46,212 bases of DNA, taken from an archaeon. Its GTDB lineage: Archaea; Hydrothermarchaeota; Hydrothermarchaeia; JALTZZ01. A program made the translations under genes and the position numbers. The DNA lies in NCBI GenBank assembly GCA_027051165.1, contig JALTZZ010000092.1:1-46212 (forward strand). Reading direction: 5' to 3'. The notes under the pieces are model-generated. The model did no database searches, was not told the origin of the DNA, and saw only the letters and a program-made list of their open reading frames with translations. How positions within the stretch are numbered: the first letter of the stretch is position 1; each line of letters opens with the position of its first letter. Of the stretch, positions 1 through 46,212 are shown piece after piece.

Positions 1-105
1 ATATTTATCATTTATTGATATTTTTATTAAGATTTTAAAAATGCATAAAATTCTACAATTTTAAACAATAAATAATGAAAAAATATCATAAACATGTCAA
101 GCTCT

Positions 106-126
106 ATTATGATTATTAATCATAAT
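106..126. promoter_or_regulatory. Perfect palindrome upstream of the DUF169/hdr promoter
   Basis: Ten-base arms ATTATGATTA and TAATCATAAT flank a single central T, every position pairing. It lies about 27 nt upstream of the BRE/TATA of the first gene, a position typical of an activator site or upstream operator. The region is very AT-rich, so chance cannot be excluded. No regulator gene is visible next to it in the window. Confidence 0.5.
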
Positions 127-152
127 TTATGCTCTTTAATTTATAGGCATTG

Positions 153-169
153 ACCGAAAAGTTTATATA
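153..169 (+). promoter_or_regulatory. BRE/TATA promoter of the DUF169 gene
   Basis: A BRE-like ACCGAAAAG is followed by the TATA box TTTATATA (162-169). Using the roughly 26-nt spacing seen at leaderless genes in this window, transcription should begin near 192, giving a short leader that holds the Shine-Dalgarno GGAAGGTGG before the ATG at 215. Confidence 0.7.
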
Positions 170-176
170 CTAAAAA

Positions 177-195
177 TTCGAAAAGTATTTTCGAA
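177..195. promoter_or_regulatory. Inverted repeat over the predicted transcription start
   Basis: TTCGAAAA and TTTTCGAA form perfect 8-bp arms around GTA. The repeat starts 7 nt after the TATA box and covers the predicted start near 192, where a bound protein would block initiation. It could alternatively fold as a 5' leader hairpin. Confidence 0.5.
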
Positions 196-214
196 AATAT
201 TGGAAGGTGGTTGA

Positions 215-1006
215 ATGGCTGCTGAAGCAACTGCATTAGAAAAGAAGAAGAACTTGAAGGAAATTCATGAAAAGCTCGTATCTATACTTAGATTGGAATT
301 TGATCCGATAGGAGTGAAAATAGCGTTTAGCGAAGAAGATCTAAAAGGCGTGAGACTTATAAAGAAGCCGGTGTATTCATGCCAGCTTGCATATATTGCC
401 GCTGCTGGCGGATTTGTAGCAGGATTTGATATAAAGTATTTCGAGGAAAAGGGGCTTCTGGACAGTCTCTGCAAGAGTGAGCTTGTAAGCCTTGGATACA
501 GAACGGTGGAGGATAATGTAAAAATACAGGCAAAGAAATATGCAAAAGACGACGATATTGCAAGAAAGCAGCTTGAAGCGAGACCAAAATTCGATAAGCC
601 AGTTAGAGGGCTCGCTATGGGTCCTCTCAACAAAATAAGGTTTGAACCAGATGTTATAGTGGTCATTGGGACACCTTGGCAGATGACAAGAATAGGGCAC
701 GCATACGCATTTATGGGTAAACACATAGAGATGAAAGCGTTCTTTGGACCAAATGCAATTCCATGCTCATATGGCTGGTATTACACAGTAATAACAAGAG
801 AACCGAATATAGGACCACCTTGCTCAGGAGCAAAGGAATTTGGGAAGTTCAGCGATATTCACATGACAATATCAATCCCGATAGAAGATATAGACCTTGT
901 CATAAAGGGATTGGAGCAAACTGAAAAGAGAGGCTTAAGGGTTCCGCACTTTATAGATATGGGGGTTCCACCTAAAGAACCAAAGGCTATTTTTGAGACT
1001 GAATAA
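215..1006 (+). CDS. DUF169 (COG2043-type) family protein
   Basis: This 263-aa soluble protein resembles the DUF169 family, whose biochemical role I do not know. Visible features are PVYSCQLAYIAAAGG near residue 55, a central hydrophobic DVIVVIGTPWQM, and a conserved-looking CSYGWYY...GPPCSGAKEFGKFSD segment with two cysteines near 185-205. There is no signal peptide or membrane segment. The ATG has a good GGAAGGTGG site. It precedes the lipoyl-carrier and Hdr genes, with a T-rich stretch and a second possible promoter between, so it may be a separate unit with shared regulation. Its two operator-like palindromes suggest control. A function with the Hdr complex is inference from position only. 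Confidence 0.75.
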   Translation: MAAEATALEKKKNLKEIHEKLVSILRLEFDPIGVKIAFSEEDLKGVRLIKKPVYSCQLAYIAAAGGFVAGFDIKYFEEKGLLDSLCKSELVSLGYRTVEDNVKIQAKKYAKDDDIARKQLEARPKFDKPVRGLAMGPLNKIRFEPDVIVVIGTPWQMTRIGHAYAFMGKHIEMKAFFGPNAIPCSYGWYYTVITREPNIGPPCSGAKEFGKFSDIHMTISIPIEDIDLVIKGLEQTEKRGLRVPHFIDMGVPPKEPKAIFETE

Positions 1007-1070
1007 TTCTTTTTTAATTTTTTATTATAATAATTATAATTCCATCGGACGAAAAATTTTTAAAATAAAA
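1007..1070 (+). promoter_or_regulatory. T-rich terminator followed by a second promoter-like site
   Basis: Directly after the DUF169 stop come T runs (TTCTTTTTTAATTTTTTATT), the usual archaeal terminator form. Then GGACGAAAAATTTTTAAAAT resembles BRE plus a weak TATA box about 50 nt upstream of the lipoyl-protein GTG. This suggests the carrier gene and the hdr genes can be transcribed separately from the DUF169 gene. Confidence 0.35.
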
Positions 1071-1114
1071 TGTGGCAAGTAGTCTATGGAAAAGGGTTAT
1101 AGGAGGCAAGGCTT

Positions 1115-1549
1115 GTGGAAATAGAAGGTATGGAGTTTCCAGATGATGCATATTATGAGCCCTATGGAAGCTACTTAATGGTAAAAATCGAAGGTGATAA
1201 GGCGAGAGTTGAGATTACGGAGCTGGGAACAAGGGTTCTCGCAGACATTGTTTACATAGAACTTCCAAACGAGGGGGATGAGGTTACTCAAGGAGAGCCT
1301 TTTGGAACAATAGAAACCGTTAAGGCAACTGGCGAGCTCTACGCCCCATTAAGCGGTGAGGTTGTGGAAGTGAACGAAGATGCTGTAAGCGATCCAAATG
1401 TCCTCAAGGAGCCGGGAAAAAACTGGTTAATTGTTATAAAGCCAAGTAATCTCGATGAAGAGCTTAAAAATCTCATGGACATTAATAAAGCTAAGGAATA
1501 CTTCGAAAAAGAGATTCAGAAGGCTAAAGAAGAGGGTATACTTGAGTAG
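1115..1549 (+). CDS. GcvH-like lipoate-binding carrier protein (LbpA-like)
   Basis: A 144-aa lipoyl-domain protein. It has the GcvH-type fold signature: ELPNEGDEVTQGEPFG, then ETVKATGELYAPLSGEVVEVNE, with Lys70 in the ETVKA context as the expected lipoylation site. The C-terminal helix ends in a K/E-rich tail. No glycine cleavage P or T genes are present nearby. It instead precedes hdrC-hdrB-hdrA, the arrangement of lipoate-binding proteins of sulfur-oxidation sHdr systems, where the lipoyl arm carries the substrate. The GTG start has AGGAGG 8 nt upstream; an ATG at 1130 is the alternative. The family call is strong; the LbpA role is inferred from context. Confidence 0.85.
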   Translation: MEIEGMEFPDDAYYEPYGSYLMVKIEGDKARVEITELGTRVLADIVYIELPNEGDEVTQGEPFGTIETVKATGELYAPLSGEVVEVNEDAVSDPNVLKEPGKNWLIVIKPSNLDEELKNLMDINKAKEYFEKEIQKAKEEGILE

Positions 1550-1632
1550 CTGTTGAACCTTCAATTTTCTACCATTATTTTTTTATGATTTATCATGACA
1601 ATTTTGACAGTGATGAGTAGGTGGTGCCAGCG

Positions 1633-2178
1633 ATGATTGCAGAAGAGGTTTCAAAGATAAGTGGTGAAAATCCATTTGCATGCTTTCAATGTGGTGACTG
1701 CACGGGAAGCTGTCCAGTATCTTTTGCGATGGATTATGGACCAAGAAGGATGATACACCTAATACAGCTAAACTTGGAAGAGGAAGTTCTCAAAGCAAAT
1801 ACGCACTGGCTCTGTGCCTCTTGCTACAACTGCACATATAGATGTCCAAGAAACATCAGCTTTACAAGAATAAGCTATGCACTTCGCAACATTTCCGTTA
1901 AGCGTGGCATATACCCAAATAAAACGACTAAGATATTTTACGAAATATTCCTTGATCACATGCTTAAGTATGGTAGATTTAATGAAGGAATTTTTGTCAG
2001 AGAATTTGTGGCAAAAGGAGGTAAGGGGTTAAAAGAGCTTCTCAGAGACATAAATCTCGGACTTAAGCTTTGGAAAAAGGGAAAAATACCAAAAGATGTT
2101 GATAAAATAGATAAGCTCGATCAAATAAAGAAGATATACGAAGCATGTGTAAAAGAGGAAAAGGAGGATAAACAATGA
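1633..2178 (+). CDS. hdrC: HdrC-like iron-sulfur subunit (first copy)
   Basis: HdrC family protein of 181 aa with two [4Fe-4S] motifs, CFQCGDCTGSCP (Cys17-27) and CASCYNCTYRCP (Cys61-71). It would pass electrons between the HdrA flavoprotein and HdrB. The ORF track starts at GTG 1621, but AGGTGGT lies at 1619-1625, ideally placed for the ATG at 1633, so I prefer that start. The C-terminal third is lysine-rich and helical, as usual in HdrC. Its stop overlaps the hdrB start as ATGA, indicating translational coupling. A true heterodisulfide (CoM-CoB) substrate is not implied; non-methanogens use this module with other thiol/disulfide substrates. Confidence 0.9.
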   Translation: MIAEEVSKISGENPFACFQCGDCTGSCPVSFAMDYGPRRMIHLIQLNLEEEVLKANTHWLCASCYNCTYRCPRNISFTRISYALRNISVKRGIYPNKTTKIFYEIFLDHMLKYGRFNEGIFVREFVAKGGKGLKELLRDINLGLKLWKKGKIPKDVDKIDKLDQIKKIYEACVKEEKEDKQ

Positions 2179-3032
2179 AGGTAGGATACTATCCGGGATG
2201 TTCCTTAAAGGGTATGGAGGATGCATATTCTATCAGCCTTATAAGCTCATTTAAAGTTCTTGGAATAGAGCTTGTTGAAATAGAAGACTGGAACTGCTGT
2301 GGTGCAAGCGTGATACCCAGCTACGACTATAAGTTTGCAAACGCCCTTGCGGCGAGGAACCTTGCTCTGGCTGAGGAACAGAACCTCAGAACAATAATAG
2401 CTCCGTGCAGTGAGTGCTACAACAGGCTTGCATATATAAACTATAAGATGAAGAACGATGCAGGCTATATGGAGAAGATGAATAAAATATTATCAGAAGC
2501 GGGTTTGGAATATAGAGGAACTGTAGAAGTAAAGCATGCTGTTGATTTTCTTGTTAACGATTTTGGTATTGATAAAATAAAAGAAAAGGTAAAAAATCCG
2601 ATAAATAAAAAGATTGCTTCTTATTATGGATGTCTTTTTGTTAGACCTCGTGAAATATCTGTGGAGAGTGCGGAAAATCCAAAAACTATGGATAGTCTCG
2701 TTGAAGCTCTTGGAGGCACGCCAGTTGATTACGATGGAAAAACGAAGTGCTGCGGTGCATCCTTAGTTGTGAGCAATGAAAAGGTTGGACTGCAAACAAT
2801 AAAAAATGTATTGGATTCCATAAAAGAAACTGAGGCTGAGATAATTGTTACCTCTTGCCCGCTGTGCCATGCAAACCTCGACACTCAGCAACTTACGATA
2901 GAAAAGGAATTTAAAGTAAACTACATGTTGCCAGTAATGTATTTTACACAGCTTCTCGGCTTAGCTTTGGGCTTAAGCGAGAGGGAAGTTGCTCTTAATA
3001 AAAACCTTACATACGAGGTGCTTAAAGTATGA
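2175..3032 (+). CDS. hdrB: HdrB-like catalytic subunit with two CCG domains (first copy)
   Basis: A 285-aa HdrB family protein. Two cysteine-rich CCG modules are complete: YPGCSLKG ... NCCGAS ... CSEC in the N-terminal half and YYGCLFV ... KCCGAS ... CPLC in the C-terminal half. In methanogen HdrB these bind two non-cubane [4Fe-4S] clusters at the disulfide site, so both sites could be intact here. A strong AAGGAGG precedes the ATG. The gene overlaps its neighbours on both sides by ATGA. The likely substrate is a protein-bound or small thiol/disulfide, possibly on the nearby lipoyl carrier (inference). Confidence 0.9.
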   Translation: MKVGYYPGCSLKGMEDAYSISLISSFKVLGIELVEIEDWNCCGASVIPSYDYKFANALAARNLALAEEQNLRTIIAPCSECYNRLAYINYKMKNDAGYMEKMNKILSEAGLEYRGTVEVKHAVDFLVNDFGIDKIKEKVKNPINKKIASYYGCLFVRPREISVESAENPKTMDSLVEALGGTPVDYDGKTKCCGASLVVSNEKVGLQTIKNVLDSIKETEAEIIVTSCPLCHANLDTQQLTIEKEFKVNYMLPVMYFTQLLGLALGLSEREVALNKNLTYEVLKV

Positions 3033-4246
3033 TTTTGATAATAGGTGGTGGAATAGCTGGCATGCAGAGTGCAATAGAGGTTACAAGCTATGGGTTAGAG
3101 GCTGCGATTGTTGAAAAATCTCCTTATCTTGGTGGAAATGCAAACTTCTTGCACAAGTATTTTCCGAGCATGCCCTTAGACTGCTCCGTCTGCATAACCT
3201 CGTGCATAGATATGCCGGGAATTAGAAAGTGCTTCTACAGATCGAGCATTTTTTCATTAGAAAACCTTAAAATATATACAAATTCTGAAATTAAGGAAAT
3301 AAAGAAGGAAAATGGGAAATTTAAAGTTGTCATAGAAAAACTTCCGAGATACGTTAGGGAAGATAGATGCGTTAACTGCGAGCTCTGCAAAGATGCATGT
3401 CCAGTAGAAGTAGAAGATAATCTTCTTGGAAAAAGAAAAGCCATATACTCGTATCCACAGCCTATCCCACCTGTTTACACCATAGATATGCAAGCGTGCA
3501 ATAAGTGCGGCAAGTGCAAGGAGGTCTGCAGAACAGACGCTATAGACCTTGAGCAAAAACCAGAAAAAATAGAGCTCGAAGCAGAGGCAATAATAATAGC
3601 TACTGGCTTTGAAGAGTTCAAGCCACATGATATGGTCGAATACGGCTACGGAACATACAAAAACGTCATAACACAACTTGAGCTTGCTAAGATGCTTAAG
3701 CAAGATAACTTCAAAGCTGAAAAGGTGCTTATGATACAGTGCGTAGGTTCAAGAGACAAACGCTTCTTTGCCTACTGCTCAAAGATATGCTGCATGTTTG
3801 CAATTAAGCATGCAATAATGCTGAAAGAAAAGTATCCAGATATCGAGATCTACATTGCATATATGGACATAAGAACTCCGGGATTTTATGAATATTGGTA
3901 TAGAAAAGCGAGAGAGCTTGGAATCAAATTTTTAAGATCGAGACCCGGAGATATAGTTGAAAACAATGGTAAGCTTGAGGTTTATTTTGAAAATACTCTT
4001 GAAAAAAAAGTAGATAAGTTAGAGGTTGACTATGTGGTTCTAAGCACAGCTCTAATACCGAATGAAAATGTAAAAAGGCTCGCGGAAATGCTCGGTTTAG
4101 AGCTGGATGAATACGGGTTTATTTTATCAGAAGATGGAAGAACAAACGTTCCTAATGTTTTCGTTGCCGGCTTAGCGAGTAGCGTTAAAGATGTTCCAGA
4201 AACTGTTTTAGAAGCCGTTGCAAGCACTGTCGAGGTGATCAAATGA
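3029..4246 (+). CDS. hdrA: Short HdrA/QmoA-like FAD iron-sulfur protein
   Basis: This 405-aa flavoprotein is a short HdrA, close in length to QmoA and sHdrA. Visible in order: FAD-binding GGGIAGMQSA (6-15), a Cys52/55/59 cluster before the first ferredoxin insert, CVNCELCKDACP (114-124), CNKCGKCKEVCR (157-167), the HdrA signature CVGSRD (238) with YCSKICC (250-255), and a C-terminal FAD motif NVFVAGLASS. It lacks the N-terminal extension and C-terminal ferredoxin of full HdrA. It starts with an ATGA overlap and is the first of three tandem HdrA paralogues. Part of it (3614-3694) is almost identical in DNA to the next gene. Confidence 0.88.
   Translation: MILIIGGGIAGMQSAIEVTSYGLEAAIVEKSPYLGGNANFLHKYFPSMPLDCSVCITSCIDMPGIRKCFYRSSIFSLENLKIYTNSEIKEIKKENGKFKVVIEKLPRYVREDRCVNCELCKDACPVEVEDNLLGKRKAIYSYPQPIPPVYTIDMQACNKCGKCKEVCRTDAIDLEQKPEKIELEAEAIIIATGFEEFKPHDMVEYGYGTYKNVITQLELAKMLKQDNFKAEKVLMIQCVGSRDKRFFAYCSKICCMFAIKHAIMLKEKYPDIEIYIAYMDIRTPGFYEYWYRKARELGIKFLRSRPGDIVENNGKLEVYFENTLEKKVDKLEVDYVVLSTALIPNENVKRLAEMLGLELDEYGFILSEDGRTNVPNVFVAGLASSVKDVPETVLEAVASTVEVIK
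3614..3694 (+). repeat. 81-nt near-identical tract shared with the next hdrA (copy 1)
   Basis: Compared with 4957-5037 the two tracts differ at one position only (A at 3673, G at 5016, a synonymous site). They encode EFKPHDMVEYGYG... through LELAKM. Flanking codons diverge sharply on both sides, so third-position identity here points to recent gene conversion rather than protein conservation. Confidence 0.85.
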
Positions 4247-6261
4247 TAGGTGTGCTTATTTGCGAATGTAACGGTGCTATAACACTCGATTTAAAGTCAA
4301 TAGCTGATTCTTTGAGAAGAGAAGTTGGGGATGTTGAAGTCAAGATTAAAAACGCAGTATGCATAGACGGTTTTGAGGAGTTCAAAGATTATGAGAAGCT
4401 TGTTATAGCGGCATGCTCGCCCCAGTGGCATGAAAGGACTTTTAAGAACTTTGCAAAGAAGCATGGAATAAAGAACATCTACATCGTGAATATAAGGGAG
4501 CACATAGCCTATGTGCATAAAGACGGAGCAAAAAAAGCTAAGGCACAGATAAAAGCGATGATAAGCAAGGCAAGAGCTGGCGAAAATGGGTTAAAGAAGG
4601 AAAAGCCTAAGGAGCTGAAATCTGTTTTGATAGTTGGTTCTGGAATCGCTGGATTAACCGCAGCACTTGAGCTTGAGAAACTTGGATTTAAGTGCTATAT
4701 CGTTGAAAAAGAAGGAGAAATTGGTGGAATATTGAAAGATGTTCCAATAGTATATCCTTTTAATAAAAGTGGCGAAGAAATTATAAGGGAGATAAAGTCC
4801 AAGCTTAAAAACACAGAAATAATAACAAACGCCGAAGTATTCTCGGTAAGCGGGAGCGTAGGAAACTTCGATATTTCCGTAATGAGAAAAATAGAGGACT
4901 TGGTAGAGGTAAAGAGCATTAAGGCTGGTGCGGTAGTCTTAGCCACAGGCATAGAGGAGTTCAAGCCACATGATATGGTCGAATACGGCTACGGAACATA
5001 CAAAAACGTCATAACGCAACTTGAGCTTGCTAAGATGTTAAAAGAAGGAAAAGTTGATGCAGACACCATTGTAATGCAACTCTGCGTTGGTTCAAGGGAT
5101 GAAAAGTTCTTCAGCTACTGCTCGAAGAGATGCTGCATATACTCGATTGATCATGCAATAATGCTAAAAGAGATGGGTAAAGATGTTTATATAGTTTATA
5201 TGGATATAAGAACTACTTGGAAGAGCGAAGAGGAGCTCTTCAGAAAAGCGAGAGAGCTTGGAGTTAAATTTATAAGAGGAAAAATCGTTGATATTTTAGA
5301 AGAAAATGGTAAACTCAGCTTAACGCTTGAGGATACCCTTGAACAGAAGGTTAAAACACTAAACGCTGATATGGTTGTTCTGAGCAGTGCACTGAAGGCG
5401 CGTGAAACGAATACCATACTTGCACAGCTCTTTGATGTCGAAACTGACAGCTACGGATTTTTCAAGAAGTTCTATCCTAAAATTAGGGTTGTTGAGACAA
5501 GGAGAAGAGGAATATACTTAGCAGGTGCTGCGAGCGAGCCTAAGAGTGTAAAAGAAGCTATCTTAGAAGCTAAGGCTGTCGCAAAGAAGATTGCAACTGA
5601 GCTTAAAGCAAGTTTTGAAAGGGCAAGAGCAAGCGTTAACGAAGATATGTGCATAGGTTGCGAGATATGCTACAAGCTCTGTCCGCACAGAGCAATAACT
5701 ATGTATTCCGCTGGTGAAACGTCAAAGGCAAAGGTGAGCGAGGAAAGCTGCAAGGCATGTGGAACATGTGTAGCTAACTGTCCAACAGGGGCTGTTCAGC
5801 TTCCCGGCTTTTCAACAAAAGAAATGCTCGCATATATAGAGGAGATTATGAAAGCTGATATAGAGCCAAAGATAGCGACATTTGTCTGCTATGAATGTGC
5901 ATACGCAGCCTTAGATGCTGCTGGAATGAGCAGAGAAAGATATCCAGAAAACTATTTAATAATACCAGTTCCTTGTCTCGGAAGAGTTGGACTCTTAGAT
6001 GTATTTAAAGCATTTGAAAGCGGTGCAAGTGGGGTATTGCTTGTAGGTTGTCTCGAAAACGGCTGCCACTACGGAAGGGGAAACAAGAATGCGGAAATGA
6101 TTGTAGAACTTACAAAAGCTATTCTTGAAGGAATAGGATTAGAAAAAGATAGAATTGATATTATTAAAGTCGTAAATGCTGATTATAAGAAGTTTGTTGA
6201 AAAAGCTAATGGATTCATAGAAAAAATTAAGGAACTCCCAAAGCTGGAGGTGAAAGTGTAA
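4243..6261 (+). CDS. HdrA paralogue with fused ferredoxin and MvhD-like domain
   Basis: A 672-aa protein. Order: HdrA N-terminal domain (about 1-115, starting with CECNGA), FAD-binding VGSGIAGLTAA (131-141), HdrA core with CVGSRD and YCSKRCC, then 2x[4Fe-4S] CIGCEICYKLCP and CKACGTCVANCP, then an MvhD/FrhD-like [2Fe-2S] domain with CYEC, PCLGRVG, GCLENGCHY. It lacks the two ferredoxin motifs normally inserted in the middle of HdrA and present in both neighbours. QmoB has a comparable HdrA-MvhD fusion. The MvhD part implies an electron input or output point. GAGGTGATC sits directly before the ATGA overlap. Confidence 0.88.
   Translation: MIGVLICECNGAITLDLKSIADSLRREVGDVEVKIKNAVCIDGFEEFKDYEKLVIAACSPQWHERTFKNFAKKHGIKNIYIVNIREHIAYVHKDGAKKAKAQIKAMISKARAGENGLKKEKPKELKSVLIVGSGIAGLTAALELEKLGFKCYIVEKEGEIGGILKDVPIVYPFNKSGEEIIREIKSKLKNTEIITNAEVFSVSGSVGNFDISVMRKIEDLVEVKSIKAGAVVLATGIEEFKPHDMVEYGYGTYKNVITQLELAKMLKEGKVDADTIVMQLCVGSRDEKFFSYCSKRCCIYSIDHAIMLKEMGKDVYIVYMDIRTTWKSEEELFRKARELGVKFIRGKIVDILEENGKLSLTLEDTLEQKVKTLNADMVVLSSALKARETNTILAQLFDVETDSYGFFKKFYPKIRVVETRRRGIYLAGAASEPKSVKEAILEAKAVAKKIATELKASFERARASVNEDMCIGCEICYKLCPHRAITMYSAGETSKAKVSEESCKACGTCVANCPTGAVQLPGFSTKEMLAYIEEIMKADIEPKIATFVCYECAYAALDAAGMSRERYPENYLIIPVPCLGRVGLLDVFKAFESGASGVLLVGCLENGCHYGRGNKNAEMIVELTKAILEGIGLEKDRIDIIKVVNADYKKFVEKANGFIEKIKELPKLEVKV
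4957..5037 (+). repeat. 81-nt near-identical tract shared with the previous hdrA (copy 2)
   Basis: Partner of 3614-3694, in the same orientation and reading phase, offset by 1343 nt. A further stretch of about 20 identical bases (AGAAAAGCGAGAGAGCTTGG) recurs in both genes near 3902 and 5242. The third paralogue encodes almost the same peptide near 7290 but with different codons. Confidence 0.85.
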
Positions 6262-8721
6262 ATGTCTGAAAAAGAGAAAAAGAAAAATGAAGAAATAAGA
6301 ATAGGATTCTTCCAGTGTCACTGCGGTGTAAACATAGCTGGAAGTGTGGACGTAAAAGAAGTTGTTGAATATGCAAAGAAGCTTCCAAACGTAGTTGTAG
6401 CTAAGGATCACATGTTTTTATGCTCAGATCCCGGAAGAAATCTCGTAAAAGAAGCTATTAAAAAGTATAATCTAAATAGGGTTGTATCATCACACTGCAC
6501 GCCAAGCCTTCATCAAGAAACGTTTAGAACTGTCCTTAAAGAGGCAGGATTAAATCCATTTTTCCATGAAAATGTTAATTCAAGGGAGCATGCTTCTTGG
6601 GTTCATTATAGAGACAAGAAGAAGGCTACGGATAAGGTAAAGGTTCTCGTAGCTGGCGGCATAGAGAGGGTGAAGCACCACAAGCCCATAGGAACGATGA
6701 GGCTAAAGGTTAAGAAAAGCGTTCTCGTTATAGGCGGCGGTCCAGCGGGAATACAGGCTGCACTTGATTTGGGAAAGGCTGGATATAAGGTGTATCTTGT
6801 AGATAGGAGACCACACCTCGGAGGAAACATGGCAAGGCTTGGCAAGGTATTCCCAACGGATGATTGTCCAATATGCATCCTCGGAAAGAAGTTCCACGAG
6901 CTCAGACAGGTTAAAGAGATAGAAGTGATAACATACGCTGAGGTAAAAGAGCTGAGCGGATACGTAGGGAACTATAAGGTAAAGATAGAGAAAAAGCCAA
7001 GGTATGTAGATGAAGAGAAGTGTATAGGATGCTTAACATGCGTAAGCAAGTGCCCAGTTCGTGTTAAAAGTGAGTGGTATGAAGGTATGGACGTTAGACC
7101 GGCGATATACATAAATTATCCAGCTCAGTTCCCAAGGATTCCAGTTAGAGACCCAGAGGCGTGCATAAACTGTGGTGTATGCAAGAAGGTGTGCCCAGCA
7201 GATGCGATCGACTTCGATCAGAAGCCGGAGACAATAGAGCTTGAGGTTGGAGCAATAATAGTAGCCACTGGCTATGAGGAGTGGAAGCCTTATGCTGTAG
7301 AAGAATACGGCTACGGTAAATATAAGAACGTTATAACGCAGCTCGAGCTTGCTCAAATGCTGAATCCAGAGGGACCAACGCATGGAAAGCCCTTTAAGCC
7401 AAGCGATGCTCGATACGACAAGAAGAAGAGGAAGCTTGTTATAGAGGGCGAGCCTCCCAAAAAGTATGTATTTATACATTGCGTAGGTTCGAGGGATGAA
7501 AAATACTTCAGCTATTGTTCAAAAATATGCTGCATGTATAGCATTAAACATGCAAAAATGATCCTTATGGATGTTGATCCTAATGCGGAGATTTATCTCT
7601 GCTACATGGATATAAGAGCGTTCAGCAAGGGTTATGAGGAATACTACAAGCAGGTGCAGAAGCTTGGTGCGAGGATAGTTAGAGGAAAGCCTGCCGAGAT
7701 AAGAGAGGATCCAAAAACAAAGAAGCTTTACGTAAAGGTAGAAGATACGCTTCTTGGAAAACCTATAGAAATTGAAGCTGATTTGGTTGTTTTGGCAAGC
7801 ACGTTGAGACCGAGCAAAGGCACAAAGGAGCTTGCTGACATCTTGAGGATAACCACTGGTGAGGATGGATTCTTGAGAGAGCTTCATCCAAAGGTTGGAC
7901 CTGTTGATACTGTTACTGCAGGAATATTCATAGCCGGTGCTGCAAGCGGACCAAAAGATATCCCAGAGAGCGTTGCACAGGGAAGTGCAGCCGCAGCAAG
8001 AGCTATGAGCTTGCTTGGAAAGGGAGAGGTCGAGATAATCCTCAACAAAGCTGAGGTAAATCAGGAGCTCTGCATAGGCTGCGGAATATGCGAAACCCTA
8101 TGCCCGTATGGAGCTATAAAGGTTCACGAAACGCATCTCGGCAGAAAAGCCAAAGTAAGCGAGGTTGAGTGCCAAGGTTGCGGTGCCTGTGCTGGAGGCT
8201 GTCCAACTGGAGCGGTTATGCGTAGAAACTACGAGCTCGATCAAATGTTTGCACAGATAGAAGGCATACTGAGGAGTGCAAAAGAGATATTTAAAGATGA
8301 GCCGATAGTCTTGGCTTTTGCATGCAAGCAGTGCGCTTATGCCGCAAGCGAGGCTGCTGGAACTTCTCGCTTAGAGTATCCGCCAAACGTTTTCATAATA
8401 AGAATACCATGCAGCGGAACAATAGACATTGCACATGTTCTAAAAGCATTTAAAGAGGGAGCCGACGTTGTATACGTTGGCGGCTGCGAACCGGGAAGCT
8501 GTGCATTCGTCGACGGCAACCTAAAAGCTGAGAAGAGGATACAGTTCGCGAAGAGATTGCTCGATGCAATAGGTATAGGCGGTGATAGGCTCGAAATATT
8601 CTGGATACCAGCTCCAGAGTCTATGAAGTTTGCAGAAGTGGCAAAAATGATGGTTGAAAGAGCAAAGAAGCTTGGACCAACGCCACTTAGAAAAGCAAAG
8701 GCTGTTAAGGAGGTGATTTAA
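6262..8721 (+). CDS. Full-length HdrA fused to an MvhD-like domain
   Basis: The largest paralogue, 819 aa. Order: charged N-terminus, HdrA N-terminal domain with CHCGVN (20s), FAD-binding GGGPAGIQAA (about 157-167), CPIC, two inserted clusters CIGCLTCVSKCP and CINCGVCKKVCP, CVGSRDEKYFSYCSKICC, C-terminal 2x[4Fe-4S] CIGCGICETLCP and CQGCGACAGGCP, and an MvhD-like [2Fe-2S] domain with CKQC, PCSG, GCEPGSC. All expected clusters are present, making it the most canonical and perhaps flavin-bifurcating copy (inference). It follows the previous stop with no gap. GC and codon use are slightly higher than in the first two copies. Confidence 0.9.
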   Translation: MSEKEKKKNEEIRIGFFQCHCGVNIAGSVDVKEVVEYAKKLPNVVVAKDHMFLCSDPGRNLVKEAIKKYNLNRVVSSHCTPSLHQETFRTVLKEAGLNPFFHENVNSREHASWVHYRDKKKATDKVKVLVAGGIERVKHHKPIGTMRLKVKKSVLVIGGGPAGIQAALDLGKAGYKVYLVDRRPHLGGNMARLGKVFPTDDCPICILGKKFHELRQVKEIEVITYAEVKELSGYVGNYKVKIEKKPRYVDEEKCIGCLTCVSKCPVRVKSEWYEGMDVRPAIYINYPAQFPRIPVRDPEACINCGVCKKVCPADAIDFDQKPETIELEVGAIIVATGYEEWKPYAVEEYGYGKYKNVITQLELAQMLNPEGPTHGKPFKPSDARYDKKKRKLVIEGEPPKKYVFIHCVGSRDEKYFSYCSKICCMYSIKHAKMILMDVDPNAEIYLCYMDIRAFSKGYEEYYKQVQKLGARIVRGKPAEIREDPKTKKLYVKVEDTLLGKPIEIEADLVVLASTLRPSKGTKELADILRITTGEDGFLRELHPKVGPVDTVTAGIFIAGAASGPKDIPESVAQGSAAAARAMSLLGKGEVEIILNKAEVNQELCIGCGICETLCPYGAIKVHETHLGRKAKVSEVECQGCGACAGGCPTGAVMRRNYELDQMFAQIEGILRSAKEIFKDEPIVLAFACKQCAYAASEAAGTSRLEYPPNVFIIRIPCSGTIDIAHVLKAFKEGADVVYVGGCEPGSCAFVDGNLKAEKRIQFAKRLLDAIGIGGDRLEIFWIPAPESMKFAEVAKMMVERAKKLGPTPLRKAKAVKEVI

Positions 8722-9207
8722 TTGGCAGAAAAGGAAAGGAGAAAAGATGTTAATACAGAAAACAGGGACATGCTTATAAGTATAATAAAGAAGCTTGCAA
8801 AAAAAGAAGTAGACAAAATAGAGATTCCTCTGACGTTCTATGGATTTGGAAGGGTAAAATACGATGCAAACAAGTGCGTTGCATGCTTAAAGTGCTACGA
8901 GAACTGTCCAACAAAGGCTTATGATGCGGTTAGGCTCTTTGATCTTTCAACAGTAAAAAATGCGGATATAGAGTCATTGTGGTGGAAGAGAGGGATAATA
9001 TTTCAGCTAATAAGGGAGCTCGCACAGAAAGACTTAGAAGGATATGTTGAAGTTCCTGAAGGTCTTAGGGGATACGGAAGGGTGGAGCATAATGAGGAGC
9101 TCTGCATTTCATGTTCAAAATGTGCTGATCTTTGTCCAACAAAAGCCTTAACATTTGAGAACGAAATAAACATGTCCCTATGGTTTAAAGGAGGTAAAGA
9201 AGAATGA
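8722..9207 (+). CDS. Ferredoxin-like protein made of two homologous halves
   Basis: A 161-aa protein with two single [4Fe-4S] motifs, CVACLKCYENCP and CISCSKCADLCP. The halves are homologous beyond the motifs: a helix (LISIIKKLAKKEVDK versus LIRELAQKDLEGY), then IPLTFYGFGRV versus VPEGLRGYGRV, then the cluster and PTKAY versus PTKAL, showing internal duplication. It is placed where sHdr operons have an unrelated-length hypothetical protein between hdrA and hdrC2. The start is TTG with a strong GGAGGTGATT site. It probably wires the HdrA set to the second HdrC-HdrB pair. Confidence 0.8.
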   Translation: MAEKERRKDVNTENRDMLISIIKKLAKKEVDKIEIPLTFYGFGRVKYDANKCVACLKCYENCPTKAYDAVRLFDLSTVKNADIESLWWKRGIIFQLIRELAQKDLEGYVEVPEGLRGYGRVEHNEELCISCSKCADLCPTKALTFENEINMSLWFKGGKEE

Positions 9208-9707
9208 ATGTTGAGGAGGCTTTAAAGAAGCTTGATTTAAACATGTGCTATCAGTGCGGAACATGCACGGGAACGTGTCCAGTAGCGAGGGTAGAGAGTG
9301 CCTTTAATCCGAGAAGGCTGATAGATGAGGCAAGGTTATATGGCGTTGATCATGTTCTGAACAAGGAGGAACTTTGGTTCTGCACAGAGTGCTTTATGTG
9401 CATGGAAAAGTGTCCGCAGAAGGTCAAAATTACAGAGATAATCCTTGCCCTCTGGGAGGAAGCCGTTAAAAGAGGTATAAAGATACCACAGAAGTTTGTA
9501 GGCTTGGCAAAGGCTGTTGCAAGCACAGGAATATCAACGGGAGCTTATGGAGGTAAAGGAACAGCTTTAAGTGGCATGATACTTAAAAAGAGGGAAAAGC
9601 TTGGTTTACCTATACCAAAGATAAAGCAGGAAGTTGCAAAGGATATCGTTGAGAGCACTGGTGTTCTTGAAATTCTTGAAGGGAAAAGCAAGGAGGGTGG
9701 TGAATAA
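9204..9707 (+). CDS. hdrC: HdrC-like iron-sulfur subunit (second copy)
   Basis: A 167-aa HdrC family protein with CYQCGTCTGTCP and CTECFMCMEKCP. It is distinct in sequence from the first copy and keeps the NPRRLI motif between the clusters. The C-terminal part is basic, with a glycine-rich stretch (STGAYGGKGTALSG). ATGA overlap with the ferredoxin gene and a GGAGG site upstream show co-translation. It pairs with the following HdrB, so the operon encodes two complete HdrC-HdrB units, as in sHdr complexes. Confidence 0.88.
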   Translation: MNVEEALKKLDLNMCYQCGTCTGTCPVARVESAFNPRRLIDEARLYGVDHVLNKEELWFCTECFMCMEKCPQKVKITEIILALWEEAVKRGIKIPQKFVGLAKAVASTGISTGAYGGKGTALSGMILKKREKLGLPIPKIKQEVAKDIVESTGVLEILEGKSKEGGE

Positions 9708-10579
9708 TGAAGCTTGCATTTTACTTGGGATGTGTAATTCCAGCAAAGCTCCCAAACTACGAGCTCTCTGCGAGAAAAGTTTTTGAAAAGCTTGGTGTTG
9801 AGCTCGTTGATATGGAAGACTTTATATGCTGTGGATTTCCGTTTGAGCTTTTTAATCACGAAACATGGCTAAAAATGGCTGCATACAATTTAGCTTTAGC
9901 AGAAAAACAAGGATTAAACATAGTAACTCTGTGCAACGGCTGTGCAAATTCGTTGGCTCATGCAAACAAGTTGCTTAAGGAGGACAGTAAGAAAAGAGAG
10001 GAAGTAAATGAATTTCTTAAGAAATACGGTTTAGAATTTAAGGGAACAATAGAAGTAAAGCACTTTATAAGGGTTCTCTATGAAGATATAGGCTTGGACA
10101 AAATAAAGGAGAACATCACAAAAGAGCTTAGTGAATTTAAGCTTGCAACACATACCGGTTGTCATGTCGTCAGACCAAGCGAATATATGGATAGCTTTGA
10201 CAATCCAATAAAACCTACGAAACTTGATGAGCTTGTGAACATAACAAAGGCAAACAACATAAACTACTTAACAAAGAACCTATGCTGTGGAAATACTTCG
10301 AGAGGATTAAACGACAATGTATCTATAGAGCTTTTGAGGAGAAAGATGAAAGATCTGAGCAAGCATGAGGTTGATGCACTTGTAACAATATGCCCAGCAT
10401 GCTACCTTCAGTATGAGATGGGACAGCTTGAACTCAAAACGAAGTTTAAAGAAGTATACAATGTTCCAGTAGTCCACTATCCTCAGATACTCGGATTAGC
10501 CATGGGAATGAGTGCCAAAGAAGTAGGCTTAGATATGAATAAGATAAAACCAAAGAAGATTATTGAAGCTTTTAAATAA
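9707..10579 (+). CDS. hdrB: HdrB-like catalytic subunit with two CCG domains (second copy)
   Basis: A 290-aa HdrB family protein. CCG modules read YLGCVIP ... ICCGFP ... CNGC and HTGCHVV ... LCCGNT ... CPAC, so both sets of cluster ligands appear intact. Compared with the first HdrB it has FPFE and NTS in place of the ASV/ASL found after CCG, which may mean a different substrate. It begins in a TAATG overlap with hdrC after a GGAGGGTGGTG site. It ends 3 bp from the convergent NAC gene, so it is the last gene of the operon. Confidence 0.9.
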   Translation: MKLAFYLGCVIPAKLPNYELSARKVFEKLGVELVDMEDFICCGFPFELFNHETWLKMAAYNLALAEKQGLNIVTLCNGCANSLAHANKLLKEDSKKREEVNEFLKKYGLEFKGTIEVKHFIRVLYEDIGLDKIKENITKELSEFKLATHTGCHVVRPSEYMDSFDNPIKPTKLDELVNITKANNINYLTKNLCCGNTSRGLNDNVSIELLRRKMKDLSKHEVDALVTICPACYLQYEMGQLELKTKFKEVYNVPVVHYPQILGLAMGMSAKEVGLDMNKIKPKKIIEAFK

Positions 10580-10582
10580 ACT

Positions 10583-10924
10583 TTATTTTTCTTTCTTCTC
10601 TGTGAGAATCATTATAGCCTCTGCAAGATCCCCCTTTGTCTTTTCTAAGGCTTCTCTTGCCTCTTCTAAGCTTACATTAGCTTGCTCTGCAACGAGCTTT
10701 ATATCCTCTTCATTCAACCTCAGCACTTCTTTCTCCTTGCCCACTATCTGATACGTTTTCTGCCCCATAGCCTTTACTATAACGACATTAGGCTCCTCTA
10801 TAATGATATCTCTGTCATCAAGTCTTATAATAACCTCATTAGCTCTTATCTCCTCCATCTGCATGCCAAGTTGCTTCATAAGCTTTTTCATCTGTCTTTT
10901 ATCAAACGGGAGCACATACACCAC
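10583..10924 (-). CDS. nac: Archaeal nascent polypeptide-associated complex protein (NAC)
   Basis: A 113-aa NAC-alpha type ribosome-associated chaperone. It has an N-terminal RQMKKLMKQLGMQ segment, a NAC beta-barrel (EVIIRLDDRDIIIEEPNVVIVKAMGQKTYQIVG) and a C-terminal UBA domain (LVAEQANVSLEEAREALEKTKGDLAEAIMIL). The domain order and length are typical for archaea. The start is uncertain: GTG 10924 from the ORF track, or GTG 10915, which is better spaced from GAGGGTGG. It overlaps the 3' end of the upstream unknown gene by 23 nt, so the two are co-transcribed. Confidence 0.93.
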   Translation of the reverse strand: MVYVLPFDKRQMKKLMKQLGMQMEEIRANEVIIRLDDRDIIIEEPNVVIVKAMGQKTYQIVGKEKEVLRLNEEDIKLVAEQANVSLEEAREALEKTKGDLAEAIMILTEKKEK

Positions 10925-11828
10925 CCTCTGGAGTCTTCTCTAACAAATCCAAAACTTTTTTGTAGCACATTTTTCGAACCTCATCAATCTCCTTCCAGCC
11001 CTTCCCCTTTTCATAAGATTCAAATATCTCATTTATTATAGGTCTTTTACACGTTATTGTTAGCAACGTGTATGCAAGCAAAACTTTATCTTTTTCTTCA
11101 ATTATTTTTGCAATTTTCCCATTATCACTGAGAATTCCAAGCAATTCAATCATATCCCCAGATACTCTGCTTTCTACATCCTCTTGCGAACACTTCATTT
11201 TCATCGAGATTTTTTCTTTTTCTTCTTTTTCTGCTATTAACTGATAAAAGCTGAGATCAATCTCCCTTTTAACGAGTTCATCCACTGTTATATTATCAAA
11301 TACGTCTCTCTGCATTCCGGTTCTTACGGCTTCTGCTTCCTCTTTCTTGACGTATATATATCTTTCTATAGCATCTCTTCTTATAAACATGATGTTTTTA
11401 ATTAAAATAGCTTTTGGTGCAATTATGTCTCTTGAGAATTCTTTCCCAGTAATATAAATTTCAAAATCGTCCTTTCCATGTTTTTGCACAACTTCTGCAA
11501 GGAAGAAAGAATATCTCGGAAAAACTTTCTTATACCCGTATGCATATCCTTTCTCTAAGATTTCCCTCACAAGCTCATAGCTCTGCGGCATATAGCTACC
11601 AATTCTTTTATATTCAACGTCATGAAGCTCATTCCATTCCTTCTGCTTCTTTGAAAGCCATTCTGCAAAATCTTCGTTGTCAATCTCGTCCCAAAGCTTC
11701 ATTTCTTTCTCCCATCTGTAGTATTCTCTCATCTTGAGGAAAAAATCACATGCTAAGTGTCCCCAATTTTCAGAATCAGATACTCTGTTGTTAAACTGCA
11801 CAACCTCTTTCAAATTCTCTACGTTCAT
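10902..11828 (-). CDS. Hypothetical protein, co-transcribed with NAC
   Basis: I do not recognise this 308-aa protein. It is soluble, highly charged and mostly helical, with no signal peptide, membrane segment or metal motif. The N-terminal third is rich in Trp and Tyr (ENWGHLACDFFLKMREYYRWEKEM). The middle is beta-like around DDFEIYITGKEFSRDIIAPKAILIKNIMFI. The ATG is on the minus strand and it overlaps nac. The overlap suggests a translation-linked or chaperone-linked role, but that is only positional. Confidence 0.6.
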   Translation of the reverse strand: MNVENLKEVVQFNNRVSDSENWGHLACDFFLKMREYYRWEKEMKLWDEIDNEDFAEWLSKKQKEWNELHDVEYKRIGSYMPQSYELVREILEKGYAYGYKKVFPRYSFFLAEVVQKHGKDDFEIYITGKEFSRDIIAPKAILIKNIMFIRRDAIERYIYVKKEEAEAVRTGMQRDVFDNITVDELVKREIDLSFYQLIAEKEEKEKISMKMKCSQEDVESRVSGDMIELLGILSDNGKIAKIIEEKDKVLLAYTLLTITCKRPIINEIFESYEKGKGWKEIDEVRKMCYKKVLDLLEKTPEGGVCAPV

Positions 11829-11940
11829 TGCAAACGTTTTAAACTCTAACGAGTAGAAAATTATAGAAAGAATGTTTTTAAATAACCGTGCTCTCTTTGA
11901 GAAATTTGCACATGCTTAACTCAAACCTCAGTATCGAAGA

Positions 11941-11950
11941 TTTTATAAAT
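11941..11950 (+). promoter_or_regulatory. TATA box of the PUA-protein gene
   Basis: TTTTATAAAT is centred about 27 nt upstream of the ATG at 11973, implying a leaderless or nearly leaderless mRNA. The 144-bp gap upstream must also hold the promoter of the divergent unknown gene at 11828. Confidence 0.6.
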
Positions 11951-11972
11951 AATGCCGTAACTCATCTTAACC

Positions 11973-12461
11973 ATGAAGAGGTATTTTATAAGAAAGGACA
12001 AAGTAAACGAGATAAGAAAGCAATTAAAAGAATTGGGATATGAGAATATAATTCCAAAAAAAGCTAAGGTTGAAGTTGCCGAGATGGATGATCTAAAACT
12101 TATATTAATTGAAAGAGAGCCTCTAATTCTTGAGCATGATAAAAGATACTTTTTAACAGTAAAAGGAGCATTAAAACTCAAAGAAATCAACAAAAACTTT
12201 GTTGTCGTAGATAGAGGGGCTATACCGCATATAATAAATGGGGCAGATATAATGAGACCCGGAGTTGTTGACTACGACAAAAACATAAAAAAAGGAGATT
12301 TCGTAATAGTAGTTGACGAAAATCATAAAAAACCCATAGCTATTGGCATCTCACTATGGAGTGCTGAAGAATTTGATAAGAATGAAAGGGGAAAATGTGT
12401 AAAAAACATACATTATGTAGGAGATAAAATATGGAAGTTAGGAGAACAGTTGAAGCAATAA
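11973..12461 (+). CDS. PUA-domain RNA-binding protein (COG2016/MCT-1-like)
   Basis: A 162-aa protein with an N-terminal lysine-rich domain (MKRYFIRKDKVNEIRKQLKELGY) and a C-terminal PUA domain: VVVDRGAIPHIINGADIMRPGVVDYD, then KKGDFVIVVDE and KPIAIGISLWSAEE. This matches archaeal PUA proteins related to MCT-1 and Tma20, which are linked to ribosome or tRNA binding. The start follows a TATA box at leaderless distance. The next gene starts inside its 3' end. Confidence 0.85.
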   Translation: MKRYFIRKDKVNEIRKQLKELGYENIIPKKAKVEVAEMDDLKLILIEREPLILEHDKRYFLTVKGALKLKEINKNFVVVDRGAIPHIINGADIMRPGVVDYDKNIKKGDFVIVVDENHKKPIAIGISLWSAEEFDKNERGKCVKNIHYVGDKIWKLGEQLKQ

Positions 12462-12631
12462 ATTTAGCGTTCGAATTTGCAATTAATATAATAATTTTTG
12501 GATTTTTAGGATACTTTATAGGAAAAAAGTTGTATGGAGATACGGGTTCTATTCTTGGTATATCCTTTGGTGTTGTTTTTGGATTTCTTTTCTCAGTGTA
12601 TTACGTTATAAAAAAATATCAAAAAGATTAG
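12431..12631 (+). CDS. Small two-helix membrane protein, AtpZ/AtpI-like
   Basis: A 66-aa protein with two predicted membrane helices: INLAFEFAINIIIFGFLGYFIGKKL and GSILGISFGVVFGFLFSVYYVI, separated by a short polar loop (YGDTG) and ending in a basic tail. The GYFIGKKLYG...GxxxGxxxG pattern resembles the AtpZ/AtpI family that often sits near ATP synthase genes, but no such genes are here. It overlaps the PUA gene by 31 nt and converges on the rhodanese with a 4-nt overlap. Family assignment is tentative. Confidence 0.55.
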   Translation: MEVRRTVEAINLAFEFAINIIIFGFLGYFIGKKLYGDTGSILGISFGVVFGFLFSVYYVIKKYQKD

Positions 12632-12969
12632 ATTAATTTTCTTGCATATATCGGATATTCACCCGCAAGCCTTAGTCCAGCACTCTTCCATGCAATAATG
12701 CCACCCTGCATGTTGTAGACGTTTGTAAATCCGAGCCTTGAAAGATATAGACATGCTTGCAAACTTCTGCTCCCGCTTCTGCAGTATACAAGTATTTTTT
12801 GATTTCTGTTTAGCTGTCCAACGATGTATGGAAGATACTGCAAAGGCACAAGTTTTGCTCCCGGGATGTGCCCAGAGTTGTATTCCTGCGGTGTTCTAAC
12901 GTCCAGTATAAGAATGTCTGGCTGATTTATAAGCCTTTGAGCCTCAAATGGAGTTACATTTCTGCACAT
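12628..12969 (-). CDS. Single-domain rhodanese (sulfurtransferase)
   Basis: A 113-aa rhodanese domain. It has the substrate-binding ILDVRTPQEYNSGHIPGA and the active-site loop CRSGSRS carrying the catalytic cysteine, followed by ACLYLSRLGFTNVYNMQGGIIAWKSAGL. It would move sulfane sulfur as a persulfide in the cytoplasm. AGGTGGTGG lies just upstream of the ATG. It stands alone between convergent and same-strand genes. It could feed the thiamine or Fe-S pathways, or the Hdr system, but nothing in the sequence settles this. Confidence 0.9.
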   Translation of the reverse strand: MCRNVTPFEAQRLINQPDILILDVRTPQEYNSGHIPGAKLVPLQYLPYIVGQLNRNQKILVYCRSGSRSLQACLYLSRLGFTNVYNMQGGIIAWKSAGLRLAGEYPIYARKLI

Positions 12970-13052
12970 ACTTCCACCACCTCATTTTTCATTTTTTATT
13001 TCTCTCCTTGTTTGTTACAATATGTTGAACTATCATTTACAAAAATAATTGA

Positions 13053-13071
13053 GTGGTGTTGCAAGCACCAC
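13053..13071. repeat. Short GC-rich hairpin between rhodanese and thiDN
   Basis: GTGGTG and CACCAC flank a 7-nt loop. It lies downstream of the rhodanese promoter region and upstream of no obvious start, 35 nt before the 3' end of thiDN. No T tract follows on either strand, so a terminator is uncertain. Confidence 0.3.
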
Positions 13072-13105
13072 ACTTGTGGAAGGTATTAGAAAACAATGGA
13101 AAACT

Positions 13106-14404
13106 CTAATAAAAATCAAGAATATTTTTCAATTTTCTCACAACTTCTAAGGGATTTTTTCCAAGAATCCTTATCATCGGTTCCTTTCCAACCGCACCTA
13201 AGTCGTATATAATATCTGGAACTTTTCTAACCTTTTCTATAGCTTTTCTTGTTCCCCACTCCATTGAACTTACGTTTTCTGGCTCCTCATCCCTTGAGAA
13301 GCTTGAAACCGTATATCCCAATTTTCTGCATATCTCAAGTATTCTGCTGTCAAACTTTATGTTCATTGCTGATCTGTATTCTTGATCGTGTTTCATAGCC
13401 TCCAAGACAATTTTTGCTACATGCTCAGATGCTCCAAAGTAAACGTCTCCATGAAGATATTTGTTAATTCTTCCTCTAATCCCAGCAACATCCTTTATAT
13501 CCTTTGCAGATGGTATTGCATAAACAATGTTTATTCCAACCTCGGGAATAACTTTTTCAATTTTTAGCTTTTTGAGCTCTTCAAGAGCTCTTCTTAGCCC
13601 TTCTATAACCTCATATCTGTAGTATCCCTCAAAAACCTCTCCGAACTGGTAAACTGGTTCAACACCTTTACCAATTTTTTCAGACTCTAAGATCGCTCTA
13701 AATATAAATTTTTTTGCCATCCTAACGCTTTCAACGACGTCATAACCCATAGCTAAGTATGCAGCTATCGCTGCTGAGAACGTGCATCCGCTTCCGTGCG
13801 TTCTCTTTTCAAGTCTCTTTGTAGAAAACTCATAGAATTTTCCGTTTAAAAAAAGGACATCAACAGATTCATCAAGAAGAAGATGCGAACCCTTTATAAG
13901 GACACCATTGCAAAATTCAGCTATTTTTTTGCACGCAGCTTTCATGTCTTCTACGTTTTTTATCTCTACTCCAGATAGTATGCTTGCCTCTCTAATATTC
14001 GGTGTTACTAAGGTAGCTTTTGGAAGAAGCTCATTTTTTAAAGTTTCTACTGCATCTTCGCTTATGAGCCTGTATCCAGTTTCTGAAATCATTACCGGAT
14101 CTACTACAAGAGGATAGTCTCCTACATTTTTACTTACAGCTTTTATGATATCTTTTGTTGCAAGCATTCCAGTTTTTGCTGCTTTTACTTCGAAATCTTC
14201 ATGCACTGCCTTTAGCTGTGCTTCAACGAAATCCTTTGGTAGGGCGAAGGTTTTAAGAACTCTCTGTGTATTCTGGGCTGTTAGAGCTGTTATTACCGTT
14301 ACCCCATACACGTTCAAAGCTGAGAACGTTTTTAGATCAGCCTGTATTCCAGCTCCAGCTCCGCTGTCGGAGCCAGCTATCGTAAGTGCAACATCCCTTT
14401 TCAT
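13106..14404 (-). CDS. thiDN: ThiD-ThiN fusion: HMP(-P) kinase and thiamine-phosphate synthase
   Basis: A 432-aa bifunctional thiamine-synthesis enzyme. The N-terminal ThiD kinase (about 1-260) has GSDSGAGAGIQADLK, VVDPVMISETG and the anion-hole THGSGCTFSAA. The C-terminal ThiN domain (about 265-432) has INIVYAIPSAKDIKDVAGIRGRI, MNIKFD and SFSRDEEPENVSSMEWGT. ThiD phosphorylates HMP-P and ThiN joins it to the thiazole phosphate, replacing ThiE in many archaea. The start overlaps the end of the aminotransferase gene as ATGA, so the two are translationally coupled. Confidence 0.95.
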   Translation of the reverse strand: MKRDVALTIAGSDSGAGAGIQADLKTFSALNVYGVTVITALTAQNTQRVLKTFALPKDFVEAQLKAVHEDFEVKAAKTGMLATKDIIKAVSKNVGDYPLVVDPVMISETGYRLISEDAVETLKNELLPKATLVTPNIREASILSGVEIKNVEDMKAACKKIAEFCNGVLIKGSHLLLDESVDVLFLNGKFYEFSTKRLEKRTHGSGCTFSAAIAAYLAMGYDVVESVRMAKKFIFRAILESEKIGKGVEPVYQFGEVFEGYYRYEVIEGLRRALEELKKLKIEKVIPEVGINIVYAIPSAKDIKDVAGIRGRINKYLHGDVYFGASEHVAKIVLEAMKHDQEYRSAMNIKFDSRILEICRKLGYTVSSFSRDEEPENVSSMEWGTRKAIEKVRKVPDIIYDLGAVGKEPMIRILGKNPLEVVRKLKNILDFY

Positions 14405-15537
14405 ACTCCTTCCCTATCAAAAACCTCCTGAAGGGCACTTAAACCAGAGCCGAGCTTTACGTTGAAGTTTGCCTCCTTGAGCACAAGTTCAAGTGCACCT
14501 ATTACACCTACGAGATCCAAGTAGCCTACGTTTCCCATGTGCCCTATTCTGAATATTTTGCCCTTTAGTTTTGCCTGACCGCCAGCTACGAGAACCTTAA
14601 ACTTGCTCTTCAGCTTCCCCCTTATATCATCATCTGTAAGATTTTTTGGTATTTTTATTGCGGTTATTGTATTTGATGCGATTTCCTCTCTCGGCAGAAG
14701 CTCTAAGCCAAGGGCTTTTATAGCTTCTCTCGTAGCTTTTGCAAGCGTTCTGTGTCTCTTAATTCTTCTTTCAAGACCTTCCCTTCTAATCTCCTTTAAA
14801 GCTTGATAGAGACCGTATATAAGTGTTACACTTGGGGTAAACGGTGTTGTTCTCTTTTCTATAGATTTTTTATATTTTTGAAGATTTAGATAGTAAGCTC
14901 TCGGTTCGTTGTTGTTTATAGCTTCCAAGGCTTTCTCGCTTATTGAGAGCATTGCTAATCCCGGGGGTGCTGCTATGCACTTCTGCGATCCCGTTATGCA
15001 TATATCTACGCCCCATTTGTCGGTCTTTACATCATCACCGCCTACGCTTGTTATGCCGTCCATTATAAACAGCATGTCGTATTCTCTTGCAAGCTTTCCA
15101 ACAAAACTCGCATCGTGAAGAACACCAGTAGAGGTTTCGTTGTGAGTTAAGGTGATAGCCTTTGCATTGCTCTCTGCTACGATTTCCTCGAGCTTCTCTT
15201 TGTCAAATGTTGATCCCCACTCCACATTAACCTCTATCACTTTAGCCCCATAGCTCTTAGCTATTTCAGCAAACCTCTCACCAAACTTTCCGCCGCCTAT
15301 GCATATAATTTCCTCTCCCTCTCCTATCGTGCTTGCAATAGCAGCATCCATGGCACTTGTTCCAGAACCAGTAATTATTACAACGTCGTTTTTCGTCTGG
15401 AACACATATTTTAGGTCTTCTATACAGCTCATCAGTATTTCTTCGAAATCAGGCGTTCTATGCCCCATCAACGGTCTTGCAACGCTTAGCAATACCTCGT
15501 TGCTAACCTCTACGGGTCCGGGTATTAGGAGCTTCAT
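14401..15537 (-). CDS. Class-V PLP aminotransferase (alanine-glyoxylate/serine-pyruvate type)
   Basis: A 378-aa fold-type I enzyme. It starts with the family-typical LIPGPVEVSNEVL...PLMGHRTPDF, has TGSGTSAMDAAI for phosphate binding, DGITSVGGDDV, and the PLP lysine in TGSQKCIAAPPGLA. The C-terminal domain ends with FRIGHMGNVGYLDLVGVIGALE. Archaeal members are variously named alanine-glyoxylate, serine-pyruvate or aspartate aminotransferase, and the substrate cannot be read from sequence. It lies in an operon between the zinc-ribbon gene and thiDN. Confidence 0.88.
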   Translation of the reverse strand: MKLLIPGPVEVSNEVLLSVARPLMGHRTPDFEEILMSCIEDLKYVFQTKNDVVIITGSGTSAMDAAIASTIGEGEEIICIGGGKFGERFAEIAKSYGAKVIEVNVEWGSTFDKEKLEEIVAESNAKAITLTHNETSTGVLHDASFVGKLAREYDMLFIMDGITSVGGDDVKTDKWGVDICITGSQKCIAAPPGLAMLSISEKALEAINNNEPRAYYLNLQKYKKSIEKRTTPFTPSVTLIYGLYQALKEIRREGLERRIKRHRTLAKATREAIKALGLELLPREEIASNTITAIKIPKNLTDDDIRGKLKSKFKVLVAGGQAKLKGKIFRIGHMGNVGYLDLVGVIGALELVLKEANFNVKLGSGLSALQEVFDREGV

Positions 15538-15555
15538 GTCAAACCTCCCTCTTTT

Positions 15556-15684
15556 TTAGCCTTTTTTATATATGCTTTCAACATCATCACTACCGCACTT
15601 TGGACATTTAACTTTTTCTACTCCAGAAAATTTTACCCTAAAAAGCTTGTTGCACTTGTTGCATACCATTATTTTTTCTGCCAT
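15556..15684 (-). CDS. 42-aa zinc-ribbon miniprotein
   Basis: This gene is too short for the ORF track. The minus strand reads ATG to TAA for MAEKIMVCNKCNKLFR...KCPKCGSDDVESIYKKG. Two CxxC knuckles (CNKC and CPKC) about 20 residues apart make a minimal zinc ribbon, as in rubredoxin-like or FmdB-like miniproteins. A minus-strand TATA box (ATTTATACT, 15706-15714) is centred 26 nt upstream, giving a leaderless start. It ends 18 nt before the aminotransferase start and should be the first gene of the unit with the aminotransferase and thiDN. Its role is unknown. Confidence 0.8.
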   Translation of the reverse strand: MAEKIMVCNKCNKLFRVKFSGVEKVKCPKCGSDDVESIYKKG

Positions 15685-15705
15685 ACTACGTTTTTTCATA
15701 CTTCA

Positions 15706-15714
15706 AGTATAAAT
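15706..15714 (-). promoter_or_regulatory. TATA box of the zinc-ribbon / aminotransferase / thiDN unit
   Basis: On the minus strand the site reads ATTTATACT, preceded by a BRE-like A-rich stretch, with its centre 26 nt from the ATG of the 42-aa gene. Confidence 0.6.
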
Positions 15715-16009
15715 ATATTTTGTTTTTTATGAAGAGTTCAAAATCATGCTTTTCAGTTTTGTTTTACGAAACTGAGTCTGTAAAAAATCAAAATTTTGAC
15801 ACAAACATGCACACTGCCAGCCTGCAAAGCAACAGGGTTGGCAAAATTTTAACTCTCATATAGGTAGGGCAAAGAGGAAGGGAATGAAATCCTTTTTAGC
15901 ATGCTTCCAGCATCCCGACCTTTTGCCGAATTTCCTCTTTAAAGCGATAAATAAACCTTTACTTTTGTCTATATATCTTAATTAGAGTCTTTTAGGTGAA
16001 GAAGTCTTT
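15715..16009. other. Non-coding or decayed region with hairpin-forming segments
   Basis: No convincing gene is present. GCCAGCCTG (15816-15824) and CAGGGTTGGC (15833-15842) can form a stem with G-U pairs, and AAAGAGGAA near 15870 matches TTCCTCTTT near 15935 as a wider inverted repeat. The minus strand also holds fragments that read like decayed coding sequence. The segment may be a relic of transferred DNA or contain a small RNA; I cannot decide. Confidence 0.3.
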
Positions 16010-16432
16010 TTAATGTGGGTTAAAATCCATTCTTCGAGAAAGTTCTAAGCTTTTTGCACTCATAAGCTCTATCTGTTAAAAATAGCTTTCAAAATCGTTG
16101 AGATCATCAACGAGGATGAAAATTTTTTGCTTTGTTATTGCCCTGAATATTTGCGATAGACAAATGTTTGGGGAGCAGGAAACTATTGTATTTTTTCCGT
16201 TCTTTCTTGAGCAATTAACTTCTTCTGCACATGCTGTGAAAGTATGATCAAGCTCGTAGCTGAGATCTCTTGCTATGTATTCCCCCTCCTTAAACTTAAC
16301 CCTCTTATTACAATATCCTTTGGAGATGCTTTTAGCTTCCCTCCCTTCTTCTGCACAAATCTTATTGAGGTTCTTCGCGATCTTCTTTGCTTCGTTAAAT
16401 GCAAAAGTTATTTTATCCTATTTAGCTACCAT
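16010..16432 (-). pseudogene. Decayed gene with in-frame TAG and TAA
   Basis: The minus strand gives one frame of 141 codons, MVAK(TAG)DKITFAFNEAKKIAKNLNK...DDLNDFESYF(TAA)QIELMSAK...NPH, broken by TAG at 16418-16420 and by an internal TAA before the final stop. The 111-codon central stretch has protein-like composition (charged helices, several Cys) and no internal start codon, so the ORF track missed it. I do not recognise the family. The region is next to an ATPase-nuclease pair and a copy of a dispersed repeat, consistent with a degraded accessory gene. Pyrrolysine decoding of the TAG is possible in principle but unsupported. Confidence 0.5.
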
Positions 16433-16497
16433 GCCAGTAGCTTAGTATATATAGGTCATCTCAGCTCATATATGTTTATAGTTGTTTCATCTTCAGA

Positions 16498-16510
16498 ATT
16501 TCCCAACAAA
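16498..16510 (+). repeat. Dispersed 13-nt motif, one-mismatch copy
   Basis: ATTTCCCAACAAA differs at one base from the ATTTCTCAACAAA copies at 22219, 22543 (inverted) and 23383. It lies between the broken gene and the AAA ATPase promoter. Confidence 0.4.
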
Positions 16511-16528
16511 TCTCACTGTAAAAAAATT

Positions 16529-16536
16529 TTTTATAT
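16529..16536 (+). promoter_or_regulatory. TATA box of the ATPase-TOPRIM pair
   Basis: TTTTATAT is centred about 26 nt upstream of the ATG at 16559, giving a leaderless transcript for the two-gene unit. Confidence 0.6.
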
Positions 16537-16558
16537 CTAAGAAAACATAACAAAAATT

Positions 16559-17536
16559 ATGATAAAAAGTGTTCGAATAAAAAATTTTAAGTCTATTAAA
16601 GAGGCAAAAATTGATTGTAGCAGGGTAAATGTTTTTATAGGCAAACCAAATACGGGCAAATCAAACATTTTGGAAGCTATAGTTGGAATTCCCTCATATA
16701 TTGCTCACTGGAATAGAGGCACAACAAAAAATATAGGAATGTTTGTAAGGTTGGAAGAGATAAGCGATATTTTTTATGACAAAAATCTGGATGAAAAAGT
16801 AGAAATAGAATACAACGACGAAAAAAGATTAAAAATAACCATTTCATTTGAAAACGGGACATTTTATACATATGTCTATTTTAACGATAAGAAGTCAAGA
16901 AGTATTCTAACACAGCCAAATATTTTGTTGGAATATTTAAAATCGTTTAAATTTTATCGTTTTGGTCAAGCACAGCCATCTCAAAGACAAGAAACAGAAT
17001 ATCTCCTACCCCCAAACGGCGAAAATTTGTTCAGCATTGTTCTTACAAACAAAGAAATAAAAAACATTGTTCGTGAGCTATTTAGGTCTTTTGGATTAAA
17101 GTTGATCTTTATTCAGGAAGAAAACAAGATAAAAGTTGGGAGATTTCAGGAAGAGGATATACTGATAATGTATCCATATACAACAGTTTCAGACACCTTA
17201 CAAAGGCTTATTTTCTTCATCTCTGCAATTAAGTCAAACAAAAATTCCATAATATCGTTTGAAGAGCCAGAAGCGCATGCGTTTCCATACTACACAAAAT
17301 ATCTTGCGGAGATCATTTCAAGAGACAAGAGCAATCAATACTTCATATCCACACACAATCCGTATATTCTCCTTACACTGTTAAAAAAGACTCCTATTGA
17401 GGATATAAAAGTTTTTATTACGTATTTTGAGGAGTATCAGACTAAAATTAAAGAGTTATCCGAGAAAAAATTAGAAGATGTTCTTGAATATGATCTTGAT
17501 GTCTTCTTTAATATTGAAGAAATCTTAGAGGGATAA
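16559..17536 (+). CDS. AAA (ABC/SMC-type) ATPase of a two-gene module
   Basis: A 325-aa ATPase of the AAA_15/AAA_21 type. It opens with the typical SVRIKNFKSIKEAKID, has Walker A GKPNTGKSN (about 28-36), a divergent middle, and a Walker B/D-loop segment ISFEEPEAHAFPYYTKYLAE followed by the switch His in STHNPYIL. These hallmarks match OLD, RecF and AriA-like ATPases. The following gene begins 3 nt after its stop and encodes a TOPRIM-like protein, so the pair resembles a split OLD nuclease or a small PARIS-like system. The DNA is AT-rich and lies beside decayed sequence, suggesting horizontal gain. Confidence 0.85.
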   Translation: MIKSVRIKNFKSIKEAKIDCSRVNVFIGKPNTGKSNILEAIVGIPSYIAHWNRGTTKNIGMFVRLEEISDIFYDKNLDEKVEIEYNDEKRLKITISFENGTFYTYVYFNDKKSRSILTQPNILLEYLKSFKFYRFGQAQPSQRQETEYLLPPNGENLFSIVLTNKEIKNIVRELFRSFGLKLIFIQEENKIKVGRFQEEDILIMYPYTTVSDTLQRLIFFISAIKSNKNSIISFEEPEAHAFPYYTKYLAEIISRDKSNQYFISTHNPYILLTLLKKTPIEDIKVFITYFEEYQTKIKELSEKKLEDVLEYDLDVFFNIEEILEG

Positions 17537-17539
17537 TTA

Positions 17540-17998
17540 ATGATGCTTGTTGAATGCAAACCAGATAAACTTTTTATTAAAAAGATTACTGGTATATCAA
17601 AAATTATCCATGAGGCTGGAAAAGCAAAGATCTGTAATAAATTGAATAAGTATAAAGGATTTATAGCAGTTTTGGATGAAGATCCGGGAAGAAGTCAGCA
17701 CCCATATATTAAAAAGCTCGAAGAATATAAAAGTAATTGCCCAAATATAAAGATATTAAAGGATCCTAAAGGTAATTATGTTGTGCTAATATGTCCGAGG
17801 CTTGAAGATTTTGTAGTTAATGTAGCGAGGAGAAATGGTATTGATTTAAGAGAATTTAATTTACCTACAGATCCAGATGAACTTCACGAGATAATTAATT
17901 TAAACTTAGAAAAATTTGAAAGGTTGCTTGATAGTCTAATAAATACAAGAGAGTTCTCATGCCTTCGCTCATCTCTTAAAAAGATTATAAATTCTTGA
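17540..17998 (+). CDS. Small TOPRIM-like protein paired with the AAA ATPase
   Basis: A 152-aa protein. MLVECKPDKLFIKKI near the start and GFIAVLDEDPGRSQHPYIKKLEEY near residues 40-65 provide a Glu and a DxD, spaced as in TOPRIM folds, followed by a strand (NYVVLICPRLEDFVV) and a helical tail. TOPRIM partners of such ATPases (OLD, AriB-like) cut or modify nucleic acid. It is much smaller than AriB and has no obvious extra domain. The start is ATG 17540, with ATG 17543 as alternative. The fold call is from motif spacing only; the function is inference. Confidence 0.55.
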   Translation: MMLVECKPDKLFIKKITGISKIIHEAGKAKICNKLNKYKGFIAVLDEDPGRSQHPYIKKLEEYKSNCPNIKILKDPKGNYVVLICPRLEDFVVNVARRNGIDLREFNLPTDPDELHEIINLNLEKFERLLDSLINTREFSCLRSSLKKIINS

Positions 17999-18078
17999 TC
18001 ATGCTACAGCTTCAATTTTTAAACAAGTCTATGAAACTAAAGTTTTATATTTAATTGGCATCTTTTATTTTATTCATT

Positions 18079-18489
18079 ATGGAAAGGCTTTCAAAGAAAT
18101 CGAGAATTGCAATACTTATAGCCGGGCACGGCACGGCAAAGGGAGATGACGTGTTCTACAAGATCGCTAAGCTCGTTGAAGAAAAAACAAACATAAAGAC
18201 GAGTGTTGGATACGTCGCATGCAAGCCTACGGTTAGAGATTCATTAAAAGAGCTTATTAAAAGCGGATATAAGGAGATTGTTGTTGTTCCGCTTTTTTTG
18301 GTTGCAGGTTCGCATGTTCTCGAGGATATACCGAAGATGATAGGAATTAAAAGAAAATGCAGCGATTTTGAAAATGTAAAAATATACTATGCAAGACACA
18401 TAGGTGCCGATTATAGGCTGGCTGAAGTTGTTATAGATAGGGTAAAGGAAGTTTTAGATACAGGTGCAAAAAGTGAGGGTTTTTCATAA
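18079..18489 (+). CDS. cbiX: Short sirohydrochlorin chelatase (CbiX-S/CfbA type)
   Basis: A 136-aa single-domain chelatase of the small CbiX class, which inserts cobalt (or nickel for F430 in methanogens) into sirohydrochlorin. The metal-binding His lies in LIAGHGTAKGDD and the second in GSHVLEDIP, with VVVPLFLVAG between. Homodimers of this form are typical of archaea. I prefer ATG 18079 to the upstream ORF start because TTTTATAT at 18043-18050 places transcription start near 18072. CbiB at 43.8 kb supports a cobalamin pathway. Confidence 0.9.
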   Translation: MERLSKKSRIAILIAGHGTAKGDDVFYKIAKLVEEKTNIKTSVGYVACKPTVRDSLKELIKSGYKEIVVVPLFLVAGSHVLEDIPKMIGIKRKCSDFENVKIYYARHIGADYRLAEVVIDRVKEVLDTGAKSEGFS

Positions 18490-18515
18490 ATTTTCATAAA
18501 ATTTAATAAAAAGAT

Positions 18516-18523
18516 TTTTATAC
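18516..18523 (+). promoter_or_regulatory. TATA box of glnA
   Basis: TTTTTATA is centred near 18519, predicting transcription from about 18546. This favours ATG 18555 over ATG 18540 as the glutamine synthetase start. No clear nitrogen-regulator palindrome is seen. Confidence 0.5.
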
Positions 18524-18554
18524 CCCCAGCAACAACGCTATGCTGGGGATTATT

Positions 18555-20021
18555 ATGAGTGCAGATGTTGAACAAGCCAAAAAACTTCTGAAAGAAAATG
18601 AAGTTAAGCAAGTTCTTTGTGTTTTCAGCGATGTAAGAGGCATTATGCAGGCTTTTCACATTCCAGCGAAGATCTTCATTGAAGGCGATGCTTTTGAGGA
18701 AGGAATAGGATTCGATGGTTCAAGTGTCAGAGGATTCAAAGGAATACAGGAAAGCGACATGGTTTGGATGCCAGATGCAAAAACGCTGAGAGTTATTCCT
18801 TGGATAACAGACCCAATACAAAAGACAGCTATAATGTTCGGAGACATATACGAAGCTTTTGCGGCAAAGGACGGAGGAAAAATAGCAACTTGCGATCCAA
18901 GAGGATATGTTGCTAAGAATGTTATAAAAGAAGCTGAAAAAATGGGATACAAAGCAATATTTGGTCCAGAAATAGAGTTCTTCGTATTTGAAAGTGTTGA
19001 TCCTACAAAGCTCACATACGACCTCTGGGTAAGCCCAAACGGTGGTAAGGGAGACAGCTGGGGACCTCCAAGGGTAATGCCGAACAGTCCAGAGATAACC
19101 CCCGGAAATCCGATAATAAGACCAAAAGAAGGATACTTCAGAGCACCACCAGAGGATACAACTGTAGAATTTAGAAACGAAGCAGCATACTACATGGACT
19201 TAATGGGCTTAGATGTGGAGTATCACCACCACGAAGTGGCTACCGCTGGTCAGGTTGAAATTGACTTTAGAGCCAAGGAGCTCGTTGAGTGCGGAGATGC
19301 CTTCTATATATACAAGTTCGTTGCAAAGAACGTTGCAAAGAAGTTCGGCTTGCTTGCCACGTTTATGCCAAAGCCTCTATACTTAGATAATGCAAGCGGT
19401 ATGCACACGCATCAAAGCTTATGGAAGGGTGAGCCGTTTAAAGGCGAGCCTGTTTTTGCAGATCCAGATGACGAGTTTATGCTTAGTCAGGAAGCGAGAT
19501 ACTACATAGGAGGTTTGCTTGAGCATGCGAAAGCCTTGACAGCAATTGCATGCCCAACCGTAAACAGCTACAAGAGGCTTGTGCCCGGCTTTGAGGCTCC
19601 TATATACATATGCTGGTCGCCACGTAACAGAAGTGCCTTAGTTAGAGTTCCACAATACTTCAAAAATCCAAAAGCGGTTAGAGCTGAGTATAGAGGTGCA
19701 GACCCAAGTTGCAACCCATACTTAGCCTTTGCTTGCATGCTTGCTGCAGGCTTAGACGGCATAAAGAAGAAGATTGATCCGGGAGATCCATTGATGAAGG
19801 ACGTTTACGAGCTTTCTCCGAGAGAAAAGAAGGAATACGGTGTAGGGGAGCTTCCAACAACGCTGAGAGATGCCTTAGATCACTTAGCTACAGATGAGGT
19901 TCTGCAGCGTGCCTTAGGTTCACACATATTCGATGCCTTCATGGAGATAAAGATAGACGAGTGGAATCAGTATTGCTTATATATAACCCCATGGGAATAT
20001 ATGAAATACCTTGATTACTGA
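18555..20021 (+). CDS. glnA: Glutamine synthetase type I
   Basis: A 488-aa ATP-dependent glutamate-ammonia ligase (493 from the upstream ATG). Conserved features: FDGSSVRGF, PEIEFFVFE metal-binding glutamates, HHHEVATAGQVEIDFR, the ATP-site MHTHQSLWKG, NSYKRLVPGFEAP, and WSPRNRSALVRVP. No evident adenylylation tyrosine motif as in GSI-beta is seen, though I could not align it. Length is somewhat above the usual 440-470, with an insert near VSPNGGKGDSWGPPRVMPNSP. It is followed 10 nt later by a small unknown gene with its own GAGGTGAAGG site, an apparent operon. Confidence 0.95.
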   Translation: MSADVEQAKKLLKENEVKQVLCVFSDVRGIMQAFHIPAKIFIEGDAFEEGIGFDGSSVRGFKGIQESDMVWMPDAKTLRVIPWITDPIQKTAIMFGDIYEAFAAKDGGKIATCDPRGYVAKNVIKEAEKMGYKAIFGPEIEFFVFESVDPTKLTYDLWVSPNGGKGDSWGPPRVMPNSPEITPGNPIIRPKEGYFRAPPEDTTVEFRNEAAYYMDLMGLDVEYHHHEVATAGQVEIDFRAKELVECGDAFYIYKFVAKNVAKKFGLLATFMPKPLYLDNASGMHTHQSLWKGEPFKGEPVFADPDDEFMLSQEARYYIGGLLEHAKALTAIACPTVNSYKRLVPGFEAPIYICWSPRNRSALVRVPQYFKNPKAVRAEYRGADPSCNPYLAFACMLAAGLDGIKKKIDPGDPLMKDVYELSPREKKEYGVGELPTTLRDALDHLATDEVLQRALGSHIFDAFMEIKIDEWNQYCLYITPWEYMKYLDY

Positions 20022-20031
20022 GGTGAAGGAA

Positions 20032-20343
20032 ATGGGTGTGCATAGGATAACGAGCGAGGCTGCTAAGGTATATGCCAAGAGGGAAAAGGTTTTAGGTAGC
20101 GGAATAACGCTGTTCGGTGATGCAAGTGAGAAAATAAAGGATCTTGACAAAGAAACTCTTGAACAGCTCGGAGATTTAGCAGCAAATCTTCTAACGCATG
20201 CTCCCGGCTATGCGGGAAAGCTTATGCCAGTTATTGCGAGGCTGTTCTGGGCTTTAGCTGGTGTAGGAGAGAAAGAATTTAAATTCAGAGATCTCGACGA
20301 TTTAGAGAAGGATATAGAGGAACTGAAGAAAAAGATACAATAA
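20032..20343 (+). CDS. Hypothetical helical protein downstream of glnA
   Basis: I do not recognise this 103-aa protein. It is all-helical in appearance: SEAAKVYAKREKVL, a short loop, SEKIKDLDKETLEQLGDLAANLLTHA, a Gly-rich turn, LMPVIARLFWALAGVG, and a charged C-terminal helix DLDDLEKDIEELKKKIQ. The ATG at 20032 follows GAGGTGAAGG and is preferred to the TTG at 20011. Being tied to glnA, it could be a small regulator of glutamine synthetase, as small inhibitors are known elsewhere, but it shows no similarity I can name. Confidence 0.65.
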   Translation: MGVHRITSEAAKVYAKREKVLGSGITLFGDASEKIKDLDKETLEQLGDLAANLLTHAPGYAGKLMPVIARLFWALAGVGEKEFKFRDLDDLEKDIEELKKKIQ

Positions 20344-20360
20344 ATCTTTTTATTTTATTT
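20344..20360. terminator. Shared T/A-rich terminator between convergent genes
   Basis: ATCTTTTTATTTTATTTTT directly follows the small helical gene and abuts the stop of the PhoU-like gene on the other strand. T runs on the plus strand fit an archaeal terminator. Confidence 0.45.
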
Positions 20361-21353
20361 TTAAGACATTTCTATGGACATGTTTATTGCAATTTCGGCA
20401 ATATCGCTCGAATAGCTTCCTATCCTTGCTAAGCTGTCTAAGAACGATTTGAATAGAATTGCCTCTGAAACGTTCATACTTTTATTAAAGAGCATATTGG
20501 AAACCTCTTCATGCTTTATTTTAAACTTCTCAAGATCCTCAAATGCAAGCTCTGCTGTTTTTATATCTCTGCTGAAGAAAGCTTTTGTTGACTCTTCATA
20601 AACCTTTGAGACCATATTTACAAGGGACAAGCATCCTTCAATCGGCTTTATATTTTTATTTATTAAATTTATCTGAACCCTTGCAATGTTCTCTATATGA
20701 TCCGCTATCCTCTCCATGCTCTTAACAACCATTCTATAGCCAAGCGCATCCCTATGCTTTATGTTCATCTTTTCCAAAAGTTCGCTGTTTTTTAGCTGTC
20801 TAACTACTAAAAAATAAAGCCTATCTATCTCTTTTTCTCTCGTAATCACATCTTTTGCAAGTTCAATATTTCTCTCCTTTATTATTTTAAATGTTTCATG
20901 CAACATTGATCTTATAATTAAATTAATTCTTTTTAAAGCCTTTATAGTTGGGATCCTTTCCTCGTCTAATAGTATTTCAAGCAGGATTTCTCTATCAGTA
21001 TCCTCAACTATCTCTACACCTATAAGGAGCTCTGGAAGTCTTCTAACAACATCTCTAAACCTTAAATTATCCTTGCTGTCAAGAATTATTTTTATTTCAT
21101 CGTATCCATTTAAGTAGTAGGCGATTATAAGCCTCTCCAGAGCATTAGTTGATACCGCTTGAGAAGTTTTTATGCTTACATACCTTCTTTTCTCCTCGCT
21201 CATCGGTTGAGCCTCTATTATTAATGAGTTGTCCTTTTTAAAAACAAAAACGCTATCACCCGGCTTTAGGTTGTTCTCCAAAACCCACTTTTTTGGTAGA
21301 GAGATTATATAGCTTGATCCTCCACTCATATATATTTTTCTTGTTTCAACCAT
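20361..21353 (-). CDS. AbrB-PhoU family phosphate-uptake-type regulator
   Basis: A 330-aa cytoplasmic regulator. An N-terminal SpoVT/AbrB swapped-hairpin domain (TRKIYMSGGSSYIISLPKKWVLENNLKPGDSVFVF) binds DNA; two helical PhoU repeats follow from about residue 115, with EKEIDRLYFLVVRQLK and the metal-binding-type RIADHIENIA. Archaeal proteins of this architecture are linked to phosphate transport control, but no pst genes are in the window. GGTGGTGAATTT precedes the ATG. It diverges from uppP with a 68-bp shared promoter region. Confidence 0.88.
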   Translation of the reverse strand: MVETRKIYMSGGSSYIISLPKKWVLENNLKPGDSVFVFKKDNSLIIEAQPMSEEKRRYVSIKTSQAVSTNALERLIIAYYLNGYDEIKIILDSKDNLRFRDVVRRLPELLIGVEIVEDTDREILLEILLDEERIPTIKALKRINLIIRSMLHETFKIIKERNIELAKDVITREKEIDRLYFLVVRQLKNSELLEKMNIKHRDALGYRMVVKSMERIADHIENIARVQINLINKNIKPIEGCLSLVNMVSKVYEESTKAFFSRDIKTAELAFEDLEKFKIKHEEVSNMLFNKSMNVSEAILFKSFLDSLARIGSYSSDIAEIAINMSIEMS

Positions 21354-21388
21354 AAATTCACCACCAACTATATAGTATATTTAGGGAA

Positions 21389-21397
21389 TTTATATAA
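21389..21397 (+). promoter_or_regulatory. TATA box of uppP in a divergent promoter region
   Basis: TTTATATAA is centred about 29 nt before the GTG at 21422. On the minus strand TAAATATA at 21376-21383 serves the PhoU-like gene, so the two promoters nearly touch and may be co-regulated. Confidence 0.55.
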
Positions 21398-21421
21398 AAA
21401 CTAACAAGAATATAGAATATA

Positions 21422-22174
21422 GTGAACCTGAGCGAGGCTGTTGTATTATCGCTTGTGCAGGCTTTAACGGAATTTTTGCCAATAAGCAGTTTTGGTCATC
21501 TTGTTTTAATTGAAAACATATTTGGATATAAAAGCGAAAGCATACTTTTTGATCTTATAGTCCATTTAGGAACAGTATTATCTGTTTTAGTCTATTTCAG
21601 GAATTTTATTGCAGAAGCCATTAAAAATATAAGAATTTTAAAGCTTTTAGCATTGTCAACGGCATTTACGGCAGCTCCATCTATCATTATACTCAAATTC
21701 TTCAGAACCGAAATTAAAGAATTAAAATTGGTTTCTTTATCCTTCTTTATAACAGCACTTCTATTGTTTTCTATGGATTATTTCAAAAATTTAAAAAAAG
21801 AGGTAAATACGATGAGCTACAAAGATGCTGCGCTCATTGGCATTGCACAGAGCCTCTCAATACTACCGGGAATTTCAAGAACTGGAGTAACGACTTTTTC
21901 AGCTCTTATTTTAGGACTTAAAAGGAGTGATGCTGCAAAATATTCTCTTATATTAGCGATTCCAACGATTTTTGGTGCATTCTCTTTGGAATTTATGGAA
22001 TATAGAGAGGTTGTTGTGGTTAATGCTGAAATATACATTGTTGCACTTATATTAAGCTTCATATTTGGATTGATTTCTATAAGGATATTTATAGAATTTC
22101 TTATGAAGAGGAGGTTCAAAATATTTGGAATTTACTGCATTTTAGTAGGTATAGTATCTGTTTTTCTTTTTTAA
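21422..22174 (+). CDS. uppP: Undecaprenyl-diphosphatase family protein (UppP/BacA)
   Basis: A 250-aa polytopic membrane protein with about seven or eight helices. It carries the two family motifs: QALTEFLPISSFGHLVL near the N-terminus and LPGISRTGVTTFSALILG in the middle, which bring Glu, Ser and Arg to the active site for dephosphorylating polyprenyl diphosphate. In archaea it would recycle dolichyl-type carriers used in glycosylation. It starts with GTG at leaderless distance from a TATA box. It is slightly shorter than bacterial UppP (about 265-275 aa). Confidence 0.9.
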   Translation: MNLSEAVVLSLVQALTEFLPISSFGHLVLIENIFGYKSESILFDLIVHLGTVLSVLVYFRNFIAEAIKNIRILKLLALSTAFTAAPSIIILKFFRTEIKELKLVSLSFFITALLLFSMDYFKNLKKEVNTMSYKDAALIGIAQSLSILPGISRTGVTTFSALILGLKRSDAAKYSLILAIPTIFGAFSLEFMEYREVVVVNAEIYIVALILSFIFGLISIRIFIEFLMKRRFKIFGIYCILVGIVSVFLF

Positions 22175-22218
22175 GGAAATTTCCCATTATTTTATATGAA
22201 CAGCTATGATATAGCACT

Positions 22219-22231
22219 ATTTCTCAACAAA
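22219..22231 (+). repeat. Dispersed 13-nt motif, left copy flanking a pseudogene
   Basis: ATTTCTCAACAAA. Its exact reverse complement occurs at 22543-22555, so the two enclose the decayed coiled-coil gene as an inverted pair. Preceding GATATAGCA also resembles GATATAACA before the 23383 copy. Confidence 0.5.
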
Positions 22232-22252
22232 TCCTTTCATTGACAAATTTTT

Positions 22253-22536
22253 ATGGAAATCATCGAAGCACTTGAAAGAGATGAGGAGCTCAGGAAAAGG
22301 CATCGTTTTAGAGATCGTTTTGGATCCCGAGATTAAACTTCTTCTGTTGAAAAAAGCCTTGAAACCCTTGCAACGAAAAGCGATCTGAGAAACGAAATAA
22401 AAAATACTGAGGAAAGACTTAAGAGCTATGTAGGTGCGAGATTCGATGCCTTGAACAAGAGAATCTCTTCAAGGTTGTTTCAGCAACGCTCATCGCTATA
22501 GTTGTTGGCTTGCTTGCTTCAAAGTTCTTTATTTAA
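22253..22536 (+). pseudogene. Decayed coiled-coil gene with C-terminal membrane helix
   Basis: One frame reads MEIIEALERDEELRKRHRF... to a TAA at 22334, continues open as SSVEKSLETLATKSDLRNEIKNTEERLKSYVGARFDALNKRI, and a frame change then gives LFKVVSATLIAIVVGLLASKFFI and a stop at 22534-22536. Together they look like a short coiled-coil protein with a tail anchor, of the kind common in thermophilic archaea, inactivated by a nonsense change and a frameshift. It is enclosed by inverted copies of the 13-nt motif. The neighbouring intact coiled-coil gene (22717-23250) may be a paralogue. Confidence 0.6.
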
Positions 22537-22542
22537 TGCGAG

Positions 22543-22555
22543 TTTGTTGAGAAAT
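22543..22555 (-). repeat. Dispersed 13-nt motif, inverted right copy
   Basis: TTTGTTGAGAAAT, the exact reverse complement of 22219-22231, begins 7 nt after the pseudogene stop. Including the preceding AG, 15 bases match the copy at 23383-23397. Confidence 0.5.
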
Positions 22556-22559
22556 TACG

Positions 22560-22595
22560 ATTATGGCATGATCGTGAACTACCATAATTTTTAAA
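22560..22595 (+). terminator. Possible hairpin terminator after the decayed gene
   Basis: ATTATGG (22560-22566) and CCATAAT (22582-22588) form a 7-bp stem with a 15-nt loop, followed by a short T run (TTTTT). The rest of 22596-22716 is AT-rich and shows no gene. Confidence 0.35.
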
Positions 22596-22716
22596 TAACT
22601 GTAAAATAATTTTTCACTCTTGTAACCCTTCTATTTCTCGCTTTTAAGCTTAAAATCATGTTATATTTGTTCAGCTACATATCAAAGCTATAAGAGCGAT
22701 TTAAATTTCAAATCCC

Positions 22717-23250
22717 TTAAGTAAATACCTTTTCTTCAAGCTTTCTCAACCTAACTAAGATATCTTTTATTACCTCCTGATCCTTTCTGAACCTTTCAAA
22801 TTCAGCTTTCAGATTGCTTATCTCTATAGTAAGCTCGTCTATCCTCTTGTTGGTCTCGTCTATTCTTGCGTTTGTTTCGTCAATCCTCTTGTTTGTTTTG
22901 TCTATCCTTGCGTTTAGGCTTGAGGAAAGCTCATCTATCCTTGCACTTAAGCTTGCTGAGAGTTCATCTATTCTCTTGTTAGTCTCATCAATTCTCGCGG
23001 TTAGCTCTTCTCTAACTTTGTCAATTCTATCCCTAAGCTCTCTTAAGTCTTTTTCTAAGGAGTCCATCCTTTTCTCCAAAGAGTCCATGCGTTTATTAGT
23101 AGTTTCAACCGCAGATCGCATGCCTTCAATAGCGATTCTAAATCCCTCTAATAAGCCGGAAACCTCTTTTTTAAACTCCCTAAATTCTTTTCTTAGATCT
23201 CCGAGAAGAGCCTCCTTGAGCCTATCAACGAGCTTGTCGTAATCTACCAT
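22717..23250 (-). CDS. Coiled-coil protein with RIDETNK heptad repeats
   Basis: A 177-aa protein that is one long predicted coiled coil. The N-terminus (DRLKEALLGDLRKEFREFKKEVSGLLEGF) is amphipathic; from about residue 70 near-perfect heptads recur: RMDSLEK twice, then RIDETNK, RIDELSA, RIDELSS, RIDKTNK, RIDETNA, RIDETNK, RIDELTI. The heptads are also repetitive in DNA, so length may vary by slippage. There is no membrane anchor, unlike the decayed neighbour. I cannot assign a function; such proteins often act as oligomerisation scaffolds. Confidence 0.7.
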   Translation of the reverse strand: MVDYDKLVDRLKEALLGDLRKEFREFKKEVSGLLEGFRIAIEGMRSAVETTNKRMDSLEKRMDSLEKDLRELRDRIDKVREELTARIDETNKRIDELSASLSARIDELSSSLNARIDKTNKRIDETNARIDETNKRIDELTIEISNLKAEFERFRKDQEVIKDILVRLRKLEEKVFT

Positions 23251-23382
23251 ATAGCTTTCAGCTCATCTTAACATTAAAAACAAAAATAAGGAAAAATCTG
23301 CTAAAGATTTTTCTGCATTTTGCTCATATAACTCTTCTATTTCTCGTCGAAAGGAAAATATCGCGGTTTTGATATAACAAAG

Positions 23383-23397
23383 ATTTCTCAACAAACT
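23383..23397 (+). repeat. Dispersed motif, third exact copy
   Basis: ATTTCTCAACAAACT matches the reverse complement of 22541-22555 over 15 bases. Another shared string, CTTCTATTTCTCG, occurs near 22629 and near 23335, so the intergenic segments around both coiled-coil genes are related. Confidence 0.5.
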
Positions 23398-23419
23398 CTA
23401 ACAAAGAAAAAAACTAAAA

Positions 23420-23824
23420 TTAGAGATGTTGATCAATCCTTGCCTTGAGATATTCCTTAGGAACTGCTCCTATAATTTTATCTGCTATTTTTCCATTTTT
23501 GAACACAATAAGAGTTGGAATACTCATTATTCCGAACTTCATTGCAGTTGTTGGATTCTCATCAACGTTCAGCTTTCCAAAAACAACCTTACCAGCATAC
23601 TCCTTTGCAAGCTCTTCTATAATCGGGGCAATCATTCTGCACGGCATGCACCACTCAGCCCAGAAATCCACAACCAAAAGCGGATACTTTGCCAGAGCCT
23701 CATCAAAGTTTGCATCTGTTAGATGTATCGGTTTATCCACCATTTTTCCACCTTCTTCTTTCTTTTTCATTTTTCTAAGAAGTTCTTCCATTTTCTTCCT
23801 TTTTATTCTTTCTACTTCATCCAA
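23420..23824 (-). CDS. trxA: Thioredoxin with charged N-terminal helix
   Basis: A 134-aa cytoplasmic thioredoxin. The core starts near residue 30 (DKPIHLTDANFDEAL), has the active site WAEWCMPCRMIAP (CxxC), the cis-Pro in SIPTLIVFKNGK, and the closing helix. A K/E-rich N-terminal helix (ERIKRKKMEELLRKMKKKEEGG) of about 27 residues is extra; similar extensions occur in archaeal thioredoxins. The alternative start at the internal Met28 would give a normal-length protein. It lies 6 nt downstream of a membrane-anchored thioredoxin-like gene, forming an operon. Confidence 0.93.
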   Translation of the reverse strand: MDEVERIKRKKMEELLRKMKKKEEGGKMVDKPIHLTDANFDEALAKYPLLVVDFWAEWCMPCRMIAPIIEELAKEYAGKVVFGKLNVDENPTTAMKFGIMSIPTLIVFKNGKIADKIIGAVPKEYLKARIDQHL

Positions 23825-23830
23825 ACAGCA

Positions 23831-24250
23831 TCACCTTAAAACAGCCTTAATTTCATTTTCAAGGACATCTTTTGTTCTATAACCGATAATAACGTTTTTT
23901 CTATTTCCATTTTTATCAAAAATGACAACGGTAGGAACCGTGCACATAGGATTGTGCATGCAGAGTAATTTTGCATTTTCTTCGTTTGCGTTTGCATTTA
24001 TCTTTATAAATACAACCTTATCCCCATACTCCCTCTCAAGCTCCTCTATAATTGGGGCAAGCTTTTTGCACTGTGGGCATGTATCCGTATACATTTCAAG
24101 CAGAACAGGTTTTCCAGATTTAAGTGCTTTTTGCAGATCTTCCACGGTATTAGGCGATTGTGCTTTCTTTTCCGAGCATCCAAGGAGAGCTGTTGCAAAT
24201 AAAACCACAACCGAAAGTATAACAACTTTTTCAGCGGTGTGCATCGCCAT
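23831..24250 (-). CDS. Exported, lipobox-containing thioredoxin-like protein
   Basis: A 139-aa thioredoxin-fold protein. Residues 1-25 are a signal/anchor (EKVVILSVVVLFATALLGCSEKK) with a lipobox-like LLGC, so it is probably tethered to the outer face of the membrane. The active site is DTCPQCKKLAP and the cis-Pro is in CTVPTVVIFD. Two further cysteines (LLCMHNPMC) precede the cis-Pro loop. The start may be Met1 or Met3. It is paired with a cytoplasmic thioredoxin and diverges from a winged-helix regulator, which may control both. Confidence 0.88.
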   Translation of the reverse strand: MAMHTAEKVVILSVVVLFATALLGCSEKKAQSPNTVEDLQKALKSGKPVLLEMYTDTCPQCKKLAPIIEELEREYGDKVVFIKINANANEENAKLLCMHNPMCTVPTVVIFDKNGNRKNVIIGYRTKDVLENEIKAVLR

Positions 24251-24298
24251 AGTAACATTTATTAACCATGTTCAACATATTTGAATTTGTTGATAGGT

Positions 24299-24658
24299 AT
24301 GAACGTTAGAGCGCTTGAGCTTAGGAACATCCTATGTAACATAGAGCCAGATATGAATTTCATAGTTCAGTGCCTCTTGGGGCTGAGGGATCTTGAATAC
24401 AACATATACTTAAGCTTGTTGGAGAAGCCGGGAACGCCAGAGGAGCTTAGCGAAAGACTTAAAAAGAGCAGAAGCTTGATACAGAGAGCACTGCAGAACC
24501 TAATGGCTGTTGGCATAGTTTACAGAAAGCCTCTTGTTAGGTATAAGGGTAGGGCTTACGAATACTATGCTGTTCCTAAAAAAGAGGTTAAAAGAAAGCT
24601 GAGGAGTTTATTTAAAAAATGGGCAAAAAGAATCGAGGAAGCCATAGATGAGTGGTAG
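24299..24658 (+). CDS. Winged-helix transcriptional regulator (TrmB/MarR-like)
   Basis: A 119-aa DNA-binding protein (125 from the TTG at 24281). The core is GLRDLEYNIYLSLLEKPGTPEELSERLKKSRSLIQRALQNLMAVGIVYRKPL, a typical winged helix as in TrmB/GbsR/MarR families, followed by a wing (YKGRAYEYYAVPKKEVKRKL) and a basic C-terminal helix. N-terminal cysteines (ILCNIEP, VQCLLG) could make it redox-sensitive. It is divergent from the thioredoxin pair with only about 48 bp between, so thiol-stress control of those genes is a reasonable inference. Confidence 0.82.
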   Translation: MNVRALELRNILCNIEPDMNFIVQCLLGLRDLEYNIYLSLLEKPGTPEELSERLKKSRSLIQRALQNLMAVGIVYRKPLVRYKGRAYEYYAVPKKEVKRKLRSLFKKWAKRIEEAIDEW

Positions 24659-25441
24659 CTATTCAAGAAGCTCTTCTACGGCTTCCTCTAAACGGCTAAC
24701 CTCAACAACTTCAATTCCAGAGATGTTTACCCACTGCCCCTTTGGGACTATAAATCTTTTTATCCCATATTCTTTTGCAACTTCAGCCTTTTCTCTAACT
24801 TTTTTTACTTTCAGTATTGTGCCGTTGCTCGAAATCCCACCGGTGATTATTGTTTTCTCCTTTATTTTTCTGTTTTCGATAAGAGATATAATTCCAAGCG
24901 AAATTGAAGCTCCCATGCTTCCGCCCTCTATGTTTATAGGGTTCATGAACGGATTCTCTACCCAAACGACGACATCTAAATCCTCAAAGCTCCTCTTCTC
25001 CTTTTTTTCTAAGAATTTTTTGCTTGCAATTACAGCACGTTTAACCGTTTCTTGGAAGCTTTCATCGTAGGAAACACCGTTAATTCTTATATAAATGCTT
25101 CCGTCCCCCTCCTTTACTCCTATCCTTATGGGGAGAACAACACCGCCGTTCTTCGTTAACCCAACAAAATTTACCGTAGTATATCTATATTCTTCTTTCC
25201 TTATGGAGTATAGCTCTTTTTCGATGTTTTCAAGAGCAGTGCTTATATTGGCTAAAATTAATTTTTCCTCAGAAATTTTACCTTCAATACGGTTTAAATC
25301 TTCTTTTAAATTTTCTATGTCATTCTTTATACTTTTTAATTCTTTTTTTATACCGTTTTCTAAGTTTTTTATTTCATAGAGCAAATAACCTACTAAAATG
25401 AGCAGCAGAAGAAAAACCGCACCTAAAACTGCACGTTGCAT
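24659..25441 (-). CDS. Membrane-anchored Lon-like (S16) serine protease without ATPase, COG1750 type
   Basis: A 260-aa protein. An N-terminal membrane helix (AVLGAVFLLLLILVGYLLY) is followed by a coiled coil (about 25-85) and a Lon-like protease domain. The nucleophile is probably Ser in EGGSMGASISLGI and the general-base Lys in KVKKVREKAEVAKEYG, the Ser-Lys dyad of S16. No AAA domain is present, so it probably cleaves unfolded or exported substrates without ATP, or needs a partner. The stop abuts the winged-helix gene end. Its start overlaps the upstream ORF of the divergent gene. Confidence 0.85.
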   Translation of the reverse strand: MQRAVLGAVFLLLLILVGYLLYEIKNLENGIKKELKSIKNDIENLKEDLNRIEGKISEEKLILANISTALENIEKELYSIRKEEYRYTTVNFVGLTKNGGVVLPIRIGVKEGDGSIYIRINGVSYDESFQETVKRAVIASKKFLEKKEKRSFEDLDVVVWVENPFMNPINIEGGSMGASISLGIISLIENRKIKEKTIITGGISSNGTILKVKKVREKAEVAKEYGIKRFIVPKGQWVNISGIEVVEVSRLEEAVEELLE

Positions 25442-25478
25442 AGAATTATTTTATTGGTTAATTTTTATATTTTTTATC

Positions 25479-26237
25479 GTGAGCATAGCACTATTGTCAA
25501 GGGAGCCAAGATTCTATTACAGAGTTATAAAGGAGCTTAAGGAGAGGGATGTTGATTTTATAGTAGTTGATGATATCGAAAAAATTCCAGAGGACGTGAG
25601 TGTTATTTTAACATCAAAAAAAGAAGAAAATAAGCTTAAAAAAATAAAAAAAGATAAAAAAATTGTTACAAATGTTGAGGATGCAATAAGAATAGCTAAT
25701 GGATTTAAATCAAAATTTAAGGAGCTTTTTATTGGAATAGACCCGGGATTAAAGCCCGGAATTGCTTTTATTGGTGACGGCATTGTTGTTAGAGTAGCAA
25801 GAGCATATTCTCCGGAGGAAATCAAGAAGGAGATAGAAAGCTTCCTCAAAAATTACAAAGCGGATAAAATCGTATTTAAGGTTGGGGATGGAGGGGGAAT
25901 ATATAGGGATAGGATACTTAAAACGCTTCAGGAGAATTTCAGGCACGATATAGAGATTATTTGCGAGAGATCAACAACTCCAAGCATTTCTAAGGAGTTT
26001 AACAGGGCTACAAAGGATATTATAGCTGCTATAAATATAGCTCTGAAGGTTGGGAAGATAATAAAGGAAAAAATAGAGCCCATGCCAAATGATGGAGAAA
26101 TTAGAAAAATACAGATTAGAAGTAGAGAGATTAGCGGTAAGATAACAATATCAAGAGATCTTGCGAGAAAAGTTGCTCTTGGAGAGCTGAGCATTGAAGA
26201 AGCTATAGAAATGCACAAAAAGAGGAAAAATATTTAA
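25479..26237 (+). CDS. RNase H/RuvC-fold archaeal protein of unknown role
   Basis: I place the start at GTG 25479 (about 252 aa), because SIALLSREPRFYYRVIKELKERDVDFIVV looks like a true N-terminus, while the ORF-track extension from 25398 reads antisense through the protease gene. The N-terminal 80 residues form a small alpha/beta domain. A RuvC/RNase H-like part follows: FIGIDPGLKPGIAFIGDG with the first acidic residue, then KIVFKVGDGGGIYRDRIL and ATKDIIAAINIAL. The C-terminus has an RDLARKVALGELSIEEAIE helix. Holliday-junction or other nuclease activity is possible but not shown. Confidence 0.75.
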   Translation: MSIALLSREPRFYYRVIKELKERDVDFIVVDDIEKIPEDVSVILTSKKEENKLKKIKKDKKIVTNVEDAIRIANGFKSKFKELFIGIDPGLKPGIAFIGDGIVVRVARAYSPEEIKKEIESFLKNYKADKIVFKVGDGGGIYRDRILKTLQENFRHDIEIICERSTTPSISKEFNRATKDIIAAINIALKVGKIIKEKIEPMPNDGEIRKIQIRSREISGKITISRDLARKVALGELSIEEAIEMHKKRKNI

Positions 26238-26932
26238 TCTATTAAAAATACATCTCCAGCATTTATTTTTACTATTTCACCATCCACAATTAATACGAGG
26301 TTAAAATTTTCATCTATGTTTACTGCGGTTCCAATTATTTCCTCTTTTATCAATTGAACCTTAATTTTTTTCCCAAGTATAATTTGATTTTCTCTGAATT
26401 CCCCAATCTTTCTTTTTCTGCTCATATTCATAACCCTCTCGTATTCCTCAAGTATTTCAAGAAGCAACGCAAAGGTATCGTGCTCCTTTCCGGTTTCTTC
26501 TTTAAGAGACGTTGCATTTAAAAACTCCGGCAAAGAATTGTTGACGTTTATCCCTATTCCAACAACCGCATCTTCATTCCTTACTTCTGCAATTATCCCG
26601 CATATCTTTTTTCCATTCACGAATATATCATTGGGATATTTTATTCCGACATTTCTTAGAAATCTCTTTAAAATTCTGAGAACAGCTAAACAGGCTTCGA
26701 TGCTGTTTATACCGTTGCTTTTTAAAACAACACTGAACCACAGTCCTCCTCTCGGAGAATACCATTTTCTGTTGAACCTTCCCCTCCCATGTGTCTGCGT
26801 GCGTGCAACTACTACATCTCCTCTTTCTCCCTTCTCAAGGGCATAGTCTTGAGTAGAGCTGAGTGTATCGAAAATTATTACTCTATTGAAAAATCCATAT
26901 TTGGATGAGAGTTCATAAATTTCTCTGCTCAC
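26234..26932 (-). CDS. birA: Biotin-[acetyl-CoA carboxylase] ligase
   Basis: A 232-aa biotin protein ligase without the DNA-binding domain of bacterial BirA. Key features: STQDYALEKG, the biotinoyl-AMP loop TQTHGRGRFNRKW, PRGGLWFSVVL, KYPNDIFVNGKKICGIIAEV and VGIGINVN. A small C-terminal SH3-like domain follows (IIGTAVNIDENFNLVLIVDG). It would biotinylate a carboxylase carrier; no such target lies in the window. Its stop overlaps the convergent RNase H-fold gene by 4 nt. Confidence 0.93.
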   Translation of the reverse strand: MSREIYELSSKYGFFNRVIIFDTLSSTQDYALEKGERGDVVVARTQTHGRGRFNRKWYSPRGGLWFSVVLKSNGINSIEACLAVLRILKRFLRNVGIKYPNDIFVNGKKICGIIAEVRNEDAVVGIGINVNNSLPEFLNATSLKEETGKEHDTFALLLEILEEYERVMNMSRKRKIGEFRENQIILGKKIKVQLIKEEIIGTAVNIDENFNLVLIVDGEIVKINAGDVFLID

Positions 26933-27026
26933 AGAGAATTTTTCGTTACTTCACATCAGCAAGCGGAGTTATGAGAGAATAAAGTATTAATATAACGACG
27001 ACCAGATTATTAAATAGGTGGTTTAT

Positions 27027-27653
27027 ATGGGTAGCAAGAAGTTTGGCGATGTTGAAATTACTTGGCTTGGGCATGCAACATTCAAAATAAAAAAAGATAT
27101 AGTTATCTACATAGATCCTTACGTTGTTCCAGAGGAAGCCGAAAAAGCGGACATAATTTTATCAACACATGGGCACTTTGATCACTGTGATAAAGAGGCT
27201 ATAGAAAAAATTTCAAAAGAGGAAACCGTTGTTGTAGCTCCAGAAGACTGTGTTAAGAAGTTTAAAAACGGCAGATCAGTAAACGCTGGAGATGTGTTGG
27301 AGATAAAAGGTGTAAAAATTGAGGTTGTTCATGCATACAATACGAACAAGCCCTTCCATCCAAAAGGCTCCGGTTTCGGCTACATAGTAGAGGTTGGTGG
27401 GCTCAGGATATACCATGCAGGGGATACGGATTTTATACCAGAGATGAGAGATGTAAAAGCTGATATAGCACTTTTACCAGTGGGAGGAACATATACAATG
27501 GACATGAAAGAAGCCTTAGAAGCTGTTCTTGCGATAAAGCCCAAGTATGTTGTTCCAATGCACTATGGCTACTTAAAAGAAACAAAGGCAGATCCAGAGA
27601 AGTTCAAGAAGATGGTGGAGGAAAAGAGCGACGTTGAGGTTGTAATTCTATAG
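27027..27653 (+). CDS. UPF0173 metal-dependent hydrolase (beta-lactamase fold)
   Basis: A 208-aa metallo-beta-lactamase-fold hydrolase: TWLGHATFKI, the metal motif STHGHFDHCD, then YHAGDTDFIPEM and VPMHYGYL. This matches the UPF0173/UlaG-like group. The substrate is unknown. I prefer ATG 27027, since GGTGG at 27016-27021 is ideally spaced, rather than GTG 27018. It stands between birA and the convergent ferredoxin, which it overlaps by 6 nt. Confidence 0.9.
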   Translation: MGSKKFGDVEITWLGHATFKIKKDIVIYIDPYVVPEEAEKADIILSTHGHFDHCDKEAIEKISKEETVVVAPEDCVKKFKNGRSVNAGDVLEIKGVKIEVVHAYNTNKPFHPKGSGFGYIVEVGGLRIYHAGDTDFIPEMRDVKADIALLPVGGTYTMDMKEALEAVLAIKPKYVVPMHYGYLKETKADPEKFKKMVEEKSDVEVVIL

Positions 27654-27827
27654 CTTCTTTTCTTCTTTCTTTATAGCACCGTTTACACAGTAATCTATGC
27701 ATGCTAAGCAGTTTGAGCACTTCTCTTTATCAATTCTTGCCGTGCCAAAAACCTCTATTGCCCCTCTCTTGCAGAAGGGAACGCAGAGAGCACAGCCTAT
27801 GCACAGGTTCTCATCTACGAAGACCAT
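27648..27827 (-). CDS. 59-aa 2x[4Fe-4S] ferredoxin
   Basis: This gene falls below the ORF track limit. The minus strand encodes MVFVDENLCIGCALCVPFCKRGAIEVFG... with CIGCALCVPFCKRGA and CSNCLACIDYCVNGA. The usual Pro after the fourth Cys is replaced (Lys and Val) in both motifs. It overlaps the 3' end of the radical SAM gene by 13 nt and has GAGGAATGTGGT upstream, so it is probably an electron donor for that enzyme. It also overlaps the convergent hydrolase end by 6 nt. Confidence 0.88.
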   Translation of the reverse strand: MVFVDENLCIGCALCVPFCKRGAIEVFGTARIDKEKCSNCLACIDYCVNGAIKKEEKKL

Positions 27828-28948
27828 ACCACATTCCTCCTCGAGACAGTTTCTAATACAACTTTTAAAATTTTTTTATTAATCTTTTTGCTTTTTTCCG
27901 CGAATACAAAAATCTCTCTATTGATTTCAATATTTTTAACTTTTAATCCAAATCTTTCAAAAATCTCCTCAATTCCAACGATTTCTGGAAGCTTTTTTAT
28001 GCAAGCATTTTCGCAACCAACGCAGCCGCCTTTTACAAACTCCCTTGCGGCATTCGGTATTCTGCTGAAGTATGAGGTTGCACAACTCGCTCTTATAAAA
28101 TATCTTATTCCCAAGCTTTCTGCAAGATTGCATGCTTTTTTTATTATATCATTTATCTTTAGATTTATCTGCATTTTTCCCTTTGGATGTTTCTCTAATC
28201 TCGATAAAATTTCCTTTATATCATAGTTAGCTCTTTTTAACCTTTCTATATTCTTCTCGGTGGCTCTGAAAATTCCAAAAACAACGGGAACTTTTTCCTC
28301 AAGTGCAACTTCCAAGATACTAATTAAATTTTCTTCTTTATCGTTTATTCCCGGTATTATTGGTCTTAAAAATACTGATACATTAATTCCATTCTTTCTT
28401 AGGTTGTGAATGCTCTCTACTCTTTCTTCGAAGCTCTTTGCATTAGGCTCAAGCTTTCTATCCCTTGAAACCATTGTGATGAGAACGTTTATGTTGAATC
28501 TTCTCAACTTCTTTGCAAAGCTACTATCTATATACTCTTTTGTTGATATTTGGATTGGATTCCCAAGTTTATTTAAATTTTCCAGATATTCTAAAGCCTT
28601 TTCCTTAAATATAAACGGTTCAGAAACGCTGCCAACAGCTATATATGTGCCGTAGAGCGTTGGAACGAAGTATGGGTTTGAAAGTAGCGCATACGATATC
28701 TGCTCTCCACACAGTCTATATGGTTTTGGCTTAAATCCAAAGCCCATATCTTGGATGTAGCAGTATAAACAGGCTCTATCGCAGCCATGTGCAACGTGAA
28801 CGGTAATTCCGCATCCTATCGGCTTTCTTCTTGCATGGGAATCCTTTTTAGCTTCTTTTATCTCTTTTTTACTTAAAATATCTTCAAAATAATTTTTAAG
28901 CTCTTCCTTTTTTTCAAAAATTTGAGTTAAATTAATATGCATATTCAT
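27815..28948 (-). CDS. Radical SAM protein with extra C-terminal cysteines
   Basis: A 377-aa radical SAM enzyme. The SAM cluster motif is CDRACLYCY (CxxxCxxC) near residue 55, followed by beta-strand motifs YIAVGSVSEPF and PIQISTKEY. A second Cys-rich zone near the C-terminus (FIRASCATSYFSRIP ... GGCVGCENACIK) could hold an auxiliary Fe-S cluster. The reaction is not identifiable; the overall pattern recalls the SplB/COG1533-type archaeal proteins. It is in an operon with a ferredoxin and diverges from purM with a gap of under 30 bp. Confidence 0.85.
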   Translation of the reverse strand: MNMHINLTQIFEKKEELKNYFEDILSKKEIKEAKKDSHARRKPIGCGITVHVAHGCDRACLYCYIQDMGFGFKPKPYRLCGEQISYALLSNPYFVPTLYGTYIAVGSVSEPFIFKEKALEYLENLNKLGNPIQISTKEYIDSSFAKKLRRFNINVLITMVSRDRKLEPNAKSFEERVESIHNLRKNGINVSVFLRPIIPGINDKEENLISILEVALEEKVPVVFGIFRATEKNIERLKRANYDIKEILSRLEKHPKGKMQINLKINDIIKKACNLAESLGIRYFIRASCATSYFSRIPNAAREFVKGGCVGCENACIKKLPEIVGIEEIFERFGLKVKNIEINREIFVFAEKSKKINKKILKVVLETVSRRNVVWSS

Positions 28949-28976
28949 ATAAACGGATTTTAACGAGGTGGTTTAC

Positions 28977-29999
28977 GTGGGTGCTGGGGAAGAAATGACC
29001 TATGCAAAAGCTGGAGTAGACATAGATAAAGAATCTCTCGCTGTAAGGAAAATTGTAAGTGTATTAGAGGGTTTTAAGAGAAAAGGGTTCGGTGAGCCAC
29101 TTTATGGATTTGGACACTTCTCCGGGCTAATTGACCTCGGAAGCTTTGCACTTGCTTTAACATGCGATGGCGTTGGCAGCAAGATACTTGTTGCTAAGAT
29201 TGCAAATAAGTTCGACACCATTGGGATAGACCTCGTAGCAATGAATGTAAACGATCTAATAGCCATAGGGGCTGAGCCTCTTGCAATGCTCGATTATATA
29301 TCTTTTGAGAGGGTTGACGAAAAAGTTGCAGAAGAGATAGCAAAAGGGCTTCTTGAAGGTGCTAAAAAAGCAAATATAAGCTTTGTTGGTGGAGAGATAG
29401 CAACGCTTCCGGAGATAACGAGGGATATTGATCTCGTGGGCTTTGCAGTAGGCTATGTAGAGAAGGACAAAATAGTATCTGGAAAGAATATTGAGAAGGG
29501 AGATGTTGTAGTAGGTTTGGAGAGCAGCGGATTGCACAGCAACGGCTACACTCTTGCAAGAAAGGTTCTGCTTGAAAATCTTCCAAAAGAATATAAAATC
29601 GGAGAAAAGACACTTATAGAAGAACTCCTAACGCCTACGAAGATATACGTTAAAGAAGTTCTTGAAGTTCTCAACAGCATCGAGGTTAAGGGCTTAGCCC
29701 ACATAACTGGCGGAGGGATTTCAAACCTTACAAGGCTAAGCAAAAAATACGGGTTTTTGATAGAAAACATGCCAGAACCAAAAGAAATATTTAAGCTTAT
29801 ACAGAAGCTCGGTAATGTAAGCGAGAAAGAAATGTATAGAACGTTTAATATGGGAATAGGATTCTGCATTGTCGTAGAAAAGAAGTTTGCGGACGATGTT
29901 ATATCTATATGTGAAAGGCACGGAACAAGGGCTATGGTTATAGGAAGAGTCGTAGAGGGCAGAGGGGTAAGGCTTAAAGATTATATCTTCACTTACTGA
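28977..29999 (+). CDS. purM: Phosphoribosylformylglycinamidine cyclo-ligase (AIR synthetase)
   Basis: A 340-aa purine-biosynthesis enzyme that closes FGAM to AIR using ATP. Conserved features: TYAKAGVDIDKES, FGHFSGLIDLG, LTCDGVGSKILVA, GIDLVAMNVNDLIAIGAEP, FVGGEIATLPEI, GLESSGLHSNGYTLAR and HITGGGISNL. GAGGTGG sits 5 nt before GTG 28977, which I choose over GTG 28968; ATG 28995 is also possible. Nre follows 8 nt downstream, so they form a unit. Confidence 0.95.
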   Translation: MGAGEEMTYAKAGVDIDKESLAVRKIVSVLEGFKRKGFGEPLYGFGHFSGLIDLGSFALALTCDGVGSKILVAKIANKFDTIGIDLVAMNVNDLIAIGAEPLAMLDYISFERVDEKVAEEIAKGLLEGAKKANISFVGGEIATLPEITRDIDLVGFAVGYVEKDKIVSGKNIEKGDVVVGLESSGLHSNGYTLARKVLLENLPKEYKIGEKTLIEELLTPTKIYVKEVLEVLNSIEVKGLAHITGGGISNLTRLSKKYGFLIENMPEPKEIFKLIQKLGNVSEKEMYRTFNMGIGFCIVVEKKFADDVISICERHGTRAMVIGRVVEGRGVRLKDYIFTY

Positions 30000-30007
30000 G
30001 GTTAAGC

Positions 30008-31267
30008 TTGAATTTTTGTTTAATGGGAAAAATAAAGTGCGAAATAGTTAAAGCTATAATGAAATACAGACCTATGAGCAGAAAGCTCTGCTTAGCTTGT
30101 AAAGGAAGCAGGCTTCTATGCCACAGACCCAAATGCCCCTTATTAACAAAGATAAACATTCAGAGCTCTTTTGAGAGAAAGCTCAGAGAAGAAATTTTTG
30201 GTCCTTCTCCAAGCATATTCGTTGGACACAGCGGATATCCAAACGTATTTGTTGGACCTTTAACAGCTGTAGAAGATGAAAAAGCAGATATCCTTGACGA
30301 TCCATCAAAGTGGTATGGTTTGGATTTAGAAGATATCGTAAAGCTGAGATCCATGCTCGTTAGGGGAAAAACAAGAAAAAATGTTAAAAAAATGGATAAA
30401 ATTGTTGAAAAAAATCAGGAGGTAGCTCTCTCCATAAAGCCAGTTGATACTGAAGTAAAATTTGCAAAAAAACCGAAATATTCATTAACATTTTCACCAG
30501 TATCTCAGCCTCTCGGAGCAAGCGGGATTATAGAGAAGTTTGACGTTGCGGAGAATCCGAAAATACCAAAGAGAGTTGACAATCTTCTTGAGGATAAGGT
30601 AAAAGCTAATGAAGCGGTTGTAGAGCTATACGAAAGAGGATATGACGTATACTATATTTCAAGAGCTTTTTCAAGCGGAGCTTTTGGTATTGAAAAAAGG
30701 CTTGTTCCTACGAGATGGAGCATAACTGCGGTTGATGATATTGTTGGCAAGCATGTGATATCAAAAATAAAGAAATACAGCGAAATAAGCGAATACATGG
30801 TTTTCCACAACACGTATCTATACAATCACTTTGAAATATTACTAATGCCTTCTAAGTGGCAGTTTGAAATGTTTGAAGCTTGGGCACCAAATACAATATG
30901 GACTCTTGCATATACGAAGCCGGCGATAAATGTAGAGAGGGAAGGCTTTTTTGGAAGAACAACCTATGCGGAAAGCGAAGCTGGTGCTTACTACGCTGCT
31001 CGCTTAGCAGTAGCGGAGGCTCTTGAAAAGATGAAGAAGCAAGCATGTGCTGTTGTTTTTAGAGAGATATACGAGGGCTATATAATACCGGTTGGGGTAT
31101 GGGAAATAAGGGAAAACGTAAGAAAAGCTATGGAGAAGAAGCCTAAGAAATTCTCAACACTCAAAGAAGCTCTTGAAGATATAAAGACAAGGCTGAAAAT
31201 ACCCCTAGAGGTATATCTTAAGAGAAGTTCTCCGCTAAACCAAACAAAGCTGGAGTGGTTTCTATGA
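30008..31267 (+). CDS. nreA: Nre-family DNA repair protein with C-terminal PCNA-binding motif
   Basis: A 419-aa archaeal Nre protein (COG1602). An N-terminal zinc-finger-like CLACKGSRLLCHRPKCPLL is followed by the family core (FVGHSGYPNVFVGPL, SQPLGASGIIEKFDV, FGIEKRLVPTRWSITAVDD, GFFGRTTYAESEAGAYYAAR). The last residues NQTKLEWFL form a PIP-box-like PCNA-interaction motif, a known feature of NreA that ties it to repair of DNA damage. The TTG start at 30008 has GAGGTTAAG upstream; ATG 30023 is the alternative. It overlaps the phosphoesterase by ATGA. Confidence 0.92.
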   Translation: MNFCLMGKIKCEIVKAIMKYRPMSRKLCLACKGSRLLCHRPKCPLLTKINIQSSFERKLREEIFGPSPSIFVGHSGYPNVFVGPLTAVEDEKADILDDPSKWYGLDLEDIVKLRSMLVRGKTRKNVKKMDKIVEKNQEVALSIKPVDTEVKFAKKPKYSLTFSPVSQPLGASGIIEKFDVAENPKIPKRVDNLLEDKVKANEAVVELYERGYDVYYISRAFSSGAFGIEKRLVPTRWSITAVDDIVGKHVISKIKKYSEISEYMVFHNTYLYNHFEILLMPSKWQFEMFEAWAPNTIWTLAYTKPAINVEREGFFGRTTYAESEAGAYYAARLAVAEALEKMKKQACAVVFREIYEGYIIPVGVWEIRENVRKAMEKKPKKFSTLKEALEDIKTRLKIPLEVYLKRSSPLNQTKLEWFL

Positions 31268-31974
31268 TTTCCGACGTTCTCATTAAAATATACCTTCTTC
31301 TGCTCATAGTGTTTATCCCTTTTAACTTCAGATTTCTGCTTTACAAAATAAAGCCTTTAAAAATAGAAAATAAGATAAAACTGAGTGGAAAGACACTGTT
31401 TATATCAGATTTGCATATAAAAGATAATTTTTTTAATTTAGGAAATTTTTTAGAAAAGAACGGAATTAAAAACGTAGTAATTGTCGGAGATCTTTTTGAT
31501 TCTCCAAAATACTATAAAAAGCTTGGGAAAAACGATAGAGAAAGAATGGAGAAAATTCCGAAGATCTTAGGTATAAATAGCATTGTAAGGATATATTTTA
31601 TTAGAGGAACAAGGTTGCATGATCCAGATATAAAAGAAAAAACCTTAAACTTTATTCCTCTCGGTAAAATAGCAGAGTTTGATATAGATGGCACCAAGAT
31701 TATTGCAACACATGGAGACGATCTTTCTGATGGAATATTGGCATATATTATTTCAAGAGTCTTGAAGAGACCGATTTTAGAGAAAATGTGGAAGAAATTT
31801 GCCAGAATAAACAGAGATACTTGGGTAATATTCGGTCATTCACACGTAGCTAAAATTGACGAGAAGCACAGAGTTGCAAGCTGTGGAGGATTCAAAAAAC
31901 TGCCCTTTGTTAGAGAAGAACCATATGGAATACTTGTTAGCGATGGCTGTGTTGAGATTGTTTGGATACATTAA
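31264..31974 (+). CDS. Membrane-anchored metallophosphoesterase with an altered motif
   Basis: A 236-aa calcineurin-like phosphoesterase. It begins with a membrane helix (IKIYLLLLIVFIPFNFRFLLY). Metal motifs: FISDLHIKD (DxH), VVIVGDLFDSP (GDxxD), ATHGDDL and IFGHSHVAKI (GHxH). The usual GNH(D/E) motif appears as IRGTRLHDPD, so the bridging Asn seems absent. It could be a divergent but active enzyme or one with altered metal use. ATG 31264 overlaps the nre stop as ATGA, making the GTG at 31255 unlikely. Confidence 0.82.
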   Translation: MISDVLIKIYLLLLIVFIPFNFRFLLYKIKPLKIENKIKLSGKTLFISDLHIKDNFFNLGNFLEKNGIKNVVIVGDLFDSPKYYKKLGKNDRERMEKIPKILGINSIVRIYFIRGTRLHDPDIKEKTLNFIPLGKIAEFDIDGTKIIATHGDDLSDGILAYIISRVLKRPILEKMWKKFARINRDTWVIFGHSHVAKIDEKHRVASCGGFKKLPFVREEPYGILVSDGCVEIVWIH

Positions 31975-31981
31975 GTAAGCT

Positions 31982-31989
31982 TTTTATAT
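31982..31989 (+). promoter_or_regulatory. TATA box of the second ATPase-nuclease pair
   Basis: TTTTATAT is centred about 28 nt upstream of ATG 32014, so the pair has its own leaderless promoter and is not simply read from nre and the phosphoesterase. Confidence 0.6.
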
Positions 31990-32013
31990 TATCAGGGATA
32001 AACCAAATAAGTA

Positions 32014-33408
32014 ATGAGAATTATCGTAGAAAATTTTGGACCGATAAAGAAAGCTGATGTAACATTGAAGGATTTAACAATTTTTGTAGGTCCGGGTGGA
32101 AGTGGAAAATCTTATTTAGCCTACTTAATATGGCTTCTCTATAGAGTGTCACCAAAATTTGAATATTATTCGAGGTTATTTAGATTTATTGAAAAAATAT
32201 CCGAAAAAATCGAAAAAAATAAAAGAATTACAGAAGAAGACATAAAAAAGATATTAAATAAAGCATTTGAAATTACAGAAAAAGCTTTAAGAGAAGAATG
32301 GAAAGATGGTTTAAAGGATGTCTTCAGAGTGGAAAATCTCAAAGATTTGATAAATAAAGGTGCTAAAAAAAGTGTTATAATAGTATGTAATGACAAATGT
32401 AACGTAAAAATAGAGATTAAAATAACGAAGAAAGGATTTTATGTTAATGGAATAAGGAAAATACCTGAATACTTAGACGTTGATATAGAAGAAAATATAA
32501 TCTTTATTTACTTAAAAGACCATGAAAAATATCCAATACTATCAAAACTTCTTCCAAGAAAATATGACAAAGAAGAGATTTTTGAATACATGGGTGATCT
32601 CTCTATAGAAACCATTTCAACAGCTTTTAATATTTTGTTCCAAAATTATGTTCCCTATCATTTTGCACCGTATATACTTCCAGACAGCAGAGCTGGAATA
32701 TTGAGAGCTTATAAATATATCCTTGGGAGAATTATTAGTGAGCGTGTAGCAGAACCTATTTTAGGATTGGCTGATAGAGACATGCTTAAAACATTAGCAA
32801 CATTAGATTTAAAGGTTAAAGATAAAGAAATATCATCCATAGCGGATTTTTTGGAAGAAAAAATAGGTGGAAAGTTTATTTTAAAGCATTACGATAGATT
32901 TGCTCCAGAAATAGAATTTGTAACGAAAAAGGTAAATGTTCCTCTGTTAAGAGCACAATCCAGCGCAAGAGAGCTTGCCCCATTAATAATCTTCATGAGA
33001 CATGTATTAGAAAAAAACTCATTTTTTGTTGTAGAAGAGCCAGAAGCCCACTGCCATCCTTATATTCAAAGCATTGTAGCGAGGGGATTGGCTCTTTTGA
33101 GTAAATACTGCAATGTTTTAGTAACAACGCATAGTAGCATTTTTCTCGATGAAATTGATAATTTAATTAAACTCAATAAATTAAGTAAAAAAGAAAAAGA
33201 AAAATTGAATTATAGAGATGATGAAGGTTTAAGTTATGAAAATGTTGGAATTTATAGATTTAAGGTTGATGGGACTGTAGAGAAAGTTGAAATATCAGAG
33301 AACGGTATTAGAGAGGAAGAATTTTCTTCAGTAATTGCAGAACTCTTTAACAGGTATGCAGATGTCGAGGAAATTTTTGAATCCAAAAGAATTAGCAGAA
33401 AAATTTAA
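32014..33408 (+). CDS. AAA (ABC/SMC-type) ATPase of the second two-gene module
   Basis: A 464-aa ATPase: IVENFGPIKKADVTL, Walker A VGPGGSGKSY (about 28-37), a long variable helical middle, then LRAQSSARELAPLI near 310, Walker B VVEEPEAHCHPYIQS and the switch-His VTTHSSIFLDEI. The arrangement is that of OLD/RecF-like AAA_15/21 ATPases. Its last 47 nt overlap the preferred start of a PD-(D/E)XK-like gene. AT content is clearly higher than in the neighbouring nre and ilvD, and the pair separates two housekeeping genes, which suggests acquisition. Confidence 0.85.
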   Translation: MRIIVENFGPIKKADVTLKDLTIFVGPGGSGKSYLAYLIWLLYRVSPKFEYYSRLFRFIEKISEKIEKNKRITEEDIKKILNKAFEITEKALREEWKDGLKDVFRVENLKDLINKGAKKSVIIVCNDKCNVKIEIKITKKGFYVNGIRKIPEYLDVDIEENIIFIYLKDHEKYPILSKLLPRKYDKEEIFEYMGDLSIETISTAFNILFQNYVPYHFAPYILPDSRAGILRAYKYILGRIISERVAEPILGLADRDMLKTLATLDLKVKDKEISSIADFLEEKIGGKFILKHYDRFAPEIEFVTKKVNVPLLRAQSSARELAPLIIFMRHVLEKNSFFVVEEPEAHCHPYIQSIVARGLALLSKYCNVLVTTHSSIFLDEIDNLIKLNKLSKKEKEKLNYRDDEGLSYENVGIYRFKVDGTVEKVEISENGIREEEFSSVIAELFNRYADVEEIFESKRISRKI

Positions 33409-33814
33409 GGAAATGATACCTAAAAATCTTGTGAAAGAATACACAAAATTTGAAAAAATAGACTCTTGTAGGGTTAAATGTTCAAAGTGCATCTTTAAAG
33501 TTAAGTTTGATAGTGGATGTAACAAGTTTTTTAACATGGATGAGGGTTGCGACTTTATTTTATTTTTCAATGATAAAATATATTTATGTGAAGTTAAAAA
33601 AGGAAAATTTGGACGTAATGATGCAAGAAAAGCTGTAAAACAATTAAAAATATGTTATGATACTATTAAAAAACTAAGATATGAGGGATACATGGGGTTT
33701 ATTGTTTTATATAACAGCACAGATTCCATAGCAGTTAAATGGTTCAAAGATAAAATAAAAAAGGGATTTGGGAGATTGCCAAAATTTTATAAATGTGGTA
33801 GCAATATTCAGTAA
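33362..33814 (+). CDS. PD-(D/E)XK nuclease-like partner of the AAA ATPase
   Basis: A 150-aa protein. The nuclease-like core is [37 protein letters not shown]: an Asp on one strand, then ExK on the next, then a helix, as in PD-(D/E)XK enzymes. Before it lies a Cys-rich segment ([10 protein letters not shown]...SGCNKFF) that could bind zinc. The ORF track starts at TTG 33335; ATG 33362 with AGGT six nt upstream seems better and still overlaps the ATPase. Pairing with an ATPase points to defence or repair. The fold call rests on motif spacing. Confidence 0.6.
33786..33793 (+). promoter_or_regulatory. TATA box of ilvD inside the nuclease-like gene
   Basis: TTTATAAA is centred 27 nt upstream of the ilvD ATG, within the last codons of the upstream gene. 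IlvD therefore has its own leaderless promoter. Confidence 0.55.
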
Positions 33815-33816
33815 CT

Positions 33817-35478
33817 ATGAGGAGCGATGATGTTAAGAAAGGTTTGGAAAGAGCACCACACAGGAGCCTTCTTAAAGCCTTAGGTTTAACAGATGAAGAG
33901 CTTGAGAAGCCCTTTATAGCGGTTGTAAATTCATACAGCGAAATCGTTCCGGGGCATGCACATTTAAACAAAATTGCCGAAGCAGTAAAGGCTGGGATTC
34001 GCTTAGCTGGAGCAGTGCCCTTTGAATTCAACACGATAGCTATATGCGACGGTATTGCAATGGGACATGAGGGGATGCACTATTCTTTGCCAAGCAGAGA
34101 GATAATAGCAAATTCCATAGAACTCATGATCCAAGCCCATAGGTTCGATGGCATGGTTTTAATACCGAGCTGTGATAAGATAATACCCGGACATCTAATG
34201 GCTGCTGCAAGGCTGAACATTCCAGCTATCGTTGTAACAGGCGGAGCTATGTGCAGCGGATTTGTTAATGATTGCAGGATTGATTTAATCTCTGTTTTTG
34301 AAGCCGTTGGAGAGTTTAAAGCTGGTAAGATTAGCGAAGAACAGCTGAAAAACTTGGAAGAGCTTGCGTGCCCCACACATGGCTCGTGTGCTGGAATGTT
34401 TACGGCAAACACTATGGCTTGCCTAACGGAAGCACTCGGCATGAGCTTGCCGGGCTGTGGAACGAGTTTAGCTATAGATAGTAAAAAGCTGAGAATAGCA
34501 AAGCTCAGCGGAATGAAGATTGTAGAGCTCGTCAAGAAGAATATAAAAGCGAGGGATATAATGACAAAAGAAGCGTTTGAAAACGCAATAGCTGTTGACC
34601 TCGCCATAGGGGGTTCAACAAATACAGTTTTGCATCTGCCAGCGATAGCTCATGAAGCTGGAATAAAGATCAATTTAGATATATTTGATGAAATAAGCAG
34701 AAAAATTCCAACAATAGTGAGCATGCGCCCCGGAGGAGAGAACTTTATAGAAGACCTTGATAGGGCTGGCGGTGTGCATGCGGTAATGCAGAAAATAAAG
34801 GATAGGATAAACTTGGACGTTCTCACCGTAACTGGAAAAACGCTAAGAGAAAACCTTGAAGAGTTTAAGATAATAAATCCGGAAGCCAACAAGAGGGTCA
34901 TAAGGGATATAACAAATCCATATAGAAAGGAGGGGGGTATAATAGTCCTGAAAGGAAACTTGGCTCCAAGAGGCTGTGTTCTTAAGCTCAGCGCATTGGA
35001 TCCAAAGCTGATGCACTTTAAAGGAAAGGCAAAGGTTTTCGATTGCGAAGAAGAGGCAGTAAAAGCTATAATGGCTGGAGAAATAAAAGATGGGGATGTG
35101 GTAATTATAAGATACGAAGGGCCAAAGGCAAGCGGCATGCGTGAGATGCTTCAAGCAACCTCGCTTATATCTGGTCTTGGTCTGAACGTAGCCCTAATAA
35201 CGGATGGGAGATTCTCCGGTGGAACGAGAGGCTTAGCCATAGGGCACGTGTCTCCAGAAGCGGTTGAAGGCGGTGCGATTGCCTATGTAAAAACTGGCGA
35301 TACCGTTGAAATTGATATAGAAAAAAGAGAGATTAATGTATTAATAGACGAAAAAGAGTTTGAAATGAGGAAAAAAACTATAAAAATAAAGAAGCCGAAA
35401 TTTAAGGAGGGATACCTTGCACTATACTCGAGAATTGCGAGCTCAGCGGATGAGGGTGCTATTATTAAACCCTTTTAA
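33817..35478 (+). CDS. ilvD: Dihydroxy-acid dehydratase
   Basis: A 553-aa Fe-S dehydratase of branched-chain amino-acid synthesis. It shows [22 protein letters not shown], the cluster Cys in [39 protein letters not shown], and the C-terminal [21 protein letters not shown]. Full family length. It begins 3 nt after the nuclease-like gene stop but has its own TATA box. No other ilv gene is in the window, and GC content is visibly higher than in the ATPase pair. Confidence 0.96.
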
Positions 35479-35677
35479 TTTTTCATGATTTTAGTGCGAG
35501 CAAAAATTTAATCAATTAAGTATGTGTCTGAAGAAGAAATTCTGGAAGAAAAATAAGCTGAATATCTTGTATCGAAAAACATAGAGTCAAAGCACAACTA
35601 AGCTCGACTCACTTGCTATATGCACTATATTTTTAAACCGTTATCTTTAAGATGTTACACAACACCTTTACTATTCA

Positions 35678-36085
35678 ATGCTTATAATTGAGACGAGATA
35701 CTGTAAAATCTGCGGCAGAAGCTTTGAAGTTGAGCTGTCATTTATAGAGGAGTTTAACGAAAAATTTAAAAAAATATTTCCAGAAGTTAACGAAAGCGAT
35801 CTGCACGATCTGTGTGCAAGGCACAAGCTTGAGAAATACTACCCATACATTGCAAGAGCCTACATGCTCGGATATATAGACAAAGAAGATATTGCTGCAT
35901 TGGGTATAAATATAAATTTCCTGCACAAAATGATTAGGGAAGATTATAAAGAAAGAAAAATAGAAAAAAGGGGCTTCTGGATGTATCCCTATGACGAATA
36001 CCATTGCATAAGCTGTGGATTAAGGTTTTCGTCGAACACGTTTAGACACGTTATATACTGTCCAAGATGCGGGAGAGAAATTTAG
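35678..36085 (+). CDS. Hypothetical protein with zinc-ribbon ends
   Basis: A 135-aa protein I do not recognise. The N-terminus has CKICGRSF, and the C-terminus has CISCGLRFSS...YCPRCGREI, a treble-clef or ribbon-like pair. Between them is a helical, charged region containing LCARHKLEKYYPYIARAYMLGYIDKEDIAALG. It may bind nucleic acid or another protein. It is 11 nt upstream of the FKBP start and probably co-transcribed. The 35479-35677 gap upstream holds no recognisable gene. Confidence 0.65.
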   Translation: MLIIETRYCKICGRSFEVELSFIEEFNEKFKKIFPEVNESDLHDLCARHKLEKYYPYIARAYMLGYIDKEDIAALGININFLHKMIREDYKERKIEKRGFWMYPYDEYHCISCGLRFSSNTFRHVIYCPRCGREI

Positions 36086-36096
36086 CGGGTGATAGA

Positions 36097-36846
36097 ATGC
36101 CGATAAGTAAGGGTGATTTCATAAGAATAAGCTATATAGGCAGAATAAAAGAAAGTGGTAAGGTCTTTGATACAAATATAGAGAGCGTTGCAAAGGAGCA
36201 CGGATTATACAAAGAAAACGTCAAATTCAAACCTCAGCCTGTGGTTGTAGGTGCTAGACATGTTATAAAGGGTTTGGATGAAGCTCTTGAAGGATGCGAA
36301 GTAGGCGAGACAAAAAAGGTAGTCATTCCACCAGAAAAAGCCTTTGGATTAAGAAGGGACGATCTAATAAAGGTAATACCGCTCAGAGAATTCAGAAAAA
36401 ACAAGATAAATCCTGTTCCTGGCATGGTGGTTGAAATTGATGGCAAGCCAGCAAAAGTGCTTAGTGTAAGCGGTGGAAGAGTTAGAGTTGATTTCAACAG
36501 CGAGCTCGCTGGAAAAGAGGTAGAGTATGAATTCAAAGTTGAAGAGAAGATAAACAAAACCGAAGAAAAAATAAGGCTCCTCTTAGAGCTATACATGCCC
36601 TTCGCAGATCCGAGCATGCATGATATTAAGATAGACGATTCAAAGGCTGTGATAACGCTTGCAGACGTAACAAAGTTCGTTAAAGAAACTCAAGACCTAA
36701 AGCTTCTTGTGGCGAGGGATATATTCAGATATATAGAGGGAATAAAAGAAGTTCATTTTGTTGATGTCTATAAAAAGAAAGAAGAGAAAAAGGAGGAAGA
36801 AGTAAAAGAGGAAAAGAAAGTAGAAGAAAAAGAAAAGAAAGAATGA
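36097..36846 (+). CDS. Long archaeal FKBP-type peptidyl-prolyl isomerase
   Basis: A 249-aa FKBP. The catalytic domain is split by an insert-in-flap: DFIRISYIGRIKESGKVFDTN, GARHVIKGLDEALEGCEVGETKKVVIPPEKAFG, then a flap domain and VRVDFNSELAGKEVEYEFKV. A C-terminal domain typical of the long archaeal form follows (IRLLLELYMPFADPSMHDIKIDD...), ending in a K/E-rich tail. It would assist protein folding in the cytoplasm. GGGTGAT upstream of ATG 36097 rules against the ORF-track start at 36067. Confidence 0.92.
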   Translation: MPISKGDFIRISYIGRIKESGKVFDTNIESVAKEHGLYKENVKFKPQPVVVGARHVIKGLDEALEGCEVGETKKVVIPPEKAFGLRRDDLIKVIPLREFRKNKINPVPGMVVEIDGKPAKVLSVSGGRVRVDFNSELAGKEVEYEFKVEEKINKTEEKIRLLLELYMPFADPSMHDIKIDDSKAVITLADVTKFVKETQDLKLLVARDIFRYIEGIKEVHFVDVYKKKEEKKEEEVKEEKKVEEKEKKE

Positions 36847-36849
36847 GGT

Positions 36850-37944
36850 TTAAAATTTTTTTATTATTTTAATTATTTTTCTGCTGTATTTTGCTGTTAT
36901 GGTTCCTATTATAGCTGTGGAAAGGACAAGAAAAGCTATCAGTGCAGATACCTCTTTAGATCCGAATATTGAAGCTAAAACTATTGAGAACTCTCCCCTC
37001 GCTACAGTAGAGGCTCCAATCTCTATGCCAGAGTAAAATGAGTTATGGCTTATCTTTCCTATCGCAACTCCTGAGATGAATTTTCCTATAATTGCAAGCA
37101 GAACTACAGCAATGCTTTCTACAGATATGTAGCCAATCTCAACAGATACCCCAAAGAAAAAGAAAAACAAAACTATAAAAACATCTTTAAAGGGTCTTGA
37201 AAATTCCTCTATTCTTTTTGTATTTAACCCTGACATAGAAGCTCCAAGAGAAATTGCTGCAAGAGCTTCTGGCACATTTATAGATTTTGCAAAAAAGGAG
37301 ACGAATATAACGAGAGAGAAAATAAAAAGAAGCGAGGTTTCGTCTTCTCTTGAGATAATATTATCTATATGCTTTGAAAAAACCTTTACAAGAGAAAACA
37401 CAAGAAAAACAAATACAGCAGTTTTTAGAAAAAGGGAGAAAATTCCTCCAGATTCTGCCGATATAAAGAACAAAAGGAATATTAAAACTATATCTTCAAA
37501 CACCATAAGCCATATTATTGTTTCAGCTTCTGGAAATATCAACTTCCTATTTTCGATCAGGGAATGGATAACTATGGCTGAACTGCTTATATAAAAGGCT
37601 GATGCTATAACAAAGGACTCCTTCAAATCAAAGCCAAGCAAAAATGCCGATAAAAACCCTAAAATAAAATTAACAAAAAGATCCAAAAAACCGCCTGCTG
37701 TTATTTTATAAGCCTCTTTTTTTAAGTTTTCGTAGTTCAGCTCAAGTCCTATGTAAAAAAGTAAAAATATAAGCCCTATTTCTCCGAGTAGTTTTGATAT
37801 TTCGTCCTCACCAAATAAATTTAATCCGCTCTTTCCGAGAATCAATCCGAATATTATATACGCTGGAATTGGCGAAAAAGATATTTTCTTCATGAAAATA
37901 GCTAAAAAAGCACATATTATTACTGCTAATGCAAACTGCTCCAT
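36850..37944 (-). CDS. CPA2-type cation/proton antiporter (KefB/KhtU-like)
   Basis: A 364-aa membrane protein with about 11-12 helices. It starts EQFALAVIICAFLAIFMKKI and has FGLILGKSGLNLFGEDE, FLLFYIGLELNYENL and SLGASMSGL, typical for monovalent cation:proton antiporters-2. A Glu-rich loop with ARGEFSIVLAS matches the conserved later helix. It lacks a C-terminal RCK domain, which is supplied by the separate gene immediately upstream. Stop and next start are adjacent, so they are translated together. Confidence 0.9.
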   Translation of the reverse strand: MEQFALAVIICAFLAIFMKKISFSPIPAYIIFGLILGKSGLNLFGEDEISKLLGEIGLIFLLFYIGLELNYENLKKEAYKITAGGFLDLFVNFILGFLSAFLLGFDLKESFVIASAFYISSSAIVIHSLIENRKLIFPEAETIIWLMVFEDIVLIFLLFFISAESGGIFSLFLKTAVFVFLVFSLVKVFSKHIDNIISREDETSLLFIFSLVIFVSFFAKSINVPEALAAISLGASMSGLNTKRIEEFSRPFKDVFIVLFFFFFGVSVEIGYISVESIAVVLLAIIGKFISGVAIGKISHNSFYSGIEIGASTVARGEFSIVLASIFGSKEVSALIAFLVLSTAIIGTITAKYSRKIIKIIKKF

Positions 37945-38430
37945 TTAAACACCTAAAATCTCCTTTTCAAAGGCTTTTATTTGTTCTTGTTCTCCTATAA
38001 CTACTATAATATCGTCTTTCTCAAAAATGAAGTGGGGTGGTGGATTGATAAAGTTTTTTCCCTTTCTTGAAACGGCTATTATTGTTGCTCCGGTTTTTCT
38101 TCTAATATCGAGCTCTTCTATATTTTTTCCTACAATTTTTTCCGTTACTCTATACGTGTGGACGAGTATTCTTAAGTCTGCAAGAGCAGAGAATGCTATC
38201 TCAACGGATTCCTCCATGCTCTCAAATATAGCCCCAGTTAGGACGTTTCCTATTCTCCTTGCTTCTGAGGGAGAAAGGTCAACCACTACAGGTTCTTCGC
38301 ATTCCTTTGTTAATATATAAAGCTGTATTTTTCCATTTCTTAGAAAAACAACTGCTATTTTATCATTATTCTCTGTTTCTATTTCGTATTTTGCACCTAC
38401 TCCCGGGAGTTCTATCGAACGGAAACCCAT
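37945..38430 (-). CDS. RCK-C regulatory subunit of the antiporter (KhtT-like)
   Basis: A 161-aa soluble protein of the COG0490 type. The N-terminal half (about 1-85) is a small alpha/beta domain with SIELPGVGAKYEIET. The C-terminal half (about 90-161) is an RCK_C/TrkA_C domain: EELDIRRKTGATIIAVSRKGKNFINPPPHFIFEKDDIIVVIGEQEQIKAFEKEIL, which in KhtT binds nucleotides and gates the antiporter. The minus-strand TATA box near 38456 is at leaderless distance. It shares a 105-bp divergent promoter region with acs. Confidence 0.9.
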   Translation of the reverse strand: MGFRSIELPGVGAKYEIETENNDKIAVVFLRNGKIQLYILTKECEEPVVVDLSPSEARRIGNVLTGAIFESMEESVEIAFSALADLRILVHTYRVTEKIVGKNIEELDIRRKTGATIIAVSRKGKNFINPPPHFIFEKDDIIVVIGEQEQIKAFEKEILGV

Positions 38431-38468
38431 AAAACTTTTTTGTATAAGTCTGTTATATAAAAATTTTG

Positions 38469-38481
38469 TTTCTTTGAAACG
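38469..38481. promoter_or_regulatory. Inverted repeat in the khtT-like/acs divergent promoter region
   Basis: GTTTC and GAAAC flank TTT. It lies between the minus-strand TATA (about 38452-38460) and the plus-strand TATA-like TTATTATAAA (38486-38495), a position from which one regulator could affect both genes. Confidence 0.35.
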
Positions 38482-38535
38482 AAATTATTATAAAGAAAGT
38501 TTTGGTCAAATATAGTATAGCAGAGGTGCATAAAC

Positions 38536-40464
38536 GTGAGCGAAGAAGGTGTTATAGAATCTTTGCTTGAAATTGAGGAAGTTTACCCTCCAAGTGAAAG
38601 GTTTAAGAAAGAAGCGTGGATAAATAGCGAGGATGTATATAGAGAAGCAGAAAAAGACTATTTGAAATTTTGGGAAAATATTGCAGAGGAGCTTTATTGG
38701 TTTGAAAAATGGCAGAAAGTTCTTGATGACAGCAAAAAACCTTTTTACAGATGGTTTGTCGGCGGAAAGATAAACGCTTCATATAACTGTCTCGATGTAA
38801 ATATTAAAAATGGAAAAAAGAACAAAGCGGCAATAATATGGGAAAGCGAGCAAGGAGATGTTAGAGTTTTGACATACTACCAGCTTTATAAAGAGGTTTG
38901 TAAATTTGCGAATGTTCTTATGGAGCTCGGTGTTGAGAAAGGTGATAGGGTAACGATATACATGCCAATGATTCCAGAGGCTGTAGTAGCAATGCTCGCT
39001 TGTGCAAGGATAGGAGCCGTGCACAGCGTTGTTTTCGCAGGCTTCAGTTCTCATGCTTTAAGGGATAGAATAGAAGATGCAGAGGCAAAAATCGTTGTTA
39101 CAGCAGATTACGGTTATAGAAGGGGGAAGCTTATTCCCCTAAAAAACAACGTTGATGAGGCTTTAAAGGGCAATACAACCGTTGAGAATGTTGTTGTTTA
39201 TAGGAGGGCTGGAGAAAAGATAAACTTTGTAGAGGGCAGGGACCTGTGGTGGCACGAGCTTATGGAGGATGCGAGCAATAAGTGCAGTGCTGAGAAGCTT
39301 GACAGCGAGCATCCGCTCTTCATCCTCTACACTTCTGGAACTACGGGAAAGCCAAAGGGTGTTGTTCACGTTCACGGCGGATACATGGTCGGCGTTTATA
39401 TAACAGCCAAGTGGGTTTTTGATTTAAAAGATAGCGATATATACTGGTGCACTGCAGACATAGGCTGGATTACCGGGCATAGCTATGTAGTCTATGGTCC
39501 CCTTTCAAACGGAGCTACGGTTTTCATATACGAAGGTGCACCCGATTATCCTAAGCCAGATAGATTCTGGCAGATTATAGAAAGGCATGGCATAACGATA
39601 TTCTACACAGCCCCAACTGCAATAAGAATGTTTATGAAATACGGTGAGGAATGGGTAAAAAAACACGATCTAAGCACATTAAGGCTTTTAGGAAGCGTTG
39701 GAGAGCCTATAAATCCAGAAGCTTGGAAGTGGTTCTACAGAGTTGTAGGTAAAGAGAGGTGCCCGATAGTTGACACATGGTGGCAGACGGAAACCGGTAT
39801 GATAATGATAACTCCTTTGCCGGGGGTTACTCCCCTTAAGCCGGGATCTGCAACGAAGCCTTTCCCGGGAGTATTTGCCGACGTTTTCGATGAGCAAGGA
39901 AAGCAAGCGAAGAGCGGATATTTGGTTATAACAAAGCCATGGCCCGCGATGCTCAGAACACTGTTTAACAATCCCCAGAGATATATAGATACTTACTGGA
40001 GCAAATTTGAAGGAGTATATTTTGCTGGAGATGGCGCAAAAAAAGATAAGGATGGATACTTCTGGATAATCGGAAGAATAGACGATGTTTTGAATGTAGC
40101 TGGACACAGAATAGGAACTGCAGAGCTTGAAAGTGCACTTGTAAGTCATGAAGCGGTTGCGGAAGCCGCTGTAGTCGGAAAACCTCATGAAATAAAGGGA
40201 GAATCAATAGTTGCTTTTGTAATACTGAAGTCGAACTATGAGCCAAGTGAAGAGCTTAAAAAAGAGCTTAAGAATCATGTAAGAAAGGTTATAGGACCCA
40301 TAGCTACGCCTGAGGAGATATATTTTGTAAAATCTCTTCCAAAGACAAGAAGCGGTAAGATCATGAGAAGGGTTCTAAGAGCAATACTCTCTGGAAAAGA
40401 AATGGGAGATCTGTCAACGCTTGAAGATTTAGGGGCAATAGAAGAGCTGAAGAGAAAGGGTTAA
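38536..40464 (+). CDS. acs: AMP-forming acetyl-CoA synthetase
   Basis: A 642-aa enzyme that activates acetate to acetyl-CoA through acetyl-AMP. Motifs: [23 protein letters not shown] (P-loop-like A3), [66 protein letters not shown] and the C-terminal [13 protein letters not shown] with the catalytic Lys that is often acetylated for control. The start is GTG with a GAGGTG site 8 nt upstream and a TATA-like site at 38486-38495. Confidence 0.96.
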
Positions 40465-40491
40465 TCTTGTTATATTTTTTATTTCTGCTGA

Positions 40492-41091
40492 ATGAAAAGG
40501 GAAACCGTAAAGGAAAAGATCGTCAGACTGTTTATAGAGCAGATAAAAAAAGGATATATAAGCAAAAATTTCGTAAAAGAGCACGGTGCAGAGGAGTTTG
40601 TTGAGTGCAGAGATGATAGATGTTTTTTAAAAGAAGAATATAGAAAATTTATAAAAGTAGCTGTTACTGGTGGGGTTTTTGATATACTGCACCCTGGGCA
40701 TGGAATGCTTCTTGAAGAGGCTAAAAAGATTGCAGATGTCCTTGTTGTAATAGTGGCAAGAGATGAAACCGTAAAGAAAATGAAGAGGGTTCCGATAGTT
40801 CCAGAGAATCAGAGGGCGGAAATGGTTGAATATCTAAAGCCTGTAGATGTAGCTATACTCGGAAAGAGCACAAGCAACTTCATAGAAACGATAAAAGACA
40901 TAAAGCCAGATTACATAGTTCTTGGCTTCAATCAAAGCTTCGACGAGGAGAAGCTAAAAGAAGAACTAAGAATGCACGGATTAAATTCCGAAGTAGTAAG
41001 GATTAGGAAGAAAAAAGAATGTCCACTTGACAGCACGAGAAAAATTATAAGTAGAATCGTTGAGATGTGCAAAAAAGGCATTATATGGTGA
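40492..41091 (+). CDS. ribL: Archaeal FAD synthetase-type cytidylyltransferase with N-terminal extension
   Basis: A 199-aa protein. The C-terminal 145 residues are a nucleotidyltransferase: VAVTGGVFDILHPGHGMLLEEAKKIADVLVVIVARDET (HxGH), then YIVLGFNQSFDEEKL, matching archaeal RibL, which joins FMN and an adenylyl group. The family is usually about 150 aa; the first 55 residues here (KEKIVRLFIEQIKKGYISKNFVKEHGAEEF) are an added helical domain. The next gene, arfB-like, starts at its end, so two flavin/F420-related genes are coupled. Confidence 0.85.
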   Translation: MKRETVKEKIVRLFIEQIKKGYISKNFVKEHGAEEFVECRDDRCFLKEEYRKFIKVAVTGGVFDILHPGHGMLLEEAKKIADVLVVIVARDETVKKMKRVPIVPENQRAEMVEYLKPVDVAILGKSTSNFIETIKDIKPDYIVLGFNQSFDEEKLKEELRMHGLNSEVVRIRKKKECPLDSTRKIISRIVEMCKKGIIW

Positions 41092-41096
41092 TCTAT

Positions 41097-41780
41097 ATGG
41101 AGGTAGAACTCTGGAGGATGACATGGAAAGAAGTTGAGGAATATTTAAAAAATAAAAAAGAGATAATACTCCCAATCTGTGCCGTGGAGGAACATGGCTA
41201 TCACCTACCGCTGAGCACAGACTGCGATATAACAATTGCAATTGTAAAGGAACTCTCAAAAAGAACAAAAATTGCATATCTGCCGCCGATATACTATGGC
41301 GTGTGTGTTTCGACGTCAAAATATACCGGAACGATAAGTGTTAGATTTGAAACATTGATGAACTATTTAATAGACATTCTGAAGAGCATAAAAGAAAGCG
41401 GATTTGAAAAGATCTACATAGTTAGCGGACATCTCGGCTCTATGCACAAGGCGGCAATAAAGGAGGCTTGTAGAAGAGCTGATATTGAATGTTACTTTTT
41501 AGACATGACAAAAATAGATATAGGTGATATATTAGAAAGCGAGCCAATGCACGCATGCGAAGCAGAAACGAGTTTAATGCTATACCTATACGAAAATTTT
41601 GTAAGAAAAGAAAAAATAGTTGATGAAAACTATGAAATTCCTAAGTATCTTGTAGGAGAAACGTTAACAAAAAGCGGTGTTTTTGGAAAACCGAGCAAAG
41701 CAAGTAAAGAAAAAGGAGAAAAGATATTCAAAAGAATAATTGAGGAATTTGAAAAGGTTTTAAAAGGAGAGATAAAATAG
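41097..41780 (+). CDS. arfB: Creatininase-family FAPy deformylase (ArfB-like)
   Basis: A 227-aa protein of the creatininase fold. Metal-binding residues are in AVEEHGYHLPLSTDCDI, VSGHLGSMHKAAI and PMHACEAETSL. In archaea the orthologue ArfB removes the formyl group in the second step of riboflavin and F420 chromophore synthesis. Linkage to ribL supports that. I choose ATG 41097, just after GGTGATC, over the ORF-track start. It converges on the AP-endonuclease-like gene with 1 nt between. Confidence 0.82.
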   Translation: MEVELWRMTWKEVEEYLKNKKEIILPICAVEEHGYHLPLSTDCDITIAIVKELSKRTKIAYLPPIYYGVCVSTSKYTGTISVRFETLMNYLIDILKSIKESGFEKIYIVSGHLGSMHKAAIKEACRRADIECYFLDMTKIDIGDILESEPMHACEAETSLMLYLYENFVRKEKIVDENYEIPKYLVGETLTKSGVFGKPSKASKEKGEKIFKRIIEEFEKVLKGEIK

Positions 41781-41781
41781 A

Positions 41782-42594
41782 TCAAAGCTTTCTATATAGA
41801 TCCCTTAAGAGAACGGCATCCTCTTCAAGGTTTGGACTCTCGCTTATCAAAAGCCCGGAAGCTCCAAAATCCTTTAATGCCTTAATGAGGTCTTTATAGT
41901 TCATATCGGATTCTCTTAAATTTAAATGCTTCTTTTCTCCATACTCCTCATACTCGATCCCCGATACATGTATGTGCATGTCTTTTATTGCCTCTTTTCC
42001 AAGTTCTTCTTCAATTCTCTCAAGAATTTTTGTAAACTCCTCGTAGGTATTGTATTTATGCGTTCTCGCATGTATATGTGCGAAATCTATGCATGGAAGA
42101 ACATTTTCAAGCTCCTGACTCAGGGATATTACCTCCTCAAGGGTTCCGAACTCCTTCCAGTTTCCAGTAGTTTCCGGTCTTAAGACTACATCAAAATTTA
42201 TCACGCTTAGAATTTCCTCAATAGCTTTTTTTACTTTTTTATAAACATCTTTCGGATCGTCGCCCATGTAATAAGCTGCATGAAATACAATGTTCCTTGC
42301 TCCGCATAGGTGCCCGATTCTTGCAGAATCAATTATCCTTTTTTTACTATATTCAATTTTCTTCTCTTCTCTTGCGTTAAGATTTATGAAGTATGGTGCA
42401 TGAACACTCAACGCAATTTCATTCTCGTTCGCCGTTTCTCTGACTTTTTTAGCCAGTTCTTCCCTCATTCTTACTCCTCTTACAAATTCTATTTCCATAC
42501 AATCTAAATTTAGCTCTTTTACTCGGATTATTCCAGAAATAGTGTCTCTCCTTTTTGAGCTATTGGGAACTCCTGCGGTGCCAAATAACAGCAT
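41782..42594 (-). CDS. Endonuclease IV/TIM-barrel AP endonuclease-like protein
   Basis: A 270-aa TIM-barrel protein of the AP-endonuclease 2 superfamily. Metal-ligand-type segments: SVHAPYFINL, NIVFHAAYYMG, LRPETTG, PCIDFAHIHAR, DMHIHVSGIEY and LISESPNLEEDA. These correspond to the ordered His, Glu and Asp ligands of endonuclease IV, which nicks DNA 5' to abasic sites. It is slightly shorter than bacterial Nfo (about 280 aa) and could instead be a sugar isomerase-like member. No operon partner is seen. Confidence 0.85.
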   Translation of the reverse strand: MLLFGTAGVPNSSKRRDTISGIIRVKELNLDCMEIEFVRGVRMREELAKKVRETANENEIALSVHAPYFINLNAREEKKIEYSKKRIIDSARIGHLCGARNIVFHAAYYMGDDPKDVYKKVKKAIEEILSVINFDVVLRPETTGNWKEFGTLEEVISLSQELENVLPCIDFAHIHARTHKYNTYEEFTKILERIEEELGKEAIKDMHIHVSGIEYEEYGEKKHLNLRESDMNYKDLIKALKDFGASGLLISESPNLEEDAVLLRDLYRKL

Positions 42595-42863
42595 AAATTA
42601 GAAAAAACAACTTCACAACAAAAAACTGTTTAAAACGATGTTGTGTTAAAAGGTTTAATAATAATGATTATATAATTAATGATTTAATATAAACTTTATT
42701 TAAAAACAATATAATACTATGCATTGGGGTTGTTTTCGAAAAAATAAAAAATTATTTTCTAAAAAACTAAAAGATAAAAAGATGAATTGCTTATTAAAAC
42801 TTAACTGCAAGCTTATACATTATAAACTAAAGTGTGAATGTGTATACATTTTCAACATGTGAA
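42595..42863. other. Very AT-rich intergenic stretch
   Basis: No gene is seen in either strand. It contains long A and T runs, an imperfect repeat of ATTATATAATTAATGATTTAATATAA type, and TGTATACA at 42841-42848, also found upstream of the AAA ATPase at 45678-45685. The composition would suit an easily melted region or a promoter hub. It lies directly before the GC-rich RNA candidate. Confidence 0.4.
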
Positions 42864-42879
42864 GCGAAAAATTTATATA
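42864..42879 (+). promoter_or_regulatory. BRE/TATA promoter of the GC-rich RNA candidate
   Basis: GCGAAAAA followed by TTTATATA (42872-42879). The predicted start of transcription is near 42901, two bases before a perfect GC-rich hairpin and with no ORF behind it. Confidence 0.6.
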
Positions 42880-42900
42880 CTAGTAGTTGTAAAACTATTA

Positions 42901-42993
42901 ATCCTAGGGGGCGCCTTACAAGCTAATTTTTATTTCTATGCCCCCTAGGCCCCCTCCCCCCGTTGTTACAAAATGACAAGGAAGTAAACAACG
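42901..42993 (+). ncRNA. Candidate small structured RNA with a perfect GC-rich hairpin
   Basis: CCTAGGGGGC (42903-42912) pairs perfectly with GCCCCCTAGG (42940-42949) around a 27-nt AT-rich loop. A C-rich run (CCCCCTCCCCCC) follows, then a second perfect stem CGTTGTT (42961-42967) and AACAACG (42987-42993). In an AT-rich thermophile such GC islands outside genes usually mark structured RNA. It has a strong TATA promoter at the exact distance. No tRNA, SRP, RNase P or box C/D or H/ACA signature was recognised. The 3' end is a guess. It might alternatively be an origin-related repeat. Confidence 0.55.
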
Positions 42994-43145
42994 CTCCGTT
43001 GCTAAACGTTTGATAAACTTTTATGCCCATACATTCATAATCTATAATTTACTATGGGGTAAATATTTATAAACTTTTCTATCAAGAAAACGTTTTAAAT
43101 ATTGAGAATGTGAAGTTATAAAGCACCTTATTTAATAGTCATACA
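42994..43145. other. Intergenic segment downstream of the RNA candidate
   Basis: No gene is seen. CGTTGCTAAACG and other short repeats of the ACG/CGT type continue to about 43015, then AT-rich sequence reaches the stop of the TraB-like gene. TTTATAAAC at 43066-43074 resembles a TATA box without an obvious start behind it. Confidence 0.35.
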
Positions 43146-43733
43146 TTAACTAAAAATCTTTATTTCAGAGCAATCGAGCTCTAATGGCTCTTTTACTTCT
43201 ATTTCTCTTTCTTTAAGGAAATTTTCTAAGAGACTATTATCTTCAAGAAATTTTTTTATGCCATTTACATGGCTGTGTCCGACAACACACAGAATTTTTT
43301 TATCCCTAAATTTTTCTTTTAACATTTTTATCTTTTTAGCCATTATTGCATCTCTCTCTTTTATCAATATTTCTTGGGCTTTTTTATATTCGTCCTCATT
43401 TTCATTCCAAACGATCTTCAAAAAGCCAGCTATGCTTCCTTCGTGAAATTTTTCAAATGCTTTTTCATTTTTTATTTTTAAGCTCTTTCTAAGTCTTTTT
43501 TCGATAACTTCTTTTTCACAATCTATCAAAAACACTCTTGCATTTATATCGCAAGCAGTTACAATTGCTATTTTCATTTCTGTCTCCAAGTAAAATCTTA
43601 CAAGCAAAAATTTCATATAATCGTCAGGCGGAAGCTCAACGCATACTATCTCGGGCATCTCCTTTATTATCGCATCCTCAACCTCGGCTATCGAGTATTG
43701 GTGTCTATGGTGAACTCCTACGAACTTTATCAT
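43146..43733 (-). CDS. TraB/PrgY-family domain protein (short form)
   Basis: A 195-aa protein of the TraB/TIKI-like superfamily. It has the N-terminal GVHHRHQYSIAEVEDAI and IVCVELPPDDYMKFLL, a helical middle, and the conserved LCVVGHSHVNGIKKFLED near the C-terminus. Some members are metalloproteases. The C-terminal membrane domain found in many archaeal TraB proteins (about 380-400 aa) is missing, so this is a soluble form. It is followed in the same direction from cbiB, 50 nt away. Confidence 0.85.
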   Translation of the reverse strand: MIKFVGVHHRHQYSIAEVEDAIIKEMPEIVCVELPPDDYMKFLLVRFYLETEMKIAIVTACDINARVFLIDCEKEVIEKRLRKSLKIKNEKAFEKFHEGSIAGFLKIVWNENEDEYKKAQEILIKERDAIMAKKIKMLKEKFRDKKILCVVGHSHVNGIKKFLEDNSLLENFLKEREIEVKEPLELDCSEIKIFS

Positions 43734-43783
43734 AAATGCATGGAAGAATATTAACTCCTAAAAGATTTTAAAATGGTTATTTA

Positions 43784-44653
43784 TCAAGCAGAAAACCTCA
43801 TATAGTTAAGAACAAATAAAAAAAGTATATAGAAAACCACTATTTTCTTTGTCAGCGATATTGCTCTTTTTAAATCCTTCTTTTTAGGAAATTCTTTTGT
43901 TTCATTTATGGAGTAAACACCTATCTTCTCAAGCCTAACGTTTAGCAGGAATGCATATAGAGATATGGGCAAATAGTTTACTTTGAACTTGTATTTAAAA
44001 ACATCCATTATCCTTCGATTTTTTATGTAGTATATTAAGAAGACGGCAAGCAAAAATCTGGAGGGAAAAAAATTAAGAAAATCATCCAACCTCGCAGCAA
44101 GCTTGCCAAAATATACGTATCTATCATCTCTATATCCAATAAGAGAGTCTAAAAGATTTACAACCCTATATATAAATGCACCGTATACTCCAAAAAGAGT
44201 AAAGTAGAAGAGGGGGGCTATAACAGCATCTACAACGTTGTCCGCAAGGGATTCTATGCTTGCAGAATATAGGTGCCCCTTGCTAAGGTTCTCGGTTCTT
44301 CTGCTGACAATTTTTCCCACATTCTTTCTTAACTCCTCTATGTCATCAACCAAACATGCATTCACGTGTTCAAAGAGAGATCTTATTGAAAATGATATCT
44401 TAAGTAAATATGACAGAAGAAGTATCCTTAGATAGTAATTTTCTATATTGTTTACGAAAAAAACTATTAAAAAGGCTGAAAAAATTATAAAAATAGTTAA
44501 GAAGGATCCAGCAACAATATCAAAAAAATTTTTCCTTCTTTTATATTTCCTATCAAAGAACTCAACCACTTTTGCGAAATATGTAATTAAATGGAATTTT
44601 GGCTCGCCAATGATTAAGTCTATAGCTATTGCGATAGCCAAGATTTCTATCAT
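43784..44653 (-). CDS. cbiB: Adenosylcobinamide-phosphate synthase
   Basis: A 289-aa integral membrane protein of cobalamin synthesis (CbiB/CobD), which attaches aminopropanol or its phosphate to adenosylcobyric acid. It opens with IAIAIDLIIGEPKFHLITYFAKVVEFFD and has VGKIVSRRTENLSKGHLYSASIESLADNVVDAVIAPLFYFTLFG and a conserved YVYFGKLAARLDDFLNFFPSR, all family-typical. It has five or so membrane helices. Slightly shorter than many (about 300-320). It diverges from the dipeptidase gene with only 11-29 nt between. Confidence 0.93.
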   Translation of the reverse strand: MIEILAIAIAIDLIIGEPKFHLITYFAKVVEFFDRKYKRRKNFFDIVAGSFLTIFIIFSAFLIVFFVNNIENYYLRILLLSYLLKISFSIRSLFEHVNACLVDDIEELRKNVGKIVSRRTENLSKGHLYSASIESLADNVVDAVIAPLFYFTLFGVYGAFIYRVVNLLDSLIGYRDDRYVYFGKLAARLDDFLNFFPSRFLLAVFLIYYIKNRRIMDVFKYKFKVNYLPISLYAFLLNVRLEKIGVYSINETKEFPKKKDLKRAISLTKKIVVFYILFLFVLNYMRFSA

Positions 44654-44664
44654 GTTAGAAGTTA

Positions 44665-45669
44665 ATGCACAAGCTGAAATATATGAATAACCGCATCAAG
44701 CTCGTTGTAAAAAAGATGAATGAAATGGATCTTGACTACGTTGTTGTAACAAGACCTGAGGATATTTACTATTTAACTGGATATTATCCTTTATCTTTCA
44801 CGGTGATGGTAATAAAAGATTCTATAAAGCTCTATATTCCAAATATAGATTCAACATACGCAGAGAGCTGTGGCTTAAGCTTTGAATACGAGGTGTATAG
44901 AAAAAAACCAGAAATTAATTTAAAAGGGAAAGTTGGTGCTGATCTAAACCATATAAATGCCAAATTTTATGAAAATTTTTTAAAAAAATGTAAGGTAATT
45001 GATTTCAGCATCTTAGAGTTTAGAGCTGTAAAAGATAGAGAGGAAGTTGAAAAAATTAGAAAAGCTACTAAGATTTCGGAAAAAATTATGAGCATTGCCG
45101 AAATTCTCGTCTCAAAAAATATTACGGAAAGAGAAGCTGCATTAGAGCTTGAGAGAATTGCAAGTATGGTAGCTGATAAGGCTTTTGACTTTATAGTTGC
45201 CTCTTGGGAAAACTCCAAGATACCCCATGCAAAACCTTCGATGAAGAGGATAGAGGGAAACGTTATTATTGACCTTGGAGTTAAATACGAACACTACTGC
45301 TCCGATATGACGAGAACATTCGTTTTTGATGAAAGGATATACGAGGTATATGAAGCCGTTCTTGAGGCTCAAAAAGAAGCTATAAAAAGTATAAGAGCTG
45401 GTATAAGAGCAAAAGAGATAGATAAGGTGGCAAGGAATGTTTTAAGGGAATATGGATATGAGAAGAACTTTATACATTCCTTAGGTCATGGAATTGGGTT
45501 GAGCGTTCATGAGCATCCGAACTTAAGCATAAACTCTGAGGACATCTTAAAGGAGAACATGGTTGTAACCGTGGAGCCGGGAGTATATACAGATTTCGGT
45601 ATAAGAATAGAGGATGTTGTTCTGGTTAAAAGAAAAGGTGCAAGAATTTTAAGCAAATATAAAAAATAG
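44665..45669 (+). CDS. pepQ: Xaa-Pro dipeptidase / M24 aminopeptidase
   Basis: A 334-aa metallopeptidase of the pita-bread fold. The N-terminal domain is creatinase-like (MDLDYVVVTRPEDIYYLTGYYP). The catalytic domain has the five metal ligands: NVIIDLGVKYEHYCSDMTRTF (two Asp), HSLGHGIGLSVHEH (His), VTVEPGVYTDFG (Glu) and GIRIEDVVLV (Glu). It cleaves X-Pro dipeptides. The start may be ATG 44665 or ATG 44683. No TATA box is obvious in the tiny gap to cbiB. Confidence 0.92.
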   Translation: MHKLKYMNNRIKLVVKKMNEMDLDYVVVTRPEDIYYLTGYYPLSFTVMVIKDSIKLYIPNIDSTYAESCGLSFEYEVYRKKPEINLKGKVGADLNHINAKFYENFLKKCKVIDFSILEFRAVKDREEVEKIRKATKISEKIMSIAEILVSKNITEREAALELERIASMVADKAFDFIVASWENSKIPHAKPSMKRIEGNVIIDLGVKYEHYCSDMTRTFVFDERIYEVYEAVLEAQKEAIKSIRAGIRAKEIDKVARNVLREYGYEKNFIHSLGHGIGLSVHEHPNLSINSEDILKENMVVTVEPGVYTDFGIRIEDVVLVKRKGARILSKYKK

Positions 45670-45686
45670 AGCTAATCTGTATACAT

Positions 45687-45743
45687 TTTATATATTGTCT
45701 CTCTTTGTTAAAAATTACAATTAAATTAATAGATTTAAGGAGG
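45687..45743 (+). promoter_or_regulatory. Promoter and Shine-Dalgarno of the third AAA ATPase
   Basis: TTTATATA (45687-45694) predicts a start near 45717 and a 36-nt leader that holds AAGGAGG (45737-45743), 9 nt before ATG 45753. TGTATACA (45678-45685) sits just upstream of the TATA box. Confidence 0.55.
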
Positions 45744-45752
45744 ATTAAAAGA

Positions 45753-46175
45753 ATGATTATAAAAAGAATTGAAATAACAAATTTTAAAAGTTTTAAAGAA
45801 TTAAAAGTAGATCTTGGGAAATTTAACGTATTAATTGGTGCTAATGCCTCTGGGAAGTCCAACTTTGTTGAAATTTTTAAGTTTATTAGAGATATAGCAA
45901 ATTATGGATTAGAAAATGCAATATCAATGCAGGGAGATATTGAATATCTCAGAAATATAAAAATTGGTGCATCTGAAAATTTCTCATTAAAAATAGTTTC
46001 AGAAGTTGAGTATGGTATACTTGGACGCCGAACAAGAAGAGGTTTATTGGGGATAAAAGTTTATGAAACCATATATGAGTTTTCATTAAAATTTAAGAAA
46101 AGAGGTAGAGGTTTTGAAATTGTTAGAGATAATTTAACACAAAAGTGTGAATTTGTCAAACTTGAAAGGAATTAA
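45753..46175 (+). CDS. AAA ATPase N-terminus, cut by a stop near the window edge
   Basis: A 140-aa open frame starting IIKRIEITNFKSFKELKVDLGKFNVLIGANASGKSNFVE, an AAA_15/21 N-terminus with Walker A IGANASGKSN. It stops at 46175 (KLERN-stop) far before any Walker B. Immediately after a run of nine A's another frame is open to the window end (IKKKLKKKRKLRRE), so a one-base change at this homopolymer would restore the reading. It is either a sequencing error, a real frameshift, or a truncated relic. ATG 45753 with AGGAGG replaces the ORF-track start at 45705. Confidence 0.7.
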   Translation: MIIKRIEITNFKSFKELKVDLGKFNVLIGANASGKSNFVEIFKFIRDIANYGLENAISMQGDIEYLRNIKIGASENFSLKIVSEVEYGILGRRTRRGLLGIKVYETIYEFSLKFKKRGRGFEIVRDNLTQKCEFVKLERN

Positions 46176-46212
46176 AAAAAAATTAAAGAAAAAGAGGAAA
46201 TTGAGAAGGGAG

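Follow-up and report, generated by a model that had tools for sequence, protein, structure and literature searches.

What kind of element is a GC-rich inverted repeat that stands directly behind a TATA box in an AT-rich archaeal genome and, if it is the gene of an RNA, what might that RNA do? The question is raised by positions 42864-42993 of the window, by which we mean the whole 46,212-nucleotide stretch of Hydrothermarchaeia DNA analysed here, where an earlier note made from the letters alone had read a structured non-coding RNA of no known class behind a strong promoter. Here we report that the element is almost certainly a member of a multi-copy, uncatalogued RNA family, and we weigh what its conserved parts suggest about function.

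Layout of the locus in the window

The element lies inside a 551-nt gap between two minus-strand ORFs, one for a xylose-isomerase-like TIM-barrel protein (41782-42594) and the other for a TraB/PrgY-type protein (43146-43733), and no ORF of at least 60 amino acids overlaps it, as had been noted. On the plus strand a TATA box, TTTATATA, occupies 42872-42879; it is recognised both from its sequence and from the same box at -34 to -29 in relatives. The stem begins 31 nt from the first base of this box, a spacing that predicts a transcription start at 42900-42903, and in most relatives there is a G just 5' of the stem. The hairpin is the perfect 10-bp inverted repeat of the earlier note, with a 5' arm at 42903-42912 (CCTAGGGGGC in the DNA, CCUAGGGGGC in the RNA) and a 3' arm at 42940-42949 (GCCCCCTAGG and GCCCCCUAGG, respectively), separated by a 27-nt loop (42913-42939) that carries the U-run UUUUU at 42927-42931. 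The C-rich run is likewise in place as a single-stranded tail, CCCCCUCCCCCC, at 42950-42961, which includes the anti-Shine-Dalgarno core CCUCC and is kept directly 3' of the stem. A 161-nt region has a folding energy of -38 kcal/mol (z -2.69).

The second 7-bp stem of the earlier note, CGTTGTT (42961-42967) with AACAACG (42987-42993), can be found in the sequence, but it is one among many 7-nt repeats of this AT-rich stretch and has no equivalent in relatives; the segment 42961-42993 was accordingly left out of the RNA family. In the window copy the 5' arm is also able to pair with the tail (AGGGGGC/GCCCCCT). A switch between stem and tail was nevertheless rejected as a family feature, because paralogs with stems of the CCUGUAAGAC type cannot form the alternative pairing.

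An RNA family of the Hydrothermarchaeia

DNA searches identified a second copy on another contig of the same genome (80% identity, E 1e-14) and a copy in one class-mate (E 7e-8). Searching with only the tail, TAGGCCCCCTCCCC, gave 12 sites in six genomes, at 11 of which a hairpin lies immediately upstream whose arms differ between sites yet remain complementary. At G015:C113:493-506 (L032) this tail stands without an obvious upstream hairpin, possibly as a degraded copy. Covariance models were built stepwise from 12 (R1), 33 (R2) and 48 (R3) sequences. Members used for building match their own model by construction; the 12 sequences of R1 already recovered most other copies. At E<1e-4 there are 60 loci in 21 of the 23 Hydrothermarchaeia genomes examined, one to seven per genome, and they share a plan of TATA box, approximately 24 nt, hairpin of 8-11 bp with a U-rich loop, and C-rich tail (CCCCCUCCCC and variants). 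In G008 two RNA copies stand in tandem approximately 60 nt apart on the same strand (C9:1347202-1347250 and 1347093-1347143, L128), the second of them diverged. The two examined genomes of the window's own order, G001 and G002, have no detectable copy even though one is 95% complete, which we ascribe to loss or strong divergence.

Outside the class, R1 found nothing better than E 0.0195. Across 371 other archaeal genomes the best R2 match had E 0.0078 and four genomes reached 0.02, close to chance expectation, none of them convincing, and the weak out-of-class matches are without a promoter. A pattern scan of genome contigs matched no archaeal records other than those named Hydrothermarchaeota/Hydrothermarchaeum or Euryarchaeota, and whole-genome searches assign these to the Hydrothermarchaeia as well; its bacterial matches come mostly from high-GC organisms and look like chance, and the single viral match was rejected as unrelated GC-rich DNA. 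As far as sampled, the family is confined to the Hydrothermarchaeia. In keeping with the class-less RNA first described, no Rfam 15 family matches the window or six relatives at the gathering threshold, a permissive Rfam scan of 42700-43200 returned only one 11.9-bit chance match, and a tRNA search with ARAGORN returned nothing. The open-access literature holds no report of such an RNA for Hydrothermarchaeia. We regard the family as new, and as resembling in kind the known anti-Shine-Dalgarno small RNAs.

The compensatory changes that had been proposed as a check on both stems are abundant in the first and give no support to the second. Over 48 distinct sequences 93% of stem cells pair and 107 carry changes on both sides; sliding the arms lowers these values to no more than 49% and 34, respectively. 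Under a phylogeny-aware null, home-made in the manner of R-scape by re-dealing substitutions on a FastTree tree, the eight variable stem pairs take the top eight places among 2211 column pairs; two of them score above anything in the null, and the remaining six have individual E-values of 0.04 to 1.8. Covariation thus demonstrates the stem and supports the reading as a gene for a small structured non-coding RNA. A coding reading was rejected, since loop lengths vary in all three frames.

The repeat is of course visible on DNA too, and its copies are several and dispersed, as would be those of an inverted-repeat protein-binding site, a small transposon relic or a replication repeat. We consider such a DNA-level element highly improbable, because the stem retains G-U pairs, which favours RNA over DNA, because the layout is one-sided at fixed spacing, with the TATA box upstream and the C-run downstream, and because loops and flanks are unrelated between copies. 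Furthermore, the position beside the same genes is kept in different families: UbiD adjoins the RNA in both G016 and G011, and argH does so in f3, G011 and G016. Such retention fits the vertical inheritance of separate paralogs, which is how we view this family. Nor does the family look like the replication-origin repeat that had been named as the refuting case, since relatives are mostly single dispersed loci whose gene neighbours differ.

Promoters and gene context

The RNA models contain no promoter, and the region upstream of the stem is therefore an independent test of the loci. Of 41 first-set relatives, 31 have their best TATA match within -34 to -29 relative to the stem, and none of 16 weak out-of-class matches does; as the TATA matrix was derived from first-set sequences, the fair comparison is with these controls and with the more diverged second set, where 3 of 18 pass the strict matrix and several are AT-rich there by eye. 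Most first-set loci thus have their own promoter at a fixed distance from the stem. Taken with the covariation, this recurrent spacing bears out the original proposal, a structured RNA with a strong archaeal promoter in front of it, as regards the first stem and the C-run. Each RNA would be transcribed alone from its own TATA promoter.

A different arrangement is suggested by family f3, where argH follows one paralog at a distance of 32-90 nt and a second paralog closely precedes an ORF that itself stands before trpA, as might a cis-acting leader or attenuator of argH or of tryptophan genes. A riboswitch or leader should have a downstream gene on its own strand, whereas at about half of 41 loci, the window included, the next gene is a convergent ORF on the opposite strand, which points to stand-alone genes. 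Moreover, the RNA is divergent from argH in G011 and G016, argH is not downstream of it in G018, and most argH-preceding copies are followed by a second, separate TATA-like box before argH (none as clear in L132 and L133), so that control in cis appears improbable.

The C-rich tail and a proposed function

CCUCC, the complement of GGAGG and the core of the anti-Shine-Dalgarno, occurs in 45 of 50 distinct tails (shuffles: mean 17, maximum 31) and CACCUCC in 11 of 50 (mean 1.7, maximum 7), comparisons in which relatedness of the sequences inflates the counts. The 16S gene is absent from the assembly of the window's genome and its 3' end was taken from three class-mates as GGATCACCTCCT, to which CACCUCC is identical. 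Genes of the window's own genome carry AGGAGGTGAT-like Shine-Dalgarno sites at -14 to -9. The tail is hence an unpaired motif complementary to the Shine-Dalgarno of the organism, as in anti-Shine-Dalgarno small RNAs.

Duplex energies of the tails were computed against 316 sampled start regions of the same genome, and the preference for these over coding sequence was compared with that of shuffled tails. For tails CACCUCCUC, CCUCCUCCCUCCC, CCACCUCCCC and the f3 trp-type, the preference for start regions exceeds that of most shuffles; these four paralog tails carry CACCUCC or CCUCCU, and shuffles were as good in 2/60, 6/59, 2/55 and 3/45 cases. The window tail and the f3 argH-type tail do no better than shuffles (26/60 and 32/60 as good), so composition alone can explain their preference. 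Among the 316 start regions, the strongest predicted pairings of the window tail include, by eye, phage portal-, cobalt-transport CbiQ- and HdrB-like genes, which we do not claim as targets because the shuffle control is negative. The start region most complementary to this tail, AAGGGGGGAGUGAAUG, belongs to the phage portal-like gene at L169:3448 (+).

The most conserved tail, CCCCCUCCCC, would find its best partner in GGGGAGGGGG and not in AGGAGGUGAU, the organism's commonest site, and what is conserved in the tails is a C-run more than an exact anti-Shine-Dalgarno copy. These features would also suit a structural or protein-bound RNA that pairs with no mRNA, the hairpin and C-rich tail serving as a protein platform or the copies acting as a sponge for some protein that recognises C-rich or U-rich sequence. 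A protein that binds the C-tail would account for tail conservation equally well, and the several near-equivalent paralogs per genome and the negative energy test of the window tail are in line with it. However, diverged paralog tails shift toward CACCUCC/CCUCCU, that is, toward the anti-Shine-Dalgarno beyond mere C-richness, and the neighbour genes offer no candidate protein consistently linked to the loci. We therefore consider a protein-bound RNA rather unlikely, while recognising it as the main rival: with four paralog tails positive in the energy test and the window and f3 argH-type tails negative, control of translation by an anti-Shine-Dalgarno mechanism, the reading we favour, has about an even chance of being correct.

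The loop may contribute a further function. The longest T-run in 37 distinct loops averages 4.65, against 3.08 in shuffled loops (shuffle maximum 3.78), and 22 of the 23 class genomes encode an Lsm protein, a type known from other archaea to bind U-rich RNA (PMC12817955). The U-rich loop is a possible Lsm (SmAP) site.

Taken whole, the best explanation, to which we give slightly better than even chances, is a trans-acting small RNA whose tail pairs with G-rich ribosome-binding sites and whose loop may serve Lsm. According to this model, an RNA of approximately 60-75 nt would consist of a 5' hairpin with a U-rich loop and, directly after it, the C-rich tail. The hairpin would protect the RNA and offer its loop to Lsm proteins, leaving the free tail to pair in trans with GGAGG and its flanks at ribosome-binding sites and so to block or tune translation initiation. 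As tails differ between paralogs, these could prefer different mRNAs.

Comparison with known small RNAs

RsaE/RoxS-type small RNAs of Gram-positive bacteria direct a C-rich single-stranded seed against G-rich ribosome-binding sites; the Hydrothermarchaeia RNA would share such a seed but differs in architecture and lineage. The Rhizobiales small RNAs SmelA075 and SmelA099 we take to be members of the cuckoo/CcsR group of Alphaproteobacteria. Their stems vary, while a C/U-rich anti-Shine-Dalgarno motif, CCUCCUCCC, is conserved and exposed (PMC3927594). Although the Hydrothermarchaeia RNA is likewise a small RNA with a variable stem and an exposed motif, the bacterial motif sits in the loops of hairpins that are often in tandem, whereas here it forms a 3' tail behind a single hairpin whose loop is U-rich; sequence homology is not implied. 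In archaea, the intergenic sRNA154 and sRNA41 of Methanosarcina mazei have been proposed to mask ribosome-binding sites, and sRNA154 has two loops with its anti-RBS sequence in loop 2 (PMC5867862). These are Methanosarcina RNAs, and we know of no set of paralogs among them that spans a class and keeps a C-rich tail. The Hydrothermarchaeia RNA belongs neither with sRNA154/sRNA41 nor with the cuckoo/CcsR-like RNAs that carry their motif in a loop.

To our knowledge, few conserved intergenic regulatory RNAs have been described from archaea, and hardly any from uncultured classes. A stem backed by covariation, a promoter, multiple paralogs in a genome and a pairing motif open to testing together offer a defined starting point for studying RNA-based regulation in an archaeal class of hydrothermal and subsurface habitats about which little is known, and make a case for asking whether anti-Shine-Dalgarno small RNAs arose independently in both domains. 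More tentatively, and as a possibility that we would not yet call probable, the class may hold up to seven paralogous anti-Shine-Dalgarno small RNAs per genome, mimics of the 16S 3' end mounted on a hairpin with an Lsm-binding loop, which would be an independently evolved archaeal counterpart of Hfq-type regulation with labour divided among the tails.

Finally, the f3 genomes (L132-L137, L139, L144-L146, L148) carry longer tails with repeated modules (CCCCCCUCCCCAACACCUCCCUCCCC; CCCCCUCCCCCCACCUCCUCCC) that resemble two anti-Shine-Dalgarno sites in a row.
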